DNA of 64,000 nucleotides from Rhodoferax lacus (GTDB lineage Bacteria; Pseudomonadota; Gammaproteobacteria; Burkholderiales; Burkholderiaceae_C), in contig NZ_QFZK01000009.1 of NCBI RefSeq assembly GCF_003415675.1, positions 1-64,000 on the forward strand, written 5' to 3'. Below the pieces are notes generated by a model. It was not told the DNA's origin, made no database searches, and worked only from the letters and a program-made list of their open reading frames with translations. Of this stretch, positions 1 to 64,000 are shown one piece after another. Position numbers and translations under genes: made by a program. Position 1 is the stretch's first letter; each line of letters opens with the position of its first letter.

Positions 1-75
1 ACACGTCTACCAACACAGCGGGCCAGCCAGATCGGGGAATTACTGCCGCACCGCTGGCAAGACATTGCTGTCTAA
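1..75 (+). CDS. IS66-family transposase, C-terminal fragment (partial)
   Basis: Only the last 24 codons are visible, ending in TAA at 73-75. The peptide contains SQIGELLPHRW, close to the conserved DELLPW-type ending of the IS66 transposase C-terminal region. No catalytic residue is within the window, so intactness of the gene cannot be judged. The match with the terminal-repeat-like sequence just downstream supports the call. It could also be the tail of another transposase family. Confidence 0.5.
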   Translation, partial: TRLPTQRASQIGELLPHRWQDIAV

Positions 76-127
76 CTGTCAGGCATGACCGAGGTCAGCG
101 GTCAATATGGGATGGCCGGACGCATAC
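1..127 (+). mobile_element. IS66-like insertion sequence, right end (cut by window edge)
   Basis: The first 75 bases encode a C-terminal peptide ending IGELLPHRWQDIAV, which resembles the end of IS66-family transposases (a conserved LLP-W tail). About 50 bases after its stop codon the sequence GGCCGGACGCATAC ends at 127. Read on the other strand this is GTATGCGTCCGGCC, similar to the terminal inverted repeats of IS66 elements. I infer that the element enters from the left and stops at about 127, only 57 bases before the likely corC start, so it may have displaced the native promoter. The left end and target duplication lie outside the window and cannot be checked here. Confidence 0.6.
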
Positions 128-183
128 CGCATTTCCGGTATCCTAGCCATTCCGCAATAACGGCCTTTGCGCCAACCTATCCA

Positions 184-1053
184 GTGTCAGACCCTCATCC
201 TGCGCGCCATGGCGAAAGAGAAGACAAACGTACTTTTCTTCAGAAACTGGCAGAGTTCATCCACCCGGGGCCAGACTCCACAGACGAGCTGATCGAGACG
301 CTGGCCGAAGCGCAGGACAACAACATCATTGGAGCGGAATCGCGCCTCATGTTGGAAGGCGTGATACGCATGGCGGATATGAGCGCTGGGGATGTAATGG
401 TGCCCGCAACGCGGATGGACTTTTTGGACATCGCGTCCAGTATGGACGATCTGTTGCACCAGGTAATAGACACTGCGCATTCGCGTTTTCCGGTCTTCGA
501 GAACGACCGGGAAAACATCATTGGCATCCTGCTGGCCAAGGATTTGCTGAAATTGCAGCGCGCGCCCGAGCTGAATATTCGGGCACTGATACGCCCTGCT
601 GTTTTTGTGCCCGAGTCCAAGGGGTTAAATGATCTGTTGCGCGATTTCCGCGGCAACCGTAACCACTTGGCGATCGTGATCGACGAATTCGGCCGGGTCG
701 CGGGCTTGATCACCATCGAAGACGTGCTGGAACAAATTGTGGGTGAGATCGAAGACGAGTTCGATATGCCCGAAGACGAAGGCGACATCTTCGGACTGCC
801 CGACCGCAGCTACCGTGTCAGTGGAGACACCCCCATTGAGCGGGTCAACGATGCCTTCAACGTTACATTGGCAAGCATTGATCCGGATGACCATTTCGAA
901 ACCATAGGCGGGCTCATTGCCCACGAAATGGGTCATGTTCCCAAGCGGGGCGAGCGCCATAGCCAGGGCGGACTGGACTTTTCCGTGCTCCATACCAAGG
1001 GTGGAGCGGTGCGCTGGTTCAAGGTGTCGCCCAGCAAGCCGTCGGTAACTTGA
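184..1053 (+). CDS. corC: CorC/HlyC-family CBS-domain protein (magnesium/cobalt efflux associated)
   Basis: Predicted 289-residue cytosolic protein of the CorC/YbeX family, linked to magnesium and cobalt homeostasis. The N-terminus carries the family sequence RTFLQKLAEFIHPGPDSTDEL. Two CBS motifs follow (around residues 70-190, including VMVPATRMDF and VIDEFGRVAGLITIEDVLEQIVGEIEDE), then a C-terminal CorC_HlyC domain. I chose the GTG at 184: it gives the usual family length, whereas the upstream ATG at 85 lies inside the IS66-like end. The stop overlaps the TTG start of lnt, so the two are probably cotranscribed. The usual upstream partner ybeY is not visible, perhaps because of the insertion. 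Confidence 0.88.
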   Translation: MSDPHPARHGEREDKRTFLQKLAEFIHPGPDSTDELIETLAEAQDNNIIGAESRLMLEGVIRMADMSAGDVMVPATRMDFLDIASSMDDLLHQVIDTAHSRFPVFENDRENIIGILLAKDLLKLQRAPELNIRALIRPAVFVPESKGLNDLLRDFRGNRNHLAIVIDEFGRVAGLITIEDVLEQIVGEIEDEFDMPEDEGDIFGLPDRSYRVSGDTPIERVNDAFNVTLASIDPDDHFETIGGLIAHEMGHVPKRGERHSQGGLDFSVLHTKGGAVRWFKVSPSKPSVT

Positions 1054-2636
1054 AACCCGCAAAGGTCCGTGCCAGCAGAAGTGCACGCATGCGCAGCTGG
1101 GCCATCACGGTGCTTATGGCATTGTCCGGTGCCATCGCTGCGGCTGCTGTTTGCTGGCCCTTTGCACTCCTGTTTACGCCGGGGCAACCACAGTGGTGGC
1201 TGCAAATCCTGGCCATGCTTCCCCTGCTTCTCTACCTGCAACACTGCAAAAGCGCACGATTGGCGTTTGCACATGCTGCGGTGTATGCAAGCGCCTGGCT
1301 GTGTGCCACCTTTTGGTGGCTGTTTGTGGCGATGAATACCTATGGTGGCTTGCCTGCTGTGCTGGCCATCGTCGCCGTTCTGGGTCTGGCATGTACCTTG
1401 GCTCTGTACTACGGCATTGCAGGCATCTTGCTCTGGAAGTGCCGCGCTATGTCTCCATCAAGGACAACGTTGCTCTTCGCTGCACTGTGGACCATGGCGG
1501 AAATGGCACGGGGTACCTGGTTCACCGGTTTCGGCTGGGGAGCCATGGCCTATGCACACACCACGGGACCGCTGTCGCATTGGATACCGGTGCTCGGCGC
1601 CTACGGCGTGGGCGCTCTTGCCGCCTGGTGCGCCGCTTCCATCGTATTCATCAGAAGGGCAGGGTGGCTGCACCGCCTGAGTCTGGTTTTTCTGCTGCTC
1701 GCAGGCTTGCTGCCTGGCCACTTTCAGATCACCACATCCACAGGCGCGCTATCGGTCGCCCTGTTGCAAGGAAACATACCGCAAGATGAAAAGTTCGATA
1801 GCAGAACCGGCGTGCCGATCGCCCTGCATTGGTATGCACAACACCTGCAGGCCGACCAAGCGGACCTTGTACTGGCACCCGAGACAGCCATTCCACTGCT
1901 GCCGCAGGAATTGCCCGACGGCTACTGGGATGCCTTGAACCAGCAGGTACAAAAAGGTCACAGTGCGCTGCTGACTGGCATACCGCTGGGAGATTACACA
2001 CAGGGCTATACCAACTCGGTCATCGCCCTGCAGCCCGGAGTCCAACAAGCCTGGCGCTATGACAAGCACCATCTGGTTCCCTTTGGGGAGTTCATACCGC
2101 CGCTGTTCAAGTGGTTCACCAGGATGATGAATATCCCGCTGGGGGATTTCAACCGCGGCGCAATTGGGCAACCGTCCTTTGCGTGGAAGGGGCAACGCAT
2201 TGCCCCCAATATCTGCTACGAGGACTTGTTTGGGGAAGAGCTGGGTGCCCGTTTCATTGACCCATCCTTGGCCCCGACTGTCTTCGCCAATGTCAGCAAC
2301 CTCGGGTGGTTTGGTGACACCATCGCCATCGACCAGCATCTGCAGATATCACGTATGCGCGCACTGGAATTCCAAAGGCCCTTTCTGCGCGCAACCAACA
2401 CCGGAGCGACGGTGATCATGGATTACCAGGGGAATGTGCGATCCAGCCTGCCACGCCTGAGCCAGGGTGTGCTGCTTGGCACGGTGGAAGGCCGCACGGG
2501 AACCACGCCTTTTGCATGGTGGGTCTCTCGCTTCGGTCTGTGGCCCTTGTGGTTGCTCGGTTTGGCAGTCCTTACCATGGCGATGCTGCCAGGTGCTGCA
2601 GGCCGGGGATCACAAGGGCATCAACGGTCTTACTAA
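1050..2636 (+). CDS. lnt: Apolipoprotein N-acyltransferase
   Basis: Inner-membrane enzyme that adds the third acyl chain to the N-terminal cysteine of lipoproteins. The first ~230 residues are hydrophobic with several membrane segments, followed by a periplasmic nitrilase-like domain. The expected Glu-Lys-Cys triad is visible: E278 in LAPETAIP, K339 in YDKHHLVPFGEF and C389 in NICYEDLFG. A final membrane segment lies near the C-terminus (LWLLGLAVLTMAML). The length of 528 is normal. The TTG start at 1050 overlaps the corC stop; an ATG at 1089 is an alternative start that would shorten the N-terminus by 13 residues. Pairing with corC is common in proteobacteria. Confidence 0.93.
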   Translation: MKPAKVRASRSARMRSWAITVLMALSGAIAAAAVCWPFALLFTPGQPQWWLQILAMLPLLLYLQHCKSARLAFAHAAVYASAWLCATFWWLFVAMNTYGGLPAVLAIVAVLGLACTLALYYGIAGILLWKCRAMSPSRTTLLFAALWTMAEMARGTWFTGFGWGAMAYAHTTGPLSHWIPVLGAYGVGALAAWCAASIVFIRRAGWLHRLSLVFLLLAGLLPGHFQITTSTGALSVALLQGNIPQDEKFDSRTGVPIALHWYAQHLQADQADLVLAPETAIPLLPQELPDGYWDALNQQVQKGHSALLTGIPLGDYTQGYTNSVIALQPGVQQAWRYDKHHLVPFGEFIPPLFKWFTRMMNIPLGDFNRGAIGQPSFAWKGQRIAPNICYEDLFGEELGARFIDPSLAPTVFANVSNLGWFGDTIAIDQHLQISRMRALEFQRPFLRATNTGATVIMDYQGNVRSSLPRLSQGVLLGTVEGRTGTTPFAWWVSRFGLWPLWLLGLAVLTMAMLPGAAGRGSQGHQRSY

Positions 2637-2726
2637 GAAAGCTGCGTACCGCGGCGTCGCAGCCCGGCCCCGTAGAATTGGGGGTTTACACGCGCTACCC
2701 GCTCAGCAGATCTCTGCACACCAACT

Positions 2727-3632
2727 ATGCTTACTTTTCAGCAAATCATTCTCAGACTGCAGGACTACTGGGACCGCCAGGGTTGCGCACTGCTGCAACC
2801 CTATGACATGGAAGTTGGCGCAGGCACCTCGCACACCGCCACCTTTTTGCGCGCCATTGGCCCCGAGCCCTGGAAGGCCGCCTATGTGCAGCCCAGCCGC
2901 CGCCCCAAAGACGGCCGCTACGGCGAGAACCCCAACCGCCTGCAGCACTACTACCAATACCAGGTGGTGCTCAAGCCCGCGCCGGCCAACATTCTTGAGC
3001 TGTACCTGGGCTCACTCGAAGCCCTGGGCTTCGACCTGAAGAAGAACGACATCCGCTTCGTGGAAGACGATTGGGAAAACCCCACGCTGGGCGCCTGGGG
3101 CCTGGGTTGGGAAGTCTGGCTCAACGGCATGGAAGTCACGCAGTTCACCTACTTCCAGCAGGTCGGCGGAATTGACTGCAAGCCAGCCACCGGCGAAATC
3201 ACTTACGGTCTGGAGCGCCTGGCCATGTACCTGCAGGGTGTGGACAACGTCTACAACCTGGTGTGGACGGAAGGCATGTCCTACGGAGACGTTTACAAGC
3301 AAAACGAAGTGGAGCAATCCACCTACAACTTCGAGCACAGCGACGCCGACTTCCTGTTCACCGCCTTCACTGCGCATGAGAAGCAGGCCAAGCACCTGAT
3401 CGAAGTGCAATTGGCCTTGCCCGCCTACGAGCAAGTACTCAAGTGCGCGCACAGCTTTAACCTGCTGGACGCACGCGGCGCCATCAGCGTGACCGAGCGC
3501 GCCGCCTACATTGGCCGCATCCGCAACCTGGCGCGCGCCGTGGCCCAAAGTTATTACGAGAGCCGTGAGCGTCTGGGCTTCCCCATGGCGCCGCGCGAAT
3601 GGATAGACAACATGCCCAAGAAGGCTGCATAA
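2727..3632 (+). CDS. glyQ: Glycine--tRNA ligase alpha subunit
   Basis: Catalytic alpha subunit of the bacterial alpha2beta2 glycyl-tRNA synthetase, a class II enzyme. The 301-residue length and sequence are typical: [17 protein letters not shown] at the start, then the [20 protein letters not shown] segment and [18 protein letters not shown] near the middle. The gene lies one base upstream of glyS, the usual arrangement. A 90-base gap separates it from lnt and could hold its own promoter, but I see no clear -35/-10 pair or terminator there. Confidence 0.97.
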
Positions 3633-3633
3633 G

Positions 3634-5778
3634 ATGACGACGAAAAACCTTCTGGTTGAACTGTTTGTGGAAGAGCTGCCACCCAAGGCGCTCAAGAAGC
3701 TGGGCGAAGCATTCGCCTCCGTACTGGCGGACTCGCTCAAGGCGCAGGGCCTGGCCGTGGCCAATGCGGTGGTCACCCACTTCGCTTCACCGCGCCGCCT
3801 GGCGGTGCACCTCACCTCGGTGGCCGCGCAGGCCGCCAACAAATCTGTGTCCGCCAAGCTGATGCCTGTGTCGGTGGGCCTGAACGCCGAAGGCCAGGCC
3901 ACACCCGCACTGCTCAAGAAGCTGGCCGCCCTCGGTGCCGATGCCTCCGCAGTGTCCGGCTTGAAGCGCGCCCTGGATGGCAAGGCCGAAGCCCTGTATT
4001 TTGAAAGCATGGTCACCGGCGTGACCTTGGCCGAGGGCTTGCAAAAAGCGCTGGAAGAGTCGCTGGCCAAGCTGCCCATCCCCAAGGTCATGAGCTACCA
4101 GCTGGGTGCCGAGAGTGGATGCGAATTGCCGGGCTGGAGCAGCGTGAGCTTTGTGCGTCCGGCCCACGGCCTGGTGGCGCTGCATGGCGCGGACGTGGTG
4201 CCGGTCAGCGTGTTGGGCCTGAAGGCCGGCAACAGCACCCAGGGTCACCGGTTTGAAGCGGCCGTGTCGCCCGTAGTCCTTGCCGATGCCGACAGCTACG
4301 CGCACGCGCTGCGCACCGATGGCGCCGTAATTGCCAGCTTTGCCGAGCGCCGCGCCGACATCGTGCGCCAGTTGACTGAGGCTGCTGCCAAGGTAGGCCA
4401 TGGTGCCCGGGCCATCGAGGATGAAGCCCTGCTGGACGAAGTCACCGGTCTGGTCGAGCGCCCCAACGTGCTGATTTGCAGCTTCGAAGAACAGTTTCTG
4501 GCCGTGCCGCAGGAATGCCTGATTCTCACCATGAAGGCCAATCAGAAGTACTTCCCGCTGCTCGACGCAACAGGCCGCCTGAGCAACCAGTTCCTGGTGG
4601 TCAGCAATATTTCGCCAGAAGATGCCAGCGCCGTCATTGGCGGCAACGAGCGCGTGGTGCGCCCGCGCCTGGCCGATGCCAAGTTCTTCTTTGACCAGGA
4701 CCGCAAGCGCACACTCGAATCACGCGTGGCCGGACTGGACAAAGTGGTCTACCACAACAAGCTGGGCACGCAAGGACAGCGCAGCGAGCGCGTGCGCGAC
4801 ATTGCCAAAGTGATTGTCGAACTGCTCGCGTTGTCCGGCGAGGCACAGGGCGAGGCACTGGCCGCACAGGCCGATACCGCTGCGCGCCTGGCCAAGACCG
4901 ATCTGGTCACCGACATGGTGGGCGAGTTCCCCGAACTGCAAGGCATCATGGGCGGCTACTACGCGCGCCATGACGGCCTGGGAGACGAAGTCGCCTACGC
5001 CATTGAAGACCACTACAAGCCGCGCTTTGCAGGCGACGATCTGCCGCGCAACAGCGCGGGTGTGGTGGTGGCCCTGGCCGACAAGCTCGAAACCCTGGTG
5101 GGCATGTTTGGCATCGGCAATTTGCCCACCGGCGACAAGGACCCGTTCGCCCTGCGCCGCCACGCCCTGGGCGTGATCCGCATGCTGGTGGAAAAAGACC
5201 TGCCGCTGGACCTGCAACTGCTGCTGCCTGCTGCGGTGCCGGCCTTTGGCGCGCTCATCACCGATGCCACACCGGCCCTGGCCGATTTCATCTACGACCG
5301 CCTGGCCGGATCCCTGCGCGAGCAGGGCTACAGCGCGCAGGAAGTCGACGCCGTGCTGGCCCTGCGCCCCAAGCGTCTGGGCGATATTCCCAAACGCCTG
5401 CTGGCCGTGCGCGCCTTTGCTGCCCTGCCCGCAAGCGCCGCACTCGCAGCGGCCAACAAGCGCATCAGCAATATCCTGAAAAAAGCCGACGACGTGGATG
5501 CCCATGTCAGCCCCGTGCTGCTGGTGGAGGCGGCCGAAAAGACGCTGCACGCAGCCATGCAAACCGTGCTGCCACAGGCGCAAGGCCAATGGGAGGCGGG
5601 CGACTACACCGCGTCCCTGCAGTCGCTGGCGGCATTGCGCGCTCCGGTGGACGCCTTCTTTGAAGACGTGATGGTCAATGCCGAGGCACTGGACCTGCGC
5701 CTGAACCGACTGGGCCTGCTCAAGAGCCTGCATCTGGCCATGAACCGCGTGGCCGATCTCTCCAAACTGGCCAGCTAA
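3634..5778 (+). CDS. glyS: Glycine--tRNA ligase beta subunit
   Basis: Beta subunit of heterotetrameric glycyl-tRNA synthetase, thought to contribute tRNA recognition. At 714 residues it has the usual family length. Recognisable stretches are LLVELFVEELPPKALKKLG at the N-terminus, NQKYFPLLD and DAKFFFDQDRK near the middle, and a DALR-type anticodon-binding C-terminus with LNRLGLLKSLHLAMNRVADLSKL. The ATG lies immediately after the glyQ stop, so the two subunits are presumably made from one message. No frame disruption is seen. Confidence 0.97.
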   Translation: MTTKNLLVELFVEELPPKALKKLGEAFASVLADSLKAQGLAVANAVVTHFASPRRLAVHLTSVAAQAANKSVSAKLMPVSVGLNAEGQATPALLKKLAALGADASAVSGLKRALDGKAEALYFESMVTGVTLAEGLQKALEESLAKLPIPKVMSYQLGAESGCELPGWSSVSFVRPAHGLVALHGADVVPVSVLGLKAGNSTQGHRFEAAVSPVVLADADSYAHALRTDGAVIASFAERRADIVRQLTEAAAKVGHGARAIEDEALLDEVTGLVERPNVLICSFEEQFLAVPQECLILTMKANQKYFPLLDATGRLSNQFLVVSNISPEDASAVIGGNERVVRPRLADAKFFFDQDRKRTLESRVAGLDKVVYHNKLGTQGQRSERVRDIAKVIVELLALSGEAQGEALAAQADTAARLAKTDLVTDMVGEFPELQGIMGGYYARHDGLGDEVAYAIEDHYKPRFAGDDLPRNSAGVVVALADKLETLVGMFGIGNLPTGDKDPFALRRHALGVIRMLVEKDLPLDLQLLLPAAVPAFGALITDATPALADFIYDRLAGSLREQGYSAQEVDAVLALRPKRLGDIPKRLLAVRAFAALPASAALAAANKRISNILKKADDVDAHVSPVLLVEAAEKTLHAAMQTVLPQAQGQWEAGDYTASLQSLAALRAPVDAFFEDVMVNAEALDLRLNRLGLLKSLHLAMNRVADLSKLAS

Positions 5779-5795
5779 GCTGCACAAGGGCTCCC

Positions 5796-6341
5796 ATGAA
5801 ACTCTGCATCCTTGACCGCGACGGCACCATCAATGAAGACAGCGATGAGTATGTCAAGTCGCCCGCCGAGTGGCAGCCCTTGCCCGGCGCGCTGGAGGCC
5901 ATTGCCCGCATCAACCACGCCGGGTGGCATGTGGTGGTGGTGACCAACCAGTCGGGCCTGGGACGCGGCCTGTTTGATGTGAGCTCCCTTAACGCCATGC
6001 ACGCCAAGATGCACGAGATGCTGGCGGCGGTGGGTGGCCGCATCGACGCCATCTTTTACTGCCCGCACGCACCCGAAGACAACTGCAGCTGCCGCAAACC
6101 GGCCTCGGGCCTGTATGAGCAGATTGCAGAACGCTATGGACTGGACCTCACTGGCATGCCCACCGTGGGTGACTCGGTGCGTGATCTGGTGGCGGGCACC
6201 GCGGTAGGTTGCGCACCGCACCTGGTGCTGACCGGCAAGGCAGCGGCCTTGCGCGGGCGCGAACTGCCCGAAGGCTTTCCACCCGGCACCCTGGTGCACG
6301 AAGACCTGGCTGCCTTTGCCCAGCATCTGGTGAGCCAGTAA
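5796..6341 (+). CDS. gmhB: D-glycero-beta-D-manno-heptose 1,7-bisphosphate 7-phosphatase
   Basis: HAD-superfamily phosphatase of the ADP-heptose branch of lipopolysaccharide core synthesis. The nucleophile motif DRDGT supplies D7 and D9. A zinc-binding loop with the pattern CPH..(5)..CSC is present at residues 89-99, which is diagnostic for GmhB, followed by the GDSVRDL acidic motif. The 181-residue length is normal. The gene follows glyS by 17 bases. In many relatives plsC comes next; here the next gene is a YgjP-type protease instead. Confidence 0.93.
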   Translation: MKLCILDRDGTINEDSDEYVKSPAEWQPLPGALEAIARINHAGWHVVVVTNQSGLGRGLFDVSSLNAMHAKMHEMLAAVGGRIDAIFYCPHAPEDNCSCRKPASGLYEQIAERYGLDLTGMPTVGDSVRDLVAGTAVGCAPHLVLTGKAAALRGRELPEGFPPGTLVHEDLAAFAQHLVSQ

Positions 6342-6373
6342 GGCGCCAGAACTACGTGCTTCCTGGCGCTTTG
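6341..6373 (+). terminator. Possible weak intrinsic terminator after gmhB
   Basis: AGGCGCCAG at 6341-6349 can pair with CTGGCGCTT at 6363-6371 (nine pairs, one G-T), leaving a 13-base loop. Only a short T stretch follows, so termination would be inefficient. Confidence 0.35.
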
Positions 6374-6393
6374 ACTCTGCTGCGTTGACAAGC

Positions 6394-7404
6394 ATGTTGC
6401 CCCTGTTGCGCTTCACCTTGGACCTGTTCTCCAGCGAACCGGCGGCGTGTCCGCCAGCGCCCACGCAAAGCGGGACCAAACCACGCTTGAACAAGGGGCG
6501 TGTGAAGGGGACAAATCCCCATTCTCCTTCCCCCTATGCGGCACCACCTGTCGCGCGCCCGCTCGCGCTAACGCCCAGCACACCCGGAGCTGAGCCACAG
6601 CCAGCACGTGACAAACCCGCCTTTGTGCCCGGCATCCTGCTGCCCGGCGCCATAGACCCGGCGCACTTTGCCCACCCTCAGGCCAACCGTGAGGTGCGCT
6701 TGGCCGATGCGGTGGTGGCCTATGCCTTCACCCGGGCCAAGCGTAAATCCATAGGCTTTGTCATCGGGCCGGACGGTCTGGTGGTGCGCGCTCCGCGCTG
6801 GACGCCGCTGCATGAAGTGGATGCCGCATTGCAGGAAAAAGGAGGCTGGATTTTGCGCAAGCTGCAGGAATCGCGCGAGCGCCAAAGCCGTGCCCACAGC
6901 GCGCGCGTGGAGTGGCGCGATGGCGTGGAAATTCCCTTTCTGGGCCAGACCATTACCGTGGTGCTGGACCCTACACATGGCTTCAGTGGTCGCGGCGCAC
7001 AGCTCCAGTCAGACGAACAAGCCCTGCACGTAGGCCTGCCCAAAACCGCCAGCGCCGACCAGATTCGTGATGCCGTGCAGGCCTGGCTGATGCGCCAGGC
7101 TGCGGCCAACTTCAAGGAGCGCATGGAACACTTCACGCCGCTTCTGGGCGTGCAGTGGAAGAAGCTGCGCCTGAGCAGTGCGGGCACACGCTGGGGCAGC
7201 GCCAGTGCCGATGGCTCCATCCGCCTGAACTGGCGGCTGATCCATTTCCGCCAACCGGTGATTGACTACGTGGTGGCACACGAGCTCAGCCACCTGCGGG
7301 TGATGGACCACAGCCAGAACTTCTGGAACACCGTGGCCACCGTGGTGCCGGACTACCAGAGTCTGCGGGCGCAGCTCAAGGAAGACGCAGTCCCCAAGTG
7401 GTAA
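6394..7404 (+). CDS. YgjP-like (M48/DUF45-type) metallopeptidase domain protein
   Basis: Predicted zinc metallopeptidase of the YgjP/DUF45 family, 336 residues from the ATG at 6394 (a TTG nine bases upstream is an alternative). The C-terminal half has the zinc-binding HELSH at residues 296-300 and the companion motif RVMDHSQNFW. Upstream is the KRKSIGFVIGPDGLVVRAPRW segment typical of the family. The first ~100 residues are proline-rich, low in complexity and probably not part of the fold. That segment contains a small DNA palindrome (GGGGACAAATCCCC at 6507-6520). Its cellular role is not established. Confidence 0.8.
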   Translation: MLPLLRFTLDLFSSEPAACPPAPTQSGTKPRLNKGRVKGTNPHSPSPYAAPPVARPLALTPSTPGAEPQPARDKPAFVPGILLPGAIDPAHFAHPQANREVRLADAVVAYAFTRAKRKSIGFVIGPDGLVVRAPRWTPLHEVDAALQEKGGWILRKLQESRERQSRAHSARVEWRDGVEIPFLGQTITVVLDPTHGFSGRGAQLQSDEQALHVGLPKTASADQIRDAVQAWLMRQAAANFKERMEHFTPLLGVQWKKLRLSSAGTRWGSASADGSIRLNWRLIHFRQPVIDYVVAHELSHLRVMDHSQNFWNTVATVVPDYQSLRAQLKEDAVPKW

Positions 7405-7416
7405 GGCAATAAAGCG

Positions 7417-8469
7417 CTAAGGGCTGAAGCGATACACCCCGTCCGCCTCCAACTGCCGCCGTAACTGCCCGCCATGCCACAGCGCATGCAAATGCGCCAC
7501 CGCCTCGCCCAGGGCAAAGGTGATCTGGTGAAAGTCCAGCGGCCGCTTGAACAGCACGGGCAACACATCCGCGGCGCTGCAGGGCTTGGCGCTGCAGGCC
7601 TGCATGACATCGGCCAGGCGCTCGCGGTGGTGGTCGTGCAACTGGCCTATGCGCGTGTGCAGACCGGTGAAGGGCTTGCCGTGCGAAGGCAGCACCAGCG
7701 TGTCCGCAGGCAAGGGCAGAAAGCGGTCAATGGAGGAGAGGAACAGGGTCAGCGCATCGGCCTCGGGCTCCTGCTCGTACACACTCACGTTGGTGGAAAT
7801 GCGCGGCAGCATCATGTCGCCACCAATCAGCACACTCAAGTCCGCGCAGTACAGCGCCATGTGTTCGGGCGCGTGGCCGTAGCCGCTGATGCAGCTCCAG
7901 CGGTGCGCGCCAATTTGCAGCGTGCCGCCATCCAGCAGTCGGTGGAACTGGTCGGGGACTGACGGCACCAGGTTCGTGAAGTAGGGCTTGCGCTCCAGTA
8001 GTTTGCGCGCTGTCTCGGCGTCGTTCAGTCCATGCTGTGCGTAAAACTGCACCGTGCGCTCGCCACTGAAGGTGTCTTGCCCGGTGCAGGCCATGCGTAC
8101 CACCATAAAGTCGGTGGCGCTGATATACAGCGGCGCGTTCCAGCGGGTGCACAGCCAGTGCGCCAGGCCAATATGGTCCGGGTGCATGTGGGTGACGATG
8201 ATGCGCAGCACCGGCAGGCCTTCCAGCTCGTTGGCGAAGATCTCTTCCCACTGGGCCCGGGCCTCCTCGCGGTGGATGCAGCAGTCCACAATGCTCCAGC
8301 CTGCTACGCCATCGATCTCGTCGCGCAGCAGCCAGAGGTTGATGTGGTTGAGCGCAAAGGGCAGCGCCATGCGGATCCACTTCACGCCGGGTGCCACTTC
8401 CAGGCAACGCCCGGGCTCGGGCAGGGTTTCGCCCAGGGGATAGTGCAGCTGCTTTTCAAGTTCGTTCAT
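7417..8469 (-). CDS. MBL-fold metallo-hydrolase
   Basis: Metallo-beta-lactamase-fold hydrolase of 350 residues. The metal-binding motif H94-M-H96-P-D98-H99 sits in VTHMHPDHIG, and later histidines occur in SGYGHAPEHM and VLPSHGKPF, giving the glyoxalase II-like ligand set. A C-terminal winged-helix-like extension is likely. The substrate is unknown. The gene is divergent from the LiuR-type regulator and its start lies 22 bases from a perfect 22-bp palindrome, so it probably belongs to the LiuR regulon and could act as a thioesterase/hydrolase in acyl-CoA metabolism. That role is inference from context. Confidence 0.85.
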   Translation of the reverse strand: MNELEKQLHYPLGETLPEPGRCLEVAPGVKWIRMALPFALNHINLWLLRDEIDGVAGWSIVDCCIHREEARAQWEEIFANELEGLPVLRIIVTHMHPDHIGLAHWLCTRWNAPLYISATDFMVVRMACTGQDTFSGERTVQFYAQHGLNDAETARKLLERKPYFTNLVPSVPDQFHRLLDGGTLQIGAHRWSCISGYGHAPEHMALYCADLSVLIGGDMMLPRISTNVSVYEQEPEADALTLFLSSIDRFLPLPADTLVLPSHGKPFTGLHTRIGQLHDHHRERLADVMQACSAKPCSAADVLPVLFKRPLDFHQITFALGEAVAHLHALWHGGQLRRQLEADGVYRFSP

Positions 8470-8490
8470 GGGCTTCTTTATGCTTCATAA

Positions 8491-8512
8491 TTGACGTTTA
8501 CGTAAACGTCAA
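8491..8512. promoter_or_regulatory. LiuR-type operator, perfect 22-bp palindrome
   Basis: The half-site TTGACGTTTAC at 8491-8501 is followed directly by its exact reverse complement at 8502-8512. It lies in the 108-base divergent region between the MBL hydrolase and the MerR-family gene. MerR regulators bind such dyads, and LiuR-type operators in betaproteobacteria have a TTTACGTAAA core as I remember them, so control of both genes by the adjacent regulator is likely. Confidence 0.8.
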
Positions 8513-8577
8513 CTGCGGCCGCCATTGTAGACAGTGCAGTGGCCGCGCGTTGTCACCCAGGTGCCCCGGAAACTCGT

Positions 8578-9039
8578 ATGACCACTACCTACACCATCGG
8601 CGATCTGGCGCGTGAGTTTGACCTCACCACCCGCGCCATCCGTTTTTACGAAGACCTGGGGTTGCTGCAGCCCGAGCGCAGCGGCCCGGGCGGGCGCAAC
8701 CGCATCTACAGCGTGCGCGACCGCACCCGCCTCAAGCTCACCCTGCGCGCCAAGCGCCTGGGTCTGAGCCTGACCGAGGCGCGCGACATCATCGAGATGT
8801 ACGACAGCCCGCGCGATACCGGCGCGCAGCTCACCAAGTTTTTGGACGTGCTGGCCCTGCACCGCAAGCAGATTGAAGAACAGATGGCAGACTTGCAGGC
8901 CAATCTGGAAGAGATCAAGGTGCACCAGCGCGAGGCCCGCGCTTTGCTGGCCAAGCAAGATGCCAAGCCTGTTGCCCATGCCCGGCCCAAGGCAGTTGCC
9001 AAACCCAAAACTACCAAGGCCGCACCCCATGCCGCATGA
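8578..9039 (+). CDS. liuR: MerR-family regulator of leucine/isovalerate catabolism (LiuR-like)
   Basis: 153-residue MerR-family DNA-binding protein. The N-terminal winged HTH reads YTIGDLAREFDLTTRAIRFY, followed by EDLGLLQPERSGPGGRNRIYS and a coiled-coil dimerisation helix (residues 80-125). The C-terminus is a basic Lys/Ala/Pro tail. There is no cysteine pattern of metal sensors, consistent with sensing an acyl-CoA or related metabolite. I chose ATG 8578, which gives the normal MerR N-terminus. The downstream thioesterase overlaps by 11 bases and isovaleryl-CoA dehydrogenase follows, supporting a LiuR identity. Confidence 0.85.
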   Translation: MTTTYTIGDLAREFDLTTRAIRFYEDLGLLQPERSGPGGRNRIYSVRDRTRLKLTLRAKRLGLSLTEARDIIEMYDSPRDTGAQLTKFLDVLALHRKQIEEQMADLQANLEEIKVHQREARALLAKQDAKPVAHARPKAVAKPKTTKAAPHAA

Positions 9040-9460
9040 AGCCCTCTGGAAGCGCGTGCAGGACAGCCTGGACCGCCAGGGCATGATGCGCCACCTGGGC
9101 GCGCGCCTGTTGCGTGTGGAGCCTGGCCTGGTGGAGATTGCCCTGCCGTACTCCGACAAGGTCTCGCAACAGCAGGATGGTTTTCACGGTGGCGCCATGG
9201 GCGCCCTGGCCGATATCGCCGGAGGCTATGCCGGACTGACCGTGGCCGCCGAGGGCATGGAAGTCACCACCGCCGAATACAAGATCAACTTCCTGGCCGG
9301 TTTTGCCGCCGGTGAATTGCGCGCCACAGGCCGTGTCATCAAGGGCGGGCGCCGCCTGATCGTCACCAGCGCCGAGGTGGTGCATGTGGCCGCGGACGGC
9401 ACGCAAAACGCCTGCGCGGTCATGCAGCAAACCCTGGTGCCGGTACCCAAGACGTACTGA
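9029..9460 (+). CDS. PaaI-family (hotdog-fold) thioesterase
   Basis: 143-residue hotdog-fold thioesterase. The catalytic region is QQDGFHGGAMGALADIAGGYAGL, typical of PaaI/YdiI-type acyl-CoA thioesterases, followed by EYKINFLAGFAAGELRATGRVIKGGRRLIVTSAEV. The ATG at 9029 lies inside the end of the liuR gene (11-base overlap), indicating translational coupling. Context suggests it releases CoA from stalled acyl-CoA intermediates of branched-chain or fatty-acid breakdown; the actual substrate cannot be told from sequence. Confidence 0.85.
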   Translation: MPHEALWKRVQDSLDRQGMMRHLGARLLRVEPGLVEIALPYSDKVSQQQDGFHGGAMGALADIAGGYAGLTVAAEGMEVTTAEYKINFLAGFAAGELRATGRVIKGGRRLIVTSAEVVHVAADGTQNACAVMQQTLVPVPKTY

Positions 9461-9492
9461 CCAAATAACTACCCAAAACTAGGAGACCCGCA

Positions 9493-10674
9493 ATGAACAA
9501 CCTGCCCGGACTGAACTTCCAACTCGGCGAAGACATAGACGCCCTGCGCGACGCCGTGCGCACCTTTGCCCAGGAAGAAATCGCCCCGCGCGCCGCCGAG
9601 ATCGACCGCAGCGACCAGTTCCCCATGGACCTGTGGCAGAAGATGGGTGCTCTGGGTGTGCTGGGTATCACCGTGGGCGAGGAATACGGTGGCGCCAACA
9701 TGGGCTACCTGGCACACATGATTGCCATGGAAGAAATTTCGCGCGCCAGCGCCTCGGTGGGCCTGTCCTATGGCGCGCACAGCAACCTGTGCGTCAACCA
9801 GATCAAGCGCAATGGCACGCCGGAACAGCGCGCCAAATACCTGCCCAAACTCATCAGCGGTGAGCACGTGGGCGCCCTGGCCATGAGCGAGCCTGGCGCG
9901 GGCAGCGATGTGCTGAGCATGAAGCTGCGCGCCGAGGACAAGGGTGGCTACTACCTGCTCAACGGCAACAAGATGTGGATCACCAACGGCCCCGATGCCG
10001 ACACGCTGGTGGTCTACGCCAAGAGCGAGCCTGAACTGGGCGCGCGCGGAGTCACCGCCTTCCTCATTGAAAAAGGCATGAAGGGTTTTTCCATTGCCCA
10101 AAAGCTCGACAAGCTGGGCATGCGCGGCAGCCACACCGGCGAGCTGGTCTTCAACAATGTCGAAGTGCCGCTGGCCAATGTGCTGGGTGGCCTGAACCAG
10201 GGCGCCAAGGTGCTGATGAGCGGCCTGGACTACGAGCGCGCGGTGCTCACCGGCGGACCGCTGGGCATTATGCAGTCCGTCATGGACAACGTGGTGCCCT
10301 ACATCCACGACCGCAAGCAGTTCGGCCAGAGCATTGGTGAGTTCCAGCTGATACAGGGCAAGGTGGCCGATATGTACACCGTACTGCAGGCAGGGCGCTC
10401 CTTTGCCTACACCGTGGCCAAGAACCTGGACCTGCTGGGCGTGGAACACGTGCGCCAGGTGCGCAAGGACTGTGCCTCCGTCATCCTCTGGTGCGCCGAA
10501 AAAGCCACCTGGATGGCGGGTGAGGGCGTGCAGATTTTCGGGGGCAATGGCTATATCAACGACTACCCCCTGGGCCGTCTATGGCGCGATGCCAAGCTGT
10601 ATGAGATCGGTGCCGGCACCAGTGAAATTCGCCGTATGCTTATTGGCCGCGAATTGTTCGCTGAAACCATGTAA
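9493..10674 (+). CDS. liuA: Isovaleryl-CoA dehydrogenase
   Basis: FAD-dependent acyl-CoA dehydrogenase of 393 residues that converts isovaleryl-CoA to 3-methylcrotonyl-CoA in leucine degradation. Visible features are the [14 protein letters not shown]-binding motif, [32 protein letters not shown] with a glutamate expected to be the base in this subgroup, and the C-terminal [19 protein letters not shown] signature. A good ribosome site (AGGAG, 9481-9485) precedes the ATG. It is the first structural enzyme after liuR and probably shares its operon. Confidence 0.92.
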
Positions 10675-10718
10675 ATGCCAATCCAACCACCCATCTATTG
10701 GGTCCAGTCCACCTATCC

Positions 10719-11381
10719 ATGACCGAACTAAACAACCTCTTTGCCAACAACCGCGCCTGGGCCGCCGACATCGTGAAAAAGCGCCCCGGCTTTTTTACCG
10801 GCTTGGCCAACCAGCAGCGCCCCAAGTACATGTGGATTGGCTGCTCTGACAGCCGCGTGCCCGCCAATGAAATCACCGGCCTGGATCCGGGCGAGGTGTT
10901 TGTGCACCGTAATGTTGCCAACGTGGTGGTGCACTCGGACCTGAATGCCCTGTCCACCATCCAGTTTGCAGTCGAGCGCATCAAGGTCGAACACGTGATG
11001 GTGGTGGGCCACTATGGCTGCTCCGGCGTGCAGGCCGCCCTGGAAGGTGCCCGCATCGGCCTGGCCGACAACTGGCTGCGCCACATCCAGGATGTGCGCG
11101 ACCGCCACCGTGAAGTGCTCGAAGCCCTGCCCGAACACGGGCGCGCACAAGCCCTGTGCGAACTCAATGTCATCGAGCAGGTGGTCAACGTGGCGCAAAG
11201 CACCGTGCTGCAGGACGCTTGGGGCAGAGGCCAGGACGTCACCCTGCACGGCTGGGTGTATGGCCTGGCCGATGGCCTGTTGCACGACCTGCACATGACC
11301 ATCACCGCCGAGTCGGATCTGGATGCGCTGTACCGCGAAGCCGTATCCGGCGTTCGCCTGATGCCGCGGTTGAACAAATAG
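10719..11381 (+). CDS. can: Beta-class carbonic anhydrase
   Basis: 220-residue beta-carbonic anhydrase interconverting CO2 and bicarbonate in the cytosol. The zinc ligands are in place: C42 and D44 in GCSDSRVP, H98 and C101 in GHYGCSG. FVHRNVANVV is also typical. The ATG at 10719 is chosen over an in-frame upstream GTG because it starts the family sequence MTELNNLFANNRAW. It lies between isovaleryl-CoA dehydrogenase and the bicarbonate-consuming methylcrotonyl-CoA carboxylase, so a job in supplying bicarbonate to that enzyme is plausible. Confidence 0.94.
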   Translation: MTELNNLFANNRAWAADIVKKRPGFFTGLANQQRPKYMWIGCSDSRVPANEITGLDPGEVFVHRNVANVVVHSDLNALSTIQFAVERIKVEHVMVVGHYGCSGVQAALEGARIGLADNWLRHIQDVRDRHREVLEALPEHGRAQALCELNVIEQVVNVAQSTVLQDAWGRGQDVTLHGWVYGLADGLLHDLHMTITAESDLDALYREAVSGVRLMPRLNK

Positions 11382-11387
11382 ATCAGC

Positions 11388-12176
11388 GTGTTCCCCTTTC
11401 TTCGTTTGCTAGCCGCAACAGCCCTGCTGGTGCTGGGCGCCGCGCAGGCGCAGACCCAGGCTGTGCGGGACCTGCCCAGCCGGCCCGGGGTGACGCAGCG
11501 CTACTTGTGGCAGGAGCCCGAGCGCTTCGATGCCACCGTGGTCCTGCTGATTGGTGGCGCTGGCAATTTGAATCTGTCCGCCGAGGGCGTCCTGGGTGCC
11601 GGGGCTGGCAATTTTCTGGCGCGCAGCCGCGACAAATTCCTCGCACAGGGGCTGGCCGTTGCCTTGGTCGATGCCCCCTCGGACCGCCAGAGCCCGCCCT
11701 ATCTAAGCGGCTTTCGGCAATCGGCGGAACACGCCACCGATCTGCGCTCCGTCATCGCCGATATCCGCCAACGCACCTCCAGGCCTGTGGTGCTGGTGGG
11801 TACCAGCCGGGGCACGCAATCGGCTGCGGCAGTGGCCATTGCTACCTTGGATGCAGGGGGGCCGAATGCGCTGGTGTTGACCTCGTCCATCCTGAATGAC
11901 CCCAAGTCCCGCGCCCTGCCGCAGATGGATCTCGAGCCATTGCGCCTGCCGGTGCTGGTGGTCCACCACGAACAGGATGCCTGCCGCCTCTGTCTGTTTT
12001 CCGATCTGCCCCTGCTCACGGCCAAACTGAAGGCTCCTTTCAAGGTGCTGAGCTACCAGGGTGGCACCACCCGGGGCGATGCCTGCGAGGCCATGGCCTA
12101 TCACGGCTACAACGGTATCGAGGCCCAGGTGGTGCAAGACATTGCCGCGTGGATCCAGGCCACGCTGATCCACTGA
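11388..12176 (+). CDS. Predicted secreted alpha/beta-hydrolase-like protein
   Basis: 262-residue protein with a GTG start six bases after the carbonic anhydrase gene. Residues 1-22 form a signal peptide (FLRLLAATALLVLGAAQAQ), so it is probably periplasmic. An alpha/beta hydrolase fold is suggested by VVLLIGGAGNL (oxyanion region), the nucleophile-elbow-like VLVGTSRGTQSAAAV with a serine, and HHEQDACRLC plus AYHGYNGIE near the C-terminus, which may supply acid and histidine. The cysteine pair in DACRLC could form a disulfide. Substrate and role are unknown. Confidence 0.65.
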   Translation: MFPFLRLLAATALLVLGAAQAQTQAVRDLPSRPGVTQRYLWQEPERFDATVVLLIGGAGNLNLSAEGVLGAGAGNFLARSRDKFLAQGLAVALVDAPSDRQSPPYLSGFRQSAEHATDLRSVIADIRQRTSRPVVLVGTSRGTQSAAAVAIATLDAGGPNALVLTSSILNDPKSRALPQMDLEPLRLPVLVVHHEQDACRLCLFSDLPLLTAKLKAPFKVLSYQGGTTRGDACEAMAYHGYNGIEAQVVQDIAAWIQATLIH

Positions 12177-12215
12177 ACGCCCCATCTGATTCAAAAACAC
12201 AAGCAGGAGCACACC

Positions 12216-13397
12216 ATGTCTGAATCCATTGTCATCGTCAGCGCCGCCCGCACGCCCATGGGTGGCTTTCTGGGCGACTTCGCATCGCTTGCCGCGCACG
12301 ACCTGGGCGGTGCGGCCATCCGCGCCGCCGTGGAGCGCGCCGGCATTGCCCCCGAGCTGGTCACCGAGGTGATTTTTGGCAACTGCCTGATGGCAGGCCA
12401 GGGCCAGGCGCCCGCGCGCCAGGCGGCCTTCAAGGGCGGCCTGCCCAAGAGCGCGGGTGCGGTGACGCTCTCCAAGATGTGCGGCTCCGGCATGCGCGCG
12501 GCCATGTTTGCCCACGACATGCTGCTGGCGGGCAGCCACGACGTGCTGGTGGCAGGTGGCATGGAGAGCATGACCAATGCGCCGCACCTGCTGCCCAAAG
12601 GTCGCACCGGCATCCGCATCGGCCACGACCGCGTGATGGACCACATGATGCTGGACGGCCTTGAAGACGCCTACGAGCCCGGCCGCTCCATGGGCACCTT
12701 TGGCGAAGACTGCGCCGCCAAATACGGCTTCACCCGCGAACAGCAGGACGCCTTCGCCACGGCCAGCGTGCAGCGCGCGCAGGCTGCTATTCAGAACGGC
12801 GGCTTTGCGGCTGAGATCACGCCGGTCACCGTGAAGACGCGCTCCGGCGAGGTGCTGGTGTCCATCGACGAAGGCCCGGGCAAGATCAAGCTCGACAAGA
12901 TTCCCACCCTGCGCGCCGCCTTCAAAAAAGACGGCACCATCACAGCCGCCAGCAGCAGCTCCATCAACGATGGCGCCGCTGCCATGGTGATGATGCGTGC
13001 CGATACGGCGGTGCAGTTGGGCTGCAAGCCGCTGGCCCGTCTGGTGGCGCACGCCAACCACGCGCAGGAGCCCAACTGGTTTGCTACCGCGCCCGTGGGT
13101 GCGGTGCAGAAGGTGCTGGCCAAGGCTGGTTGGTCTGTGAATGATGTGGACCTGTGGGAAATCAACGAGGCCTTCGCCGTAGTGCCCATGGCGCTGATGG
13201 CGGAGTTGTCCATTCCGCACGAGAAGGTGAATGTGAATGGCGGCGCCTGTGCCTTGGGTCACCCCATTGGTGCATCGGGTGCGCGCATCATGGTGACCTT
13301 GATGCATGCCTTGAAGGCGCGGGGCCTCAAGCGCGGTGTGGCGACTTTGTGCATAGGTGGCGGTGAGGCTACGGCGGTGGCGCTGGAAATGTTTTGA
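12216..13397 (+). CDS. Acetyl-CoA C-acyltransferase (thiolase)
   Basis: 393-residue degradative/biosynthetic thiolase. The three active-site elements are visible: nucleophile C89 in KMCGSGMRA, H349 in ALGHPIGASGARI and C379 in LCIGGGEATA. It opens with IVIVSAARTPMGGF. Within this cluster it would cleave acetoacetyl-CoA, the end product after HMG-CoA lyase and CoA activation of acetoacetate, though other beta-ketoacyl-CoA substrates are possible. An AGGAG site lies 8 bases before the ATG. Confidence 0.92.
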   Translation: MSESIVIVSAARTPMGGFLGDFASLAAHDLGGAAIRAAVERAGIAPELVTEVIFGNCLMAGQGQAPARQAAFKGGLPKSAGAVTLSKMCGSGMRAAMFAHDMLLAGSHDVLVAGGMESMTNAPHLLPKGRTGIRIGHDRVMDHMMLDGLEDAYEPGRSMGTFGEDCAAKYGFTREQQDAFATASVQRAQAAIQNGGFAAEITPVTVKTRSGEVLVSIDEGPGKIKLDKIPTLRAAFKKDGTITAASSSSINDGAAAMVMMRADTAVQLGCKPLARLVAHANHAQEPNWFATAPVGAVQKVLAKAGWSVNDVDLWEINEAFAVVPMALMAELSIPHEKVNVNGGACALGHPIGASGARIMVTLMHALKARGLKRGVATLCIGGGEATAVALEMF

Positions 13398-13445
13398 GTT
13401 TTGGCGTTGTGTCTCCCTTTGCGCGTAACGCGTCTTCACGCGCTC

Positions 13446-13524
13446 GCACCGCGGCCGGGTGTGCCGGGGGCCTCATAGTGCCAAACGCGCACAAATCGGC
13501 CCCCGGCACACCCGACCACGGCGC
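13446..13524 (+). repeat. Conserved-loop stem-loop repeat, copy 1
   Basis: A 17-bp perfect stem (13456-13472 with 13498-13514) closes a 25-base loop at 13473-13497, which contains GTGCCAAACGCGCACAAATC. Pairing continues outward with mismatches to about 13446/13524. The loop matches that of copy 2 at 24 of 25 positions, while the stems share only the four inner pairs GGCC/GGCC. Confidence 0.75.
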
Positions 13525-13647
13525 TCGTCCTGGACTGGGAGAGAGTGGGGTGCACGTTTTTTCGCATGGGTCGCAGGTTATCGACTCGCGAAGTAGCCGT
13601 AGTTTGGCCTTCGGTATTTTCACGGCGCGCCAACCCCATCACTACAA

Positions 13648-13722
13648 GCGCGCAGGGGCAGGGCAACCGGCCGATTTGTGCGCGTTTGGCACCATGAGGC
13701 CGGTTGCTCTGCGCCTGCGCGC
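13648..13722 (-). repeat. Conserved-loop stem-loop repeat, copy 2 (inverted)
   Basis: The same 25-base loop appears in reverse orientation at 13673-13697 (one substitution). It is closed by a stem of about 25 pairs, 13648-13672 with 13698-13722, with one G-T pair and one mismatch. The stem sequence (for example GCAACCGGCC/GGCCGGTTGC) is unlike that of copy 1. Conserved loop with freely changed but still paired stem suggests selection on structure. Confidence 0.75.
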
Positions 13723-13815
13723 GCCCCAAGCCCGGCAGAGCGAAATGCACCCCCAAAGCCACCCCAAAAGCCAACGCACCAATCAGCACAAAGAAAACAA
13801 CAAGGGCCACCTCCC

Positions 13816-14490
13816 ATGAACGTCCTCCTCATTGGCGCATCGCGCGGCATAGGCCTGGAGTTCGCACGGCAGTACATCGATGCGGGTGACCGTGTGATCG
13901 CTACTGCACGTGATGCGGAGGGCCTGCAGCGGCTGCAGGATCTGGGTGCCCAGACTATGAAGCTCGACGTGAGCGACCCCGCCAGCATCAGCAGCCTGAG
14001 CTGGAAGCTCGATGGTGAGAAGCTCGACCTGGCGATCTACATTGCGGGCGTGTTCTCCACAGAGGGTGCGCTCTCGCCGCCCACACAGCAAAGCTTTGAC
14101 CGCCTGCTGCACACCAACGTGCTGGGTGCCATGCAGGCCATTCCGCAGGTGGCGCCCTGGGTGGAAGAGGCGGGTGGACAGTTTGCGTTCATCACCAGCG
14201 ACATGGGCCGCATCGGCGGCGTGTCTGGCAGCCGCGGCTGGCTGTACCAGGTGAGTAAGGCGGCTTTGAACATGGCGGTGGTGGCCGCACAGCCCGACTA
14301 TCCGCGCGCCGGCTTTGTGCTGTTCCACCCTGGTTGGGTGCAGACCGATATGGGCACGGCCGCGGCACCTCTGCATGTGGAAGACAGCGTGTCCGGCATG
14401 CGCCGCACGCTGCTTGGTTTAAAGGGGGCCCCCAAGCCGCCGCAGGTGCCCTTTCTGAACTGGGACGGCGCCGCCTTCACCACCTGGTAG
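13816..14490 (+). CDS. Short-chain dehydrogenase/reductase family protein
   Basis: 224-residue classical SDR. The NAD(P)-binding motif GASRGIG is at residues 7-13 and the catalytic residues S128, Y144 and K148 lie in ITSDMGRIGG and YQVSKAA. The sequence PGWVQTDMG follows, as in C-factor/carbonyl-reductase-like SDRs. The ATG at 13816 is the natural family start; longer readings run into the repeat block. The substrate is unknown. It precedes an acyl-CoA dehydrogenase by 30 bases and may be cotranscribed with it. Confidence 0.88.
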   Translation: MNVLLIGASRGIGLEFARQYIDAGDRVIATARDAEGLQRLQDLGAQTMKLDVSDPASISSLSWKLDGEKLDLAIYIAGVFSTEGALSPPTQQSFDRLLHTNVLGAMQAIPQVAPWVEEAGGQFAFITSDMGRIGGVSGSRGWLYQVSKAALNMAVVAAQPDYPRAGFVLFHPGWVQTDMGTAAAPLHVEDSVSGMRRTLLGLKGAPKPPQVPFLNWDGAAFTTW

Positions 14491-14520
14491 CCACATCAAA
14501 AGACAACACAGAGGAAGACC

Positions 14521-15651
14521 ATGCTGCTGACCCAAGACCAGGAAATGATTCGCGACGCCGTGCGCGACTTTGCGCAGGCCGAGCTCTGGCCCAACGCGCC
14601 CCGCTGGGACAAGGAGCACCACTTTCCCAAGGACGTCCACAAGGGCCTGGCCGCGCTCGGGGCTTATGGCATCTGTGTGCCCGAAGAGCTGGGCGGCGCC
14701 GGGCTGGACTACCTCACACTGGCTCTGGTGCTGGAAGAGATTGCGGCCGGTGACGGTGGCACCAGCACCGTGATCAGCGTGACCAACTGCCCGGTCAACG
14801 CCATCCTCATGCGCTACGGCAATGCGCAGCAAAAGCAGCAGTGGCTCACGCCGCTGGCGCAGGGCCAGATGCTGGGTGCGTTTTGTCTGACCGAGCCGCA
14901 TGTGGGCTCGGACGCCTCCGCCCTGCGCACCACGGCAGTGAGAAACGGCGACAGCTATGTGCTCAATGGCGTCAAGCAGTTCATCACCAGTGGCAAGAAC
15001 GGCGACGTGGCTATCGTGCTGGCCGTGACCGACAAGGGCGCTGGTAAAAAAGGCATGAGTGCCTTCCTCGTGCCCACGAATGCCGAGGGCTACACCGTGG
15101 CGCGCCTGGAAGACAAGCTGGGCCAGCACAGCAGTGACACGGCGCAGATCAACTTCGACAACTGCCGCATCCCGGTAGAGAACCTCATTGGCAAAGAGGG
15201 CGAGGGCTATGGCATTGCCCTGGGCGGCCTGGAGGGTGGGCGCATCGGCATTGCCGCGCAAAGCGTGGGCATGGCACGCAGCGCCTTCGAAGTGGCAGTG
15301 GCCTATGCCAAGGACAGGCAAAGCTTTGGCACGGCCATCTTCAACCACCAGGCTGTGGGCTTTCGGCTGGCCGAATGCGCCACGCAGATCGAGGCCGCAC
15401 GCCAGCTCATCTGGCACGCCGCAGCCCTGCGCGATGCGGGCAGGCCTTGCCTGAAAGAGGCCGCCATGGCCAAGCTGTTTGCCAGCGAGATGGCAGAAAA
15501 AGTCTGCAGCGTGGCCATCCAGACCCTGGGTGGCTATGGCTATGTCACGGACTTCCCCGTGGAGCGCATCTACCGCGATGTGCGCGTCTGCCAGATCTAC
15601 GAGGGCACCAGCGACGTGCAGAAGATCATCATCCAGCGCGCGCTGGCCTGA
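14521..15651 (+). CDS. Acyl-CoA dehydrogenase
   Basis: 376-residue FAD-dependent acyl-CoA dehydrogenase, distinct from the isovaleryl-CoA enzyme upstream. Diagnostic parts are FCLTEPHVGSDASAL for FAD binding, KQFITSGKNGDVAIVLA, LEGGRIGIAAQSVGMA, and the C-terminal GGYGYVTDFPVERIYRDVRVCQIYEGTSDVQ with the catalytic glutamate expected in YEGTS. It is probably a short/branched-chain enzyme, but chain specificity cannot be read reliably. A ribosome site (AGAGGAAG) lies just before the ATG. Confidence 0.9.
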   Translation: MLLTQDQEMIRDAVRDFAQAELWPNAPRWDKEHHFPKDVHKGLAALGAYGICVPEELGGAGLDYLTLALVLEEIAAGDGGTSTVISVTNCPVNAILMRYGNAQQKQQWLTPLAQGQMLGAFCLTEPHVGSDASALRTTAVRNGDSYVLNGVKQFITSGKNGDVAIVLAVTDKGAGKKGMSAFLVPTNAEGYTVARLEDKLGQHSSDTAQINFDNCRIPVENLIGKEGEGYGIALGGLEGGRIGIAAQSVGMARSAFEVAVAYAKDRQSFGTAIFNHQAVGFRLAECATQIEAARQLIWHAAALRDAGRPCLKEAAMAKLFASEMAEKVCSVAIQTLGGYGYVTDFPVERIYRDVRVCQIYEGTSDVQKIIIQRALA

Positions 15652-15654
15652 GGC

Positions 15655-16578
15655 ATGGGCGTCGATGTGAAACTGCCGCCAGGCGTCCAGGTGCTGGAGC
15701 GAGGCTGGCTCTCCAGCAACAACATCCTTTTTGTGGGGCAGGACAGCACCGCCCTGATCGACAGCGGTTACTGCACGCACAGCGCGCAAACCCTGCAGCT
15801 GGTCGAGTCTGGTTTGCAGAGGCGCACGTTGGACCTGCTGCTCAACACCCATTTGCACAGCGACCACTGCGGTGGCAACGCGGCCTTGCAGGCCCGCTAC
15901 CCGCAGCTGCAGACGCTCATCCCGCCGGGAGAATCCACACAGGTGGCGGTGTGGAATGAGGCCGCGCTGAGCTACCAGGCCACCGGACAAAACTGCCCGC
16001 GCTTTGGCTTTGATGCCACGCTGCAGCCGGGCACCGAAGTGCAGCTGGGCGACCAAAGCTGGCAGGTGCACGCAGCCCCGGGCCACGACACGCATTCCGT
16101 GGTGCTGTTCGAGCCCATCAGCCGCCTGCTGGTCTCGGCCGACGCGCTGTGGCAGCGCGGCTTTGGCGTAGTGTTCCCCGAGCTGGATGGCGACGATGCC
16201 TTTGACTGCGTGGGCCAAACCCTGGACCTGATTGAAGCGCTGCAACCCGCTCTGGTCATCCCCGGCCACGGTGCGCCCTTCACGGATGTGACTGAGGCCC
16301 TGGCCCGCGCACGCCAGCGCCTGGACGGCTTTGTCGCCGACCCGGCGCGCCACCTGCAACACGCGGCCAAGGTGCTGCTCAAGTTCAAGCTGCTGGAGTG
16401 GCAAAGCGTGAGCCTGAGCGCCCTGCAGGCCTGGGCCGAAGCCACGCCCTATGTCAGCCGTCTGGTTGCCAGCCAGTACCCCACGCACACGCTGGCGCAG
16501 GCCGTGGATGCGCTGGTGCACGATCTGGTGCGTGCCGGTGCTGCGACCCTGCAGGGCCAGCAATTGCACAACGCCTGA
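15655..16578 (+). CDS. MBL-fold metallo-hydrolase
   Basis: 307-residue metallo-beta-lactamase-fold hydrolase. The metal motif H66-L-H68-S-D70-H71 is in NTHLHSDHCGGN, with further histidines in AAPGHDTHSVV and VIPGHGAPF. A helical C-terminal part follows from about residue 215. The start lies three bases after the acyl-CoA dehydrogenase stop, so the two are almost certainly one transcript. Like the hydrolase near liuR it may act on a thioester or lactone; the substrate is not evident. Confidence 0.88.
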   Translation: MGVDVKLPPGVQVLERGWLSSNNILFVGQDSTALIDSGYCTHSAQTLQLVESGLQRRTLDLLLNTHLHSDHCGGNAALQARYPQLQTLIPPGESTQVAVWNEAALSYQATGQNCPRFGFDATLQPGTEVQLGDQSWQVHAAPGHDTHSVVLFEPISRLLVSADALWQRGFGVVFPELDGDDAFDCVGQTLDLIEALQPALVIPGHGAPFTDVTEALARARQRLDGFVADPARHLQHAAKVLLKFKLLEWQSVSLSALQAWAEATPYVSRLVASQYPTHTLAQAVDALVHDLVRAGAATLQGQQLHNA

Positions 16579-16625
16579 AGCCACCCATTAAGCTGCTACC
16601 GTTACCAAAACAAGGAGACACAACC

Positions 16626-17051
16626 ATGCCCATCACCAAAGGATTCCGCACGCTCGTGGACGAGGCCATGGCCCAGGTCACCACCTATTCGGTGGAACAG
16701 GTGCAAGCGCGCCTGAATGACCCGGCCGTGCAGATTGTCGACATCCGCGACATCCGCGAACTCGACCAGGGCACCGTCGTGGGCTCCTTCCACGCACCGC
16801 GCGGCATGCTGGAGTTCTGGGTGGATCCGGAGTCCCCCTATTTCAAGAAGCTCTTTGCCGACGAGAGCCGCGAGTTCATCCTCTTCTGCGGCGCAGGCTG
16901 GCGCAGCGCCCTGGCCACCAAAGCCCTGCAGGACATGGGCATGACCAATGTGGCCCACATCGACGGTGGCTATGCCGAGTGGCTCAAGCAGGGCGCACCC
17001 ACCGAGACGCTGGAGCAGCAAAAAGCCAAGCGCGCTGCGGCCAAGGCATGA
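16626..17051 (+). CDS. Rhodanese-like domain protein
   Basis: 141-residue single-domain rhodanese. The active-site cysteine is C88 in FILFCGAGWRSA, followed by ALQDMGMTNVAHIDGGYAEW, the usual C-terminal half. The acidic residue pattern VDIRDIREL marks the first half of the domain. It may transfer sulfane sulfur or act as a protein-binding module. A strong ribosome site (AAGGAGA) precedes the ATG. Its stop overlaps the start of the YchJ-like gene (ATGA). Confidence 0.9.
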   Translation: MPITKGFRTLVDEAMAQVTTYSVEQVQARLNDPAVQIVDIRDIRELDQGTVVGSFHAPRGMLEFWVDPESPYFKKLFADESREFILFCGAGWRSALATKALQDMGMTNVAHIDGGYAEWLKQGAPTETLEQQKAKRAAAKA

Positions 17052-17491
17052 AGGAGTGCGCGCCGGGCAGCCCTTGCCCCTGTGGGCGCAAGACTGGCAC
17101 TGGCAATGCAGGAAGTCCAGGCAAAGCCCTTACCTACGCCAACTGCTGCGGCCGCTGGCTGGAAGCCGCCGCGCAGAGTGGCGACGCCACCCCGCCCGAT
17201 GCCGAAAGCCTGATGCGCTCGCGCTACAGCGCCTTCGTACTGGAGCGCGAGGCCTATTTGCTCAGCAGCTGGTCCGCCAGTCACCGGCCTGAGAGCATCG
17301 CTTTCGAGCCCGGTGTGAAGTGGCTGGGCCTGGAAGTGCGCGCGCATCGTCAGACGGGCGAGGCCACGGCCGAAGTGGAATTCGTGGCGCGCCAAAAGCC
17401 CCTGCATGGGGCCGCAGTGCGCCTGCATGAGCGCAGCCGTTTTGTATGCGAGCAGGGGCGCTGGCTGTATGTGGATGGAGATGCCTTGTGA
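17048..17491 (+). CDS. YchJ-family protein with SEC-C-type zinc motif
   Basis: 147-residue protein of the YchJ/UPF0225 family. The N-terminus has the cysteine cluster C-x4-CPCG...NCCG expected to bind zinc, followed by an NTF2-like fold with LMRSRYSAFVL and FVARQK. Function is not established for the family. The ATG overlaps the rhodanese stop and the gene's own stop overlaps the GTG of the next gene, so three genes are translationally coupled. Confidence 0.87.
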   Translation: MKECAPGSPCPCGRKTGTGNAGSPGKALTYANCCGRWLEAAAQSGDATPPDAESLMRSRYSAFVLEREAYLLSSWSASHRPESIAFEPGVKWLGLEVRAHRQTGEATAEVEFVARQKPLHGAAVRLHERSRFVCEQGRWLYVDGDAL

Positions 17492-18138
17492 AATTTGAAG
17501 CCGTTTTATTCGATTGCGATGGCGTGTTGGTGGACTCGGAGGCCATTACCAACGGCATCCTGCGTGACATGCTGGAAGAGCAGGGCTGGACGCTCACGCT
17601 GCAGGAGTGCATGGACATCTTTGTCGGCAACACGGTGATGGACGAACAAGTGCAGATCGAGGTCCGCACCGGCCAGCCCCTCACCCACGCTTGGCTGATG
17701 TCCTTTCGCGAACGCCGCAATGCGGCGCTGGACGCCGACATCCAGGCCATTGCCAACATCCACAGCACGGTCAGCCAGTTGTACGACCTGACCCGTGGCC
17801 GCATCGCCTGTGCCTCGGGTGCCGACCGTTTCAAGATCGAGCTGATGCTGCAAAAAGTGGGTCTTGCCGAATACTTCGAGGGCCGCATATTCAGTGGCCA
17901 CGAAATGCCGCGTTCCAAACCCTTCCCCGATGTCTACCTGGCCGCGGCCGCCCACCTGGGCGTGGACCCACGCCGCTGCGCCGTGGTGGAAGACACCATC
18001 ACCGGCCTGACAGCCGGCGTGGCCGCCGGTGCCACCGTGTTCGCCTACGCGCCGCATGGCAGTGGCCAGCATTTGCTGGATGCCGGGGCCAGCCGCGTGT
18101 TTGCCGATATGGCCGATTTGCCGGGCTTGCTGCGCTGA
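17488..18138 (+). CDS. HAD-family phosphatase
   Basis: 216-residue HAD hydrolase of the beta-phosphoglucomutase/phosphatase subfamily. Motif I is FDCDGVLVDSE with nucleophile D9 and acid D11, motif II includes CASGADRFK, motif III is RSKPFPDVY, and motif IV is VVEDTITGL. A helical cap domain occupies residues 15-90. It starts with GTG overlapping the YchJ stop. The substrate is unknown; phosphosugar is likely for the subfamily. Confidence 0.88.
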   Translation: MKFEAVLFDCDGVLVDSEAITNGILRDMLEEQGWTLTLQECMDIFVGNTVMDEQVQIEVRTGQPLTHAWLMSFRERRNAALDADIQAIANIHSTVSQLYDLTRGRIACASGADRFKIELMLQKVGLAEYFEGRIFSGHEMPRSKPFPDVYLAAAAHLGVDPRRCAVVEDTITGLTAGVAAGATVFAYAPHGSGQHLLDAGASRVFADMADLPGLLR

Positions 18139-18154
18139 GTGTGGTGGGGCCGTT

Positions 18155-19276
18155 TCACACTGACGGTGCGTTTCGCTGGGTCCGGTAGTCATCCGGCGTC
18201 TTGCCCGTCCAGCCCCTGAAGGCGCGCATAAAGCTCTTCTCGCTCAGGAACCCCACGGCTGCCGCGATCTGCTTGAGCGGCTTGTTGCTGCGGTGTAGCA
18301 AGTCCATCGCCAGGTCGCGGCGCACGGCGTCCTTGAGTTGCTGCAGGCTGCTGCCTTCGTCCTTGAGTTGGCGGTGCAGCGTGCGCACCGACAGGTTCAG
18401 CCTGTGCGCCAGGTCCTCTGCCCGGCGCGTCTCCGTCGGGAACTGGGCCAGCGTCTGGCGTACCTTTTCCACCAGCAGGCGGTCGCGCCGGTAAGGGCGC
18501 ACGGTGAGCAGCAGGGCGCGCTCCAGCATGCGCTGCAAGGCGGCTTCGTCGCGGCGCACGGGCAGGGCCAGATAGCCCGCATCAAACTGCAGACGGTTGG
18601 CGTCAGTGTTGAAGCTGCAGGGCCCCTCAAACAGCACGCGGTAGCTGCTCTGGTGTTTGGGTGCGGCATAACGCAGCGTGGTCTGGGCCAGTGCAATGCG
18701 CGAGTCGCTTAGCCAGCAGGCCACACCCAGCGCATTGCGCAGCACCGAGACAATGCAGAACTCGCGCAGCGCACCCAGGTCCTGCAACTCCACCAGCTCC
18801 AGTGATGCCAGCCCGTCCTGCACCGTGAGCTGCAGCGCAATGCTGCGGGTCAGCAGGTTGTGGTGGCGACACCAGCGCTTGAGCGCCACCGCCAGTGTGG
18901 GCGCGGTGAGCGAGGCGCGCACCAGCATGCCGTAACTGCCCCAGGGCAGGGGACGCTCGAACCAGCCCAGGGCCTCGTCGTCGAGTTCCTGCATGGCCAA
19001 TGCCGATGCCTGTTCAAACTGCAACGCCGTGACGCGGTTGCCTGGCTTCTTCAGAAATGATGGCGCAATTTGTGCCTGCTCCAGAAGGCCACGCGGGCTG
19101 ATGCCACGCCGGGCGTAGGCCAGCAGCATGGCGTTCAGGAAAGCAACCGGTGTCTCGGCTCTTGCACCTCCAAGAGCTTCAGCATATGTCGAGCCCGTTC
19201 CGGGTTGGGCGACAGCGCGAGGCTTCAGACGGGCGGGGGGGCGGCCAGCGGTTTGCGCAGGAGAACTTGTTTTCAT
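18155..19276 (-). CDS. AraC-family transcriptional regulator (arabinose-binding-like N-domain)
   Basis: 373-residue regulator. The C-terminal ~100 residues form the AraC HTH domain (LAHRLNLSVRTLHRQLKDEGSSLQQLKD and IAAAVGFLSEKSFMRAFRGWTGKTPDDYR). The N-terminal ~200 residues match the domain class of AraC regulators often found beside acyl-CoA and lipid catabolic genes (GISPRGLLEQAQIAPSFLK). It is divergent from the carboxyltransferase gene across 102 bases and may control it. The start at 19276 is chosen because a longer reading would overlap that gene. Confidence 0.85.
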   Translation of the reverse strand: MKTSSPAQTAGRPPARLKPRAVAQPGTGSTYAEALGGARAETPVAFLNAMLLAYARRGISPRGLLEQAQIAPSFLKKPGNRVTALQFEQASALAMQELDDEALGWFERPLPWGSYGMLVRASLTAPTLAVALKRWCRHHNLLTRSIALQLTVQDGLASLELVELQDLGALREFCIVSVLRNALGVACWLSDSRIALAQTTLRYAAPKHQSSYRVLFEGPCSFNTDANRLQFDAGYLALPVRRDEAALQRMLERALLLTVRPYRRDRLLVEKVRQTLAQFPTETRRAEDLAHRLNLSVRTLHRQLKDEGSSLQQLKDAVRRDLAMDLLHRSNKPLKQIAAAVGFLSEKSFMRAFRGWTGKTPDDYRTQRNAPSV

Positions 19277-19378
19277 GGCTGTGCGGATTGTGGCAGGATT
19301 TGCAACCCTGCTGGCGCGCTTTTCGGTGCGCGGTGGCCTATGCTCTGGCACCGCTGACCGCTTTTGAGAGACCGCACC

Positions 19379-21001
19379 ATGCCCGTTCTGGAATCCAAAC
19401 TCAACCCCCGCTCGGCCGAGTTTCTGGCCCATGCCAGCGCCATGCGTGCCGTGGTGGCCGACCTCAATATGCAGATCGGCAGGGTGGCGCTGGGCGGTGG
19501 GGACGCGGCCCGCGCCAAGCACACGGCCCGCGGCAAGCTGCTGCCACGCGAGCGCGTGGCCATGTTGTTGGACCCCGGCACGCCCTTTCTGGAACTCTGC
19601 CCCCTGGCGGCCCTGGGCCTGTACCCGGACCGCGATGGCACGGACAGTGCACCTGGCGCTGGGCTGATTGTGGGCATAGGCCGCATCAGCGGTGTGGACT
19701 GCATGGTCGTTTGCAACGACGCCACGGTGAAGGGCGGCAGCTATTACCCCATGACGGTCAAAAAACATTTGCGCGCCCAGGAAGTGGCGGCGCAAAACAT
19801 GCTCACCTGTGTGTACCTGGTGGACTCCGGTGGCGCCAATCTGCCCAACCAGGACGAGGTGTTTCCAGACCGTGAGCACTTTGGCCGCATCTTCTTCAAC
19901 CAGGCGAACATGAGCGCGCAGGGCATCTCGCAGGTTGCCGTGGTGATGGGCAGCTGCACCGCAGGCGGCGCCTATGTACCGGCCATGAGCGACGAGACCA
20001 TCATCGTCAAAAACCAGGGCACGATTTTTCTGGGCGGTCCCCCGCTGGTGAAGGCCGCCACCGGCGAGGTGGTGAGTGCCGAGGACCTGGGCGGCGGCGA
20101 TGTGCACACGCGCCTCTCGGGGGTGGCCGACCACCTGGCGCAAAACGACCTGCATGCGCTCTCGCTGGCGCGCGAGGCCATTGCCAACCTGAATAAGAAC
20201 AAGGCCACGGCGCTGAGCACCCAGGCACCGGTGCCACCGAAGTTCGCAGCCGAAGAGCTCTATGGCGTCATCCCCACCGACACGCGCAAGCCCTTTGACG
20301 TGCGCGAGATCATTGCCCGCATCGTCGACGGCTCGGAGCTGCACGAGTTCAAGCCGCGCTACGGCGCCACGCTGGTCTGCGGCTTTGCGCATGTGGAGGG
20401 CATGCCGGTGGGCATCATCGCCAACAACGGCATTCTGTTTTCAGAGTCGGCCTTGAAGGGCGCGCACTTCATCGAGCTGTGCTGCCAGCGCAAGATTCCG
20501 CTGGTGTTCTTGCAGAACATCACGGGCTTCATGGTCGGGCGCAAGTACGAGAACGAGGGCATTGCCCGCAACGGCGCCAAGATGGTCACGGCGGTGGCCA
20601 CGGCGGCGGTGCCGAAGTTCACCATCATCATTGGCGGCAGCTTTGGCGCGGGCAACTATGGCATGTGCGGCCGCGCCTTTGGCCCCCGCTTCCTGTGGAT
20701 GTGGCCCAACGCGCGCATCAGCGTCATGGGCGGCGAGCAGGCCGCCAGCGTACTGGCAACAGTCAAGCGCGATGGCATCGAAGGCAAGGGCGGCGCCTGG
20801 AGCGTGGAGGAAGAAGAATCCTTCAAAGCCCCCATACGCCGCCAGTACGAAGAACAAGGCCACCCCTACTACGCCACCGCCCGCCTGTGGGACGACGGCA
20901 TCATCGATCCGGCCGACACGCGCCGGGTGCTGGCGTTGGGTCTGTCGGCCTCGCTCAATGCGCCCATCCCGGACACCAAGTTTGGCGTGTTCCGCATGTA
21001 A
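19379..21001 (+). CDS. liuB: Methylcrotonoyl-CoA carboxylase, carboxyltransferase (beta) subunit
   Basis: 540-residue carboxyltransferase subunit that moves the carboxyl group from biotin to 3-methylcrotonyl-CoA. Family features are [49 protein letters not shown], the oxyanion-forming [28 protein letters not shown] and [15 protein letters not shown]. Geranyl-CoA carboxylase is related, but the adjacent HMG-CoA lyase and isovaleryl-CoA dehydrogenase favour methylcrotonyl-CoA. ATG 19379 gives the usual N-terminus. Unusually, a VapBC pair separates it from its alpha subunit. Confidence 0.9.
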
Positions 21002-21031
21002 TGTGTATGATTTTGATTTTTCGTACACATT
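21000..21031. promoter_or_regulatory. Inverted repeat upstream of vapB, candidate autoregulatory operator
   Basis: AATGTGTA (21000-21007) and TACACATT (21024-21031) are perfect inverted 8-mers separated by an AT-rich 16-base spacer. They overlap the stop codon of liuB and end 12 bases before the vapB ATG. VapBC complexes bind such dyads. Confidence 0.6.
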
Positions 21032-21043
21032 GATGGAGTTGGC

Positions 21044-21382
21044 ATGCGAACCAATATCGAGATTGATGACAAGCTCATGGAGGCCGCGATGGCTGCGGGC
21101 AACTTCAAGACCAAGCGCGAGGCGGTGGAGGAGGGCTTGCGCATGATCAAGCGCCGCAAGGCCTATGACGCCTTGTTGGCCGCCCGTGGCACGTTGCACT
21201 GGGATGATTCGGACGAAGGCTGGGCCCAATGGCGCGCGCAGCAGGCCTTGATGGTCAGTGAAGCAGAGCCTGCACCCTATCTGCCTGCGGTGCCTGCACC
21301 CCTGGTCAAGACCAAGCCCGAGCGTAAAGCGACCCAAGCACCGCCCAAGCCAGCGCCGCCCAAGCGAGGCCGTGCCAAGTGA
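21044..21382 (+). CDS. vapB: VapB-family antitoxin with long basic/proline-rich tail
   Basis: 112-residue antitoxin. The N-terminus MRTNIEIDDKLMEAAMAAG and KTKREAVEEGLRMIKRRKAY match the VapB family, whose members have an N-terminal DNA-binding part and a C-terminal toxin-neutralising helix (here GTLHWDDSDEGWAQWR). Residues ~75-112 form an unusual Pro/Lys/Ala tail beyond the normal family end. The TGA overlaps the GTG start of vapC. Confidence 0.85.
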   Translation: MRTNIEIDDKLMEAAMAAGNFKTKREAVEEGLRMIKRRKAYDALLAARGTLHWDDSDEGWAQWRAQQALMVSEAEPAPYLPAVPAPLVKTKPERKATQAPPKPAPPKRGRAK

Positions 21383-21786
21383 TATTGGTCGACTCCAGCG
21401 TATGGATTGATTACCTGCGCGGCACCAGCAACCGGCCCGTGGAGCAACTCCTTGCCTGGCTGCAGGGAGGCGATGCGACGGTGGACTTGGGGGTTGCCGA
21501 TCTGGTGGTGTTTGAGGTGATGCGCGGCTTTGCCTCGCCCAAGGAGCAGCGCCGCGCCAGGGATCTTTTGCTGGCGCTCGATGTGGTCGAAATCGGTGGG
21601 CTCGACAACGCACTGCTGGCTGCCGAGCACTACAGCGCCTTGCGTGCGCAGGGCTACACGGTGCGCAGCCCCATCGATGTATTGCTGGCCAGCTATTGCA
21701 TTGCCAATAACCACATGCTGCTGCACCGCGATGCCGACTTTGATGTGATGGCCGCCTTGCGCGGACTGCGGGTTGTGCCGCACTAA
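21379..21786 (+). CDS. vapC: VapC-family PIN-domain ribonuclease toxin
   Basis: 135-residue PIN-domain toxin. The first conserved acid is D5 in ILVDSSVWIDYLRG; later acidic residues lie in VADLVVFEVMRG, SPIDVLLASYC and HRDADFDVMA, giving the metal-binding set. VapC toxins usually cut tRNA or rRNA; the target here is unknown. It starts with GTG overlapping the vapB stop. The pair sits between the beta and alpha subunit genes of one carboxylase, which is not the usual layout. Confidence 0.9.
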   Translation: MILVDSSVWIDYLRGTSNRPVEQLLAWLQGGDATVDLGVADLVVFEVMRGFASPKEQRRARDLLLALDVVEIGGLDNALLAAEHYSALRAQGYTVRSPIDVLLASYCIANNHMLLHRDADFDVMAALRGLRVVPH

Positions 21787-21806
21787 TTCTTCCAAATGGA
21801 GTCTCC

Positions 21807-23876
21807 ATGTTCAAAAAAATCCTCATTGCCAACCGCGGTGAAATCGCCTGCCGCGTGGCCGCCACCGCCGCGCGCATGGCCATCCGCACCGTGGCCGTCT
21901 ACTCGGATGCCGACGCAGGTGCCAAGCATGTGCAGGCCTGTGACGAGGCCGTGTTTATCGGCGGCAGCGCCCCCAAGGACAGCTACCTGCGTTGGGAAAA
22001 AATCATCGAAGTGGCCAAGGCTACGGGCGCAGAAGCCATCCACCCGGGCTATGGTTTCTTGAGCGAGAACGAGGCCTTTGCCCAAGCCTGTGCAGATGCC
22101 GGGCTGGTCTTCATCGGCCCGCCGCCTTCCGCCATCCTGGCCATGGGCCTGAAGGCCGAGTCCAAGCAGCTGATGGAAAAAGCCGGTGTGCCCCTGGTGC
22201 CGGGCTACCACGGCGCCGGTCAGGGCGCAGCCCTCCTGCAGCGCGAGGCCGATGCCATTGGTTACCCGGTCTTGATCAAGGCCAGTGCCGGCGGCGGCGG
22301 CAAGGGCATGCGCGCGGTGGACAAAAGCGAAGACTTCGCCGAGGCGCTGGCCAGCTGCAAGCGCGAGGCCATCAACAGCTTTGGCGATGACGCGGTGTTG
22401 ATTGAAAAATACGTGCAGCGTCCGCGCCATATCGAGATCCAGGTGTTCGGCGACACCCAGGGCAACTATGTCTACCTGTTCGAGCGCGACTGCTCGGTGC
22501 AGCGCCGCCACCAGAAGGTGCTGGAAGAAGCGCCCGCGCCGGGCATGACGGCAGACATGCGCGAGCAAATGGGCCAGGCAGCCGTGGCCGCGGCGCGCGC
22601 TGTGAACTACGTGGGTGCCGGCACAGTCGAATTCATCGTCGAACAAAAGCCCGACGGCAGCATGTCCTTCTTCTTCATGGAGATGAATACGCGCCTGCAG
22701 GTGGAGCATCCGGTCACGGAGGCCATCACTGGTCTGGACCTGGTGGAGTGGCAGCTGCGCGTGGCCTGTGGCGAGCCGCTGCCGCTGCAGCAAAGCGAAT
22801 TCAAAATCAACGGCCACGCCATCGAAGCCCGCATCTGCGCCGAAACCCCGGACAACAACTTCCTGCCCGCCACCGGCAGCCTGCAGGTCTACGGCCTGCC
22901 CGCACATAGCAGTTTCGAGCGCGCTGCGCACGGTGTGCGCGTGGACTCTGGCGTGCGCCAGGGTGACACCATCAGCCCGTTTTATGACTCCATGGTGGCC
23001 AAGCTCATCGTGCACGGCAGCACGCGCGAGGAGGCGCTGGCGCGGCTGGACGCGGCACTCATGCAAACCCATATCGTGGGCCTGTCCACCAATGTGCAGT
23101 TCCTGCGCCATGTGGTGGGCAGTGCGTCGTTTGCCCAGGCCCAGCTCGACACCGCGCTGATTCCACGCGAAGCCTCCGTCTTGTTCCACCAGGACAAGGT
23201 CGGCCTGCCGCTGGCTGCTGCCGCACTGGTAGCCCACACACTGGACCAGGAAGCGCAGGCCGAGCACACAGCGCAGGCCGCCACCGCACAGGGCTGGATA
23301 GACCCGTGGGCGCGGCGTGACGGCTGGCGCTCGCACGGCCCTTCGCTGCGCAGTTTCTCTTCCGTTTACCAGGAGCAGCCGCAGGTGCTGCTGCTCACGC
23401 GCGGCCATGCCCAGGGGCTGCAACTGATGGTGGACGGCCAATCCGAAACCCTGCAGTTCCAGCGCCTGCACAAGGCAGGGTCCGAGGGCGCGTTGGACAT
23501 CACCCTGGGCGCCCGGCGCATCCAGGCCCAAGTCCATGACCACGGCGAAGTGCTGCACGTCTTCACCCCGCTGGGTGCCACCACCATTACCCGCGTGGAC
23601 GCGCTGGCCCATGCCGGCGAAACGCAGGCCGAGGGCGGGCGCCTGACTGCGCCCATGCCGGGCAAGGTGGTGTCGTTTGCCGTGAAGGCGGGCGATGGGG
23701 TCAAAAAAGGCCAGCCGCTGGCGGTGATGGACGCCATGAAGATGGAGCACACCATTGCCGCGCCCGTCGACGGCACTGTGGCCGAACTGCTGTACGCCCC
23801 GGGCGACCAGGTGGCCGAGGGCGCTGAGCTGCTGCGCCTGGTGCCGCTGGAACAGCCCGCAGCGGTGGCGGCCTGA
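21807..23876 (+). CDS. liuD: Methylcrotonoyl-CoA carboxylase, biotin carboxylase/biotin carrier (alpha) subunit
   Basis: 689-residue biotin-containing subunit. The N-terminal biotin carboxylase domain opens with FKKILIANRGEIACRV and has the ATP-grasp glycine loop SAGGGGKGMR and FFMEMNTRLQVEHPVTE. A linker of ~130 residues follows, then the biotinyl domain with K645 in AMKMEH. It charges biotin with bicarbonate for LiuB. The ribosome site (AAATGGAG) lies just after vapC, so expression may depend on transcription through the toxin-antitoxin genes. Confidence 0.92.
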   Translation: MFKKILIANRGEIACRVAATAARMAIRTVAVYSDADAGAKHVQACDEAVFIGGSAPKDSYLRWEKIIEVAKATGAEAIHPGYGFLSENEAFAQACADAGLVFIGPPPSAILAMGLKAESKQLMEKAGVPLVPGYHGAGQGAALLQREADAIGYPVLIKASAGGGGKGMRAVDKSEDFAEALASCKREAINSFGDDAVLIEKYVQRPRHIEIQVFGDTQGNYVYLFERDCSVQRRHQKVLEEAPAPGMTADMREQMGQAAVAAARAVNYVGAGTVEFIVEQKPDGSMSFFFMEMNTRLQVEHPVTEAITGLDLVEWQLRVACGEPLPLQQSEFKINGHAIEARICAETPDNNFLPATGSLQVYGLPAHSSFERAAHGVRVDSGVRQGDTISPFYDSMVAKLIVHGSTREEALARLDAALMQTHIVGLSTNVQFLRHVVGSASFAQAQLDTALIPREASVLFHQDKVGLPLAAAALVAHTLDQEAQAEHTAQAATAQGWIDPWARRDGWRSHGPSLRSFSSVYQEQPQVLLLTRGHAQGLQLMVDGQSETLQFQRLHKAGSEGALDITLGARRIQAQVHDHGEVLHVFTPLGATTITRVDALAHAGETQAEGGRLTAPMPGKVVSFAVKAGDGVKKGQPLAVMDAMKMEHTIAAPVDGTVAELLYAPGDQVAEGAELLRLVPLEQPAAVAA

Positions 23877-23942
23877 AGGCCTGCGCGCAAGAGCGGCCAG
23901 CAAGTCCGGCCACAATGCTGGCCGGACCTTCAGGAACACACC

Positions 23943-24863
23943 ATGCACATCACCTTTTGCTGCGCTGCCACCGACGCGGAACCCTGGCTGCAAGACCTGC
24001 GCGGCGCGCTCCCCGGCGCCGACATCAGCCTGTGGCAGCCGGGCGCTGCCCCTGCCGACTACGGCATCGTCTGGCAGCCGCCCCAGGCTTTTTTTGACCA
24101 GCAACCGCAGCTGCGTGCGGCCTTCAACATAGGCGCCGGAGTGGACGCGTTGCTGCGTTTGAACATCGCCCCCGCCACCGTGCTGGTGCGCCTGGACGAT
24201 GCGGGCATGGCCGTGCAAATGGCCGAGTACGTCTGCCATGCCCTGATCCGTCACTACCGCGAGTTCGCGGGTTACGCAGCCGACCAGCAAGCCGCCACCT
24301 GGCAGCAGCGCGAGATCGCACCGCGCTCCGCCATGCCGGTGGGCATCATGGGGCTGGGCGTGCTGGGCGCGCGCGTGGCGCAGGCGGTGGCGCAGTTTGG
24401 CTTCCCCGTCAACGGCTGGAGCCGCACGCCCAAGACGATTCCTGGCGTGCGCTGCTATAGCGGCGCCGGAGGTTTTCATGAATTTTTGGCAGCCACTCGT
24501 GTGCTGGTCTCGGTGCTGCCCGCCACCCCCCAGACGCGTGACCTGATCAACCGCGACACCCTCTCGCGCCTGCAGAGCGGCGCCTACCTCATCAACGTGG
24601 CCCGCGGCGCGCACCTGGTGGAAGACGACCTGCTGGCCCTGCTGGAGTCCGGCCACATGGCCGGTGCCACCCTGGACGTGTTCCGCACCGAGCCTCTGCC
24701 TGTTGCGCATCCGTTCTGGACGCACCCACGCGTCACCGTCACGCCGCACACCGCCGCGCTCACGGTGCGTGGGGAGTCGATTGCGCAGATCGTGGGCAAG
24801 ATTCAGGCTATGCAGCGGGGTGAGGCAGTGAGGGGGCTTGTGGACAGGCAGCGCGGTTACTGA
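23943..24863 (+). CDS. ghrA: Glyoxylate/hydroxypyruvate reductase A-like 2-hydroxyacid dehydrogenase
   Basis: 306-residue NAD(P)-dependent D-2-hydroxyacid dehydrogenase of the GhrA group. The nucleotide-binding motif is GIMGLGVLGARVAQA, followed by VNGWSRTPKTIPGV. The catalytic pattern comprises INVARGAHLVEDDLL (arginine), FRTEPLPVAHPFW (glutamate) and TPHTAAL (histidine). It would reduce glyoxylate or hydroxypyruvate. It lies in the leucine cluster without an obvious pathway link. Confidence 0.88.
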   Translation: MHITFCCAATDAEPWLQDLRGALPGADISLWQPGAAPADYGIVWQPPQAFFDQQPQLRAAFNIGAGVDALLRLNIAPATVLVRLDDAGMAVQMAEYVCHALIRHYREFAGYAADQQAATWQQREIAPRSAMPVGIMGLGVLGARVAQAVAQFGFPVNGWSRTPKTIPGVRCYSGAGGFHEFLAATRVLVSVLPATPQTRDLINRDTLSRLQSGAYLINVARGAHLVEDDLLALLESGHMAGATLDVFRTEPLPVAHPFWTHPRVTVTPHTAALTVRGESIAQIVGKIQAMQRGEAVRGLVDRQRGY

Positions 24864-24911
24864 TACCTTGGATGCAGTGAATTGTCAGGTAAGGAAGTTA
24901 AACCGCACATC

Positions 24912-24926
24912 ACACTTCGAAAGTGT
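24912..24926. promoter_or_regulatory. Short dyad upstream of the DUF4160 gene
   Basis: ACACTT and AAGTGT (24912-24917, 24921-24926) form a perfect six-base inverted repeat around CGA, 20 bases before the DUF4160 ATG. It could be an operator for the small two-gene module downstream; there is no direct proof. Confidence 0.4.
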
Positions 24927-24946
24927 CCGCCACCTTTGGATTCGCT

Positions 24947-25183
24947 ATGCCCACCGTTTTTCGCATCGGCCCCTACCGTTTTTTCTTTTACGCCAACGAG
25001 AATGGCGAGCCGCATCACATCCATGTGCAGCAGGACCGCATGCTGGCAAAATTCTGGCTCAAGCCGGTGTCACTCGCCCGCAGCACGGGCTTTGCTCCAC
25101 AGGATTTGAGCAAGCTACTGGGCTTGGTGGAGGCCAATCAACCGTTTTTTGTAGAGGCCTGGAATGAGTTCTTTCATGTTTAA
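24947..25183 (+). CDS. DUF4160-domain protein
   Basis: 78-residue protein beginning MPTVFRIGPYRFFFYANE followed by GEPHHIHVQQD, the typical DUF4160 N-terminus. The family is small and often paired with DUF2442 in what look like toxin-antitoxin-type modules, but the activity is unproven. The ATG at 24947 is preferred over an upstream in-frame ATG at 24923 because it begins the conserved domain. It overlaps the next gene by 20 bases. Confidence 0.8.
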   Translation: MPTVFRIGPYRFFFYANENGEPHHIHVQQDRMLAKFWLKPVSLARSTGFAPQDLSKLLGLVEANQPFFVEAWNEFFHV

Positions 25184-25436
25184 CATCGCGCCCAAGGCAA
25201 TGTCCGTTGTGTGCTCGGACGACGAATTGCGCGTCTCACTCGCCGACGGGCGAACGCTGACTGTTCCCTTGGCGTGGTTCCCCAGGCTGGCCCATGCATC
25301 AAGTGGTGAGCGTGCCGACTACGAATTGATGGGCGATGGGGAGGGCATTCACTGGCCTTTGGTGGATGAAGATATTTCGGTTGCAGGTCTTTTGGCTGGA
25401 CAACCATCCGTTGAAGCCAAAAGTCCAATTGTCTGA
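25164..25436 (+). CDS. DUF2442-domain protein
   Basis: 90-residue protein with the DUF2442 core: DDELRVSLADGRTLTVPLAWFPRL, then YELMGDGEGIHWPLVDEDISVAGLLAG. It overlaps the DUF4160 gene, the standard pairing for these two families, and is likely its partner. ATG 25164 is used; ATG 25176 is also possible. The pair stands directly in front of HMG-CoA lyase, a second small module interrupting the leucine genes. Confidence 0.8.
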   Translation: MSSFMFNIAPKAMSVVCSDDELRVSLADGRTLTVPLAWFPRLAHASSGERADYELMGDGEGIHWPLVDEDISVAGLLAGQPSVEAKSPIV

Positions 25437-25439
25437 GCC

Positions 25440-26348
25440 ATGCAATTACCCCAACACGTCAAACTCGTCGACGTAGGCCCCCGCGACGGCCTGCAAAACG
25501 AGAAGCAGGCTGTCCCTGCGGCCGTCAAGATCGAACTGGTGCAGCGCCTGCAGGATGCAGGCCTGACCGAGATTGAGGTCACCAGCTTTGTCTCGCCCAA
25601 ATGGGTGCCGCAAATGGCCGACAACGCCGAGGTCATGGCCGGTATCCAGCGCAAGCCCGGTGTACGCTATTCGGTGCTTACGCCCAATCTGCAGGGCTAT
25701 GAGGCGGCTGTCAAAACCCGCCCCGACGAGATTGTGGTGTTTGCCGCGGCCAGTGAGGCCTTTAGCCAGAAGAACATCAACTGCTCGATTGCCCAGAGCA
25801 TGGAGCGCTTTCGCCCCGTGGTGCAGGCCGCGCTGGCTGCGGGCATTGCGGTGCGCGGCGCCATCTCCTGCGCTGTGGGTTGTCCCTATGAGGGTGAGAT
25901 TGCCCCTGAGCGGGTGGAACTGGTGGCGCGCCTGATGCGCGAGTTGGGCGTGCAGCATGTGGGTGTGGCCGACACCATCGGCGTGGGCACGCCGCGCAAG
26001 GTGCAGCGGGCGCTGGAGGCTGCGTTGAAGCACTACGACATCAATCAGGTCAGCGGCCATTTCCACGACACCTACGGCCAGGCCCTGGCCAACACCCTGG
26101 CCAGCCTGGAAGTGGGCATCTGGCAGTTTGATACCTCGGTGGCCGGCCTGGGCGGCTGCCCCTATGCCAAGGGCGCCACCGGCAATGTGGCCACGGAAGA
26201 TGTGGTCTATATGCTGCACGGCATGGGGATATCCACCGGCATCGATCTGGACCGGCTCATGGATGCGGGACAATTCATCAGCGACGCGCTGGGCCGCAAG
26301 CCCCATTCGCGCGTGAGCAATGCCTTGATGGCCAAGCGCCTTTCCTGA
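25440..26348 (+). CDS. liuE: Hydroxymethylglutaryl-CoA lyase
   Basis: 302-residue TIM-barrel lyase cleaving HMG-CoA to acetoacetate and acetyl-CoA, the last committed step of leucine degradation. Diagnostic parts are VKLVDVGPRDGLQNE, the metal-site histidines in GHFHDTYGQALAN, the catalytic arginine region near the start and the cysteine in GLGGCPYAKGATGNVATEDVVYM. It starts three bases after the DUF2442 stop and ends before a YbaK-type gene. Confidence 0.94.
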   Translation: MQLPQHVKLVDVGPRDGLQNEKQAVPAAVKIELVQRLQDAGLTEIEVTSFVSPKWVPQMADNAEVMAGIQRKPGVRYSVLTPNLQGYEAAVKTRPDEIVVFAAASEAFSQKNINCSIAQSMERFRPVVQAALAAGIAVRGAISCAVGCPYEGEIAPERVELVARLMRELGVQHVGVADTIGVGTPRKVQRALEAALKHYDINQVSGHFHDTYGQALANTLASLEVGIWQFDTSVAGLGGCPYAKGATGNVATEDVVYMLHGMGISTGIDLDRLMDAGQFISDALGRKPHSRVSNALMAKRLS

Positions 26349-26369
26349 GACAACCCTGGACCCCCTGCC

Positions 26370-27107
26370 ATGTGTGGAGCCGAATTGATGAACCTACCCG
26401 AAGGCGTGCAACGTGTGGCCGCTGTTTTGCAGACGCATGAGCACCCGCACACCCCTGTGATGCTGGAAGACGCCGCGCGCACCGCGCAGCAGGCGGCCGA
26501 TGCCTTGGGCGTGGCGCTGGGCCAGATTGCCAAGAGCATTATTTTTCGCCGTCTGTCCGATGACAGCGCCGTGCTGGTGGTCGCCTCGGGCGACCGGCGT
26601 GTGGACCAGAAAAAAGTAGAGGCCCTGGTGGGGCCCGTGGGCCGTGCTGATGCGGCCTTTGTGAAGGCCAGCACCGGCTTCAGCATAGGCGGCGTGGCAC
26701 CGCTGGCGCATGCCAGTGAAGTGGTCACGTTGATCGACGAAGACCTGTTCCGCTTTGACGACATCTGGGCCGCAGCCGGCCACCCGCACAGTGTGTTCCA
26801 GCTCACGCCCAACCAGCTGTGCTTCATGACCGGCGTCAACGAGTCCGATGTGGTGGAGTGGACGCTGGCCGACATGCCCGCAGGGGCGCGCAGAGTGCTG
26901 TTGGACCGCTCGGCCTCGGTGCAAGCTGCGGGAAAGACTTCTATGTCACCCTGCGTCTCGGTATGCCGTATGGATGAGAAAACCGACATCTGCCTGGGCT
27001 GCCTGCGTACACGCAATGAGCTGATCCAATGGTCCACCCTGGACGAGGATGGCAAATTTGCAGTGTGGAATTCAATTGACAAACGCCTGCAGGCCCGCTG
27101 GGTCTAA
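26370..27107 (+). CDS. YbaK/ProX-type tRNA-editing domain fused to DUF1289
   Basis: 245-residue fusion. Residues ~7-160 form a YbaK/aminoacyl-tRNA-deacylase-like domain (AKSIIFRRLSD, VASGDRRVDQKKV, ASTGFSIGGVAPL, FDDIWAAAGHPHSVFQLTP), which in relatives hydrolyses mischarged tRNA. Residues ~190-245 are a DUF1289 cysteine motif, SPCVSVCRMDEKTDICLGCLRT, probably metal-binding. The domains are joined in one frame with no stop. An ATG at 26388 could be the true start. Confidence 0.85.
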   Translation: MCGAELMNLPEGVQRVAAVLQTHEHPHTPVMLEDAARTAQQAADALGVALGQIAKSIIFRRLSDDSAVLVVASGDRRVDQKKVEALVGPVGRADAAFVKASTGFSIGGVAPLAHASEVVTLIDEDLFRFDDIWAAAGHPHSVFQLTPNQLCFMTGVNESDVVEWTLADMPAGARRVLLDRSASVQAAGKTSMSPCVSVCRMDEKTDICLGCLRTRNELIQWSTLDEDGKFAVWNSIDKRLQARWV

Positions 27108-27140
27108 AAGACAGGCAGCGCATGATGGAGACCCCTGGCC

Positions 27141-27785
27141 ATGAAACAGATTACCTTTTATCTGGACTTTATTTCCCCCTACGCCTGGCTGGCGTTTGAG
27201 GAATTGCCAAAGGCCCTGCAGGGCCTCTCCTACAGCGTGCAGTACAAGCCGGTGGTGCTGGGCGCGCTCTTACGCCACAACGGCAGCCTGGGCCCTGCTG
27301 AAATTCCGGCCAAGCGCGACTGGACCTACCGCCATGTGATGTGGCTGGCGCACAGCCGTGGCGTGGTGCTGGACATGCCCGCCCTGCACCCCTTCAACCC
27401 CATGCCCCTGTTGCGCCTGGCCGTGGCCACCGATGCTGCGGGACTGCCCAACCGCTATGTCTGCGAAACCGTATTCCGCCATGTCTGGCAGGGCGGAGCC
27501 GATGCCGTGGATCCCACGCGCCTGCAAGCGCTCACCGCCGAGCTGGCGCCCGCGCGCACGGTGAACGACGACACCGTCAAAGCCCAGCTCAAGGCCCACA
27601 CCGATGAAGCCATGGCGCTCAAGGTCTTTGGTGTGCCCGCCTTTGAAGTGGACGGCAAAGTGTTCTGGGGGCTGGACGCGCTGCCCATGCTGCGTGCCTA
27701 TTTGGAGGGTGATGCCTGGTTTACGGACGCCCACTGGAACGCGCCGCAGGCGCTGCCCTCCGGACTGCCGCCCCTCAAAGCCTGA
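27141..27785 (+). CDS. 2-hydroxychromene-2-carboxylate isomerase-like DsbA-family protein
   Basis: 214-residue thioredoxin-fold protein of the kappa-GST/HCCA isomerase group. The N-terminus FYLDFISPYAWLAFEELP carries the serine used to activate glutathione in this family, and ALKVFGVPAFEVDGKVFWGLDAL is the typical C-terminal segment. No aromatic-degradation genes are adjacent, so the substrate may not be a chromene. It is followed by the DUF294 protein after 17 bases. Confidence 0.85.
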   Translation: MKQITFYLDFISPYAWLAFEELPKALQGLSYSVQYKPVVLGALLRHNGSLGPAEIPAKRDWTYRHVMWLAHSRGVVLDMPALHPFNPMPLLRLAVATDAAGLPNRYVCETVFRHVWQGGADAVDPTRLQALTAELAPARTVNDDTVKAQLKAHTDEAMALKVFGVPAFEVDGKVFWGLDALPMLRAYLEGDAWFTDAHWNAPQALPSGLPPLKA

Positions 27786-27802
27786 AGGCCGGAGGCTCTT
27801 CC

Positions 27803-29632
27803 ATGCCCAATGCCTTCAACTTCAACGCCTCCCCCTTTGACTGCCTGACCCAGGACGAGCAGCGCCTGGTGCGCGACAGCGTGGACGTGGCCTACTTCCC
27901 CGAAGGCGCCACCATCCTGGAAGTGGGCATTGCCCCCACGCACCTCTTCGTCATCATCAAGGGCTACGTGAGCCAGATGGAGGGTTCGGAGGTGCTCACC
28001 TCCTATGGCCCGGACGACAGCTTTGACGGCCGCGGCCTGGTGGCGGGCAAGGTCAGCAGCCGCTTCATTGCCGCCGAGGAAGTGGTGGCCTACCAACTGG
28101 CCAAGCAGGCCGTGAGTGACCTGATTGCATCCAACGCCACCTTTGGCGCGCTGCTGTTCTCGGACCTGAGCAACAAGCTCAGTGCCCTCTCGGCCCGGCA
28201 AAACCAGCACGAGTTGCAATCGCTCACCATGTCGCGCGTGGATGAGGCGTTTTTGCGCCCGGCGCATTTTGTCGATGCCAAGGCGGACATCCTCTCCATC
28301 GTCAAACTGTTCCAGGCCGAACGCACCTCCAACGTGCTGGTGCGTGACAGCAGCGCAAGCCCGGAGCGCCTGGGCATCTTCACCGCCACGGCCATACAGC
28401 GCGCCATTCTGGACGGCAGGCCCTTGGACCAACTGCCCGTGGGCGACCTGGCCAATTTCAAGCTGATTGAAGTGAAGCCATCCGACCAATTGGGCGACGC
28501 CATGGCCATCATGTTGCGCCACCGCGTGCACCGCGTGGTGGTGGTGGACGAGGCGCGCATTGTGGGCATCCTGGAGGCGCTGGACCTGTTCTCCTTCCTG
28601 TCCAACCAGTCGCACCTGATCACCGAGAAGATTGAAGACGCACGGGACCTGGACGGCCTGAGCCAGGCTGCGGCCCAAATCACCCGCATGATTGCGCTCT
28701 TGTACCGCAGCGGCTCGCGCGTGAACCTGATTGCCAGCCTGGTACAGCAGCTCAACGCCCGCCTGTTTGAGCGCGCCTGGAACCTGCTGGCGCCGCCCGA
28801 ACTGGTGGCCAACAGCTGCCTGTTTGTCATGGGCAGCGAAGGCCGCGGCGAGCAGTTGCTCAAGACCGACCAGGACAACGGCCTGGTGCTGCGCGACGGC
28901 TACACGCCCCCGGACGATCTGGCCGACATCTGCAACCGCTTCTCCGCGGCCCTGGCCAGCTTTGGCTACCCCGAGTGCCCTGGCCACATCATGGTCAGCA
29001 ACCCGGACTGGCGCAACACCGCCAGCGCTTTTGCACAGATGGCGCGCCAGTGGCTCATCCTGCCCGACGGCGACAGCCTGATGAAGCTGGCCATCTTCAT
29101 GGACGCGCATGCCGTCTGTGGGGACGCGCACCTGCTTGAAGACGTGCAAAAGGCCCTGAGCCAGTTGGCCACTGACAACGACGCCATGCTGAGCCGCTTT
29201 GCTTCCGCCATTGACGCTTTCGGCACCAACACCGGCTGGTGGAACCGCCTGCTCGGCTTGGGCGGCGACAGCGCCCAGCAGCTCAACATCAAGAAGGAAG
29301 GCATCTTCCCGCTGGTGCATGGCGTGCGCAGCATGGCGCTTTCCAAACGCATCACCGAAACCGGCACCGTGGCGCGCATCAACGCGCTGGTGACTGAAGA
29401 CATGCTCTCCCCCGAGATGGCCGCCGACCTGACCGACAGCCTGTACTTCTTCATGGGCCTGAAGCTCAAGGCGGGCTTGGCCGAACTCGATACCGGCCGG
29501 CCGGTCACCGGCTCCATTGACGTAGAAAAACTCAGCAGCCTGGACCGCGACCTGCTCAAGGACACGCTGGGTGTGGTCAAGCGCTTCAAGGTCTTGCTGC
29601 GCCTTCGCTTCCACTTGGAAGCGGTGGGGTGA
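27803..29632 (+). CDS. Cyclic-nucleotide-binding/CBS/DUF294 nucleotidyltransferase-like protein
   Basis: 609-residue multidomain regulatory protein. A cNMP-binding-like domain covers residues ~15-130 (FPEGATILEVGIAPTHLFVIIKGYV), two CBS motifs ~150-275 (RVDEAFLRPAHFVDAKADI, LGDAMAIMLRHRVHRVVVVDE), a DUF294 nucleotidyltransferase-like domain ~320-440 (FVMGSEGRGEQLLKTDQDNGLV, matching the GSxxR..D.D pattern) and a helical DUF294_C domain to the end. Such proteins are proposed signal-transducing nucleotidyltransferases. It precedes the exonuclease gene by seven bases. Confidence 0.88.
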   Translation: MPNAFNFNASPFDCLTQDEQRLVRDSVDVAYFPEGATILEVGIAPTHLFVIIKGYVSQMEGSEVLTSYGPDDSFDGRGLVAGKVSSRFIAAEEVVAYQLAKQAVSDLIASNATFGALLFSDLSNKLSALSARQNQHELQSLTMSRVDEAFLRPAHFVDAKADILSIVKLFQAERTSNVLVRDSSASPERLGIFTATAIQRAILDGRPLDQLPVGDLANFKLIEVKPSDQLGDAMAIMLRHRVHRVVVVDEARIVGILEALDLFSFLSNQSHLITEKIEDARDLDGLSQAAAQITRMIALLYRSGSRVNLIASLVQQLNARLFERAWNLLAPPELVANSCLFVMGSEGRGEQLLKTDQDNGLVLRDGYTPPDDLADICNRFSAALASFGYPECPGHIMVSNPDWRNTASAFAQMARQWLILPDGDSLMKLAIFMDAHAVCGDAHLLEDVQKALSQLATDNDAMLSRFASAIDAFGTNTGWWNRLLGLGGDSAQQLNIKKEGIFPLVHGVRSMALSKRITETGTVARINALVTEDMLSPEMAADLTDSLYFFMGLKLKAGLAELDTGRPVTGSIDVEKLSSLDRDLLKDTLGVVKRFKVLLRLRFHLEAVG

Positions 29633-29639
29633 TTCCAGT

Positions 29640-30293
29640 ATGAGCGTCGAATTTCTGCCTCTGCGCTGGTGGGCCGCGCTCAAGCGCTGGTGGCTGATCT
29701 ACCACCTGGGCCTGCCCGAGTTCCGCTTCATGTTCGACCCGGCGCCCGCCAACGAGTGGGTGTCGCTGGACTGCGAGACCACCGGCCTGAATGTGGGCAA
29801 GGATGAAATCATCTCCATAGGCGCTGTGCGCATCGTGGGCAACCGCATCATGACCAGCGAGCGCCTGGAACTGCTGGTCAAGCCCCAGCACGGTGTCTCG
29901 GCCGAGAGTGTGAAGATCCACCGCCTGCGCGCGCGCGATGTGGCGCAGGGCCTGCCGATCGACGAGGCCATGAAGCAGCTCATGCGTTTCATCGGCAGCC
30001 GCCCGCTGGTGGGTTACTACCTGGAGTTCGATGTGGCCATGGTCAACAAGGCCCTGTTCCCCATGCTGGGCCAGGGCCTGCCGCAGACCAAGATCGAGGT
30101 GTCGGGCATGTACTACGACTACAAGTTCCGCAACCAGCCTGCGCACCTGCGCCAGGACGCGCCGCAAATCGATCTGCGCTTTAACACCATGATGAGCGAC
30201 CTGGGCCTGCCCTTGCGCGAGGCCCACGACGCGCTCAATGACGCGGTGATGGCGGCGCTGGCGTTTATCAAATTGCGGGAACTCAACGACTGA
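29640..30293 (+). CDS. DnaQ-like 3'-5' exonuclease
   Basis: 217-residue DEDD-family exonuclease. ExoI is WVSLDCETTGLN, ExoII lies in LVGYYLEFDVAMVNKALF and ExoIII is EAHDALNDAVMAALAF, the HxxxxD pattern of DEDDh enzymes. The N-terminal 40 residues are tryptophan-rich. It resembles the polymerase III epsilon-type exonucleases found next to DUF294/CBS proteins. ATG 29640 is chosen because it lies just past the upstream stop. Confidence 0.9.
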   Translation: MSVEFLPLRWWAALKRWWLIYHLGLPEFRFMFDPAPANEWVSLDCETTGLNVGKDEIISIGAVRIVGNRIMTSERLELLVKPQHGVSAESVKIHRLRARDVAQGLPIDEAMKQLMRFIGSRPLVGYYLEFDVAMVNKALFPMLGQGLPQTKIEVSGMYYDYKFRNQPAHLRQDAPQIDLRFNTMMSDLGLPLREAHDALNDAVMAALAFIKLRELND

Positions 30294-30317
30294 GCAAGAA
30301 GCGTATGGCGGCAGTTT

Positions 30318-31331
30318 CTAGCCGCCGTAGTCGCCCAGATCCTGCGCGGCCAGCGCGCTCTTTTCGTCAGGCCAGTTGGAAGTCCAGATATTGGCGCTGG
30401 CCGCGCCCGCCAGCAAGGGCTCGCGCACAAAGCCGGGTACGGGCGGCAGCAAGGGTTGCACCCGCACATCGTGGCGCGGCACTGAAAAATAAGGGAAGCT
30501 CATGCGCTGCCTGCCACTGCGGTTCACCACCCGGTGCGGCGTGGACACCAGCCGTCCGCCGCTCAGCAACTCCAGCATGTCGCCCACATTCAGCACCAGG
30601 GCATCGGGCGGGCAGTGCGCGTCCAGCCAGGTGCCGTCCAGCCTGCGAACCTCCAGCCCACCGACCGGGTCATGGGACAGGAAGGTGAGGAAGTTGAAGT
30701 CCTTGTGCGGGTGGATGCCCCAGGCATCCTTGGGGCTAGCGCCGGGGTAGTTCAGCAGGGTCATATTGGTTAAGGGTTGCCTCAGCATGTCCAGCACCAT
30801 GGTGGCGTCCAGCCCCAAGCCTTCGCACAGGGCCGTGAGCACACAGGCGTTTACGCGGTCCATTTCGCTCCAATACGCCAGCACGGCGGCGCGTATGTCC
30901 ACCACGCGGCCGGTTGCAGTGTCCGGGCCCACCGGCGGCCACCGGTTGGGGCCATAGAGCGGGCTTTGCAGGCACACCGGGTCCTTGGGGTCGGTCTCGT
31001 GGTGCAGCTTCCAGGCCTCGTAATAGTCCACATCACCCACGCCCGAGTTGGGTGTGAAGTAGCCCAGCGGCACATAGCCGCGGTAGTTGCCCTTTTGCAC
31101 CGTCAGGCCCGCATACAACTCGCGCGGTGCGGCAAAGGTGGCGGCCACGGCGGCGCGCATCCGGGCTGTGACCTCCGGTGCCACGCCATGGCCGCGCAGC
31201 ACCGCAAAGCCCACGGTGGAGAGCGCGCCCAGCAGCGCCTCCATGGCCTGCGCGCGCTGCGGGGGCGCTCTGTCGCCGCACAGCGGCGCGATGTCGATCA
31301 GCGGCAGTTCGGCATCTGGGGTGCTTGGCAT
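30318..31331 (-). CDS. Isopenicillin N synthase-like 2OG-Fe(II) oxygenase
   Basis: 337-residue non-haem iron oxygenase. The iron ligands are expected at H and D of WGIHPHKDFNFLTFL and H of VSTPHRVVNRSGRQRMSF; the last segment also has the R-x-S-type cosubstrate motif (RQRMSF). The N-terminus LPLIDIAPL and GFAVLRGHGV are typical. The substrate is unknown. It converges on the exonuclease, with a short hairpin (GGCGGC/GCCGCC) near both stops. Confidence 0.88.
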   Translation of the reverse strand: MPSTPDAELPLIDIAPLCGDRAPPQRAQAMEALLGALSTVGFAVLRGHGVAPEVTARMRAAVAATFAAPRELYAGLTVQKGNYRGYVPLGYFTPNSGVGDVDYYEAWKLHHETDPKDPVCLQSPLYGPNRWPPVGPDTATGRVVDIRAAVLAYWSEMDRVNACVLTALCEGLGLDATMVLDMLRQPLTNMTLLNYPGASPKDAWGIHPHKDFNFLTFLSHDPVGGLEVRRLDGTWLDAHCPPDALVLNVGDMLELLSGGRLVSTPHRVVNRSGRQRMSFPYFSVPRHDVRVQPLLPPVPGFVREPLLAGAASANIWTSNWPDEKSALAAQDLGDYGG

Positions 31332-31410
31332 GGTGGCTCCGGAGGTTGGGCGGCAGGGCAGAGCGCAGGATACTGCGCCGTTTGAATCGCGCCATGCTGC
31401 AAGAATTGGC

Positions 31411-31456
31411 GTACTAAGTACGTACTTGTATTTTCATACTAACTTAAGCATACTAA
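31411..31456. promoter_or_regulatory. Operator-like palindrome and direct repeats upstream of the AbrB/PIN pair
   Basis: A 12-bp palindrome AAGTACGTACTT lies at 31416-31427. CATACTAA is repeated at 31435-31442 and 31449-31456, flanking CTTAAG, and TACTAA also occurs at 31412. The AT-rich block ends 26 bases before the antitoxin ATG and probably binds the AbrB-type antitoxin or its complex. Confidence 0.5.
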
Positions 31457-31481
31457 GGCCATTAACACAGCGAGGTGTGCA

Positions 31482-31742
31482 ATGGAAACCCAAGATCTGA
31501 CCCTGGCCGAACGCGGCCAGATTGTGATTCCCAAAGAAGCCCGCGATGCGTTGGGGCTCAAGCCCGGCAGCAAGCTGCAAATCCATATCGAAGGCAACCG
31601 CCTGGTGATCGAGAAGAAGGTCTCCCTGGACTTGAGCCGCTGGGTGGGCAAGGGCGTGGATGACGGTCTGACACGCGATGAAGCCTTGTCTGAACTGCGT
31701 GGCCGCACGGTTCCCTGGTCCGGCGAATCGGACAAGGCATGA
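31482..31742 (+). CDS. AbrB/MazE-type antitoxin
   Basis: 86-residue DNA-binding antitoxin. The swapped-hairpin AbrB domain is LAERGQIVIPKEARDALGLKPGSKLQIHIEGNRLVIEK (residues 7-46), followed by a toxin-binding tail ending in RTVPWSGES. The TGA overlaps the PIN-toxin ATG (ATGA), the normal toxin-antitoxin layout. Confidence 0.88.
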   Translation: METQDLTLAERGQIVIPKEARDALGLKPGSKLQIHIEGNRLVIEKKVSLDLSRWVGKGVDDGLTRDEALSELRGRTVPWSGESDKA

Positions 31743-32140
31743 AAACGGCGGTGGATTCCAGCGTTCTGTTTGACATTGTCAAAGGTGCACCCGGCGCTGC
31801 CGCCGCGCAGGCTGCGTTGGAAGCAGCACTGGCACAGGGTGGCTTGTTTGTGTGCGCTGTGGTGGTGGCCGAGCTGGGGCGCTACTTCGCCACGGAGCAA
31901 GACCTGCGGGACTTCCTGGCGGATTGCCAGATAGAGCATGATCCGCTGACCATGGACACTGCCTTGGAGGCTGCGCGCATCATGCGCGGCTATGCCCGCA
32001 ACAAAGGTCCACGCGAGCGTGTTGCACCCGACTTTTTGATCGGGGCCCACGCCATGCGCCAGGCCAACGCACTGCTGACCTGCGACGCCGGTTTTTACCG
32101 CCATTACTTTGATGGCCTGACGGTTCTGACACCCGCCTGA
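31739..32140 (+). CDS. PIN-domain (VapC-like) toxin
   Basis: 133-residue PIN-domain protein, predicted metal-dependent ribonuclease toxin. The first acid is D6 in TAVDSSVLFDIVKG; others lie in VVAELGRYF and VAPDFLIGAHA and in TCDAGFYRHYF near the C-terminus. Partner of the AbrB-type antitoxin just upstream. It differs in sequence from the VapC at 21379, so the two pairs are not duplicates. Confidence 0.87.
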   Translation: MKTAVDSSVLFDIVKGAPGAAAAQAALEAALAQGGLFVCAVVVAELGRYFATEQDLRDFLADCQIEHDPLTMDTALEAARIMRGYARNKGPRERVAPDFLIGAHAMRQANALLTCDAGFYRHYFDGLTVLTPA

Positions 32141-32202
32141 GCGACGCACACCCTTCAAGCCTGTCTGCAGACCGTGGCGCACTTATTGCGTCACCATCAC
32201 CA

Positions 32203-32850
32203 ATGTCCGAAGCCATCCGTATTGTTGTCATCGCCCCCGACCTGGACCTGATTGATCCGGACGATGCGCACGCCCGTGAGCAGGCCGAGCGTTCGCGCAG
32301 CCTGCGCATTGGCCTTCTGGAGAGTGGCTTCAACCTGGTGGCGTCCCTGCCTTCGGATGTGTTCCTCACCGAGCGCCTGGCCCAGCTGCGCCCCGACCTG
32401 ATCATTGTGGATGCCGAGAGCGATGCACGCGACGCCCTCGAGCACGTGGTCATGGCCACGCGCGATGCACGCCGCCCCATCGTCATGTTCACCAACGACC
32501 ACGACAGCGGCAATGCCCGCGCGGCCGTGGCCGCTGGTGTGACGGCCTACATCGTGGCGGGCCTGCAGTCCGACCGCATACGCCCGATTCTGGACGTGGC
32601 CATGGCCCGTTTCCAGCATGAGCAGGCCCTGCGCCAGGAGCTGGCCGATGCGCGCAGCGAACTCAACGAACTCAGTGCCTCGGTGAAAGAGCGCAAGGTG
32701 ATTGACCGCGCCAAAGCCCTCTTGATGGAGCGCCAAAAGCTCAGCGAGCCCGATGCCTACGCCCGATTGCGCAAGGCCGCCATGGACAAGAACCTCAAGA
32801 TGGTGGAAGTGGCCCAGCGCATGCTGGATGTGGCCGATCTGCTGGGCTAA
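32203..32850 (+). CDS. nasT: ANTAR-domain response regulator, NasT-like antiterminator
   Basis: 215-residue RNA-binding antiterminator. The N-terminal ~125 residues form a receiver-like domain (IRIVVIAPDLDL, LIIVDAES). A coiled-coil linker (HEQALRQELADARSELNELSASV) leads to the ANTAR domain, residues ~160-213: RKVIDRAKALLMERQKLSEPDAYARLRKAAMD. It stands directly upstream of a leader containing the dual-hairpin ANTAR target, so it should allow transcription of the nitrate operon. The usual nitrate sensor NasS is not encoded next to it. Confidence 0.9.
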   Translation: MSEAIRIVVIAPDLDLIDPDDAHAREQAERSRSLRIGLLESGFNLVASLPSDVFLTERLAQLRPDLIIVDAESDARDALEHVVMATRDARRPIVMFTNDHDSGNARAAVAAGVTAYIVAGLQSDRIRPILDVAMARFQHEQALRQELADARSELNELSASVKERKVIDRAKALLMERQKLSEPDAYARLRKAAMDKNLKMVEVAQRMLDVADLLG

Positions 32851-32874
32851 ATCAGCGCACGCGCACGCGCATTT

Positions 32875-32898
32875 GGTGCATTGCACAAAAGCAGTGCG
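32875..32898. promoter_or_regulatory. NtrC-type activator binding site
   Basis: GCAC at 32883-32886 and GTGC at 32894-32897 are separated by seven bases, the spacing of the NtrC consensus. A further half-site GGTGC lies at 32875-32879. It sits about 100 bases upstream of the sigma-54 promoter, a normal position for NtrC activation under nitrogen limitation. Confidence 0.65.
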
Positions 32899-32988
32899 AA
32901 CACTATGTCATGCCGTGATATGAATGTATGTGCTCCTACCCCTTTAAAAGCAAGGGTTTGATGCTACAGAATGAATAGCATATAAAGA

Positions 32989-33004
32989 TGGCACGCAGAT
33001 TGCA
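32989..33004 (+). promoter_or_regulatory. Sigma-54 promoter of the nitrate assimilation operon
   Basis: TGGCAC (32989-32994), five bases, then TTGCA (33000-33004) matches the -24/-12 consensus TGGCACN5TTGCW exactly, with the GG and GC dinucleotides correctly spaced. Transcription should begin near 33014, just before the first ANTAR-target hairpin. Confidence 0.82.
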
Positions 33005-33017
33005 TAGATAACAACAA

Positions 33018-33067
33018 GACCAGCGATGGTCATGCGGTCTGCAGCGGCCAACGGCGGTTGCGGCAGA
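33018..33067 (+). ncRNA. ANTAR-target dual-hairpin leader element
   Basis: Hairpin 1 is GACC-AGCGAT-GGTC (33018-33031). Hairpin 2 is 33038-33067: outer stem TCTGC/GCAGA, one mismatch, inner stem GCGGCC/GGTTGC with two G-U pairs, loop AACGGC (33050-33055). Both loops have six bases with A at position 1 and G at position 4, the diagnostic ANTAR-binding pattern. A six-base linker joins them and a terminator follows, so binding of the ANTAR protein would favour read-through. Confidence 0.82.
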
Positions 33068-33077
33068 TCCAAAGGAC

Positions 33078-33154
33078 AAAGGCGTCCCCACGGGCTCACA
33101 TGCTCCAAGCAATGTGTGCCCTGTGCGGACGCCTTTTTTGTTTTTGTTTTTTTG
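33078..33154 (+). terminator. Leader intrinsic terminator controlled by ANTAR antitermination
   Basis: AAAGGCGTCC (33078-33087) pairs with GGACGCCTTT (33127-33136). An inner hairpin (GGGCTCACAT with ATGTGTGCCC) fills the loop, and a long T-rich tract follows to about 33154. It lies before the first transporter gene and after the dual hairpin. Confidence 0.85.
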
Positions 33155-33178
33155 TTTCCTATCTTCTGGAGTGTTGCC

Positions 33179-34423
33179 ATGACGGATCTTCTGAAAACCA
33201 AGCTCACACGCCGCGCCGTGCTGCAAACCGCCGCCATCGGCGCCTTTGGTGTGGACCCTGCGCTGCGCGCGGCGGTCTATGCCGGTGGCTCCGATGCCCC
33301 GGAAAAAACCGAGGTCAAGATCGGCTTCATCCCGCTGACTGATTGCGCCAGCGTCGTCATGGCTTCCGTCCTGGGCATTGACCAGAAGTACGGCGTGAAG
33401 ATCATCCCCAGCAAGGAATCGAGCTGGGCCGGTGTGCGCGACAAGCTGGTCTCGGGCGAGCTGGACTTTGCCCACGTGCTGTACGGCCTGGTCTACGGCG
33501 TGCACTTGGGGCTCGGCGGCCCCAAGAAGGACATGGCCGTGCTCATGACCCTGAACAACAACGGCCAGGCCATTACGCTGTCCAAGAAGCTCGCCGACAA
33601 GGGCGCCGTGGACGGCGCAGGCCTGGCCAAGCTGATGGCGGCCGAGAAGCGCGAATACACCTTTGCCCAGACTTTCCCCACCGGCACCCATGCCATGTGG
33701 CTGTACTACTGGATGGCGGCCAACGGCATCAACCCCTTGAGCGACTCCAAGGTCATCACTGTGCCGCCGCCCCAGATGGTGGCCAATATGCGCGTGGGCA
33801 ATATGGATGGCTTCTGCGTGGGCGAGCCCTGGAACCACCGCGCCATCATCGACGGCATTGGCGTTACTGCGGCCACCACCCAGGACATCTGGAAAGACCA
33901 TCCGGAAAAAGTGCTGGGTACCACGGGCGACTTCGTCAAGAAGTACCCCAACACCGCACGCGCTGTGACGGCTGCCATTCTGGAAGCCAGCAAGTGGATT
34001 GACTCTGGCCTGCAGAACAAGAACAAGATGGCCGAAACCATCGCCGACAAGAGCTATGTGAACACCAGCGTGGACGCCATTAACCAGCGCATCCTGGGTC
34101 GCTACCAGAACGGCATGGGCAAGACCTGGGATGACCCCAACTTCATGAAGTTCTACAACGACGGCGCGGTGAACTTCCCCTACCTGTCGGACGGCATGTG
34201 GTTCCTCACCCAGCAAAAGCGCTGGGGCCTGCTCAAGGACCACCCGGACTACCTGGCGGTGGCCAAGCAGATCAACCAGATCGACATCTACAAGCAGGCC
34301 GCTACGGCCACCAAGACGCCTGTGCCCAAGGATGCGATGCGCACGTCCAAGCTGATGGACGGCATCGTCTGGGACGGCAAGGACCCGAAGAAATACGCCG
34401 ACGCCTTCAAGGTCAAGGCATAA
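33179..34423 (+). CDS. nrtA: Nitrate/nitrite ABC transporter substrate-binding protein (NrtA-like)
   Basis: 414-residue periplasmic binding protein of the NrtA/CmpA family. The N-terminus has a twin-arginine-like export signal (TRRAVLQTAAIGAFGV). Binding-domain motifs include VKIGFIPLTDCASVVMA, WAGVRDKLVSGELDFAHVLYG and FPTGTHAMWLYYWMAANGINP. It delivers nitrate to the permease encoded next. Expression should depend on the upstream sigma-54/ANTAR leader. ATG 33179 is chosen, with GGAG upstream. Confidence 0.92.
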   Translation: MTDLLKTKLTRRAVLQTAAIGAFGVDPALRAAVYAGGSDAPEKTEVKIGFIPLTDCASVVMASVLGIDQKYGVKIIPSKESSWAGVRDKLVSGELDFAHVLYGLVYGVHLGLGGPKKDMAVLMTLNNNGQAITLSKKLADKGAVDGAGLAKLMAAEKREYTFAQTFPTGTHAMWLYYWMAANGINPLSDSKVITVPPPQMVANMRVGNMDGFCVGEPWNHRAIIDGIGVTAATTQDIWKDHPEKVLGTTGDFVKKYPNTARAVTAAILEASKWIDSGLQNKNKMAETIADKSYVNTSVDAINQRILGRYQNGMGKTWDDPNFMKFYNDGAVNFPYLSDGMWFLTQQKRWGLLKDHPDYLAVAKQINQIDIYKQAATATKTPVPKDAMRTSKLMDGIVWDGKDPKKYADAFKVKA

Positions 34424-34433
34424 GGAGCACACC

Positions 34434-35357
34434 ATGGTGAGCGCTGTTTTCCATTCCCCCCTGGCCACTGCGGCCGAAGATGTGGCGGCCATGAAAGTGG
34501 CAGCGCCGGTGACCAAGGCCGCTGCACCCGCCGCGGCTGCAGTGCCACCCTACGCCGACACCAAACCCGGCTTCGACTGGAACGGCCTGCTGATGGCCGT
34601 GATGCCGCCGGTCTTGGGCCTGGTGCTGCTGGTGCTCATCTGGTCGCTGGTCAGCATGGGCACGGCTGGCAGCATCCCCACACCGTTGGACACGGCCAGG
34701 CAGGCTGTGGGCATCTTCAGTGACCCGTTCTACCGCAAGGGCCCCAATGACCAGGGCGTGGGCTGGAATGTGCTGGCCTCGCTGCAGCGCGTGGCGCTGG
34801 GCTTTGGCCTGGCGGCGCTGGTGGGCATTCCCATGGGCTTCCTGATCGGCCGCTTCGATTTTTTGAGCCGCATGTTCAACCCGCTCATCAGCCTGATGCG
34901 CCCGGTGTCGCCCCTGGCCTGGTTGCCCATTGGTCTGCTGGTGTTCAAGGGTGCCAACCCGGCGGCCATCTGGACCATCTTCATCTGCTCCATCTGGCCC
35001 ATGGTCATCAACACCGCGGTGGGCGTGCAGCGCGTGCCGCAGGACTATATGAACGTGGCCCGCGTGCTCAACCTGAGCGAGTGGAAGATCATCACCAAGA
35101 TCCTCTTCCCCTCGGTGCTGCCCTACATGCTCACCGGCGTGCGCCTGGCCGTGGGCACCGCCTGGCTGGTGATCGTGGCCGCCGAGATGCTGACCGGTGG
35201 CGTAGGCATTGGCTTCTGGGTCTGGGACGAGTGGAACAACCTCAACGTCAAGAACATCATCATCGCCATCTTCGTCATCGGCATCGTCGGCCTGATGCTG
35301 GAGTACGCGCTGATCAAAATCGCAACCGCATTCACATTTGAGGAAGTGAAGTCATGA
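34434..35357 (+). CDS. nrtB: Nitrate ABC transporter permease
   Basis: 307-residue inner-membrane permease. After an Ala/Pro-rich cytosolic segment of ~45 residues, about six membrane helices follow (for example VMPPVLGLVLLVLIWSLV, NIIIAIFVIGIVGLMLEYAL). The EAA-type loop is in LNLSEWKIITKILFPSVLPYMLTGVRLAVG, which contacts the ATPase. The stop overlaps the ATPase ATG (ATGA). Confidence 0.92.
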   Translation: MVSAVFHSPLATAAEDVAAMKVAAPVTKAAAPAAAAVPPYADTKPGFDWNGLLMAVMPPVLGLVLLVLIWSLVSMGTAGSIPTPLDTARQAVGIFSDPFYRKGPNDQGVGWNVLASLQRVALGFGLAALVGIPMGFLIGRFDFLSRMFNPLISLMRPVSPLAWLPIGLLVFKGANPAAIWTIFICSIWPMVINTAVGVQRVPQDYMNVARVLNLSEWKIITKILFPSVLPYMLTGVRLAVGTAWLVIVAAEMLTGGVGIGFWVWDEWNNLNVKNIIIAIFVIGIVGLMLEYALIKIATAFTFEEVKS

Positions 35358-36193
35358 GCGTAGACACCATGCATTCCAAATTCATCGAGGTGCAGGGCGT
35401 GGCCCAGACCTTCAAGACCAGGAAGGGCTCCTTCCCGGCCCTGCGCGATATCAACCTGACCGTGGCCAAGGGCGAATTCGTGGCCCTGATCGGCCACAGC
35501 GGCTGCGGCAAATCCACGCTCTTGAACCTGATTGCCGGGCTGACCATGCCCACGCAGGGCCACCTGCTCTGCGCCAACCGCGAAATCGCCGGCCCCGGCC
35601 CCGAGCGCGCCGTGGTGTTTCAGAACCATTCGCTCTTACCCTGGCTCACCTGCTTCGAGAATGTGTACCTGGGTGTGGAACGCGTGTTTGGTTCGGCCTC
35701 CAAGAGCACCGGTGCCGCGTCCGAGAACAAGGCCCAGCTCATGGCCCGCACCGATGCCGCACTGGCCCTGGTGGGACTCACCGCCGCCGCGCAAAAGCGC
35801 CCCGGCGAAATATCCGGCGGCATGAAGCAGCGCGTGGGCATTGCCCGGGCGCTGGCCATGGAGCCCAAGGTCTTGCTGATGGACGAGCCCTTTGGTGCGC
35901 TGGACGCACTCACCCGCGCCAAGCTGCAGGACGAGCTGCTGGAGATTGTGGCCCGCACCCAAAGCACGGTGGTGATGGTGACGCACGATGTGGATGAAGC
36001 CGTGCTGCTGTCCGACAAGATTGTGATGATGACCAATGGGCCTGCGGCCACGATTGGCGAAGTGCTGAGCGTGGACCTGCCCCGGCCGCGCTCCCGCGTG
36101 GCACTGGCCGACAGCCCGCAGTACCTGGGCTACCGCAAGGCCGTGATCGATTTTCTCTACACGCGCCAAGCCCACGTAGAAAAGGCGGCCTGA
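35354..36193 (+). CDS. nrtD: Nitrate ABC transporter ATP-binding protein
   Basis: 279-residue ABC ATPase powering nitrate import. Walker A is GHSGCGKST, the Q-loop is VVFQNHSLLPWLTC, the signature is ISGGMKQRVGIARAL and Walker B is VLLMDEPFGALDAL, with the switch histidine in MVTHDVDEA. It has the single-domain form, not the NrtC fusion with a sensor domain. It overlaps the permease gene and is followed by nirB after two bases. Confidence 0.93.
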   Translation: MSVDTMHSKFIEVQGVAQTFKTRKGSFPALRDINLTVAKGEFVALIGHSGCGKSTLLNLIAGLTMPTQGHLLCANREIAGPGPERAVVFQNHSLLPWLTCFENVYLGVERVFGSASKSTGAASENKAQLMARTDAALALVGLTAAAQKRPGEISGGMKQRVGIARALAMEPKVLLMDEPFGALDALTRAKLQDELLEIVARTQSTVVMVTHDVDEAVLLSDKIVMMTNGPAATIGEVLSVDLPRPRSRVALADSPQYLGYRKAVIDFLYTRQAHVEKAA

Positions 36194-36195
36194 CC

Positions 36196-38733
36196 ATGGA
36201 TATGAGAACCCAAGTGAAGCAAAAGCTGGTCATGGTGGGCAACGGCATGGCCGGTGTGCGCACCATCGAGGAGCTGCTCAAAATCGCCCCGGAGCTGTAC
36301 GACATTACCGTCTTCGGCGCCGAGCCCCACCCCAACTACAACCGCATTCTGCTCAGCCCGGTGCTGGCCGGTGAGCAGACGATTGAGGAGATCATCCTCA
36401 ATCCCTTCAGCTGGTACGAAGAAAACGGCATCACCCTGCACGTGGGCAAAACCGTCACCGAGGTGGACCGCGTCAAGCGCATCGTGCGCGCCGTGGCTGC
36501 CGATGGCAGCGTACTTGAGGCCGCCTACGACCGTCTGCTGATCTGCACCGGCTCCAACCCCTTCATCCTGCCCGTGCCGGGCAAGGACCTGGAAGGCGTG
36601 ATTGCCTACCGCGACATTGCCGACACCAATGCCATGATCGACGCGGCCACCCGCTTCAAGCATGCGGTGGTGATTGGTGGTGGCCTCCTGGGCCTGGAAG
36701 CCGCCAACGGCCTGATGCTGCGCGGCATGACGGTCAGCGTGGTGCACGTCATGCCCACGCTGATGGAGCGCCAGCTCGACAGCGTGGCCGGTGGGCTGTT
36801 ACGCAAATCCCTGGAAGAACGCGGCCTGAATTTTCTGATGGGTGCGCAGACCCAGGCGCTGCTTGGCACCGAGGACGATGGCAAGGGCGGCCGCGAGGAT
36901 GGGGGAGGGGCCCCGTCCAAAGGACGGGTCCGGGCCATCCAATTCAAGGACGGCACCGAAGTGCCAGCCGACCTGGTCGTCATGGCCGTGGGCATACGCC
37001 CCAACACCGCCCTGGCTGCGAGCATGCGCCTGCATGTGGACAAGGGCATTGTGGTCACCGACACCATGCAGACCGTGACCGATGCGCGCATCTACAGCGT
37101 GGGCGAATGCGCCGCACACCGCGGCATTGCCTATGGCCTGGTGGCACCGCTCTTCGAGCAGGCCAAGGTCGCAGCCAACCACCTGGCGATGTACGGCATT
37201 GGCCGCTACCAGGGCTCGCTGACCTCGACCAAACTGAAAGTGACTGGCATTGACCTGTTTAGCGCAGGCAACTTCATGGGTGGCCCGAACACTGAAGAGA
37301 TCGTGATGAGCGACCCCTTTGGTGGCGTCTACAAAAAGCTGGTCATCCAGGACGACAAACTGGTGGGCGCCTGCATGTATGGCGACACCGTGGACGGCAG
37401 CTGGTACTTCAAGCTGCTGCGCGACGGCCGCTCAATTGCCGACATCCGCGACAAGCTGATGTTTGGCGAAAGCAATATCGGCGATGTGGGCCATGAGGGC
37501 CACAGCAAGGCCGCCAGCATGCCCGATGACGCCGAGGTCTGCGGCTGCAACGGTGTCAAAAAAGGCACCATCTGCAAGGCCATCAAGGACCGTGGCCTGT
37601 TCACCATCGAAGAGGTGCGCAAGCACACCAAGGCCAGCGCCTCGTGTGGCTCGTGCACCGGCCTGGTGGAACAGATCCTGATGTTCACCGCCGGTGGCGA
37701 CTACTCGGCCACACCCAAGACCAAGGCCATGTGCGGCTGCACCGAGCATGGCCACGCGGCGGTGCGAGAAGCCATACGCACGCCACTGCCTTCCGGAGAC
37801 AAGCTGCTCACCATCGCGGCGGTCTACAGCCACCTGGGCTGGAAGACCCCCAACGGCTGCGCCTCCTGCCGGCCTGCCATCAACTATTACCTGCTGAGCT
37901 CCTGGCCCAAAGAGGCAATAGACGATCCGCAAAGCCGCTTCATCAACGAACGCAGCCACGCCAACATCCAGAAGGACGGCACCTACAGCGTGATCCCGCG
38001 CATGTGGGGCGGCGAGACCACCGCCAGCGAACTGCGCCGCATTGCGGACGCGGTGGACAAATACAACATCCCCACCGTGAAGGTGACGGGCGGCCAGCGC
38101 ATCGATTTGCTGGGCGTGAAGAAGGAAGACCTGGTGTCGGTATGGAAAGACATTGGCATGCCCAGCGGCCACGCCTATGCCAAGGCCCTGCGCACCGTCA
38201 AAACCTGTGTGGGCTCCGAGTGGTGCCGCATGGGCACGCAGGACAGCACCCAGATGGGCAAGGACCTGGAGCGCGCCATGTGGCGCATGTATGCCCCGCA
38301 CAAGGTGAAGTTCGCCGTGAGCGGCTGCCCGCGCAACTGCGCCGAGGCGGGGATCAAGGACGTGGGCATCATCGGCGTGGACAGCGGCTGGGAGATGTAC
38401 ATCGCCGGCAACGGCGGCATCAAGACCGAAGTGGCGCACTTCTTCACCAAGGTGAAGACTGCCGCCGAAGTGCTGGAGTACACCGGCGCCTTTTGCGAGC
38501 TGTACCGCCAGGAAGGCTGGTACCTGGAGCGCACCGTGCATTACGTCAACCGCGTGGGCCTGGACTATGTGAAGGCCCGCATCCTGGAAGACCACGCAGG
38601 CCGCAAGGCCCTGTGGGAGCGCCTGCAATTCGCTTTGGATGGCGAGCCCGATCCCTGGTTCGATTTCAAGGACGCGCAGGTCGACACGCGCCAGTTTGAT
38701 GCGCTGAGCGTGCAAGAAGGAGTGACGGCATGA
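36196..38733 (+). CDS. nirB: Assimilatory NAD(P)H nitrite reductase, large subunit
   Basis: 845-residue enzyme reducing nitrite to ammonium. The order is FAD/NAD domain (LVMVGNGMAGVRTIEELL, VVIGGGLLGLEAANGL), two BFD-type [2Fe-2S] motifs (VCGCNGVKKGTICKAI near residue 452, then CGSCTGLVEQIL), and a C-terminal sirohaem/[4Fe-4S] domain with CVGSEWCRMGTQDS and VSGCPRNCAEAG providing the cluster cysteines. A short Gly/Pro-rich stretch around residues 230-247 is encoded by a small DNA hairpin and looks like an insertion. It overlaps nirD by four bases. Confidence 0.95.
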   Translation: MDMRTQVKQKLVMVGNGMAGVRTIEELLKIAPELYDITVFGAEPHPNYNRILLSPVLAGEQTIEEIILNPFSWYEENGITLHVGKTVTEVDRVKRIVRAVAADGSVLEAAYDRLLICTGSNPFILPVPGKDLEGVIAYRDIADTNAMIDAATRFKHAVVIGGGLLGLEAANGLMLRGMTVSVVHVMPTLMERQLDSVAGGLLRKSLEERGLNFLMGAQTQALLGTEDDGKGGREDGGGAPSKGRVRAIQFKDGTEVPADLVVMAVGIRPNTALAASMRLHVDKGIVVTDTMQTVTDARIYSVGECAAHRGIAYGLVAPLFEQAKVAANHLAMYGIGRYQGSLTSTKLKVTGIDLFSAGNFMGGPNTEEIVMSDPFGGVYKKLVIQDDKLVGACMYGDTVDGSWYFKLLRDGRSIADIRDKLMFGESNIGDVGHEGHSKAASMPDDAEVCGCNGVKKGTICKAIKDRGLFTIEEVRKHTKASASCGSCTGLVEQILMFTAGGDYSATPKTKAMCGCTEHGHAAVREAIRTPLPSGDKLLTIAAVYSHLGWKTPNGCASCRPAINYYLLSSWPKEAIDDPQSRFINERSHANIQKDGTYSVIPRMWGGETTASELRRIADAVDKYNIPTVKVTGGQRIDLLGVKKEDLVSVWKDIGMPSGHAYAKALRTVKTCVGSEWCRMGTQDSTQMGKDLERAMWRMYAPHKVKFAVSGCPRNCAEAGIKDVGIIGVDSGWEMYIAGNGGIKTEVAHFFTKVKTAAEVLEYTGAFCELYRQEGWYLERTVHYVNRVGLDYVKARILEDHAGRKALWERLQFALDGEPDPWFDFKDAQVDTRQFDALSVQEGVTA
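36911..36935 (+). repeat. Small hairpin inserted in nirB coding sequence
   Basis: GGCCCCGTCC and GGACGGGTCC flank AAA and pair at nine of ten positions. It lies in the NAD-domain region, encoding the Gly/Pro-rich residues GGAPSKGRV. The surrounding family alignment normally has no such loop, as far as I recall. Confidence 0.4.
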
Positions 38734-39116
38734 GCACGGAATGGACCTTGATCTGCCAGCTGGGCGACATCCCCGTGCTGGGCTCCCGCCGCGTCACCCG
38801 CGAACACGGTATGGACGTGGCCGTCTTCCGCAACAGCGTTGATGAAGTGTTTGCCCTGCTGGACCGCTGCCCGCACAAGGGCGGCCCCCTGAGCCAGGGC
38901 ATTGTGTTTGGCACCCACGTGGCCTGCCCGCTGCACAACTGGAGCATTGGCCTGTGCGACGGCCAGGCCTCGGCGCCCGATGAGGGCTGTACCCCGAAGT
39001 TCAGCGTCAAGCTCGAAGACGGCGCGGTCTACCTCAAGGCGTCCGAGCTGCAAGGCCACGCCACCGATCTGCTGCGGCCAATTGCCGGGCCCGCCCGTCG
39101 CAAGGCCACGGTCTAA
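38730..39116 (+). CDS. nirD: Nitrite reductase small subunit (Rieske-type)
   Basis: 128-residue NirD subunit with a Rieske-like fold. The cluster-binding pattern is intact: CPHKGGPLSQG and CPLHNW, so it may carry a [2Fe-2S] centre, unlike E. coli NirD where these residues are missing. It partners NirB. The ATG overlaps the nirB stop (ATGA). Confidence 0.94.
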   Translation: MSTEWTLICQLGDIPVLGSRRVTREHGMDVAVFRNSVDEVFALLDRCPHKGGPLSQGIVFGTHVACPLHNWSIGLCDGQASAPDEGCTPKFSVKLEDGAVYLKASELQGHATDLLRPIAGPARRKATV

Positions 39117-39125
39117 GCCCACGGC

Positions 39126-42100
39126 ATGCAAGGCGCCACCATGAAGGAAACCAAGTCCACCTGCCCGTACTGCGGGGTGGGCTGCGGCGTCATCATCGAG
39201 AGCCGCGGTGCGCAGATCACCGGCGTGCGGGGCGACTCGGACCACCCGGCCAACTTCGGCCGCCTGTGCTCCAAGGGCAGCACGCTGCACCTCACCGCCA
39301 GTGCGCCAGTCACTCTGCAAACGCGGCTGCTGCAACCCATGCAGCGTCTGGCGCGTGGCGCCGCCCCCCAAGCAGTGACCTGGGACGCGGCGCTGGGCCA
39401 CGCCACCGACACCTTTGCGCGCATCCTCCGCGACCACGGCCCGGACGCGGTGGGCTTTTATGTGTCCGGCCAGTTGCTCACCGAGGACTATTACGTCTTC
39501 AACAAGCTGGCCAAGGGGCTGATTCGCACCAACAACATCGACACCAACTCGCGCCTGTGCATGAGCAGCGCGGTGGCCGGCTACAAGAAGACACTGGGAG
39601 CGGATGCACCCCCGGCCTGCTATGACGACGTGAACCATGCGGCCACCCTGTTCATCGTCGGCTCCAACACGGCTTTTGCGCACCCGGTGCTGTTTCGCCG
39701 CATCGAAGACGCCAAAAAAGCCAACCCGGCCCTGAAACTGGTGGTGGTGGACCCGCGCCGCACCGACACTGCCGACATGGCCGATCTGCACCTGGCCATT
39801 CAGCCCGGCACCGATGTGATGCTGTTCAACGGCATGCTGCACCTGATGCTGTGGGAAGGCTGGCTGGACGCGGCCTATGTGGCTGCCCACACCAGCGGCC
39901 TGGAAGACCTCAAGGCCACGGTGCGTGACTGCACGCCCGATGTGGTGGCGCAAATATGTGGCATCAGCAAGGAAGCCCTGCTGCAGGCCACGCGCCTGTT
40001 CGCTGGCCTGGAAGATGCCGCCCTGCACTTTGGCAGTGGCCCTGTTCCGCGCAAACCGACCCTCAGCCTGTACTGCCAGGGGCTGAACCAGTCCAGCAGC
40101 GGCACGGCCAAGAACGCTGCGCTGATCAACCTGCACTTGGCTACTGGCCAGATCGGCAAGCCCGGCGCTGGTCCTTTCTCCCTCACCGGCCAACCCAATG
40201 CCATGGGCGGGCGCGAAGTGGGGGGCCTGGCCAATCTGCTCAGCGCCCACCGCGACCTGGCCAACCCCGCGCACTGTGCCGAAGTGGCGGCTCTGTGGGG
40301 TGTGGACGATGTGCCGTCCAAGCCCGGCAAGACGGCGGTGGAAATGTTCCAGGCCGCAGCCGACGGAGAGATCAAGGCTTTGTGGATTGCCTGCACCAAC
40401 CCCGCGCAAAGCATGCCCGACCAGGCCACCGTGCGCCGCGCGCTGGAGCGCTGCGAGTTGGTGGTGGTGCAAGAGGCATTTGCCAGCACCGCCACCTGTG
40501 CCTACGCCGACCTGCTGCTGCCTGCCACGACCTGGGGCGAGAAAGAAGGAACGGTCACGAATAGCGAACGCCGGATTTCCCGAGTGCGGGCGGCAGTGCC
40601 TGCGCCAACGCTGGCGGCTCTTGGCGGCGCTGGGAATGTTGTTGGCGTGGCGGATTTGGTTGGCGCTGGTAGTTCTGGTGACGCTGGGCGTGTTGACGGC
40701 GCTGGGAGCGTGGGCGGCGAAGCGCTCTGCTCCGTGTCCCCCGCCCGCGATGCGGGCTCCTCCTTTACCTACGCAGAGCGCTCCGCCACCCACACTCCCG
40801 GCATCACGGATAGCGCGCCGCGGCATGACTGGGCCATTGCTGTGGAGTTTGCGCAGCGCCTCGAAGTGGCCTTGGGCCGCAGCGGTTCCACGCTGTTCCC
40901 CTACGCCGATGCCGAGTCCATCTGGAACGAGCATCGTGAGAGCACCCGTGGCCGCGACCTGGATATCACTGGCTTGTCGTATGCGATTCTGGAAGCCGCG
41001 CCACAGCAGTGGCCTTGTCCTGATTCGGGCGACACGCGTGCAGCGCAGGCTGTGCTTGCAAGCGCAGCGGCGAATAGCAGTGTTGTGGGCGGTGGTGAGA
41101 GTCCTGTCACTTCCTTGGGCCAAGCGCGCCTGTACGCTGACGGCATCTTCCCCACCGCCGACGGCCGCGCGCGCTTTGCCAATGTGTCCTACAAACCCGT
41201 GGCCGAAGCGCGTGAGGCCCGTTACCCCTTCTCGCTTAACACCGGCCGCCTGCGCGACCAGTGGCACGGCATGAGCCGCACCGGAACGCTGGGGCGGCTG
41301 TTCGGCCACGTGCGCGAGCCCACCCTGCAGATGCATCCGCAGGACATGGCGCGGCGTCTGTTGCAGGAAGGCGACTTGGTGCACGTGACCAGCAAGCGCG
41401 GCTCGATTCTGGTGCCGGTGCAGGCCAGCAAAGAGCAGGGGATGAGCCAGGTGTTTCTGGCCATGCACTGGGGCGAAGAGTTCCTGAGCGGGCGCAGCAG
41501 CAGCGGCGAACGTCTGGCCGGCGTGAATGCGCTGACCACCTCGGCCTATTGCCCGGACTCCAAACAGCCCGAGTTCAAGCACGCGGCCGTTAAGGTGCTC
41601 AAGGCCGAGCTGCCTTGGACACTCCTGGCCATGGCCTGGCTGCCGGATGGCCAGGCCTTGCAGGCGCGCGTGCAATTGCAGGCCCTGATGGCCGAGTTTC
41701 CCTTTGCCAGCTGCGTGCCCTTTGCCAGCACCCCGGTGCCGGGTGCACAAGGGGCAGGAGCCGAGCGCCAGGGCGTGCTGTTTCGCGCTGCGGCCAGCGA
41801 GGCCGCGCCCGCCGAACTGCTGGAGCGCATCGAGGCGATTCTGCAACTGCAGGGTGCCGAGGTGCTGCGCTATGCCGATGCCAAATGTGGCCAGCGCCGC
41901 GCCATGCGCCTGCAGCGCGTGGACTCGGACACGCGGCTGGACGGCTTTTTGCTGGCCGGTGACACCAGCGCGCAGGCCTGGATCAGCAGCCTGCTGCAGG
42001 AAGAGCAGGCCGCCCAGGCCTATGGCCGTGCACTGCTGCTGCCGGTAGCCAAACCGCCGCTGGCCGTGGTGTCCAAGGGCAAAGTGGTGTGTACCTGCTT

Positions 42101-42305
42101 CAACGTCAGGGACATTGCCATCGAGGACAATCTAAAATCAACCACCGGCAGTCTGCCTGAGCGGCTGGCAAAATTGCAGGGCGCGCTGCAATGCGGCACC
42201 AATTGCGGCTCCTGCGTTCCCGAACTGCAGCGCATGGTGCGCAGCAGCGCACCCCCTATGACGACCCATCCGATCATTCCGATATCGACAGCCCAAACGG
42301 CTTGA
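39126..42305 (+). CDS. nasA: Assimilatory nitrate reductase, molybdopterin catalytic subunit
   Basis: 1059-residue cytosolic nitrate reductase. An N-terminal [4Fe-4S] site (CPYCGVGCGV) precedes the molybdopterin domains (RLCMSSAVAGYK, LTGQPNAMGGREVGG, MSRTGTLGRLFGHV). A C-terminal BFD-type [2Fe-2S] motif ends it (VCTCFNVRDIAIEDNL...CGTNCGSC). Residues ~495-566 form a low-complexity Gly/Ala/Ser insert encoded by a large hairpin; the frame is preserved. ATG 39141 is better placed after an AAGG ribosome site and may be the real start. Confidence 0.94.
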   Translation: MQGATMKETKSTCPYCGVGCGVIIESRGAQITGVRGDSDHPANFGRLCSKGSTLHLTASAPVTLQTRLLQPMQRLARGAAPQAVTWDAALGHATDTFARILRDHGPDAVGFYVSGQLLTEDYYVFNKLAKGLIRTNNIDTNSRLCMSSAVAGYKKTLGADAPPACYDDVNHAATLFIVGSNTAFAHPVLFRRIEDAKKANPALKLVVVDPRRTDTADMADLHLAIQPGTDVMLFNGMLHLMLWEGWLDAAYVAAHTSGLEDLKATVRDCTPDVVAQICGISKEALLQATRLFAGLEDAALHFGSGPVPRKPTLSLYCQGLNQSSSGTAKNAALINLHLATGQIGKPGAGPFSLTGQPNAMGGREVGGLANLLSAHRDLANPAHCAEVAALWGVDDVPSKPGKTAVEMFQAAADGEIKALWIACTNPAQSMPDQATVRRALERCELVVVQEAFASTATCAYADLLLPATTWGEKEGTVTNSERRISRVRAAVPAPTLAALGGAGNVVGVADLVGAGSSGDAGRVDGAGSVGGEALCSVSPARDAGSSFTYAERSATHTPGITDSAPRHDWAIAVEFAQRLEVALGRSGSTLFPYADAESIWNEHRESTRGRDLDITGLSYAILEAAPQQWPCPDSGDTRAAQAVLASAAANSSVVGGGESPVTSLGQARLYADGIFPTADGRARFANVSYKPVAEAREARYPFSLNTGRLRDQWHGMSRTGTLGRLFGHVREPTLQMHPQDMARRLLQEGDLVHVTSKRGSILVPVQASKEQGMSQVFLAMHWGEEFLSGRSSSGERLAGVNALTTSAYCPDSKQPEFKHAAVKVLKAELPWTLLAMAWLPDGQALQARVQLQALMAEFPFASCVPFASTPVPGAQGAGAERQGVLFRAAASEAAPAELLERIEAILQLQGAEVLRYADAKCGQRRAMRLQRVDSDTRLDGFLLAGDTSAQAWISSLLQEEQAAQAYGRALLLPVAKPPLAVVSKGKVVCTCFNVRDIAIEDNLKSTTGSLPERLAKLQGALQCGTNCGSCVPELQRMVRSSAPPMTTHPIIPISTAQTA
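40704..40799. repeat. Large palindromic element inserted in frame in nasA
   Basis: A stem of about 27 pairs with three mismatches (40704-40730 with 40773-40799; core AGCGCTCTGC/GCAGAGCGCT) closes a 42-base loop. The loop holds an inner hairpin GCCCGC-GAT-GCGGGC (40743-40757). It is preceded by degenerate GGCGCTGG repeats. It falls between the family segments RAAVPAP and RHDWAIAVEF, where homologues are normally continuous. Confidence 0.65.
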
Positions 42306-42310
42306 ACACT

Positions 42311-43102
42311 GTGAACAACCTTTTCTCTTCCATGCCCGCCAGCGGCCACGTCACCCTGGTGGGTGCCGGCCCCGGTGACCCGGAGCTGCTGACCCTCAAG
42401 GCCCTCAAGGCCATTCAGGCCGCCACCGTGCTGCTGGTGGATGACCTGGTGAGCGAGCCCATCGTCGCCCTGGCTGCGCCCACAGCGCGCGTGGTCTGGG
42501 TGGGCAAGCGCGGGGGCTGCAAGTCCACGCCGCAATCGTTTATCGAGAAGCTGATGATCACTGCCGCCCAGGAGGGCGAAGCCGTGGTGCGCCTCAAGGG
42601 GGGCGACCCCTTTCTGTTCGGCCGTGGTGGCGAAGAGGTGGAGCACCTGCTGGCTGCGGGGGTGCGCGTTTCGGTGGTCAACGGCATCACCGCCGGTCTG
42701 GCCGCAGTCACCTCGCTCAACACGCCACTCACCCACCGTGAGCACGCCCACGGTGTGGTGTTTGTTACCGGGCACGCCAAGCCCGGCGACAGTGGCACCG
42801 ACTGGCGCGCCCTGGCCGCCACCGCCCGCCAAGCCAAGCTCACGCTGGTGATCTACATGGGCGTGAGTGGCTCGGCCCACATCCAGAGCGAGTTGCTGCA
42901 CGGCCTGTCGGCCGACACGCCGGTGGCCATCATCCAGAACGCCAGCCTGCCCCAGCAGCGCCACGCCGCCTGCACCCTGGGCGCGTTGCACGCCACCATT
43001 GAGCAAGAAGGTATGGGCAGCCCGGCGGTAATTGTGGTGGGTGATGTGGTGCAGGGCTTGCTGGCAGCCGAGTTGCCCATTCAGGCCCGGGCGGGGATGT
43101 AG
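42311..43102 (+). CDS. cobA: Uroporphyrinogen-III C-methyltransferase
   Basis: 263-residue SAM-dependent methyltransferase making precorrin-2, the precursor of sirohaem needed by NirB. Features: VGAGPGDPELLTLKA, VRLKGGDPFLFGRGGEE and the GITAGLAA and TPLTHR segments. It is the SUMT domain alone, not the multifunctional CysG. GTG 42311 is used; ATG 42332 is an alternative. It follows nasA by five bases, so the cofactor gene shares the nitrate operon. Confidence 0.92.
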   Translation: MNNLFSSMPASGHVTLVGAGPGDPELLTLKALKAIQAATVLLVDDLVSEPIVALAAPTARVVWVGKRGGCKSTPQSFIEKLMITAAQEGEAVVRLKGGDPFLFGRGGEEVEHLLAAGVRVSVVNGITAGLAAVTSLNTPLTHREHAHGVVFVTGHAKPGDSGTDWRALAATARQAKLTLVIYMGVSGSAHIQSELLHGLSADTPVAIIQNASLPQQRHAACTLGALHATIEQEGMGSPAVIVVGDVVQGLLAAELPIQARAGM

Positions 43103-43125
43103 TCTGCGGGTCCGTTGCCGATACC

Positions 43126-43139
43126 GTTTGGCGCCAAAC
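43126..43139. promoter_or_regulatory. 14-bp perfect palindrome before the ParDE-like pair
   Basis: GTTTGGCGCCAAAC lies between cobA and the small antitoxin gene, 24 bases before its ATG. Its position suits an autoregulatory operator of the toxin-antitoxin pair. Confidence 0.45.
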
Positions 43140-43163
43140 CGGCCTTGTGCTAATCTTTCACGC

Positions 43164-43364
43164 ATGAGTGTTCAGCAGTCCCCCATCGTTTCCGAGTTCG
43201 CCACCGCTGAACTGGAAGCCAGCCACGACCAATGGTTTCGCGCCAAGGTCGAGGAGGCCTTGCGCAGCGAGAAGCCTCGCCTGTCCCATGACGCTGCGAT
43301 GACCAAAGTGCAGGCCATGCTGGACGAACGCCGAAAAGCCCGTGCCAAGCCTCCGGTGGTCTGA
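43164..43364 (+). CDS. Small antitoxin / stability-determinant-like protein
   Basis: 66-residue, mostly helical, charged protein. The segment DQWFRAKVEEALRSEKPRLSHDAAMTKVQAMLDERR resembles the C-terminal part of antitoxins paired with ParE/RelE toxins. The following toxin gene overlaps it by 23 bases. There is no clear N-terminal ribbon-helix-helix, so the exact family is uncertain. Confidence 0.72.
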   Translation: MSVQQSPIVSEFATAELEASHDQWFRAKVEEALRSEKPRLSHDAAMTKVQAMLDERRKARAKPPVV

Positions 43365-43617
43365 AGAGGCGACCACCGACCTGGTGGAGATCATTGACTA
43401 CATTGAGCAGCGCAACCCAGCCGCCGCGCTGAATCTCTTCCACTTGGTTGTGCAGTCAGCCCAAAGTCTTCCGCTTATGCCCCATCTGTTCAGGCCGGGG
43501 CGCGTGGCAGGTACGCGCGAGTACGTTGTGCACCCCAATTACATCGTGGTCTACCAGGTTGGTACCGAATCAATCGATGTGTTGCGGGTGTTGCACTCCC
43601 GCGAACAATACCCTTGA
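43342..43617 (+). CDS. RelE/ParE-family toxin
   Basis: 91-residue RelE/ParE fold protein: LRWSEEATTDLVEIIDYIEQRNPAAALNL at the start, and VAGTREYVVHPNYIVVYQVGTESIDVLRVLHSREQYP at the end, which is the family signature. ParE members poison gyrase and RelE members cut mRNA; the sequence does not decide between them. It starts with GTG inside the antitoxin gene. Confidence 0.85.
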   Translation: MPSLRWSEEATTDLVEIIDYIEQRNPAAALNLFHLVVQSAQSLPLMPHLFRPGRVAGTREYVVHPNYIVVYQVGTESIDVLRVLHSREQYP

Positions 43618-43630
43618 GGCTATTGGCACC

Positions 43631-44164
43631 ATGACCTCCGCACTCCTCATCATCGACGTGCAGCAAGGACTGTGCGAGGGCGAAGGCCAGGCCTTTGAAT
43701 CGGCACCGCTCATTGCACGCATCAACACGGTGGCGCAGAAGATGCGCAGTGCGGGTCTGCCGGTGGTCTTCATCCAGCACGAGTCCGGCCCGGGCTATCT
43801 GGAACACGGCTCGGCCGCCTGGCAGCTGGCGCGTGGCTTGCACACCGAGCCTGCTGACCACTTGGTGCGCAAGACAACACCCGACTCTTTCCTCAAGACG
43901 GACCTGCACGCATGGCTGCAAGCGCAGGGCGTGACCGACCTCGTCATCTGCGGCATGCACACCGAGTTCTGCGTGGACACCACCACGCGGCGGGCACTGG
44001 CGATGGGCTACCCCGTGCGGCTGGTGGAAGACGGCCACACCTCCGCGGGCAACGCCGTGCTGAGCGCGCCGCAGGTGATCGCCCACCACAACGCCACGCT
44101 GACCAATATCTCCAGCTTCGGCCCCAGAGTGCGTACGGTGGCCACAGAGAACTTCAAACCCTGA
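43631..44164 (+). CDS. Isochorismatase-like cysteine hydrolase
   Basis: 177-residue cysteine hydrolase. The catalytic triad is visible: aspartate in LLIIDVQQG (D9), lysine in HLVRKTTPDSFL and cysteine in GMHTEFCVDTTTR. Such enzymes hydrolyse amides such as nicotinamide or act on isochorismate-like substrates. The exact one here is unknown. ATG 43631 gives the family N-terminus. Confidence 0.88.
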   Translation: MTSALLIIDVQQGLCEGEGQAFESAPLIARINTVAQKMRSAGLPVVFIQHESGPGYLEHGSAAWQLARGLHTEPADHLVRKTTPDSFLKTDLHAWLQAQGVTDLVICGMHTEFCVDTTTRRALAMGYPVRLVEDGHTSAGNAVLSAPQVIAHHNATLTNISSFGPRVRTVATENFKP

Positions 44165-44247
44165 GCCTTTCGCCAGCGGATGCGGCCCGCGGCCAGGCCC
44201 CACAATAGGGGCCTCTTTACCCGTTCCCCGCAACCCCCAACCCTCTT

Positions 44248-44877
44248 ATGAACCTGCACACCTGGTGGCTCTTCGTGGCCATGGCCTTTGTGGTGTCGGC
44301 CACGCCCGGACCCAACATGCTGCTGGTGATGAGCCACAGCGCACGCTTTGGCTGGCGCGCGGCCATTGCCACCATGTGCGGCTGCATGACGTCGCTGTTG
44401 GCCATGATGTGCATCTCGGCCGCTGGCATGGGCGCCTTGCTGCAGGCCTTTCCGACGGTGTTCGATGCCATGCGCCTGGCCGGCGCGGCCTACCTGGCTT
44501 ACCTGGGCGTGATGGGCTGGCGCTCTCCGGTGGCCGATACCGATGACACCGTGCCCAACGCCCCGCGCGAGACGGCCGTGCCCCGCCACCTGTTCCGCCA
44601 GGGCATGCTGGTGGCGGCCAGCAACCCCAAGGCCATCCTGTTTGCCGCGGCCTTCTTCCCGCAGTTCTTGAATCCGTCCGAGCCTACGCTGCCGCAGTTC
44701 TCGATCCTGCTGGCCACCTTTGCGGTGATTGAGGTGAGCTGGTACCTGGTCTATGCCCTGAGCGGCCATAAGCTCTCGCACTACCTGCGCCGGGCCAGTG
44801 TGATGCGCGTGTTCAACCGCGTCACCGGCGGCGTGTTCATTGGCTTTGCAGCGCTGATGGCCACCGTGCGGGAGTGA
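44248..44877 (+). CDS. LysE/RhtB-family amino acid exporter
   Basis: 209-residue membrane protein with about six helices. The N-terminal signature WWLFVAMAFVVSATPGPNMLLVMSHSARFGW and MLVAASNPKAILFAAAFFPQFL are those of the LysE/RhtB family, which exports amino acids or homoserine lactones. A GC-rich hairpin (AGGCCCC/GGGGCCT, 44195-44214) lies just upstream and may be a terminator for the preceding gene or part of the promoter. Confidence 0.88.
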   Translation: MNLHTWWLFVAMAFVVSATPGPNMLLVMSHSARFGWRAAIATMCGCMTSLLAMMCISAAGMGALLQAFPTVFDAMRLAGAAYLAYLGVMGWRSPVADTDDTVPNAPRETAVPRHLFRQGMLVAASNPKAILFAAAFFPQFLNPSEPTLPQFSILLATFAVIEVSWYLVYALSGHKLSHYLRRASVMRVFNRVTGGVFIGFAALMATVRE

Positions 44878-45022
44878 GCAGGGCGTCGTGAAACGGCGGC
44901 ATGAAAGGGCGCGCCGCGTGACGCCATTTCATGCACCAAGTTGGGAATGAACTACAGTCCAAGCTCTTCAAGCTTGCGCAAGGCAAGCGGCTTCTTGTTT
45001 TCGATCCAACCTTGGTCCCCCT

Positions 45023-45835
45023 ATGGCACAACTCTCCCCCGCTGGCATCTCTGCCGTTCAAGACATCGCGCAGCGCCACGGCTTCAGCTTTGATGCCGTG
45101 CAATCCATGCTGCAGTCCGTCATCAACGGCAACGGCAGCATGGCCCAGTTCAGCCATTACGAGTTCGGTGGCGGCGGCCAATGGATGCAAGGCGGCATGA
45201 CCATGATCGGCGACATGTTCAACAACTACCTCAAGGGCCGTGTGGACAACCTGTGCTCGGAGCTGTCGCGCATCATCTACAACACCAACCTGTTTGTGAC
45301 CGTGGCCGCAGCCCCCAACTGGTGGGGCCCGGACCTGAACTATCCCAACAGCGCGGGTGGCCAGAACGGCATGCGCTACGCCTGGTTTTCACAGGCCCGG
45401 CGCCTGGCCATCGAGGCCAACGGCCAGGTCATCGTGTATGACACGCTGGACCACAACATCGGTGGCGTGTCGCAGCAGCAAAGCGGCGGTTACTCGGTGA
45501 CCTTTTCCAGCCAGTACGGCTATGTGGATCTGTCGCGCCTGCCCGTGGTCAGCATCAACGGCCAGCCGACTCTGGTGCCCGCGCCTGCTCCCGCACCGGC
45601 TCCGAGCTACACGCCGAGCTACAACAACAGCAACAACGGCTACAGCAACAACAGCTACAGCTACAGCAACGCCCCGCAGAACACGTTCGCACCCGCCAAC
45701 ACCAGCGCGCCATCTTCAGTCGGTGACAGCGACATTTTTGCCAGCATTGAAAAGCTCGCCGCCCTGCAAAGCCGCGGCATCCTGAGCGAGCAGGAATACG
45801 CCAGCAAGAAGGCCGATCTGCTCAGCCGCCTGTAA
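45023..45835 (+). CDS. SHOCT-domain protein of unknown function
   Basis: 270-residue soluble protein. Residues 1-180 form an unrecognised domain rich in Gly, Asn and aromatic residues (FSHYEFGGGGQWMQGGMTMIGDMFNNYL, PNWWGPDLNYPNS). A low-complexity linker of ~55 residues rich in Pro, Ser, Tyr and Asn follows. The last ~30 residues are a SHOCT domain (DIFASIEKLAALQSRGILSEQEYASKKADLL), usually a short oligomerisation or anchoring helix pair. There is no signal peptide. Function unknown. Confidence 0.75.
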   Translation: MAQLSPAGISAVQDIAQRHGFSFDAVQSMLQSVINGNGSMAQFSHYEFGGGGQWMQGGMTMIGDMFNNYLKGRVDNLCSELSRIIYNTNLFVTVAAAPNWWGPDLNYPNSAGGQNGMRYAWFSQARRLAIEANGQVIVYDTLDHNIGGVSQQQSGGYSVTFSSQYGYVDLSRLPVVSINGQPTLVPAPAPAPAPSYTPSYNNSNNGYSNNSYSYSNAPQNTFAPANTSAPSSVGDSDIFASIEKLAALQSRGILSEQEYASKKADLLSRL

Positions 45836-45857
45836 CTCCGCAAGGCACGGGGCGGGC

Positions 45858-48131
45858 TTACTTGCGCAGCAAGCGCAGCCCGTTGCCCACCACCAGCAAG
45901 CTGGCACCCACGTCGGCAAACACCGCCATCCACATGGTGCCCAGGCCGGCCAGGGTCAGCACCAGAAACACTGCCTTGATGCCCAGCGCGATCACGATGT
46001 TTTGCACCAGCAAGGCATGCGTATCGCGCGACAGGCGCACAAAGCGCGGCAGCTTGCGCAGGTCGTCATCCATCAGGGCCACATCGGCCGTCTCGATGGC
46101 CGTGCCGGTGCCGGCGGCCCCCATGGCAAAGCCAATGCTGGCGCGCGCCAGTGCCGGGGCGTCGTTGATGCCATCACCCACCATGCCCACCGTGGCGCCG
46201 CCTGCCATCAGGCCCTGAATGGCCTGCAGCTTGTCTTCTGGCAAGAGGTCGCCACGCGCATCGTCCAGCCCCACCTGCTGGGCGATGGCGCGCGCCGTGT
46301 GCGCGTTGTCGCCAGTCAGCATCACGGTCTGTATGCCCAGGGAGTGCAGCTCGGCCAGGGCCTCGCGGCTGCCCGCGCGCACCGTGTCGGCCACCGCAAA
46401 CAGGCCATGCACGCTGTGCGCGTCGGTCAGCAGAATGACGGTCTTGCCTTGCTCCTCCAGTGCCGCGAGCTGCTGCTCCAGCGCGTCGGAGCAGCGCCCC
46501 TCCTCATGGATGAGCCGGTGGTTGCCCAGGCAGTAGCGCTTGCCCGCAATCAGGCCCTGCACGCCGCGGCCCGCCAGGGCTTCAAACTGCTCCACCGGCT
46601 GCAGCGGCACACCGTCGCGCAGCGCCGCCTCTGCCACCGCGCGCGATACCGGATGGTCCGAGCGGGCGGCCAGGCTGGCTGCCAGGCTGCGCACCTGGGC
46701 CTCGGGCCAATCGTTGAGCGCAATGAAATCCGTCTGCGCTGGTTTGCCCTGGGTCATGGTGCCGGTCTTGTCCAGGGCCAGCCAGCGCAGCTTGCGGCCC
46801 TCTTCCAGGTACACGCCGCCCTTGACCAGAATGCCCTGACGCGCCGCTGCCGCCAGGCCGCTGACGATGGTCACCGGCGTGGAGATCACCAGCGCACACG
46901 GGCAGGCAATCACCAGCAGCACCAACGCCTTGTAGACCCAGCTCAGCCAATCGCCCCCCAGCAGCAGGGGCGGCAGCAGCGCAACGCCCAGGGCCATGGC
47001 AAACACCGCCGGGGTGTAGATGCGGGCAAAGCGGTCCACAAAGCGCTGCGTGGGCGCCTTGGCCCCTTGCGCCGCCTCCACCGCGTGGATGATGCGTGCC
47101 AGCGTGCTCTGGTCGGCCGCTGCGGTCACCGTGTACTCAAAGGAGCCGGCGTTGTTGATGGTGCCGGCAAACACCGCATCACCCGCCTGCTTTTCCACGG
47201 GCAGGCTTTCGCCGGTAATGGGCGCCTGGTTTACGCTGGAGCTGCCGCTGACCAGGGTGCCATCCAGCGCAATGCGCTCGCCCGGCCGTACACGCACCCG
47301 CGCCTGCAGCGCAACCGCCTTGGCCGCCACCGGCTGCCAGCTGCCATCGGCTTGCAACACCGTGGCGGTCTCGGGCGTGAGCTGCAGCAGGCCGCGAATG
47401 GCGTTGCGTGCGCGGTCCAGCGAGCGGGCTTCGATCAGCTCGGCCACGGTGAACAAGACCATCACCATGGCGGCCTCCGGCCATTGCCCCAACAGCAGGG
47501 CGCCGCTGACGGCAATGCTCATCAGGGCGTTGATGTTGAGGTTGCCATTGCAGAAGGCAATCCAGCCCTTCTTGAAGGTGGTCAGGCCACAGGCCAGCAC
47601 CGCCAGCAGTGCAAGAGTTGCCACCAGCGCCACCGGCAGTGCCAGCCAGTGCGACAGCTCCGAGGCCAGTGCGGCCAGCCCCGCCAGGGCCAGTGGCCAC
47701 CAGGGTTTGGCGGGTTCAGCTGTCGCCTGGGCCGGCGCATCACCCACCACCTCGGGGGTGAAGCCGAGAGCGCGCACCGCCTCCAACACCTGCTCCAGCG
47801 ACCGGGGTTCATGGGTGACGGTCAGCACGCGCTGCATCAGGTTGAACTCCATGTCCGCAACACTGGACATGCCACCCAGCTTCTTGCGCAGCAGCGCCTC
47901 TTCGGTCGGGCAGTCCATCTGCAGGATGCGAATTGGGGTTTGCACCGCACCGTGCGCCAAAGTCTTGGGCGGGCGCGCCCGTGGCACCTGCAGGGCCACG
48001 CTGGCCGTGTGGCTGCCGCAGCAGGCTTCGGCGCCATGGTCGTGCGCATGGTCATGCGTGTGCCCGGCAGCGGGTGCCTGTGGCGGGTGACCGTGGTCTT
48101 CGTCGTCGTGGGGGTGGGGGTGTTCGGTCAT
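45858..48131 (-). CDS. Zinc/cadmium/lead-type P1B-ATPase
   Basis: 757-residue heavy-metal efflux ATPase. A His/Asp-rich N-terminus (about residues 1-40) is followed by an HMA-like domain with MDCPTEEALLRKKLG. The membrane CPC motif is IACPCALVIS, the phosphorylated aspartate is in ALDKTGTMTQGK, and the ATP-site histidine is in ARSDHPVSRA. These mark the Zn/Cd/Pb group (ZntA/CadA). No MerR- or ArsR-type regulator is adjacent. The start at 48131 fits the family N-terminus and leaves room for the divergent kinase gene. Confidence 0.92.
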   Translation of the reverse strand: MTEHPHPHDDEDHGHPPQAPAAGHTHDHAHDHGAEACCGSHTASVALQVPRARPPKTLAHGAVQTPIRILQMDCPTEEALLRKKLGGMSSVADMEFNLMQRVLTVTHEPRSLEQVLEAVRALGFTPEVVGDAPAQATAEPAKPWWPLALAGLAALASELSHWLALPVALVATLALLAVLACGLTTFKKGWIAFCNGNLNINALMSIAVSGALLLGQWPEAAMVMVLFTVAELIEARSLDRARNAIRGLLQLTPETATVLQADGSWQPVAAKAVALQARVRVRPGERIALDGTLVSGSSSVNQAPITGESLPVEKQAGDAVFAGTINNAGSFEYTVTAAADQSTLARIIHAVEAAQGAKAPTQRFVDRFARIYTPAVFAMALGVALLPPLLLGGDWLSWVYKALVLLVIACPCALVISTPVTIVSGLAAAARQGILVKGGVYLEEGRKLRWLALDKTGTMTQGKPAQTDFIALNDWPEAQVRSLAASLAARSDHPVSRAVAEAALRDGVPLQPVEQFEALAGRGVQGLIAGKRYCLGNHRLIHEEGRCSDALEQQLAALEEQGKTVILLTDAHSVHGLFAVADTVRAGSREALAELHSLGIQTVMLTGDNAHTARAIAQQVGLDDARGDLLPEDKLQAIQGLMAGGATVGMVGDGINDAPALARASIGFAMGAAGTGTAIETADVALMDDDLRKLPRFVRLSRDTHALLVQNIVIALGIKAVFLVLTLAGLGTMWMAVFADVGASLLVVGNGLRLLRK

Positions 48132-48230
48132 GAGGGGCTTTGTCTGGCAGTGCCTGCCATTACGCAGCCTGAAGCGACTATACGACCAAGCCAGAAAAAC
48201 CCCACGCTGCGCAGCGTGCAAAATGGCTCC

Positions 48231-49079
48231 ATGAAAGCACCCCCCCGTTTGCAAGCATTGGTCGAAGAAGGCCTGATCGACTCTGTGGTCCGCCAGCTCA
48301 TGAGTGGCAAAGAGGCCATGGTGTTTGTGGTGCGCTGTGGCGACGAGGTGCGCTGCGCCAAGATCTACAAAGAGGCCACCAACCGCAGCTTCCGCCAGGC
48401 GGTGGACTACACCGAAAACCGCAAGGTCAAGAACTCGCGCCAGGCCCGCGCCATGGCCAAGGGCACCAAGTTCGGCCGCCAGGCGCAGGAGGCCGCCTGG
48501 CAAAGCGCCGAGGTGGACGCGCTCTACCGCCTGGCCGCTGCAGGTGTGCGCGTGCCCACGCCCTACAACTTTCTGGAAGGCGTGCTGCTGATGGAACTGG
48601 TGGTGGACGCGCAGGGCGACGCCGCCCCGCGCCTGAACGACGTGCAGTTCACCGAGCAAGACGCCCTTCGCCACCACGCCACCCTGATTGCCGAAGTGGT
48701 GCGCATGCTGTGTGCCGGGGTCATCCACGGCGACCTGTCCGAGTTCAACATCCTGCTGGCCGCTGATGGCCCGGTCATCATCGACCTGCCGCAGGCGGTG
48801 GATGCGGCCGGCAACAACCACGCCCAGCGCATGCTGCTGCGCGACGTGGCCAACCTGGCCGACTTCTTTGGCAAGTTTGCGCCTGCCTTGCTGACCACCG
48901 ACTACGGCCCGGAAATCTGGAGCCTGTATGTGGCCGGTGTGCTCTCCAACGACTATCCGCTGACCGGTCGCTTCGAGCGCAGCAGCGCCCCTGTGGACAT
49001 GGGGGCCGTGCTGCGCGAGATTGACGACGCACGTGCCGAGGACGCGGCGCGCCGCCTGCGCATGCAGACCACGGCCTGA
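48231..49079 (+). CDS. RIO-type serine protein kinase
   Basis: 282-residue RIO kinase. The nucleotide region includes MSGKEAMVFVVRCGDEVRCAKIYK with the ATP-binding lysine, the catalytic loop is VIHGDLSEFNILL and the metal-binding motif is VIIDLPQAVD. Bacterial RIO kinases are little studied; some phosphorylate serine residues of unknown targets. It is divergent from the P-type ATPase with 99 bases between. Confidence 0.88.
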   Translation: MKAPPRLQALVEEGLIDSVVRQLMSGKEAMVFVVRCGDEVRCAKIYKEATNRSFRQAVDYTENRKVKNSRQARAMAKGTKFGRQAQEAAWQSAEVDALYRLAAAGVRVPTPYNFLEGVLLMELVVDAQGDAAPRLNDVQFTEQDALRHHATLIAEVVRMLCAGVIHGDLSEFNILLAADGPVIIDLPQAVDAAGNNHAQRMLLRDVANLADFFGKFAPALLTTDYGPEIWSLYVAGVLSNDYPLTGRFERSSAPVDMGAVLREIDDARAEDAARRLRMQTTA

Positions 49080-49154
49080 ACGGCAGAGCGGGGTGGGTGT
49101 AGCGCCCGGCTGTGTATGCCAGCGTGCACTTGGAATGCGGTAAGGTAGACCGTA

Positions 49155-50108
49155 ATGGCACTTGCACTCATTCTTTTCTTTTTGGTTGCTGCACTGTGCC
49201 TGCTGGTGCTGGACCTGTACCGGCGCTCGCGGCACACGCTGATACTGCAGGTGCCCGGCGGCTTGCGATTCGAGGCGCAAAAATTCTCCGTGCAGATCAA
49301 CCGCCAGCAACAGGACATGCAGGTGCAGTGCAGCTGGGCCCTCCTGACCCCGCCCAGCGAATCCGTGCCGCAGCAACCCGTACAGCCCGGTGCTGTGGAC
49401 CACCGCTTTGCTGCCGTTGGCATTGCGGTAGAGGTGCGCCATTGCGAGCAGCACCAGGAGGGAGTTTCCGCCCCGGTGCGCACAGGTCGGTTCGACATCG
49501 TCATACGGGATGCTGACGGAACCCAGCTCACCATTGCGCGCGTGAACGGAGCCGTGGCGGCCAGCTTCAAATATTTTTACCTGCAGGTGCGCGTCTGGAT
49601 CGACAAGCTGGAGAAGCGCCTGGAGCGCGAACGCATAGAGCGCCTGCGCGCTGAAGCGGTGGAGGAACAGGCCCGGCAACATGCGGAGCTGATGGCCGGG
49701 CTGAGGGCCGACAAGCCAACCCATGAGCCACTGTCAGAAACCGACTGCAACGCGATGGCAGAGGCGCAAATCGCCAGCTGGCGCCAGGCGGCTGGTTTCA
49801 CGGGGCAGCACAGCGCGCACCACACCGACCCCAAGGGCGAAGTGCTCTGGTTTGTGGACCTGGCAGCGGATGGCCGCATCACCCTGCATGCCCACAAACA
49901 AACCATCCATGCAACCCTGCTCGGTGCGCGTATCGTGGCCACGATGGGTGAAATTGAAGTGGGTGTGCGGGACGCGTACTGGACCGAAGACAACCCGGAC
50001 TTGTGCGTATTCCTGGTGCTCAAGGGCCACAGCGTGGAGTCGCGGCGCGCCTGGAAAGAGCGCCTGGAGATTCTGGGCAATGGCCTGGCCGTTGGGTCTG
50101 CGGCCTGA
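49155..50108 (+). CDS. Membrane-anchored coiled-coil protein of unknown function
   Basis: 317 residues. A single membrane helix spans residues ~3-22 (LALILFFLVAALCLLVLDLY). A beta-rich region follows to ~150, then a strongly charged coiled-coil (WIDKLEKRLERERIERLRAEAVEEQARQHAEL, ~155-190) and a second globular part with DPKGEVLWFVDLAADGRITLHAHKQ. I do not recognise a family. It converges on the TauE/SafE gene. Confidence 0.6.
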   Translation: MALALILFFLVAALCLLVLDLYRRSRHTLILQVPGGLRFEAQKFSVQINRQQQDMQVQCSWALLTPPSESVPQQPVQPGAVDHRFAAVGIAVEVRHCEQHQEGVSAPVRTGRFDIVIRDADGTQLTIARVNGAVAASFKYFYLQVRVWIDKLEKRLERERIERLRAEAVEEQARQHAELMAGLRADKPTHEPLSETDCNAMAEAQIASWRQAAGFTGQHSAHHTDPKGEVLWFVDLAADGRITLHAHKQTIHATLLGARIVATMGEIEVGVRDAYWTEDNPDLCVFLVLKGHSVESRRAWKERLEILGNGLAVGSAA

Positions 50109-50117
50109 AACATGCGT

Positions 50118-50891
50118 TCAGTGCATGAGCAGCGGGCGCACCAGCAGCCACAGGGCGGTGCACAGCAGCATCCAGGCAAAGGCCGCGCGCATGCGCCGTT
50201 CCGGCAGGCGCAGCGCCAGCGCCACACCAGCGGACACGGTGAACAGGCCACCCACAGCCAGCGGCAGGCCTATGGACCAGTCCACCCGACCGGCATGGCT
50301 GTAGGTCAGCAAAGCGATGATGGAGCTCGGTGCCACCAGAGCGAGTGACAGGCTTTGCGCCACCGTCTGCTTCTGGCCAAACCAGCCGGTAAACAATGGC
50401 GTGGCCACCAGCCCGCCGCCCACACCCAGGAGCCCCATGCTGCTGCCACCGGCAATGCCCACCAGGGGCATGAGGCGCAGGCTGCGTTGCACGGGTTCCT
50501 TGGGTGCTGCACCGATGCGCGATTGCACCAGCATGCGCAGCGCCAGCAGCAAGAGAAAAACCGCAAACACGCCGCGCATGATGTCTGGCGCCAGCCTTGT
50601 TGCCACCTGCGCCACAAGCCAGGTACTCAGGCAGGCGAGCACGCCAATCTGCAGTGCCATGCGCCAGGCCACCGGCTGGCGCTGGTTGTAGCGGTACCAG
50701 GCAATCAGGAGGTTGGGCACCATCATCACCAGCGCCGTGCCTTGTGCCACCGCTTGGTCCATGCCAAAGCCCAGCACCAGCAGCGGAATCACGATGATGC
50801 CGCCGCCTATGCCAAACAGCCCGCCCAAAAAACCGAGGGCCGCGCCCAGGCCCAGCATGGTGACAAGTTCGTACAGGGGCAGGGGCAACAT
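50118..50891 (-). CDS. TauE/SafE-family permease
   Basis: 257-residue integral membrane protein with about eight helices. The N-terminal repeat LGLGAALGFLGGLFGIGGGIIVIPLLVLGF and the second repeat IAGGSSMGLLGVGGGLVATPLFTGWF are the duplicated family motif. Members export sulfite, sulfoacetate or similar anions; the substrate here is unknown and there is no sulfur gene next to it. Confidence 0.9.
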   Translation of the reverse strand: MLPLPLYELVTMLGLGAALGFLGGLFGIGGGIIVIPLLVLGFGMDQAVAQGTALVMMVPNLLIAWYRYNQRQPVAWRMALQIGVLACLSTWLVAQVATRLAPDIMRGVFAVFLLLLALRMLVQSRIGAAPKEPVQRSLRLMPLVGIAGGSSMGLLGVGGGLVATPLFTGWFGQKQTVAQSLSLALVAPSSIIALLTYSHAGRVDWSIGLPLAVGGLFTVSAGVALALRLPERRMRAAFAWMLLCTALWLLVRPLLMH

Positions 50892-50979
50892 GGGCGGGCA
50901 GGGCAGGCGTGTGGAGGCGCTATGTTACGTGCGCCCCAGCGCGCAGGGCTTAAGCTTGCGTTTATTTTGGAGAACGCAC

Positions 50980-51360
50980 ATGACCCGAGGAGATCCCCAG
51001 TTTGAAGCCGGCCTGGCCACGCGCAAGCAGGTCATGGGTGAGGACTTTGTCGAGCGCGCCTTTGCCGGCATGACAGCCTTCACCGAGCCGCTGCAGCAGC
51101 ACATCACGCGCAACGCCTGGGGCGATGTGTGGCAACGCCCGGGCCTGGACCTGAAGACGCGCAGCCTGGTCACGGTGGCCATGCTCACGGCGCTTGGCAA
51201 ACAGAACGAGCTCAAGGGCCATGTGCGCGGCGCCCTCAACAACGGTGCCACGGTGCAGGAAATCCAGGAGGTGCTGCTGCACGCCACGGTGTACTGCGGT
51301 GTGCCTGCGGCCGTGGAGGCGTTTCGCAGCGCCTCTGAGGTGGTGCCTGCGGGCAGTTGA
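50980..51360 (+). CDS. Carboxymuconolactone decarboxylase-family protein
   Basis: 126-residue helical protein of the CMD family, close to the gamma-carboxymuconolactone decarboxylase type: DFVERAFAGMTAFTEPLQQHITRNAWGDVWQRPGLDLKTRSLVTVAMLTALGKQ, then ELKGHVRGALNNGATVQEIQEVLLHATVYCGVPAAVEAF. No other protocatechuate genes are nearby, so a PcaC role is not certain. It is followed by a cupin gene. Confidence 0.87.
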   Translation: MTRGDPQFEAGLATRKQVMGEDFVERAFAGMTAFTEPLQQHITRNAWGDVWQRPGLDLKTRSLVTVAMLTALGKQNELKGHVRGALNNGATVQEIQEVLLHATVYCGVPAAVEAFRSASEVVPAGS

Positions 51361-51439
51361 TCCGGCGCCTGTCGGGCTGGAATGGATTGTGCTTGGTGCA
51401 GCGCAGCATTGTTGCTGTTGCCACCCCAAGGAGTTGTCC

Positions 51440-51862
51440 ATGCTTGATAAGACCACGACCACGTTCTCCCACGTAAAGCCCGCCGATACGCAGTTTGTAG
51501 CCGGTGGCCTGCGCGACTTTTTTCTGTACCGCGACCTGGGCATTGCCGAGGCCACCCACGGCAAGGTGATCGCGCACCTTGTCAAGGCCAACATGGCACC
51601 AGAAACTGGCACGGGTTGGCACCGGCATGAGGCGGATTTCCAGATCGTCATCATGACCAAAGGCTGGGCCAAGTTCATGTACGAAGACAAAGAGACCCTG
51701 GTGCAGGCCGGTGACGTGGTGCACCAGCGCCCCGGCATCCGCCACTACCTGTTCGACTACTCCCCCGATATGGAGTACCTGGAGATTGTCTCGCCCGCCG
51801 ACTTCAAGACCGTGGGCGTGGAGCCGGTCTGCGCGATTCCGGCACCTGCGCCCTGGGTATAA
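51440..51862 (+). CDS. Cupin-domain protein
   Basis: 140-residue single-domain cupin. The metal-binding motif 1 is GTGWHRHEADFQIVIMTKGWAKF and motif 2 includes VHQRPGIRHYLFDYS. The activity is unknown; related small cupins are dioxygenases, isomerases or sensors. The AAGGAG site precedes ATG 51440. It is likely cotranscribed with the CMD-family gene. Confidence 0.85.
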   Translation: MLDKTTTTFSHVKPADTQFVAGGLRDFFLYRDLGIAEATHGKVIAHLVKANMAPETGTGWHRHEADFQIVIMTKGWAKFMYEDKETLVQAGDVVHQRPGIRHYLFDYSPDMEYLEIVSPADFKTVGVEPVCAIPAPAPWV

Positions 51863-51878
51863 AAACAAGCGTGGGGGC

Positions 51879-52535
51879 CTAGAACTCCGCGTCGAGCTCG
51901 TCTATTTCGTCGGGCTCGGCTTTCGCGGCGGCCACCCACTCCTGCATGGCAGGCAGTTCCATGATGCGCTTGGCATAGGCCGCACAGGCCTTGTCCAGCG
52001 CAATGTCATAGCTTAGGAAGCGCGTAACCACCGGGGCATACATGGCATCGGCCAGGGTGGGTTGTTTGCCAAACAGGTAGGGACCCTTGTAGGTGGCCAG
52101 GCACTCGGTCCAGATTTCCTTCACGCGGTCTATGTCAGCCTGTGCGCGTGACCACACCTTGAAATTCGGAAAATGCGCCTTGATGTTCATCGGCAGCGAG
52201 CCGCGCAGGGACGCAAAGCCCGAATGCATCTCGCCGCAAATCGCCCGGCAGTGGGCGCGTGCCTTGGCGTCAGCGGGTAGCAGCTGCGCCTTGGGGCAAG
52301 TCTCATTGAGGTACTCGCCAATAGCCAGCGTGTCCCAGACCTTGATGCCATCGTGCAAGAGCGAAGGCACCAGCATGCTGGACGACAAAAGAAGCATCTC
52401 CGCCTTCATGGCCGGGTCGTCTGCGGGGATGACTTTTTCGCTGAAGTCCAGCCCCGCGAGCTTGGTCATCAGCCAGCCGCGCAGGGCCCAGGCACCGTAG
52501 TTTTTGCTGCTGATGGTTAACACTGCCTTGGGCAT
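51879..52535 (-). CDS. Glutathione S-transferase-like protein
   Basis: 218-residue GST. The N-terminal thioredoxin-like domain reads KAVLTISSKNYGAWALRGWLM with SSxxxSxxV-like features, SLLHDGIKVWDTLAIGEYLNE is the glutathione-binding part, and a helical C-domain follows from ~85 (LFGKQPTLADAMYAPVVTRFLSYD). It resembles the MaiA/zeta-like or generic GST group. Confidence 0.88.
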   Translation of the reverse strand: MPKAVLTISSKNYGAWALRGWLMTKLAGLDFSEKVIPADDPAMKAEMLLLSSSMLVPSLLHDGIKVWDTLAIGEYLNETCPKAQLLPADAKARAHCRAICGEMHSGFASLRGSLPMNIKAHFPNFKVWSRAQADIDRVKEIWTECLATYKGPYLFGKQPTLADAMYAPVVTRFLSYDIALDKACAAYAKRIMELPAMQEWVAAAKAEPDEIDELDAEF

Positions 52536-52681
52536 GGACGTCCTCTTGCGTTGGATGGATGGAGTCAGACACCCGCAAGCCTTGTGCCAAGTTGCGGATT
52601 AAGCTGGCCCACAACTTGCCTGCATTACAACCTGTTCAAAGATAACAACGCCCCCAAGCGTGCAACCTAAGCGGGATTTTC

Positions 52682-53902
52682 ATGCTGTACCAGGCCTACC
52701 AACTACAAAGCGACCTCAGTGCGCCCTTGCGCATGCTGTCCCAAATGGGCAGCTTTTTGCTTGGACAGGGTGACAACGACGCCGGCGTGCTGCGCAAGGT
52801 TGGTGCAGCACTGGATGTGTTCTCGCGCCTGCGCCTCACCCATACCCGGCCCGACTACGGCATCTGCTCTGTGGGCCAGGCGCAGGACGCAGTGCCCGTG
52901 GTGGAAGAAGTGGCCCTGACTCTGCCCTTTGGCCAGTTGCTGCACTTCAAAAAGAGCCTGGGCGCAGCCCTGGACAACCAGCCCAAAGTGCTGCTGGTGG
53001 CGCCCCTGTCAGGCCACTTCGCAACGCTCCTGCGCGAGACCGTGCGCACCCTGCTGCAGGACCACGATGTGTATATCACCGACTGGTTCAACGCCCGCGA
53101 TGTGCCGCTCACACAGGGCGCGTTCGGCCTGGACGACTACATCGACCACATGATCGGCTTCATGGAGCACATCGGCCCCGGCGTGCATGTGGTGGCGGTG
53201 TGTCAGCCCTGCGTGGCAGCCCTGGCCGCCACGGCCCTGATGGCCGAAGACGACAACCCCTGCACCCCGCGCAGCCTCACCCTGATGGCAGGCCCCGTGG
53301 ACTGCCGCGTCAACCCCACCGGTGTGAATGTGCTGGCCACCAGCAAGCCCATCGAGTGGTTCGAGAAAAACCTGATCAGCCATGTGCCACTGCCCCACGC
53401 GGGCTTTATGCGCCGCGTCTACCCCGGCTTTGTGCAACTCAGCGCTTTTTTGAGCATGAACCCGGAGCGCCACAAGCAGGCTTTCAAGGATCTGTACGGC
53501 CACCTGGTGGACGGCGAGCAGGACAAGGCGCAAACCATCAAGGCCTTTTACGACGAGTATCTGGCCGTCAATGACCTGCCCGCCGAGTTCTATCTGGAAA
53601 CCATTGCCAAGGTGTTCCAGACCTATGACCTGGCCAAAGGCGAGCTGATGTACCGCGGCCGCCTGGTCGACACCAAGGCGATTCGCCGCACCGCCCTGCT
53701 GACGGTGGAAGGCGAGCGCGACGACATCTGCTCCGTAGGCCAGACCGTTGCCGCGCAAGACCTGTGCAGCAGCATCCGCCCCTACCTCAAGAACCACCAC
53801 GTGCAGACCGGCGTGGGCCACTATGGTGTGTTCAGCGGCAAGAAGTGGAACCAGCAGATCTATCCGCGCGTGCGCGATTCCATACACGCCAGCAACGGCT
53901 GA
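52682..53902 (+). CDS. phaZ: Intracellular polyhydroxyalkanoate depolymerase
   Basis: 406-residue intracellular PHB depolymerase of the PhaZa1 type. The catalytic site uses cysteine instead of serine: C174 in VAVCQPCVAALAA. Flanking family segments are KVLLVAPLSGHFATLLRETVRTLLQDHDVYITDWFNARDVPL and GVGHYGVFSGKKWNQQIYPRVRDFI-like ending. It mobilises stored PHB, implying that the organism makes it. It stands alone, not beside phaC. Confidence 0.93.
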   Translation: MLYQAYQLQSDLSAPLRMLSQMGSFLLGQGDNDAGVLRKVGAALDVFSRLRLTHTRPDYGICSVGQAQDAVPVVEEVALTLPFGQLLHFKKSLGAALDNQPKVLLVAPLSGHFATLLRETVRTLLQDHDVYITDWFNARDVPLTQGAFGLDDYIDHMIGFMEHIGPGVHVVAVCQPCVAALAATALMAEDDNPCTPRSLTLMAGPVDCRVNPTGVNVLATSKPIEWFEKNLISHVPLPHAGFMRRVYPGFVQLSAFLSMNPERHKQAFKDLYGHLVDGEQDKAQTIKAFYDEYLAVNDLPAEFYLETIAKVFQTYDLAKGELMYRGRLVDTKAIRRTALLTVEGERDDICSVGQTVAAQDLCSSIRPYLKNHHVQTGVGHYGVFSGKKWNQQIYPRVRDSIHASNG

Positions 53903-54032
53903 TTGCCTGGGGCTGCACTGCTTGGCGGCCCAAGCCGATACCCATTCAAGACCTGCGACAATCACGGCCTCTCCCCTGTCTTGGTCTGCCCACAAGCCTG
54001 CGTCCCGCAAGCATGCCGACTGATGTCGCTAC

Positions 54033-55100
54033 ATGCCACTAAAACGCCCCAATCACCACCTCATAGACGTTCTGAAAATAGTTGCCGCCCAATGCGTGGT
54101 CTGGCATCACCTGGCCCGGTATGGGCCCCTGTCCGACGACCTGAACCAGACAGCGCCCGAGTTGTCCCGGTGGCTCTTTGACTATGCCAATATGGCAGTC
54201 CAGGTGTTTCTGGTGGTAGCCGGGTACCTGGCGGCGCGCAGCCTGGCCAACCGGCCGCGTGCCGAAGCCGCGCTGCTGCCGACCCTGTGGCGCCGTTATG
54301 AGCGCCTGATCCTTCCGTTTTTGCTCGCCCTGGTGCTCACCGTGCTGGTGTCTGCCATTGCCCGGCCCTACCTCGATGGGGACCTGGTGCCCGGAGTGCC
54401 CAGCATGGCGCAGTGGCTTGCCCATGCCAGCTTGCTGCACAGTGTGCTGGGTCTGGAGTCCATGTCGGCCGGTGCCTGGTACGTGGCGATTGATTTCCAG
54501 CTCTATGCCCTGCTGGCGCTCTTGTTCTGGCTGGCGCGGGGCAGGGCGTGGGCCAGTGTTTTGCTGGTGGCGGCAATGGCGGTTGCGTCGCTGACCTGGT
54601 TCAACCTGGACGTGGACTTTGACAACTGGGCCCTGTATTTCTTCGGGGCCTATGGCATGGGGGCACTGTCCTGGTGGGCGGGCCTGCGCAGCAATGGCAG
54701 CCGCTTTGCGCGCGTTCTCTACGCCACCACGCTGCTGGTAGGCCTGGCCTCCCTGGCGCTGGCGTTTCGTGAACGCATTGCCTTGGCACTGAGCGTGTCC
54801 AGCGTGCTGCTGGCGTTTGGCAACCGGCAACTGCCGCTGCCACGGCATCTGGGGCAATGGGTTCGGCGGCTTGGCAACAGTTCGTATGCTTTGTTTCTGG
54901 TGCACTTCTCGGTGCTGCTGCTGGCCAATGCCCTGTGGTCGGAACTCGACCTGGAAGACAGCGACTGGGCCTTGTTCTTTGCCCTGGCGGTCTGGTCACT
55001 CAGCCTGCTGGCCAGCCTGGCCTTTCATGCGCAGGTGGAGCAACGCATTGCGCGCTGGCGTGCAGCGCCTGTGGCGGGCGCTGGGGTGACGGCCAAATAG
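54033..55100 (+). CDS. Acyltransferase-3-family membrane protein
   Basis: 355-residue integral membrane acyltransferase with about ten helices. The conserved N-terminal histidine is in AAQCVVWHHLARYG. RYERLILPFLLALVLTVLV and LHSVLGLESMSAGAWYVAIDFQLYALLALLFWLARG are typical of the OafA/NodX family, which acylates surface polysaccharides or other exported molecules. There are no glycan genes nearby. The ATG is preceded by no strong ribosome site. Confidence 0.85.
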   Translation: MPLKRPNHHLIDVLKIVAAQCVVWHHLARYGPLSDDLNQTAPELSRWLFDYANMAVQVFLVVAGYLAARSLANRPRAEAALLPTLWRRYERLILPFLLALVLTVLVSAIARPYLDGDLVPGVPSMAQWLAHASLLHSVLGLESMSAGAWYVAIDFQLYALLALLFWLARGRAWASVLLVAAMAVASLTWFNLDVDFDNWALYFFGAYGMGALSWWAGLRSNGSRFARVLYATTLLVGLASLALAFRERIALALSVSSVLLAFGNRQLPLPRHLGQWVRRLGNSSYALFLVHFSVLLLANALWSELDLEDSDWALFFALAVWSLSLLASLAFHAQVEQRIARWRAAPVAGAGVTAK

Positions 55101-55194
55101 GTACAACCCCACATGAGGAGCCCGGCATAGCCCTGGTGCCGCAGCGAGCCCAGTGACTCCCGCAAGCAAGGAAGCAATCAAATAGATCATCCAT

Positions 55195-55227
55195 AAAAAA
55201 AGCCGGACCCAAGGATCCGGCTTTTTT
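55195..55227. terminator. Bidirectional intrinsic terminator
   Basis: AAAAAAAGCCGGA and TCCGGCTTTTTT pair around CCCAAGGA, with A and T runs on both sides. It can end transcription of actP from the right and of the acyltransferase from the left. Confidence 0.85.
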
Positions 55228-55267
55228 GTTGTCATGCGCAACACAGGGTTGCGCAATCCAGACCGTC

Positions 55268-57082
55268 TTAGTGTCCCGAAGCGCCAGAAGCACCCAGGCC
55301 GGTTTCCGAGCGCACTTGCTGCGCAGGGAACGCAGCGCGTTCCTTGGCGGCGTTGGCGCTGCGGTCCATGATGGAGAACAACCAGATACCGACGAAGGCG
55401 ATGGTCATGGAGAACAGCGCAGGCGAGGTATAGGGGAACCAGGCCGAGCCCTTGGGGTTGCCCAGGGTGGCTTCCCACACGGAAGGCGACACAACCGTCA
55501 GGCCCACCGAAGAGATCAGACCCATGAAGCCGCCGATCACAGCGCCCTTGGTGGTGCAGTCTTTCCACAGCACCGCCATGAACAGCACGGGGAAGTTGGC
55601 AGAGGCGGCAATCGCGAAGGCCAAGGACACCATGAAGGCAATGTTCTGCTTCTCAAAGGTGATACCGAGCGCCACGGCAATCACGCCCAGAGCCAAAGTG
55701 GTGATGCGGGAGACGCGCAGTTCGGAAGCGCTGTCAGCCTTGCCCTTCTTGATCAGGGTGGCGTAGATGTCGTGGGACACAGCAGAAGCGCCAGACAGCG
55801 TCAGGCCAGCCACCACAGCCAGGATGGTTGCAAATGCCACAGCGGAGATGAAGCCGAAGAACACATTGCCGCCCACTGCCTTGGCCACCAGCACAGCCGC
55901 CATGTTGGCCGAGCCGCCGCCGCCCTTGATGATGCCGGTAGCTACGTTGGCAAACTCGGGGTTGGTCAGCACCAGGGTGATGGCACCAAAGCCGATGATG
56001 AAGATCAGCACGTAGAAGTAGCCAATCCAGGTGGTGGCCCACAGCACGGACTTACGGGCTTGCTTGGCATCCGGCACGGTGAAGAAGCGCATCAGGATGT
56101 GGGGCAGACCAGCGGTACCGAACATCAGGGCCATACCGAAGGAGATGGCAGAGATGGGGTCTTTCACGAAGCCGCCTGGGCCCATGATGGCAGCACCAAT
56201 CTTGGCGGGGTCCATGGCATTGGCCTTGGCAGTGGCTTCAGCAGCAGCCTTCACCAGCTCAGGCGTTGTGGCAGCAGCGGTGAGCGCGGCAGCAGCAGTG
56301 ACAGCCGCAGCCTGTGTGTTCACAGCAATGGCGGAGCGCACTTCAACACCCTTGGCAAACAGCGCCTCGGGGCTGAAGCCAAACTGTGCCAGCACCATGA
56401 AGGCCATGAAGGTCACACCGGCCAGCAGCATCACCGCCTTGATGATCTGCACCCAGGTGGTGGCTGTCATGCCGCCAAACAGCACATAGATCATCATCAG
56501 CGCGCCAACGATCACCACAGCCAGCCAGTAGTCCAGGCCGAACAGCAGTTTGATCAGGGCACCTGCACCCACCATCTGGGCAATCAGGTAGAACGCCACC
56601 ACCACCAGCGTGCCGGAAGCGGCAAACGCGCGGATGGGGCCTTGCTGGAAGCGATAACCGGCCACGTCGGCAAAGGTGAACTTGCCCAGGTTGCGCAGAC
56701 GCTCGGCCATCAGGAAGGTGACCACAGGCCAGCCCACCAGGAAGCCGATGGAGTAGATCAGGCCGTCATAGCCAGTGGCCATCACAGCCGCGGAAATACC
56801 CAGGAAGGAAGCCGCGGACATGTAATCGCCCGCAATGGCCAGGCCATTCTGGAAACCGGTGATGCCGCCACCACCCGTGTAGAAGTCAGCAGCCGACTTG
56901 GTCTTGGCTGCGGCCCACTTGGTGATGAACAGGGTGCCCACCACAAAGACGGCGAACATGGAGATGGCCACCCAGTTGGTGGGCTGCTTGTCCACTTGCC
57001 CGAGGTCGCCGCCTGCCGCAAAGGCAGAGCCTGCAACCAGCAGCATCAGCGCTGTGGCCAGGGTTTTTTGGATCTTGCTCAT
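55268..57082 (-). CDS. actP: Cation/acetate symporter
   Basis: 604-residue sodium:solute symporter of the ActP group with about 13 membrane helices and a cleavable signal-like N-terminus. Landmarks: [71 protein letters not shown], and [31 protein letters not shown]. An Ala/Thr-rich loop of ~60 residues (~230-285) is longer than in E. coli ActP. It overlaps the DUF485 gene by four bases. Confidence 0.94.
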
Positions 57083-57387
57083 TTGGATGCGTCCTTCAGG
57101 ATTTCGGCGGTCAGGGCGTCGAACTCGCTGTTCGCGCGGCGTACATAGAAGGCGGTGATCACCACAGTGAACACAATCACGCCCATGCCAATCGGGATAC
57201 CCAGGGATGTGACACCAGCGCCAATGGGCTGTGCCAGGAAGGGCTTGTTGAAAGCAATCAGTGCGATGTAGCCGTAATAAACGACCATCATCAACAGCGT
57301 GAGCGTCCAGCCAAAGCTGCTGCGTTTGCTGCGAAGTTCCTGGTACTTCGGATTCTTTTGGATTTTGTCGACCACGGGATCACTCAT
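57079..57387 (-). CDS. DUF485-family membrane protein
   Basis: 102-residue protein with two membrane helices ([21 protein letters not shown] and [23 protein letters not shown]). The YjcH/DUF485 family regularly precedes actP and is thought to assist it. The start at 57387 has a good AGGAG site. It is cotranscribed with actP (ATGA overlap). Confidence 0.92.
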
Positions 57388-57761
57388 GTGGGTCTCCTTT
57401 TTGGTTAATGGGGAAAGAGGAAGAAGCGATGTGCCTTCTGAACACACGGCGCGATTCTGTGCAAGGGGGCTGACCAAGTGCTTACGTGTGTTGTGGTTAT
57501 TGCCCTGTGTGGTGCTGGATAAACAATGTTTTTTTCACCCAAAAAAAAGGCCCGCACGGCACCTCAAAAGTGCCCAAACAGCGTGCTATTTCGCATCAAG
57601 AAATAAACAGCTAGGGTTACTACGCAGGCTGTAAGAATCTGTTCAGTCGAGCGTAAGTCTGTGCAATCCCCCTGTCAGATTGACGTCAGTAGGTCGCACG
57701 ATAGTGCATCACGCAGCTTCCATACGGGGCGCGGTTGGACTTAAATAAAGGAGACAAATCT
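57388..57761. other. Divergent control region between DUF485-actP and the MHS transporter
   Basis: 374 bases without a gene. It must contain promoters for both directions. A T7 tract and A8 tract (57529-57548) can form a weak hairpin. TTGACG at 57680 with TAGTGC 16 bases downstream is a poor sigma-70 candidate for the rightward gene. I see no obvious palindromic operator. Confidence 0.45.
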
Positions 57762-59522
57762 ATGGCAACAAACGTCGCACGTCCGATGTCAGCAGAAGAG
57801 AAGAAGGTGATCTTCGCCTCTTCGCTGGGTACTGTTTTTGAGTGGTACGACTTTTATCTTTACGGCTCGCTCGCAGCCATCATCGCGAAACAATTTTTCA
57901 GCGGACTGGACGAGGGCTCGGCCTTCATCTTCGCATTGCTGGCTTTTGCTGCCGGCTTCATCGTGCGCCCCTTCGGCGCGCTGGTGTTTGGTCGACTGGG
58001 CGACATGATCGGGCGCAAGTACACCTTCCTGGTGACTATCCTGATCATGGGCCTGTCCACCTTCATCGTCGGTATTCTTCCCAACTATGCCTCCATTGGT
58101 GTGGCCGCTCCCGTGATCCTGATCGCGCTGCGCATGCTGCAGGGCCTGGCGCTCGGTGGCGAGTACGGTGGAGCTGCCACCTACGTGGCCGAGCACGCAC
58201 CGCACGGCAAGCGCGGTGCCTACACCGCCTGGATTCAGACCACCGCCACGCTGGGCCTGTTCCTGTCGCTGATGGTGATTCTGGGAACCCGCACCGTGAT
58301 TGGTGAAGAGGCGTTCAGTGACTGGGGCTGGCGTGTTCCATTCATCGTCTCCATATTGCTGTTGGGCGTGTCGGTGTACATCCGCCTGAGCATGAATGAG
58401 TCGCCCGCCTTTGCCAAGATGAAGGCCGAAGGGAAGACCTCCAAGGCCCCCCTGTCCGAATCCTTCGGCCAGTGGAAGAACCTGAAGATCGTGATCCTGG
58501 CCCTGATCGGCCTGACCGCAGGTCAAGCTGTGGTGTGGTACTCGGGCCAGTTCTATGCGCTGTTCTTCCTGACGCAGGCGCTCAAGGTGGACGGCCCCAC
58601 GGCCAACGTGATGGTCGCCATCTCCCTGATCATCGGTACACCGTTCTTCATCGTGTTTGGTGCCTTGTCCGACAAGATTGGCCGCAAGCCCATCATCCTG
58701 GCCGGTTGCCTGCTGGCGGCATTGACCTACTTCCCGGTGTTCACTGCGCTGACCAAGGCCGCCAACCCCGACCTGGCCGCAGCCCAAGCCGCTGCCAAGG
58801 TTACCGTGACTGCTGACCCGGCCGAGTGCTCGTTCCAGTTCAACCCCACCGGCACCAAGAAGTTCACCTCGTCTTGCGATATTGCCAAGCAACGCCTGGC
58901 CAGTGCATCGGTGAGCTATGACAACATCGCTGCACCTGCAGGCACACCAGCCTCCATTCAGGTGGGCGAAACCGTGGTCAAGGTCAAGTACACACCGGAA
59001 GACATCGCTGCGGCCAAGACCAAGGCAGAAGCCAAGCTGGCCGAACTGACCGCTGCCCAGCCGCAAGACCCCAAGGCCATTGAAGCCGCCACCAAGTCCG
59101 TCAAGGACCTGGGCAACGAAAAGACAGCAGGCACCACGCTGCTGGCATCCACCCTGGGCGCTGCACTCAAGGCCGCCGGCTACCCCGCCAAGGCCGACAT
59201 GGCCAAGTTTGACAAGACCATGGTGGTCATCATCCTGACTTACCTGGTGCTGCTGGTGACCATGGTGTACGGCCCGATTGCGGCCATGCTGGTGGAAATG
59301 TTCCCCACCCGCATCCGCTACACCTCCATGAGCCTGCCCTACCACATTGGTAACGGCTGGTTTGGCGGCCTGCTGCCCACGACGGCCTTCGCCATCGTGG
59401 CCCAGACCGGCAACATGTACAACGGCCTGTGGTACCCCATCATCATTGCGGGTGCCACGGTGGTAATTGGTGGCTTGTTCATCAAGGAAACCAAGGACGT
59501 GGACATCTACGCCAACGACTGA
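57762..59522 (+). CDS. MHS-family MFS transporter with large periplasmic insert
   Basis: 586-residue member of the metabolite:H+ symporter family. VFEWYDFYLYGSLA, GRLGDMIGRKYTF, LQGLALGGEYGGAATYVAEHAP and LSDKIGRKPIILAGC are the family motifs. Between TM9 and TM10 (residues ~325-481) lies an extra ~155-residue domain with two cysteines (AECSF, SSCDIAK) and an Ala/Lys-rich helical part; topology puts it in the periplasm. The substrate is probably a carboxylate. ATG 57762 has an AAGGAGA site. Confidence 0.88.
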   Translation: MATNVARPMSAEEKKVIFASSLGTVFEWYDFYLYGSLAAIIAKQFFSGLDEGSAFIFALLAFAAGFIVRPFGALVFGRLGDMIGRKYTFLVTILIMGLSTFIVGILPNYASIGVAAPVILIALRMLQGLALGGEYGGAATYVAEHAPHGKRGAYTAWIQTTATLGLFLSLMVILGTRTVIGEEAFSDWGWRVPFIVSILLLGVSVYIRLSMNESPAFAKMKAEGKTSKAPLSESFGQWKNLKIVILALIGLTAGQAVVWYSGQFYALFFLTQALKVDGPTANVMVAISLIIGTPFFIVFGALSDKIGRKPIILAGCLLAALTYFPVFTALTKAANPDLAAAQAAAKVTVTADPAECSFQFNPTGTKKFTSSCDIAKQRLASASVSYDNIAAPAGTPASIQVGETVVKVKYTPEDIAAAKTKAEAKLAELTAAQPQDPKAIEAATKSVKDLGNEKTAGTTLLASTLGAALKAAGYPAKADMAKFDKTMVVIILTYLVLLVTMVYGPIAAMLVEMFPTRIRYTSMSLPYHIGNGWFGGLLPTTAFAIVAQTGNMYNGLWYPIIIAGATVVIGGLFIKETKDVDIYAND

Positions 59523-59544
59523 TTGTTCAGCTAGTGAGTTAACG

Positions 59545-59578
59545 CTCCCGGCCCTTCAGGGTCGGGGGAGTTTTTTTT
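59545..59578 (+). terminator. Intrinsic terminator after the MHS transporter
   Basis: CTCCCGGCCC and GGGTCGGGGGAG pair around TTCA and are followed by eight T residues. It lies 22 bases after the stop codon. Confidence 0.85.
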
Positions 59579-59580
59579 CA

Positions 59581-59607
59581 GGCTCTCTTTGGGGAGCCCT
59601 TTTTTTT
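59581..59607 (+). terminator. Second intrinsic terminator in tandem
   Basis: GGCTC and GAGCC pair around a short loop and are followed by nine T residues. It directly follows the first terminator and ends only 11 bases before the microprotein gene, so that gene is either a read-through product or driven by a promoter within this segment. Confidence 0.7.
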
Positions 59608-59618
59608 AAGGAAATGCT

Positions 59619-59771
59619 ATGTGGAAGATTGCAGTAGGTTTTGTGGTGTTCGCCGGTTTGGCGCTGTTCATCCTGAGCAAGGGCGGCGATATTGACATGA
59701 GCGGCGAGAAGCATGGCGCCGATGCCACGCATTCGGAAGCTCCGGCCGCCGCTGCCAGCGCAGCCAAGTAA
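59619..59771 (+). CDS. 50-residue single-pass membrane microprotein
   Basis: A short open frame (ATG 59619, TAA 59769-59771) with a strong AAGGA ribosome site. The product starts MWKIAVGFVVFAGLALFIL, a clear membrane helix, then a short polar segment SKGGDIDMSGEKHGADATHSE and an Ala-rich end. No homologue can be named from memory with certainty. The good ribosome site, coding-like sequence and lack of overlap support a real gene. It may belong with the transporter upstream or the gene downstream. Confidence 0.65.
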   Translation: MWKIAVGFVVFAGLALFILSKGGDIDMSGEKHGADATHSEAPAAAASAAK

Positions 59772-59856
59772 GCACACCTGAGGGGGCGCTATCCCCTGCA
59801 ATACGGCATAAATGGTTTATCCTCGCCCATCACCGAACACGGTTGGGGCCGAGGCA

Positions 59857-60348
59857 ATGAGACTATATAAGACGGAACTGGGACAGTCAGCGTTCAAGGA
59901 ACGCTCACCCCTGTTTTCGGCCCGGCAGCGCTCCACCTTCATCCTGTTTGATGGCAAGAAGACCGTTGCCGAGGTGCTGGCAGCCACTGCCGGCATGGGC
60001 ATGAGCCAGTTCGACATAGACCATCTGCTGGCCATGGGGTTTTTGGCCCAGCAACCCGGGGATGTGGCCGCTGTGACCGGCTCCATGCCCCTGCAGGCCG
60101 AGTCCATGCCGGCCACCTTGGCCGCTGCCGATCCGCCAGCTGCGCCGCGCTCCGAGCAGCAACGCTACTTTGATGCCAAGCCGGTTGCCACCCAGCTCAC
60201 CGCCAGCCTGGGCCTGCGCGGGTTCATGCTGAATCTGGCTGTCGAAAGCGCCGCCGGCTATGCGGAACTGCTCAAGCTCTTGCCCAAAATCCAGGATGCC
60301 GTAGGCGCCAAGGCCAGCCGCAAGCTGGAACGCGCGCTGCTGGACTGA
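59857..60348 (+). CDS. Conserved-looking protein of unknown function
   Basis: 163-residue protein. The N-terminal half (MRLYKTELGQSAFKERSPLFSARQRSTFILFDGKKTVAEVLAATAGMGMSQFDIDHLLAMGFL) resembles a small winged-helix-like module seen in bacterial proteins of unknown role. The C-terminal half is an alpha-helical region (GLRGFMLNLAVESAAGYAELLKLLPKIQDAVG). ATG 59857 is chosen because GAGG lies six bases before it; ATG 59812 has no ribosome site. The neighbours are the secretion genes gspA-gspB. Confidence 0.6.
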   Translation: MRLYKTELGQSAFKERSPLFSARQRSTFILFDGKKTVAEVLAATAGMGMSQFDIDHLLAMGFLAQQPGDVAAVTGSMPLQAESMPATLAAADPPAAPRSEQQRYFDAKPVATQLTASLGLRGFMLNLAVESAAGYAELLKLLPKIQDAVGAKASRKLERALLD

Positions 60349-60385
60349 GCAGCAAGATCAGCCGCCGCGCACCTCCCCTGCACGC

Positions 60386-62062
60386 ATGTACGCGCAACAC
60401 TTCAAGCTGACGCAGGATCCGTTTTCCATCGCGCCAGACCCGCGCTTCCTCTTCATGAGCGAGCGCCACCGCGAGGCGCTGGCGCATTTGCTGTTCGGTG
60501 TAACCGGCTCCGGCGGCTTCGTGCTGTTCACCGGCGACATTGGCACCGGCAAGACCACGGTGTGCCGCTGCTTCCTGGAGCAAATGCCCCCGGCCTGCAA
60601 CGTGGCCATGGTGTTCAACCCCAAGCTCTCGGTGCAGGAGTTGTTGCAGACCATTTGCGAAGAGTTCCATGTGGATCCGGGTGGCTACGGGCCTGACCAG
60701 ACGCCCGGGCTCAAGACGTATGTGGATGCGCTCAACGACTTTCTGCTGCAAAGCCATGCCGCCGGCCAGAGCAACCTGCTCATCATCGACGAGGCCCAGA
60801 ACCTGTTGCCCGAAGTGCTGGAGCAACTGCGCCTGCTGACCAACCTGGAAACCGACGAGCGCAAGCTGCTGCAGATCGTGCTGATCGGCCAGCCCGAACT
60901 GCGCACCATGCTCGAGCGCCCGGACCTGGAGCAACTGGCCCAGCGTGTGATTGCGCGCTACCACCTGGAGTCGCTCAACCCCGAGGAAACCCAGCGCTAT
61001 ATCCAGCACCGCTTTACCGTGGCCGGCCACTCCGGCCCCTTGCCGTTTGATAGCCAGGCCTTGCGTCGCATCTACGCCCTGAGCCGAGGTGTGCCCAGGC
61101 GCATCAACCTGCTGTGCGGGCGCAGCCTGCTCGGTGCCTGGGCCACGGGTTTGCACCGGGTAGACAGGGCTATCGTTGACAAAGCGGCGCGCGAAGTCTT
61201 TGGCGATGCGCCCTCCACCTGGCACCGGGATGCGCGCACCTACGCTGCCCTGGCACTGTGCGTGGTGGGCGTGCTGGCCCTGGGCCTGGCGGTGGTGCTG
61301 CAGTTGGGGCACCGCAGTGTGACCCGGGCGCAGCTGGCCAGTGTGTTGCCGGCCATGGCGGCCAGTGTGCCCACAGCGCCGCTTGCAGTGTCTGCAGGCG
61401 TTGCGGGTTCTCTGCCGGCCAGCGCCGTGGCCCGCCCCCTGGCAAGCCTGGAATCCCTGATGCCACGCCTGCCTTCCGCCATCACACCCGCCTGGCGTGA
61501 GCTGGGGCAGCACTGGGCACTGGCGCTGGATGCTGGCGACCCCTGCCTGCCTGCGCTGCGTCACCGCATGCAGTGCTACCGCAGCACCGACATGACGGTG
61601 CCCCTGCTGCGCCAGCTCGACCGCCCGGGCATCCTGGGGCTGCAGTTGGCGGACGGTGCCACGGTGTACGCGGTGCTGACCCGGCTGGATGACCAGACCG
61701 CGACCCTGCGCCTGGCCGGCGTGTTGTACCCGGTGCCGCTGATTGCGCTGGTGCGCCTGTGGCGCGGCGACTTCGGCACTTTCTGGCAGCCGCCTGCAGG
61801 CTTCGTACCAGAGCTCCAGGACGCAGTGGAGAGCCCCACCTGGGGACAGCTATCAGACCAGCTCGCCTTGCTGGAAGGCAAGCCCGTGCGACCAGGTGCG
61901 GGTGCGGCACTCAGGCTTGATGCGGCGCTGATGGCGCGTGTCAAAGCCTTCCAGAGAGCGCAGGGCATCAAACCGGATGGGCGGCCCGGGCCGATGACGT
62001 TCATGCAGATGGAGCGCGCCCTGAAACAGAACCAGCCCAGCCTGCAGGCCGGAGCACCCTGA
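60386..62062 (+). CDS. gspA: ExeA/GspA-like AAA ATPase with peptidoglycan-binding domain
   Basis: 558-residue inner-membrane ATPase. The AAA domain (residues ~1-270) begins YAQHFKLTQDPFSIAPDPRFLFMSERHREAL, with Walker A GDIGTGKTT and Walker B LLIIDEAQNLL. One membrane helix (~290-310) is followed by a periplasmic part ending in a peptidoglycan-binding domain (LMARVKAFQRAQGIKPDGRPGPMTFMQME). With GspB it helps the type II secretin cross the cell wall. Confidence 0.9.
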   Translation: MYAQHFKLTQDPFSIAPDPRFLFMSERHREALAHLLFGVTGSGGFVLFTGDIGTGKTTVCRCFLEQMPPACNVAMVFNPKLSVQELLQTICEEFHVDPGGYGPDQTPGLKTYVDALNDFLLQSHAAGQSNLLIIDEAQNLLPEVLEQLRLLTNLETDERKLLQIVLIGQPELRTMLERPDLEQLAQRVIARYHLESLNPEETQRYIQHRFTVAGHSGPLPFDSQALRRIYALSRGVPRRINLLCGRSLLGAWATGLHRVDRAIVDKAAREVFGDAPSTWHRDARTYAALALCVVGVLALGLAVVLQLGHRSVTRAQLASVLPAMAASVPTAPLAVSAGVAGSLPASAVARPLASLESLMPRLPSAITPAWRELGQHWALALDAGDPCLPALRHRMQCYRSTDMTVPLLRQLDRPGILGLQLADGATVYAVLTRLDDQTATLRLAGVLYPVPLIALVRLWRGDFGTFWQPPAGFVPELQDAVESPTWGQLSDQLALLEGKPVRPGAGAALRLDAALMARVKAFQRAQGIKPDGRPGPMTFMQMERALKQNQPSLQAGAP

Positions 62063-62065
62063 GCC

Positions 62066-62758
62066 ATGTCCTACATTCTTGACGCCCTGAAGCGTGCCGA
62101 ATCCGAGCGCGAGAGCGGTGCCGTGCCCGGACTGCACAGTGCCCAGGCCAGCAGCTCCATCTACATAGCCTACGGTAGCCGCTACCGGCCCTGGTGGCTG
62201 GCTATGCTGGCGCTGCTGCTGGCCGTCTTGCTGGGGCTGGGTTGGCAGGTATGGCGCACGCCCTCTGGTGACACCGTGCCACCCACCACTTCGGCCGTGC
62301 CAGCAACACCCTCTTTGGCAACGTCAGAAGCGACGGTATCCGCAGCGCCAGTGGCTCCGGTGGCCAAGGCCGCAGCCGCAGTGCCGGCTAAGCCGCTGCT
62401 GCCGGCTGCTGCTGCGCCGTCGGCACCTGCGACTGCATCGGTACCCGTGCCCCCGAAGGCGGCTGTGCCGACCCCCACGCCGGCGCTGGCCGCGTCAGGA
62501 CCTGCGCCAGCCCCCACTGCCGCTTCCGGTGCCATACCCCCGTTGGGCGACTTGCCCGATGCTGTGCGGCGCCAGATACCTGCGCTGGCTATCAGCGGCG
62601 CCCTGTATTCCGAGTCGCCGCCCGAGTGGACGCTGATCATCAATGACCAGGTCGTGAGCAAAGGCCAGCAGGTGGCACCTGGCCTGCTGCTGGAAGACAT
62701 CAGCGCCAACAGTGCGGTCTTCCTTTTCAAGGGCCAGCGCTTTCGCGTTGACCGGTAA
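62066..62758 (+). CDS. gspB: General secretion pathway protein B
   Basis: 230-residue GspB-like protein. A short cytosolic segment (MSYILDALKRAESERESG) leads to a membrane helix (~48-63, LAMLALLLAVLLGLGWQ), a long Pro/Ala-rich periplasmic spacer (~65-165) and a C-terminal GspB domain (ISGALYSESPPEWTLIINDQVVSKGQQVAPGLLLEDI). It pairs with the ATPase three bases upstream. The other type II secretion genes are not in the window. Confidence 0.9.
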   Translation: MSYILDALKRAESERESGAVPGLHSAQASSSIYIAYGSRYRPWWLAMLALLLAVLLGLGWQVWRTPSGDTVPPTTSAVPATPSLATSEATVSAAPVAPVAKAAAAVPAKPLLPAAAAPSAPATASVPVPPKAAVPTPTPALAASGPAPAPTAASGAIPPLGDLPDAVRRQIPALAISGALYSESPPEWTLIINDQVVSKGQQVAPGLLLEDISANSAVFLFKGQRFRVDR

Positions 62759-62812
62759 AGGTTAATGCTTAGCTCCTAGAATGTCTGTCCCCATTCGAAA
62801 GAGCAGCCACTT

Positions 62813-64000
62813 ATGTCCCAGGGCAGTATCCGCATTCGCGGCGCGCGACAGCACAATCTCAAGAACCTTGACCTGGACATCCGCACCGGCGAACTCACCG
62901 TAGTCACCGGCCCCAGCGGCTCGGGCAAATCCAGCCTGGTGTTTGACACCCTGTACGCCGAAGGCCAGCGCCGCTACGTGGAAACGTTTTCGGCCTATGC
63001 GCGCCAGTTCCTGGACCGCATGGACAAGCCGGCGGTGGACAAGGTGGAGGGCGTGCCCCCCGCCATCGCCATCGACCAGACCAACCCGGTACGCTCCAGC
63101 CGCTCCACCGTGGGCACCATGACGGAGCTCAACGACCACCTGAAGCTCTTGTTCTCACGCGCCGGCAGCCTGTTCGACCGGCAGACCGCGCTGCCGGTGC
63201 AGCACGACACGCCCGAGACGATTTATGCAGAGCTGGTGCGCCGTGCCGTACTAGCGAACAACCCCAGGCTGGTTCTCACCTTCCCCGTGGAGTTGCCCGC
63301 CGACACCTCGGCCGAAGAGCTCACCCAATGGCTGAGCGCCAGCGGCTTTACCCGCGTGCATGCCGAGCGCACTGGCACGCGCGAGCGCCTGAGCAGCGAG
63401 GCCACACCGGCCAAGGCTGTCAAGGCCGCGGCCAAGACCAGCGGCAAGGCAGCCGCTGCCAGCGCCGCCCGCGAAGCCGCCAATAGTGCTGTCAAATTTC
63501 TGGACGTGGTGGCCGACCGCTTCCGCATAGCCGGCGTGGAAAAAGCCCGCGCCCTGGAGGCGATTGAAACCGCATTGAAGCGCGGCAGTGGCCGCCTGAA
63601 TGTGTATGTGCTGGATGAGGCCAACCCGGTGGAAGAGGGCGCACAGCCCGAACCCACCTGGCGCTTCTCCACCGGCCTGCATTGCCCGCAAAGCGACCTG
63701 CGCTACACCGACCCGATCGCCTCCATGTTCTCCTTCAACTCGGCCGTGGGTGCCTGCGAGGCCTGCCGCGGCTTTGGCCGGGTGGTGGGGGTGGACTATG
63801 GCCTGGTCATCCCCAACGACAAGCTGACCCTGCGCGCCGGCGCCATCAAGCCCATGCAGACCCCGGCGTGGCAGGAGTGCCAGGACGACCTGATGCGCCA
63901 CGCCGAAGCCGCCGGCATTCCGCGTGACACGGCCTGGTACAAGCTCACGCCCGAGCAGCAGAACTGGGTGCTCAAGGGCTCGCCGAACTGGAACGGCAAG
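62813..64000 (+). CDS. uvrA: Excinuclease ABC subunit A (partial, cut by window end)
   Basis: Start of UvrA, 396 codons visible. The N-terminus RIRGARQHNLKNLDLDIRTGELTVVTGPSGSGKSSLVFDTLYAEGQRRYVETFSAYARQF has Walker A GPSGSGKSS. The zinc-binding pattern begins at GLHCPQSD and GACEACRGFGR. The variant wording (IAIDQTNPVRSSRSTVGTMTEL) resembles the long tandem UvrA-like proteins of Burkholderiales more than canonical UvrA. The Lys/Ala-rich stretch after ~200 is an insertion. The stop lies beyond the window. Confidence 0.88.
   Translation, partial: MSQGSIRIRGARQHNLKNLDLDIRTGELTVVTGPSGSGKSSLVFDTLYAEGQRRYVETFSAYARQFLDRMDKPAVDKVEGVPPAIAIDQTNPVRSSRSTVGTMTELNDHLKLLFSRAGSLFDRQTALPVQHDTPETIYAELVRRAVLANNPRLVLTFPVELPADTSAEELTQWLSASGFTRVHAERTGTRERLSSEATPAKAVKAAAKTSGKAAAASAAREAANSAVKFLDVVADRFRIAGVEKARALEAIETALKRGSGRLNVYVLDEANPVEEGAQPEPTWRFSTGLHCPQSDLRYTDPIASMFSFNSAVGACEACRGFGRVVGVDYGLVIPNDKLTLRAGAIKPMQTPAWQECQDDLMRHAEAAGIPRDTAWYKLTPEQQNWVLKGSPNWNGK

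Follow-up and report, generated by a model that had tools for sequence, protein, structure and literature searches.

Two inverted hairpins beside a thiolase gene

The window (the whole stretch of 64,000 nucleotides from Rhodoferax lacus that was analysed) carries two long hairpins in inverted orientation, situated between a thiolase gene and an ORF which we take, from a sequence motif, to be short-chain dehydrogenase-like. The features of the locus are the following, F standing for the selected strand of each hairpin:

12216-13397, plus strand: upstream neighbour, thiolase (Pfam Thiolase_N/Thiolase_C), a host gene outside the element
13446-13524, F on the minus strand: left hairpin (match to covariance model R2, 84.4 bits, E 7e-15; this hairpin is a member of the model's own alignment and the score is not independent)
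13473-13497, minus strand: left internal loop and apical hairpin, apical part 13478-13492
13525-13645, no strand: spacer separating both stems, 121 bp
13646-13724, F on the plus strand: right hairpin (match to R2, 69.7 bits, E 1.4e-11)
13673-13697, plus strand: right internal loop and apical hairpin, apical part 13678-13692
13816-14490, plus strand: downstream neighbour, short-chain dehydrogenase-like ORF, a host gene outside the element

An earlier note on this DNA had described two copies sharing 24 of 25 loop bases above long self-complementary stems, and both observations were borne out. The 25-nt tips (the right one read on the minus strand) differ by a single base, A/G, the left apical part being of a 15-nt type (GTGCGCGTTTGGCAC on F). 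Counted by eye, Watson-Crick pairing runs unbroken for 17 positions of the left stem and covers 24/27 in total; the three exceptions are A.C as written and hence read G.T on the minus strand. Of the 27 positions of the right stem, 23 are Watson-Crick paired and one is G.T. The pair is beyond chance: a 19-base tip pattern (up to 3 mismatches) occurs twice in the window, against a mean of 0.04 in shuffled sequences, none of 100 shuffles giving two.

At the same locus, 11 of 30 stretches taken from relatives hold a copy, single or paired and in either orientation, and the remaining ones hold short or unrelated intergenic DNA; loss could be the cause of these copy-free loci. The left stem is common to the window and to the relatives G014, G032 and G006; G006 has the tip type of the window, and G014 and G032 share a different one. 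The tip can therefore change while the stem stays. The thiolase locus of G007 (L242) has a 36-nt apical hairpin in place of the usual one on a stem that is otherwise orthologous. In our reading, the differences between the orthologous copies of four relatives step through G.T.

A family of structured repeats

The window hairpins are two of a larger family of structured repeats. Model R2 gave 60 matches in the window's own genome (E <=0.001), two of which are the opposite strand of others and one of which is weak, so that about 57 copies are present. The core pattern occurs there 69 times (57 occurrences coincide with R2 matches and 12 do not), with none for the reversed control. Each copy consists of a 25-27 bp stem, an internal loop and an apical hairpin whose type differs by subfamily. 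The conserved internal loop reads CGATTT-hairpin-YATGAG on F (CTCATR and AAATCG on the other strand). Among 60 distinct model-found sites, kept from 81 matches, CGATTT is retained in 59 and YATGAG in 56, counts that lean towards the core because the model was built from exact-core copies, some of them in the same loci.

The invariant 25-nt loop of the earlier note thus holds for the CGATTT and YATGAG strands and not for the apical hairpin, as the covariance model recovered relatives with several apical hairpin types between the conserved strands. The idea that the stem is kept by structure fared better, fold and tip motif both being retained across some 200 copies. Far more loops exist than the two in the window. 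Nor did homologues with unpaired flanks appear as a class: 43 distinct rows from the fetched loci came within 3 mismatches of the 19-base tip pattern, and the flanks were unpaired in 5 of them, with 2-3 mismatches each. Alignment A1, gathered by tip sequence with strand ignored, comprises 37 of these rows, leaving out the five with unpaired flanks and one that is paired and base-shifted. Alignment A3 is oriented by F and holds 64 of 75 selected copies, which were themselves chosen from 211.

Readings from Rfam were rejected: the 12 matches in 551 bases, of which 9 are to microRNA families, all fell below gathering scores and reflect likeness of the stem only. No description of the family was found in the open PMC texts searched, where the Bordetella-associated repeat BRE was known by description only.

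Stem pairing and selection of one strand

The covariance check that the earlier note had proposed for the stems gave a clear result. In A1, 26 of the 27 outer pairs show changes on both sides; an inner pair is flipped from G-C to C-G in 10 of 37 rows. In A3, cells with both sides changed number 675 against 207 after shuffling, and 95.0% of cells are paired, a value that drops to 37-47% when the arms are slid. The sequence of the stem is variable yet non-random, with a preference for a G-rich 5' arm.

Pairing along the stem, measured on 186 non-redundant copies, is at least 0.91 at positions 3-24 (0.83 at position 1 and 0.72 at position 2), then falls to 0.78 at position 25 and 0.74 at 26; position 27 has 0.48, and beyond it the value is about 0.3-0.4. 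In the same copies, information content does not exceed 0.37 bits anywhere outside the 27-bp stem, nor 0.56 bits at its last positions. The sharp drop in pairing together with the low information of the flanks indicates a measured stem length and no strongly required foot.

Departures from Watson-Crick pairing are strongly asymmetric. Of 814 stem cells in A1, 715 are Watson-Crick, and the others include 66 A.C and 9 G.T as written, which on the F strand become 66 G.T and 9 A.C. The A.C:G.T ratio, as written in plus orientation, is 38:3 for left and 43:2 for right members of pairs; it is 91:10 for intragenic copies in the same sense as the host gene, 24:4 for those in the opposite sense and 237:24 for the remainder. 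The 60 model-found sites have 89 G.T against 9 A.C on F, in a set where R2, built in F orientation, favours G.T over A.C. Since the bias is the same in either direction of the host gene, host transcription does not explain it. A bias caused by transcription or replication would flip with orientation, which the observed one does not, and so one defined strand, F, is under selection as a folded structure. The earlier suggestion of an element recognised as a fold therefore stands as far as the fold of one strand is concerned, and the recogniser would be a putative one. Tolerance of G.T by itself does not separate single-stranded DNA from RNA.

Inverted pairs

Adjacent inverted neighbours (n=37) have their F strands pointing outward in 33 cases and inward in 4. 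There are 51 distinct outward pairs, a count that takes in orthologues and the copies of one composite; their stems lie 36-316 bp apart. Both members have the same apical type in 44 of the 51, against 13.6 after shuffling, and their 5' arms are hardly more alike than random arms (median likeness 0.48 and 0.44, respectively). The match of apical types holds within the window's own genome (16 of 19 pairs, 6.4 expected) and when the composite is counted once (11 of 11, against 3.0). Loop-loop pairing inside one pair is possible, its members sharing an apical class.

Template switching in quasi-palindromes is a known route to perfected palindromes, and could account for the matched apical hairpins within pairs. 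Stems would then have been perfected by mutation alone, their structure being unselected. We regard this as extremely improbable, as such a process predicts no A.C/G.T bias, against the 66:9 observed, and neither a fixed stem length nor an internal loop conserved in unpaired positions.

Evidence of mobility

One composite pair has about ten occurrences in the window's own genome. Two loci on contigs C67 and C30 (L353 and L366) match at 99.7% identity along 346 bp and lie in different contexts. At a further locus of the same genome (C40:179 kb), the unit is absent from all six relatives in which both flanks lie on one contig, the distance between the matched flanks being 89-148 bp there and 388-479 in the window's own genome. 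Gain of the unit is the best reading of this comparison, which is the one clean empty-site case. A separate terminator-like hairpin, preceded by an A-run, is kept beside the unit at this locus, and the arrangement suggests that the unit is dispensable as a terminator.

The mobile palindrome envisaged in the earlier note gains support from the near-identical duplicate and the empty site. As with REPINs, the unit that moves is an inverted doublet (51 pairs, with one composite duplicated). Many copies are old and inherited by descent, as in the thiolase, CobQ and UvrA loci, so that recent activity is shown for few. No clear target-site duplication, of the sort that accompanies the terminal inverted repeats of MITEs of DDE transposons, was seen at the compared loci, where the ends of the unit could not be fixed. 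The family is real and well supported as a structured repeat, and there is evidence of recent mobility.

Similarity lying outside the elements (150-540 bp) was observed between the element loci L362, L365 and L014; that between L362 and L365 lies in ORFs named from their sequences as chemotaxis-receptor-like, which are probably host paralogues.

Distribution

Of 61 genomes, 19 contain the 19-base tip pattern when up to 2 mismatches are allowed; 18 belong to the same genus, counting the window's own genome, and the matches in G039, G019 and G022 have unpaired flanks. A scan of named-genome contigs returned at least 117 stretches with matches, and the titles among the 80 stretches listed include Rhodoferax, Curvibacter, Serpentinimonas, Hydrogenophaga and Comamonas. 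With model R1 (E 0.001, strict filters), 53 of 299 genomes from the same taxonomic family were positive, representing 34 of 141 genera. Model R2 (E 0.0001) found 4 of 300 genomes in a sample of the order and 2 of 274 in a sample of the class, all in the window's own taxonomic family, so that the repeats are known from one group of bacteria of water and soil. These genome counts are lower bounds because the filters were strict and few candidates were scored per genome. Some relatives of the same genus, such as G346, had no R1 match in the search of 299 genomes. Match numbers per genome range from 3 to about 57. Two exact patterns gave nothing in viral contigs, and one window query gave nothing in plasmid and phage collections.

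Copies within genes and orientation

Of 211 copies, 60 lie within ORFs called by a home-made gene caller (some starts around them being doubtful), 44 in the same sense as the plus orientation and 16 in the opposite one. GGLMLPNAQKSAPG and GLMVPNAHKSAP are among the peptides that these copies encode in MmeI-like, CobQ-like and VgrG-like proteins, and those in the long UvrA proteins are translated in other frames; the UvrA, MmeI, CobQ and VgrG identities, like that of the window thiolase, come from Pfam. The encoded peptides lie in apparent linkers. Long UvrA-like proteins (called at 1729-2330 aa) contain several open-frame copies each, in more than one genus, the hosts being:

L078, about 5155-7202: UvrA-like
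L079, about 3968-8118: UvrA-like
L077, about 3371-5412: UvrA-like

The relation of F to host transcripts bears on whether the element acts as RNA. Both strands would then be transcribed, and an RNA-binding protein or double-strand RNase would bind or cleave the F hairpin and so tune the ends of mRNAs. Passing through G.U-type intermediates is characteristic of drift in RNA, and of the 51 pairs 13 are flanked by convergent genes and 22 by co-directional ones, as called by the same program. In excerpts of the description of a Bordetella repeat of similar length, that repeat coincides with small RNAs (PMC3110155). Against this, the mRNA carries the complement of F for 44 of the 60 intragenic copies and for 55 of 89 copies flanked by co-directional genes, and the mismatch bias stays on F. 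The stems are also not followed by a U-run, T being scarce, and C40:179 kb keeps a terminator-like hairpin distinct from the unit. The selected strand does not depend on the host transcript and is more often antisense to it, which favours DNA over RNA. For the same reason the RNA-binding role raised in the earlier note is disfavoured, and we consider action as RNA unlikely.

The family was also considered as intrinsic terminators, a reading that was rejected: there is no U-run (T makes up 5-18% at positions 27-61 3' of the F stem), and none on the other strand.

For 46 of 64 solitary copies, F lies on the leading-strand template (binomial p 0.0006), as counted in 8 of 12 genomes (G368, G379, G140, G007, G001, G316, G133 and G181) with opposite-strand doubles left out, the terminus assumed opposite dnaA, rounded lengths used for two genomes and shared loci counted repeatedly. 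The proportion varies between genomes, from 11/12 in G140 to 0/4 in G181, and we regard this orientation as a lead. It would suit a host DNA site, for instance one for nucleoid or replication binding or structuring, that spread slowly and was kept for use, as would the long-kept positions in the UvrA, CobQ and thiolase loci and the lack of matches in the plasmid, phage and viral collections to the queries used. A site of this kind sits poorly with a copy number that varies between genomes as widely as reported above and with such loose spacing within pairs, and mobility is suggested by the intragenic copies and the near-identical duplicates. The orientation counts themselves are non-independent. 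We therefore judge a host site decidedly improbable.

Search for a transposase partner

A Y1_Tnp domain (RAYT family) was detected in 222 of the 299 genomes of the taxonomic family and in 46 of the 53 carriers, and was undetected in the other 7 carriers, among them all three sampled carriers of genus g98. A pattern scan of 15 Y1 loci, covering about 1.4 kb on each side (one of 7.5 kb), found no copy; one that is degenerate and lies about 4 kb away from the Y1 gene in G140 went unrecognised by it. RAYT/Y1_Tnp was accordingly rejected as an obligatory partner, and the linked REP-type transposase foreseen in the earlier note was not found. No linked recombinase stood out by eye among the 45 largest clusters of neighbour genes, the biggest of which are host genes of shared loci, named from their sequences.

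Seven short palindromes preceded by GTRG were present at 5 of the 15 Y1 loci, 0.75-1.2 kb off; they were not accepted as REPs, all of them lying inside neighbouring called ORFs. At L454, L461, L464 and L467, a palindrome GCGACAT..ATGTCGC lies about 0.9-1 kb from the Y1_Tnp gene, also within a neighbouring called ORF; in these four genomes it is likely to be a conserved coding stretch. Genome G075 has 14 Y1_Tnp matches, several of them equal-scoring, which suggests an active IS200-like element in this member of the taxonomic family.

Proposed mode of action

On balance, it seems probable that the family is a REPIN-like, non-autonomous mobile DNA palindrome that is read as folded single-stranded DNA. 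The unit would be a pair of inverted hairpins separated by a short spacer, each copy folding on F into a 25-27 bp stem with the internal loop 5'-GATTT/YATGA-3' above it and a small hairpin at the apex. The folded strand would be DNA. A putative trans-acting protein would read the internal loop and the length of the stem on it, and the same protein may copy or move the hairpin pair. Cleavage or transfer of one folded DNA strand has the G.T bias of F as its single, indirect sign. We propose that the sequence of the stem matters mainly as pairing, and that it therefore drifts through G.T intermediates. A more specific version, which we put forward tentatively, is a class of mobile hairpins with a shape code (stem length and one internal loop, not the arms), an exchangeable apical cassette that is matched in pairs, and a single-strand DNA enzyme other than RAYT.

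Sequence is what defines most bacterial repeats. In this family the majority of stem letters vary, and what persists, on one strand, is the pairing, the length of the stem and a short internal loop. The family thereby offers a natural data set on the recognition and upkeep of single-strand DNA structure in chromosomes, and it points to a putative factor in a well-sequenced bacterial family. Matched apical hairpins make exchange or kissing between hairpins directly testable, and the copies in UvrA, CobQ and MmeI-like genes illustrate how such DNA can turn into protein sequence.

Comparison with known palindromic elements

The Rickettsia palindromic elements (RPEs) are palindromic insertions inside genes that keep an open frame and are conserved in sequence. 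The present family resembles them in its open-frame palindromic copies inside genes (60 of 211). It differs in belonging to another lineage and in having a stem that diverges while the fold is kept. The attC sites of integrons are recombination sites folded from a single strand, with variable arms and one active strand. The one-strand fold with variable arms recalls our hairpins; unlike attC sites, these have no conserved boxes at the stem foot (186 copies) and carry their conserved part at the tip.

Closer in host range is BRE, which, in the excerpted description, is 75-91 bp long with about 69% GC, chromosomal, partly intragenic, present in Comamonadaceae and Bordetella, tandem, and found at more than 70% identity (PMC3110155). 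By that description alone, size and GC content are similar. BRE is tandem (PMC3110155), whereas the copies at the loci looked at here are inverted pairs or single. BRE may or may not be part of the present superfamily, as far as its description goes. The family appears to be a new form of palindromic mobile DNA, unless BRE proves to belong to it. Rhodoferax ferrireducens T118 is reported to lead in significant spaced motif pairs, with 140, and these might be such hairpins (PMC5217627).

The nearest likeness is to REPs and REPINs with their RAYTs, which, in excerpts of PMC3733652, PMC3116915 and PMC8266576, are likewise imperfect palindromes with one defined strand, forming inverted doublets that are non-autonomous and occur within genes, uvr genes included. 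REP stems are 5-13 bp long with a GTAG or CGTC foot, according to the same excerpts (PMC3733652, PMC3116915, PMC8266576). Here the stem measures 25-27 bp against those 5-13 bp (PMC3733652, in part), the GTAG/CGTC foot is absent from the 186 copies, and conservation centres on an internal loop close to the tip, with a highly variable stem. Nor was a RAYT gene found beside the copies. The family thus falls outside the REPINs in foot, stem length and RAYT link, and REPIN-like working is still the best reading of it.
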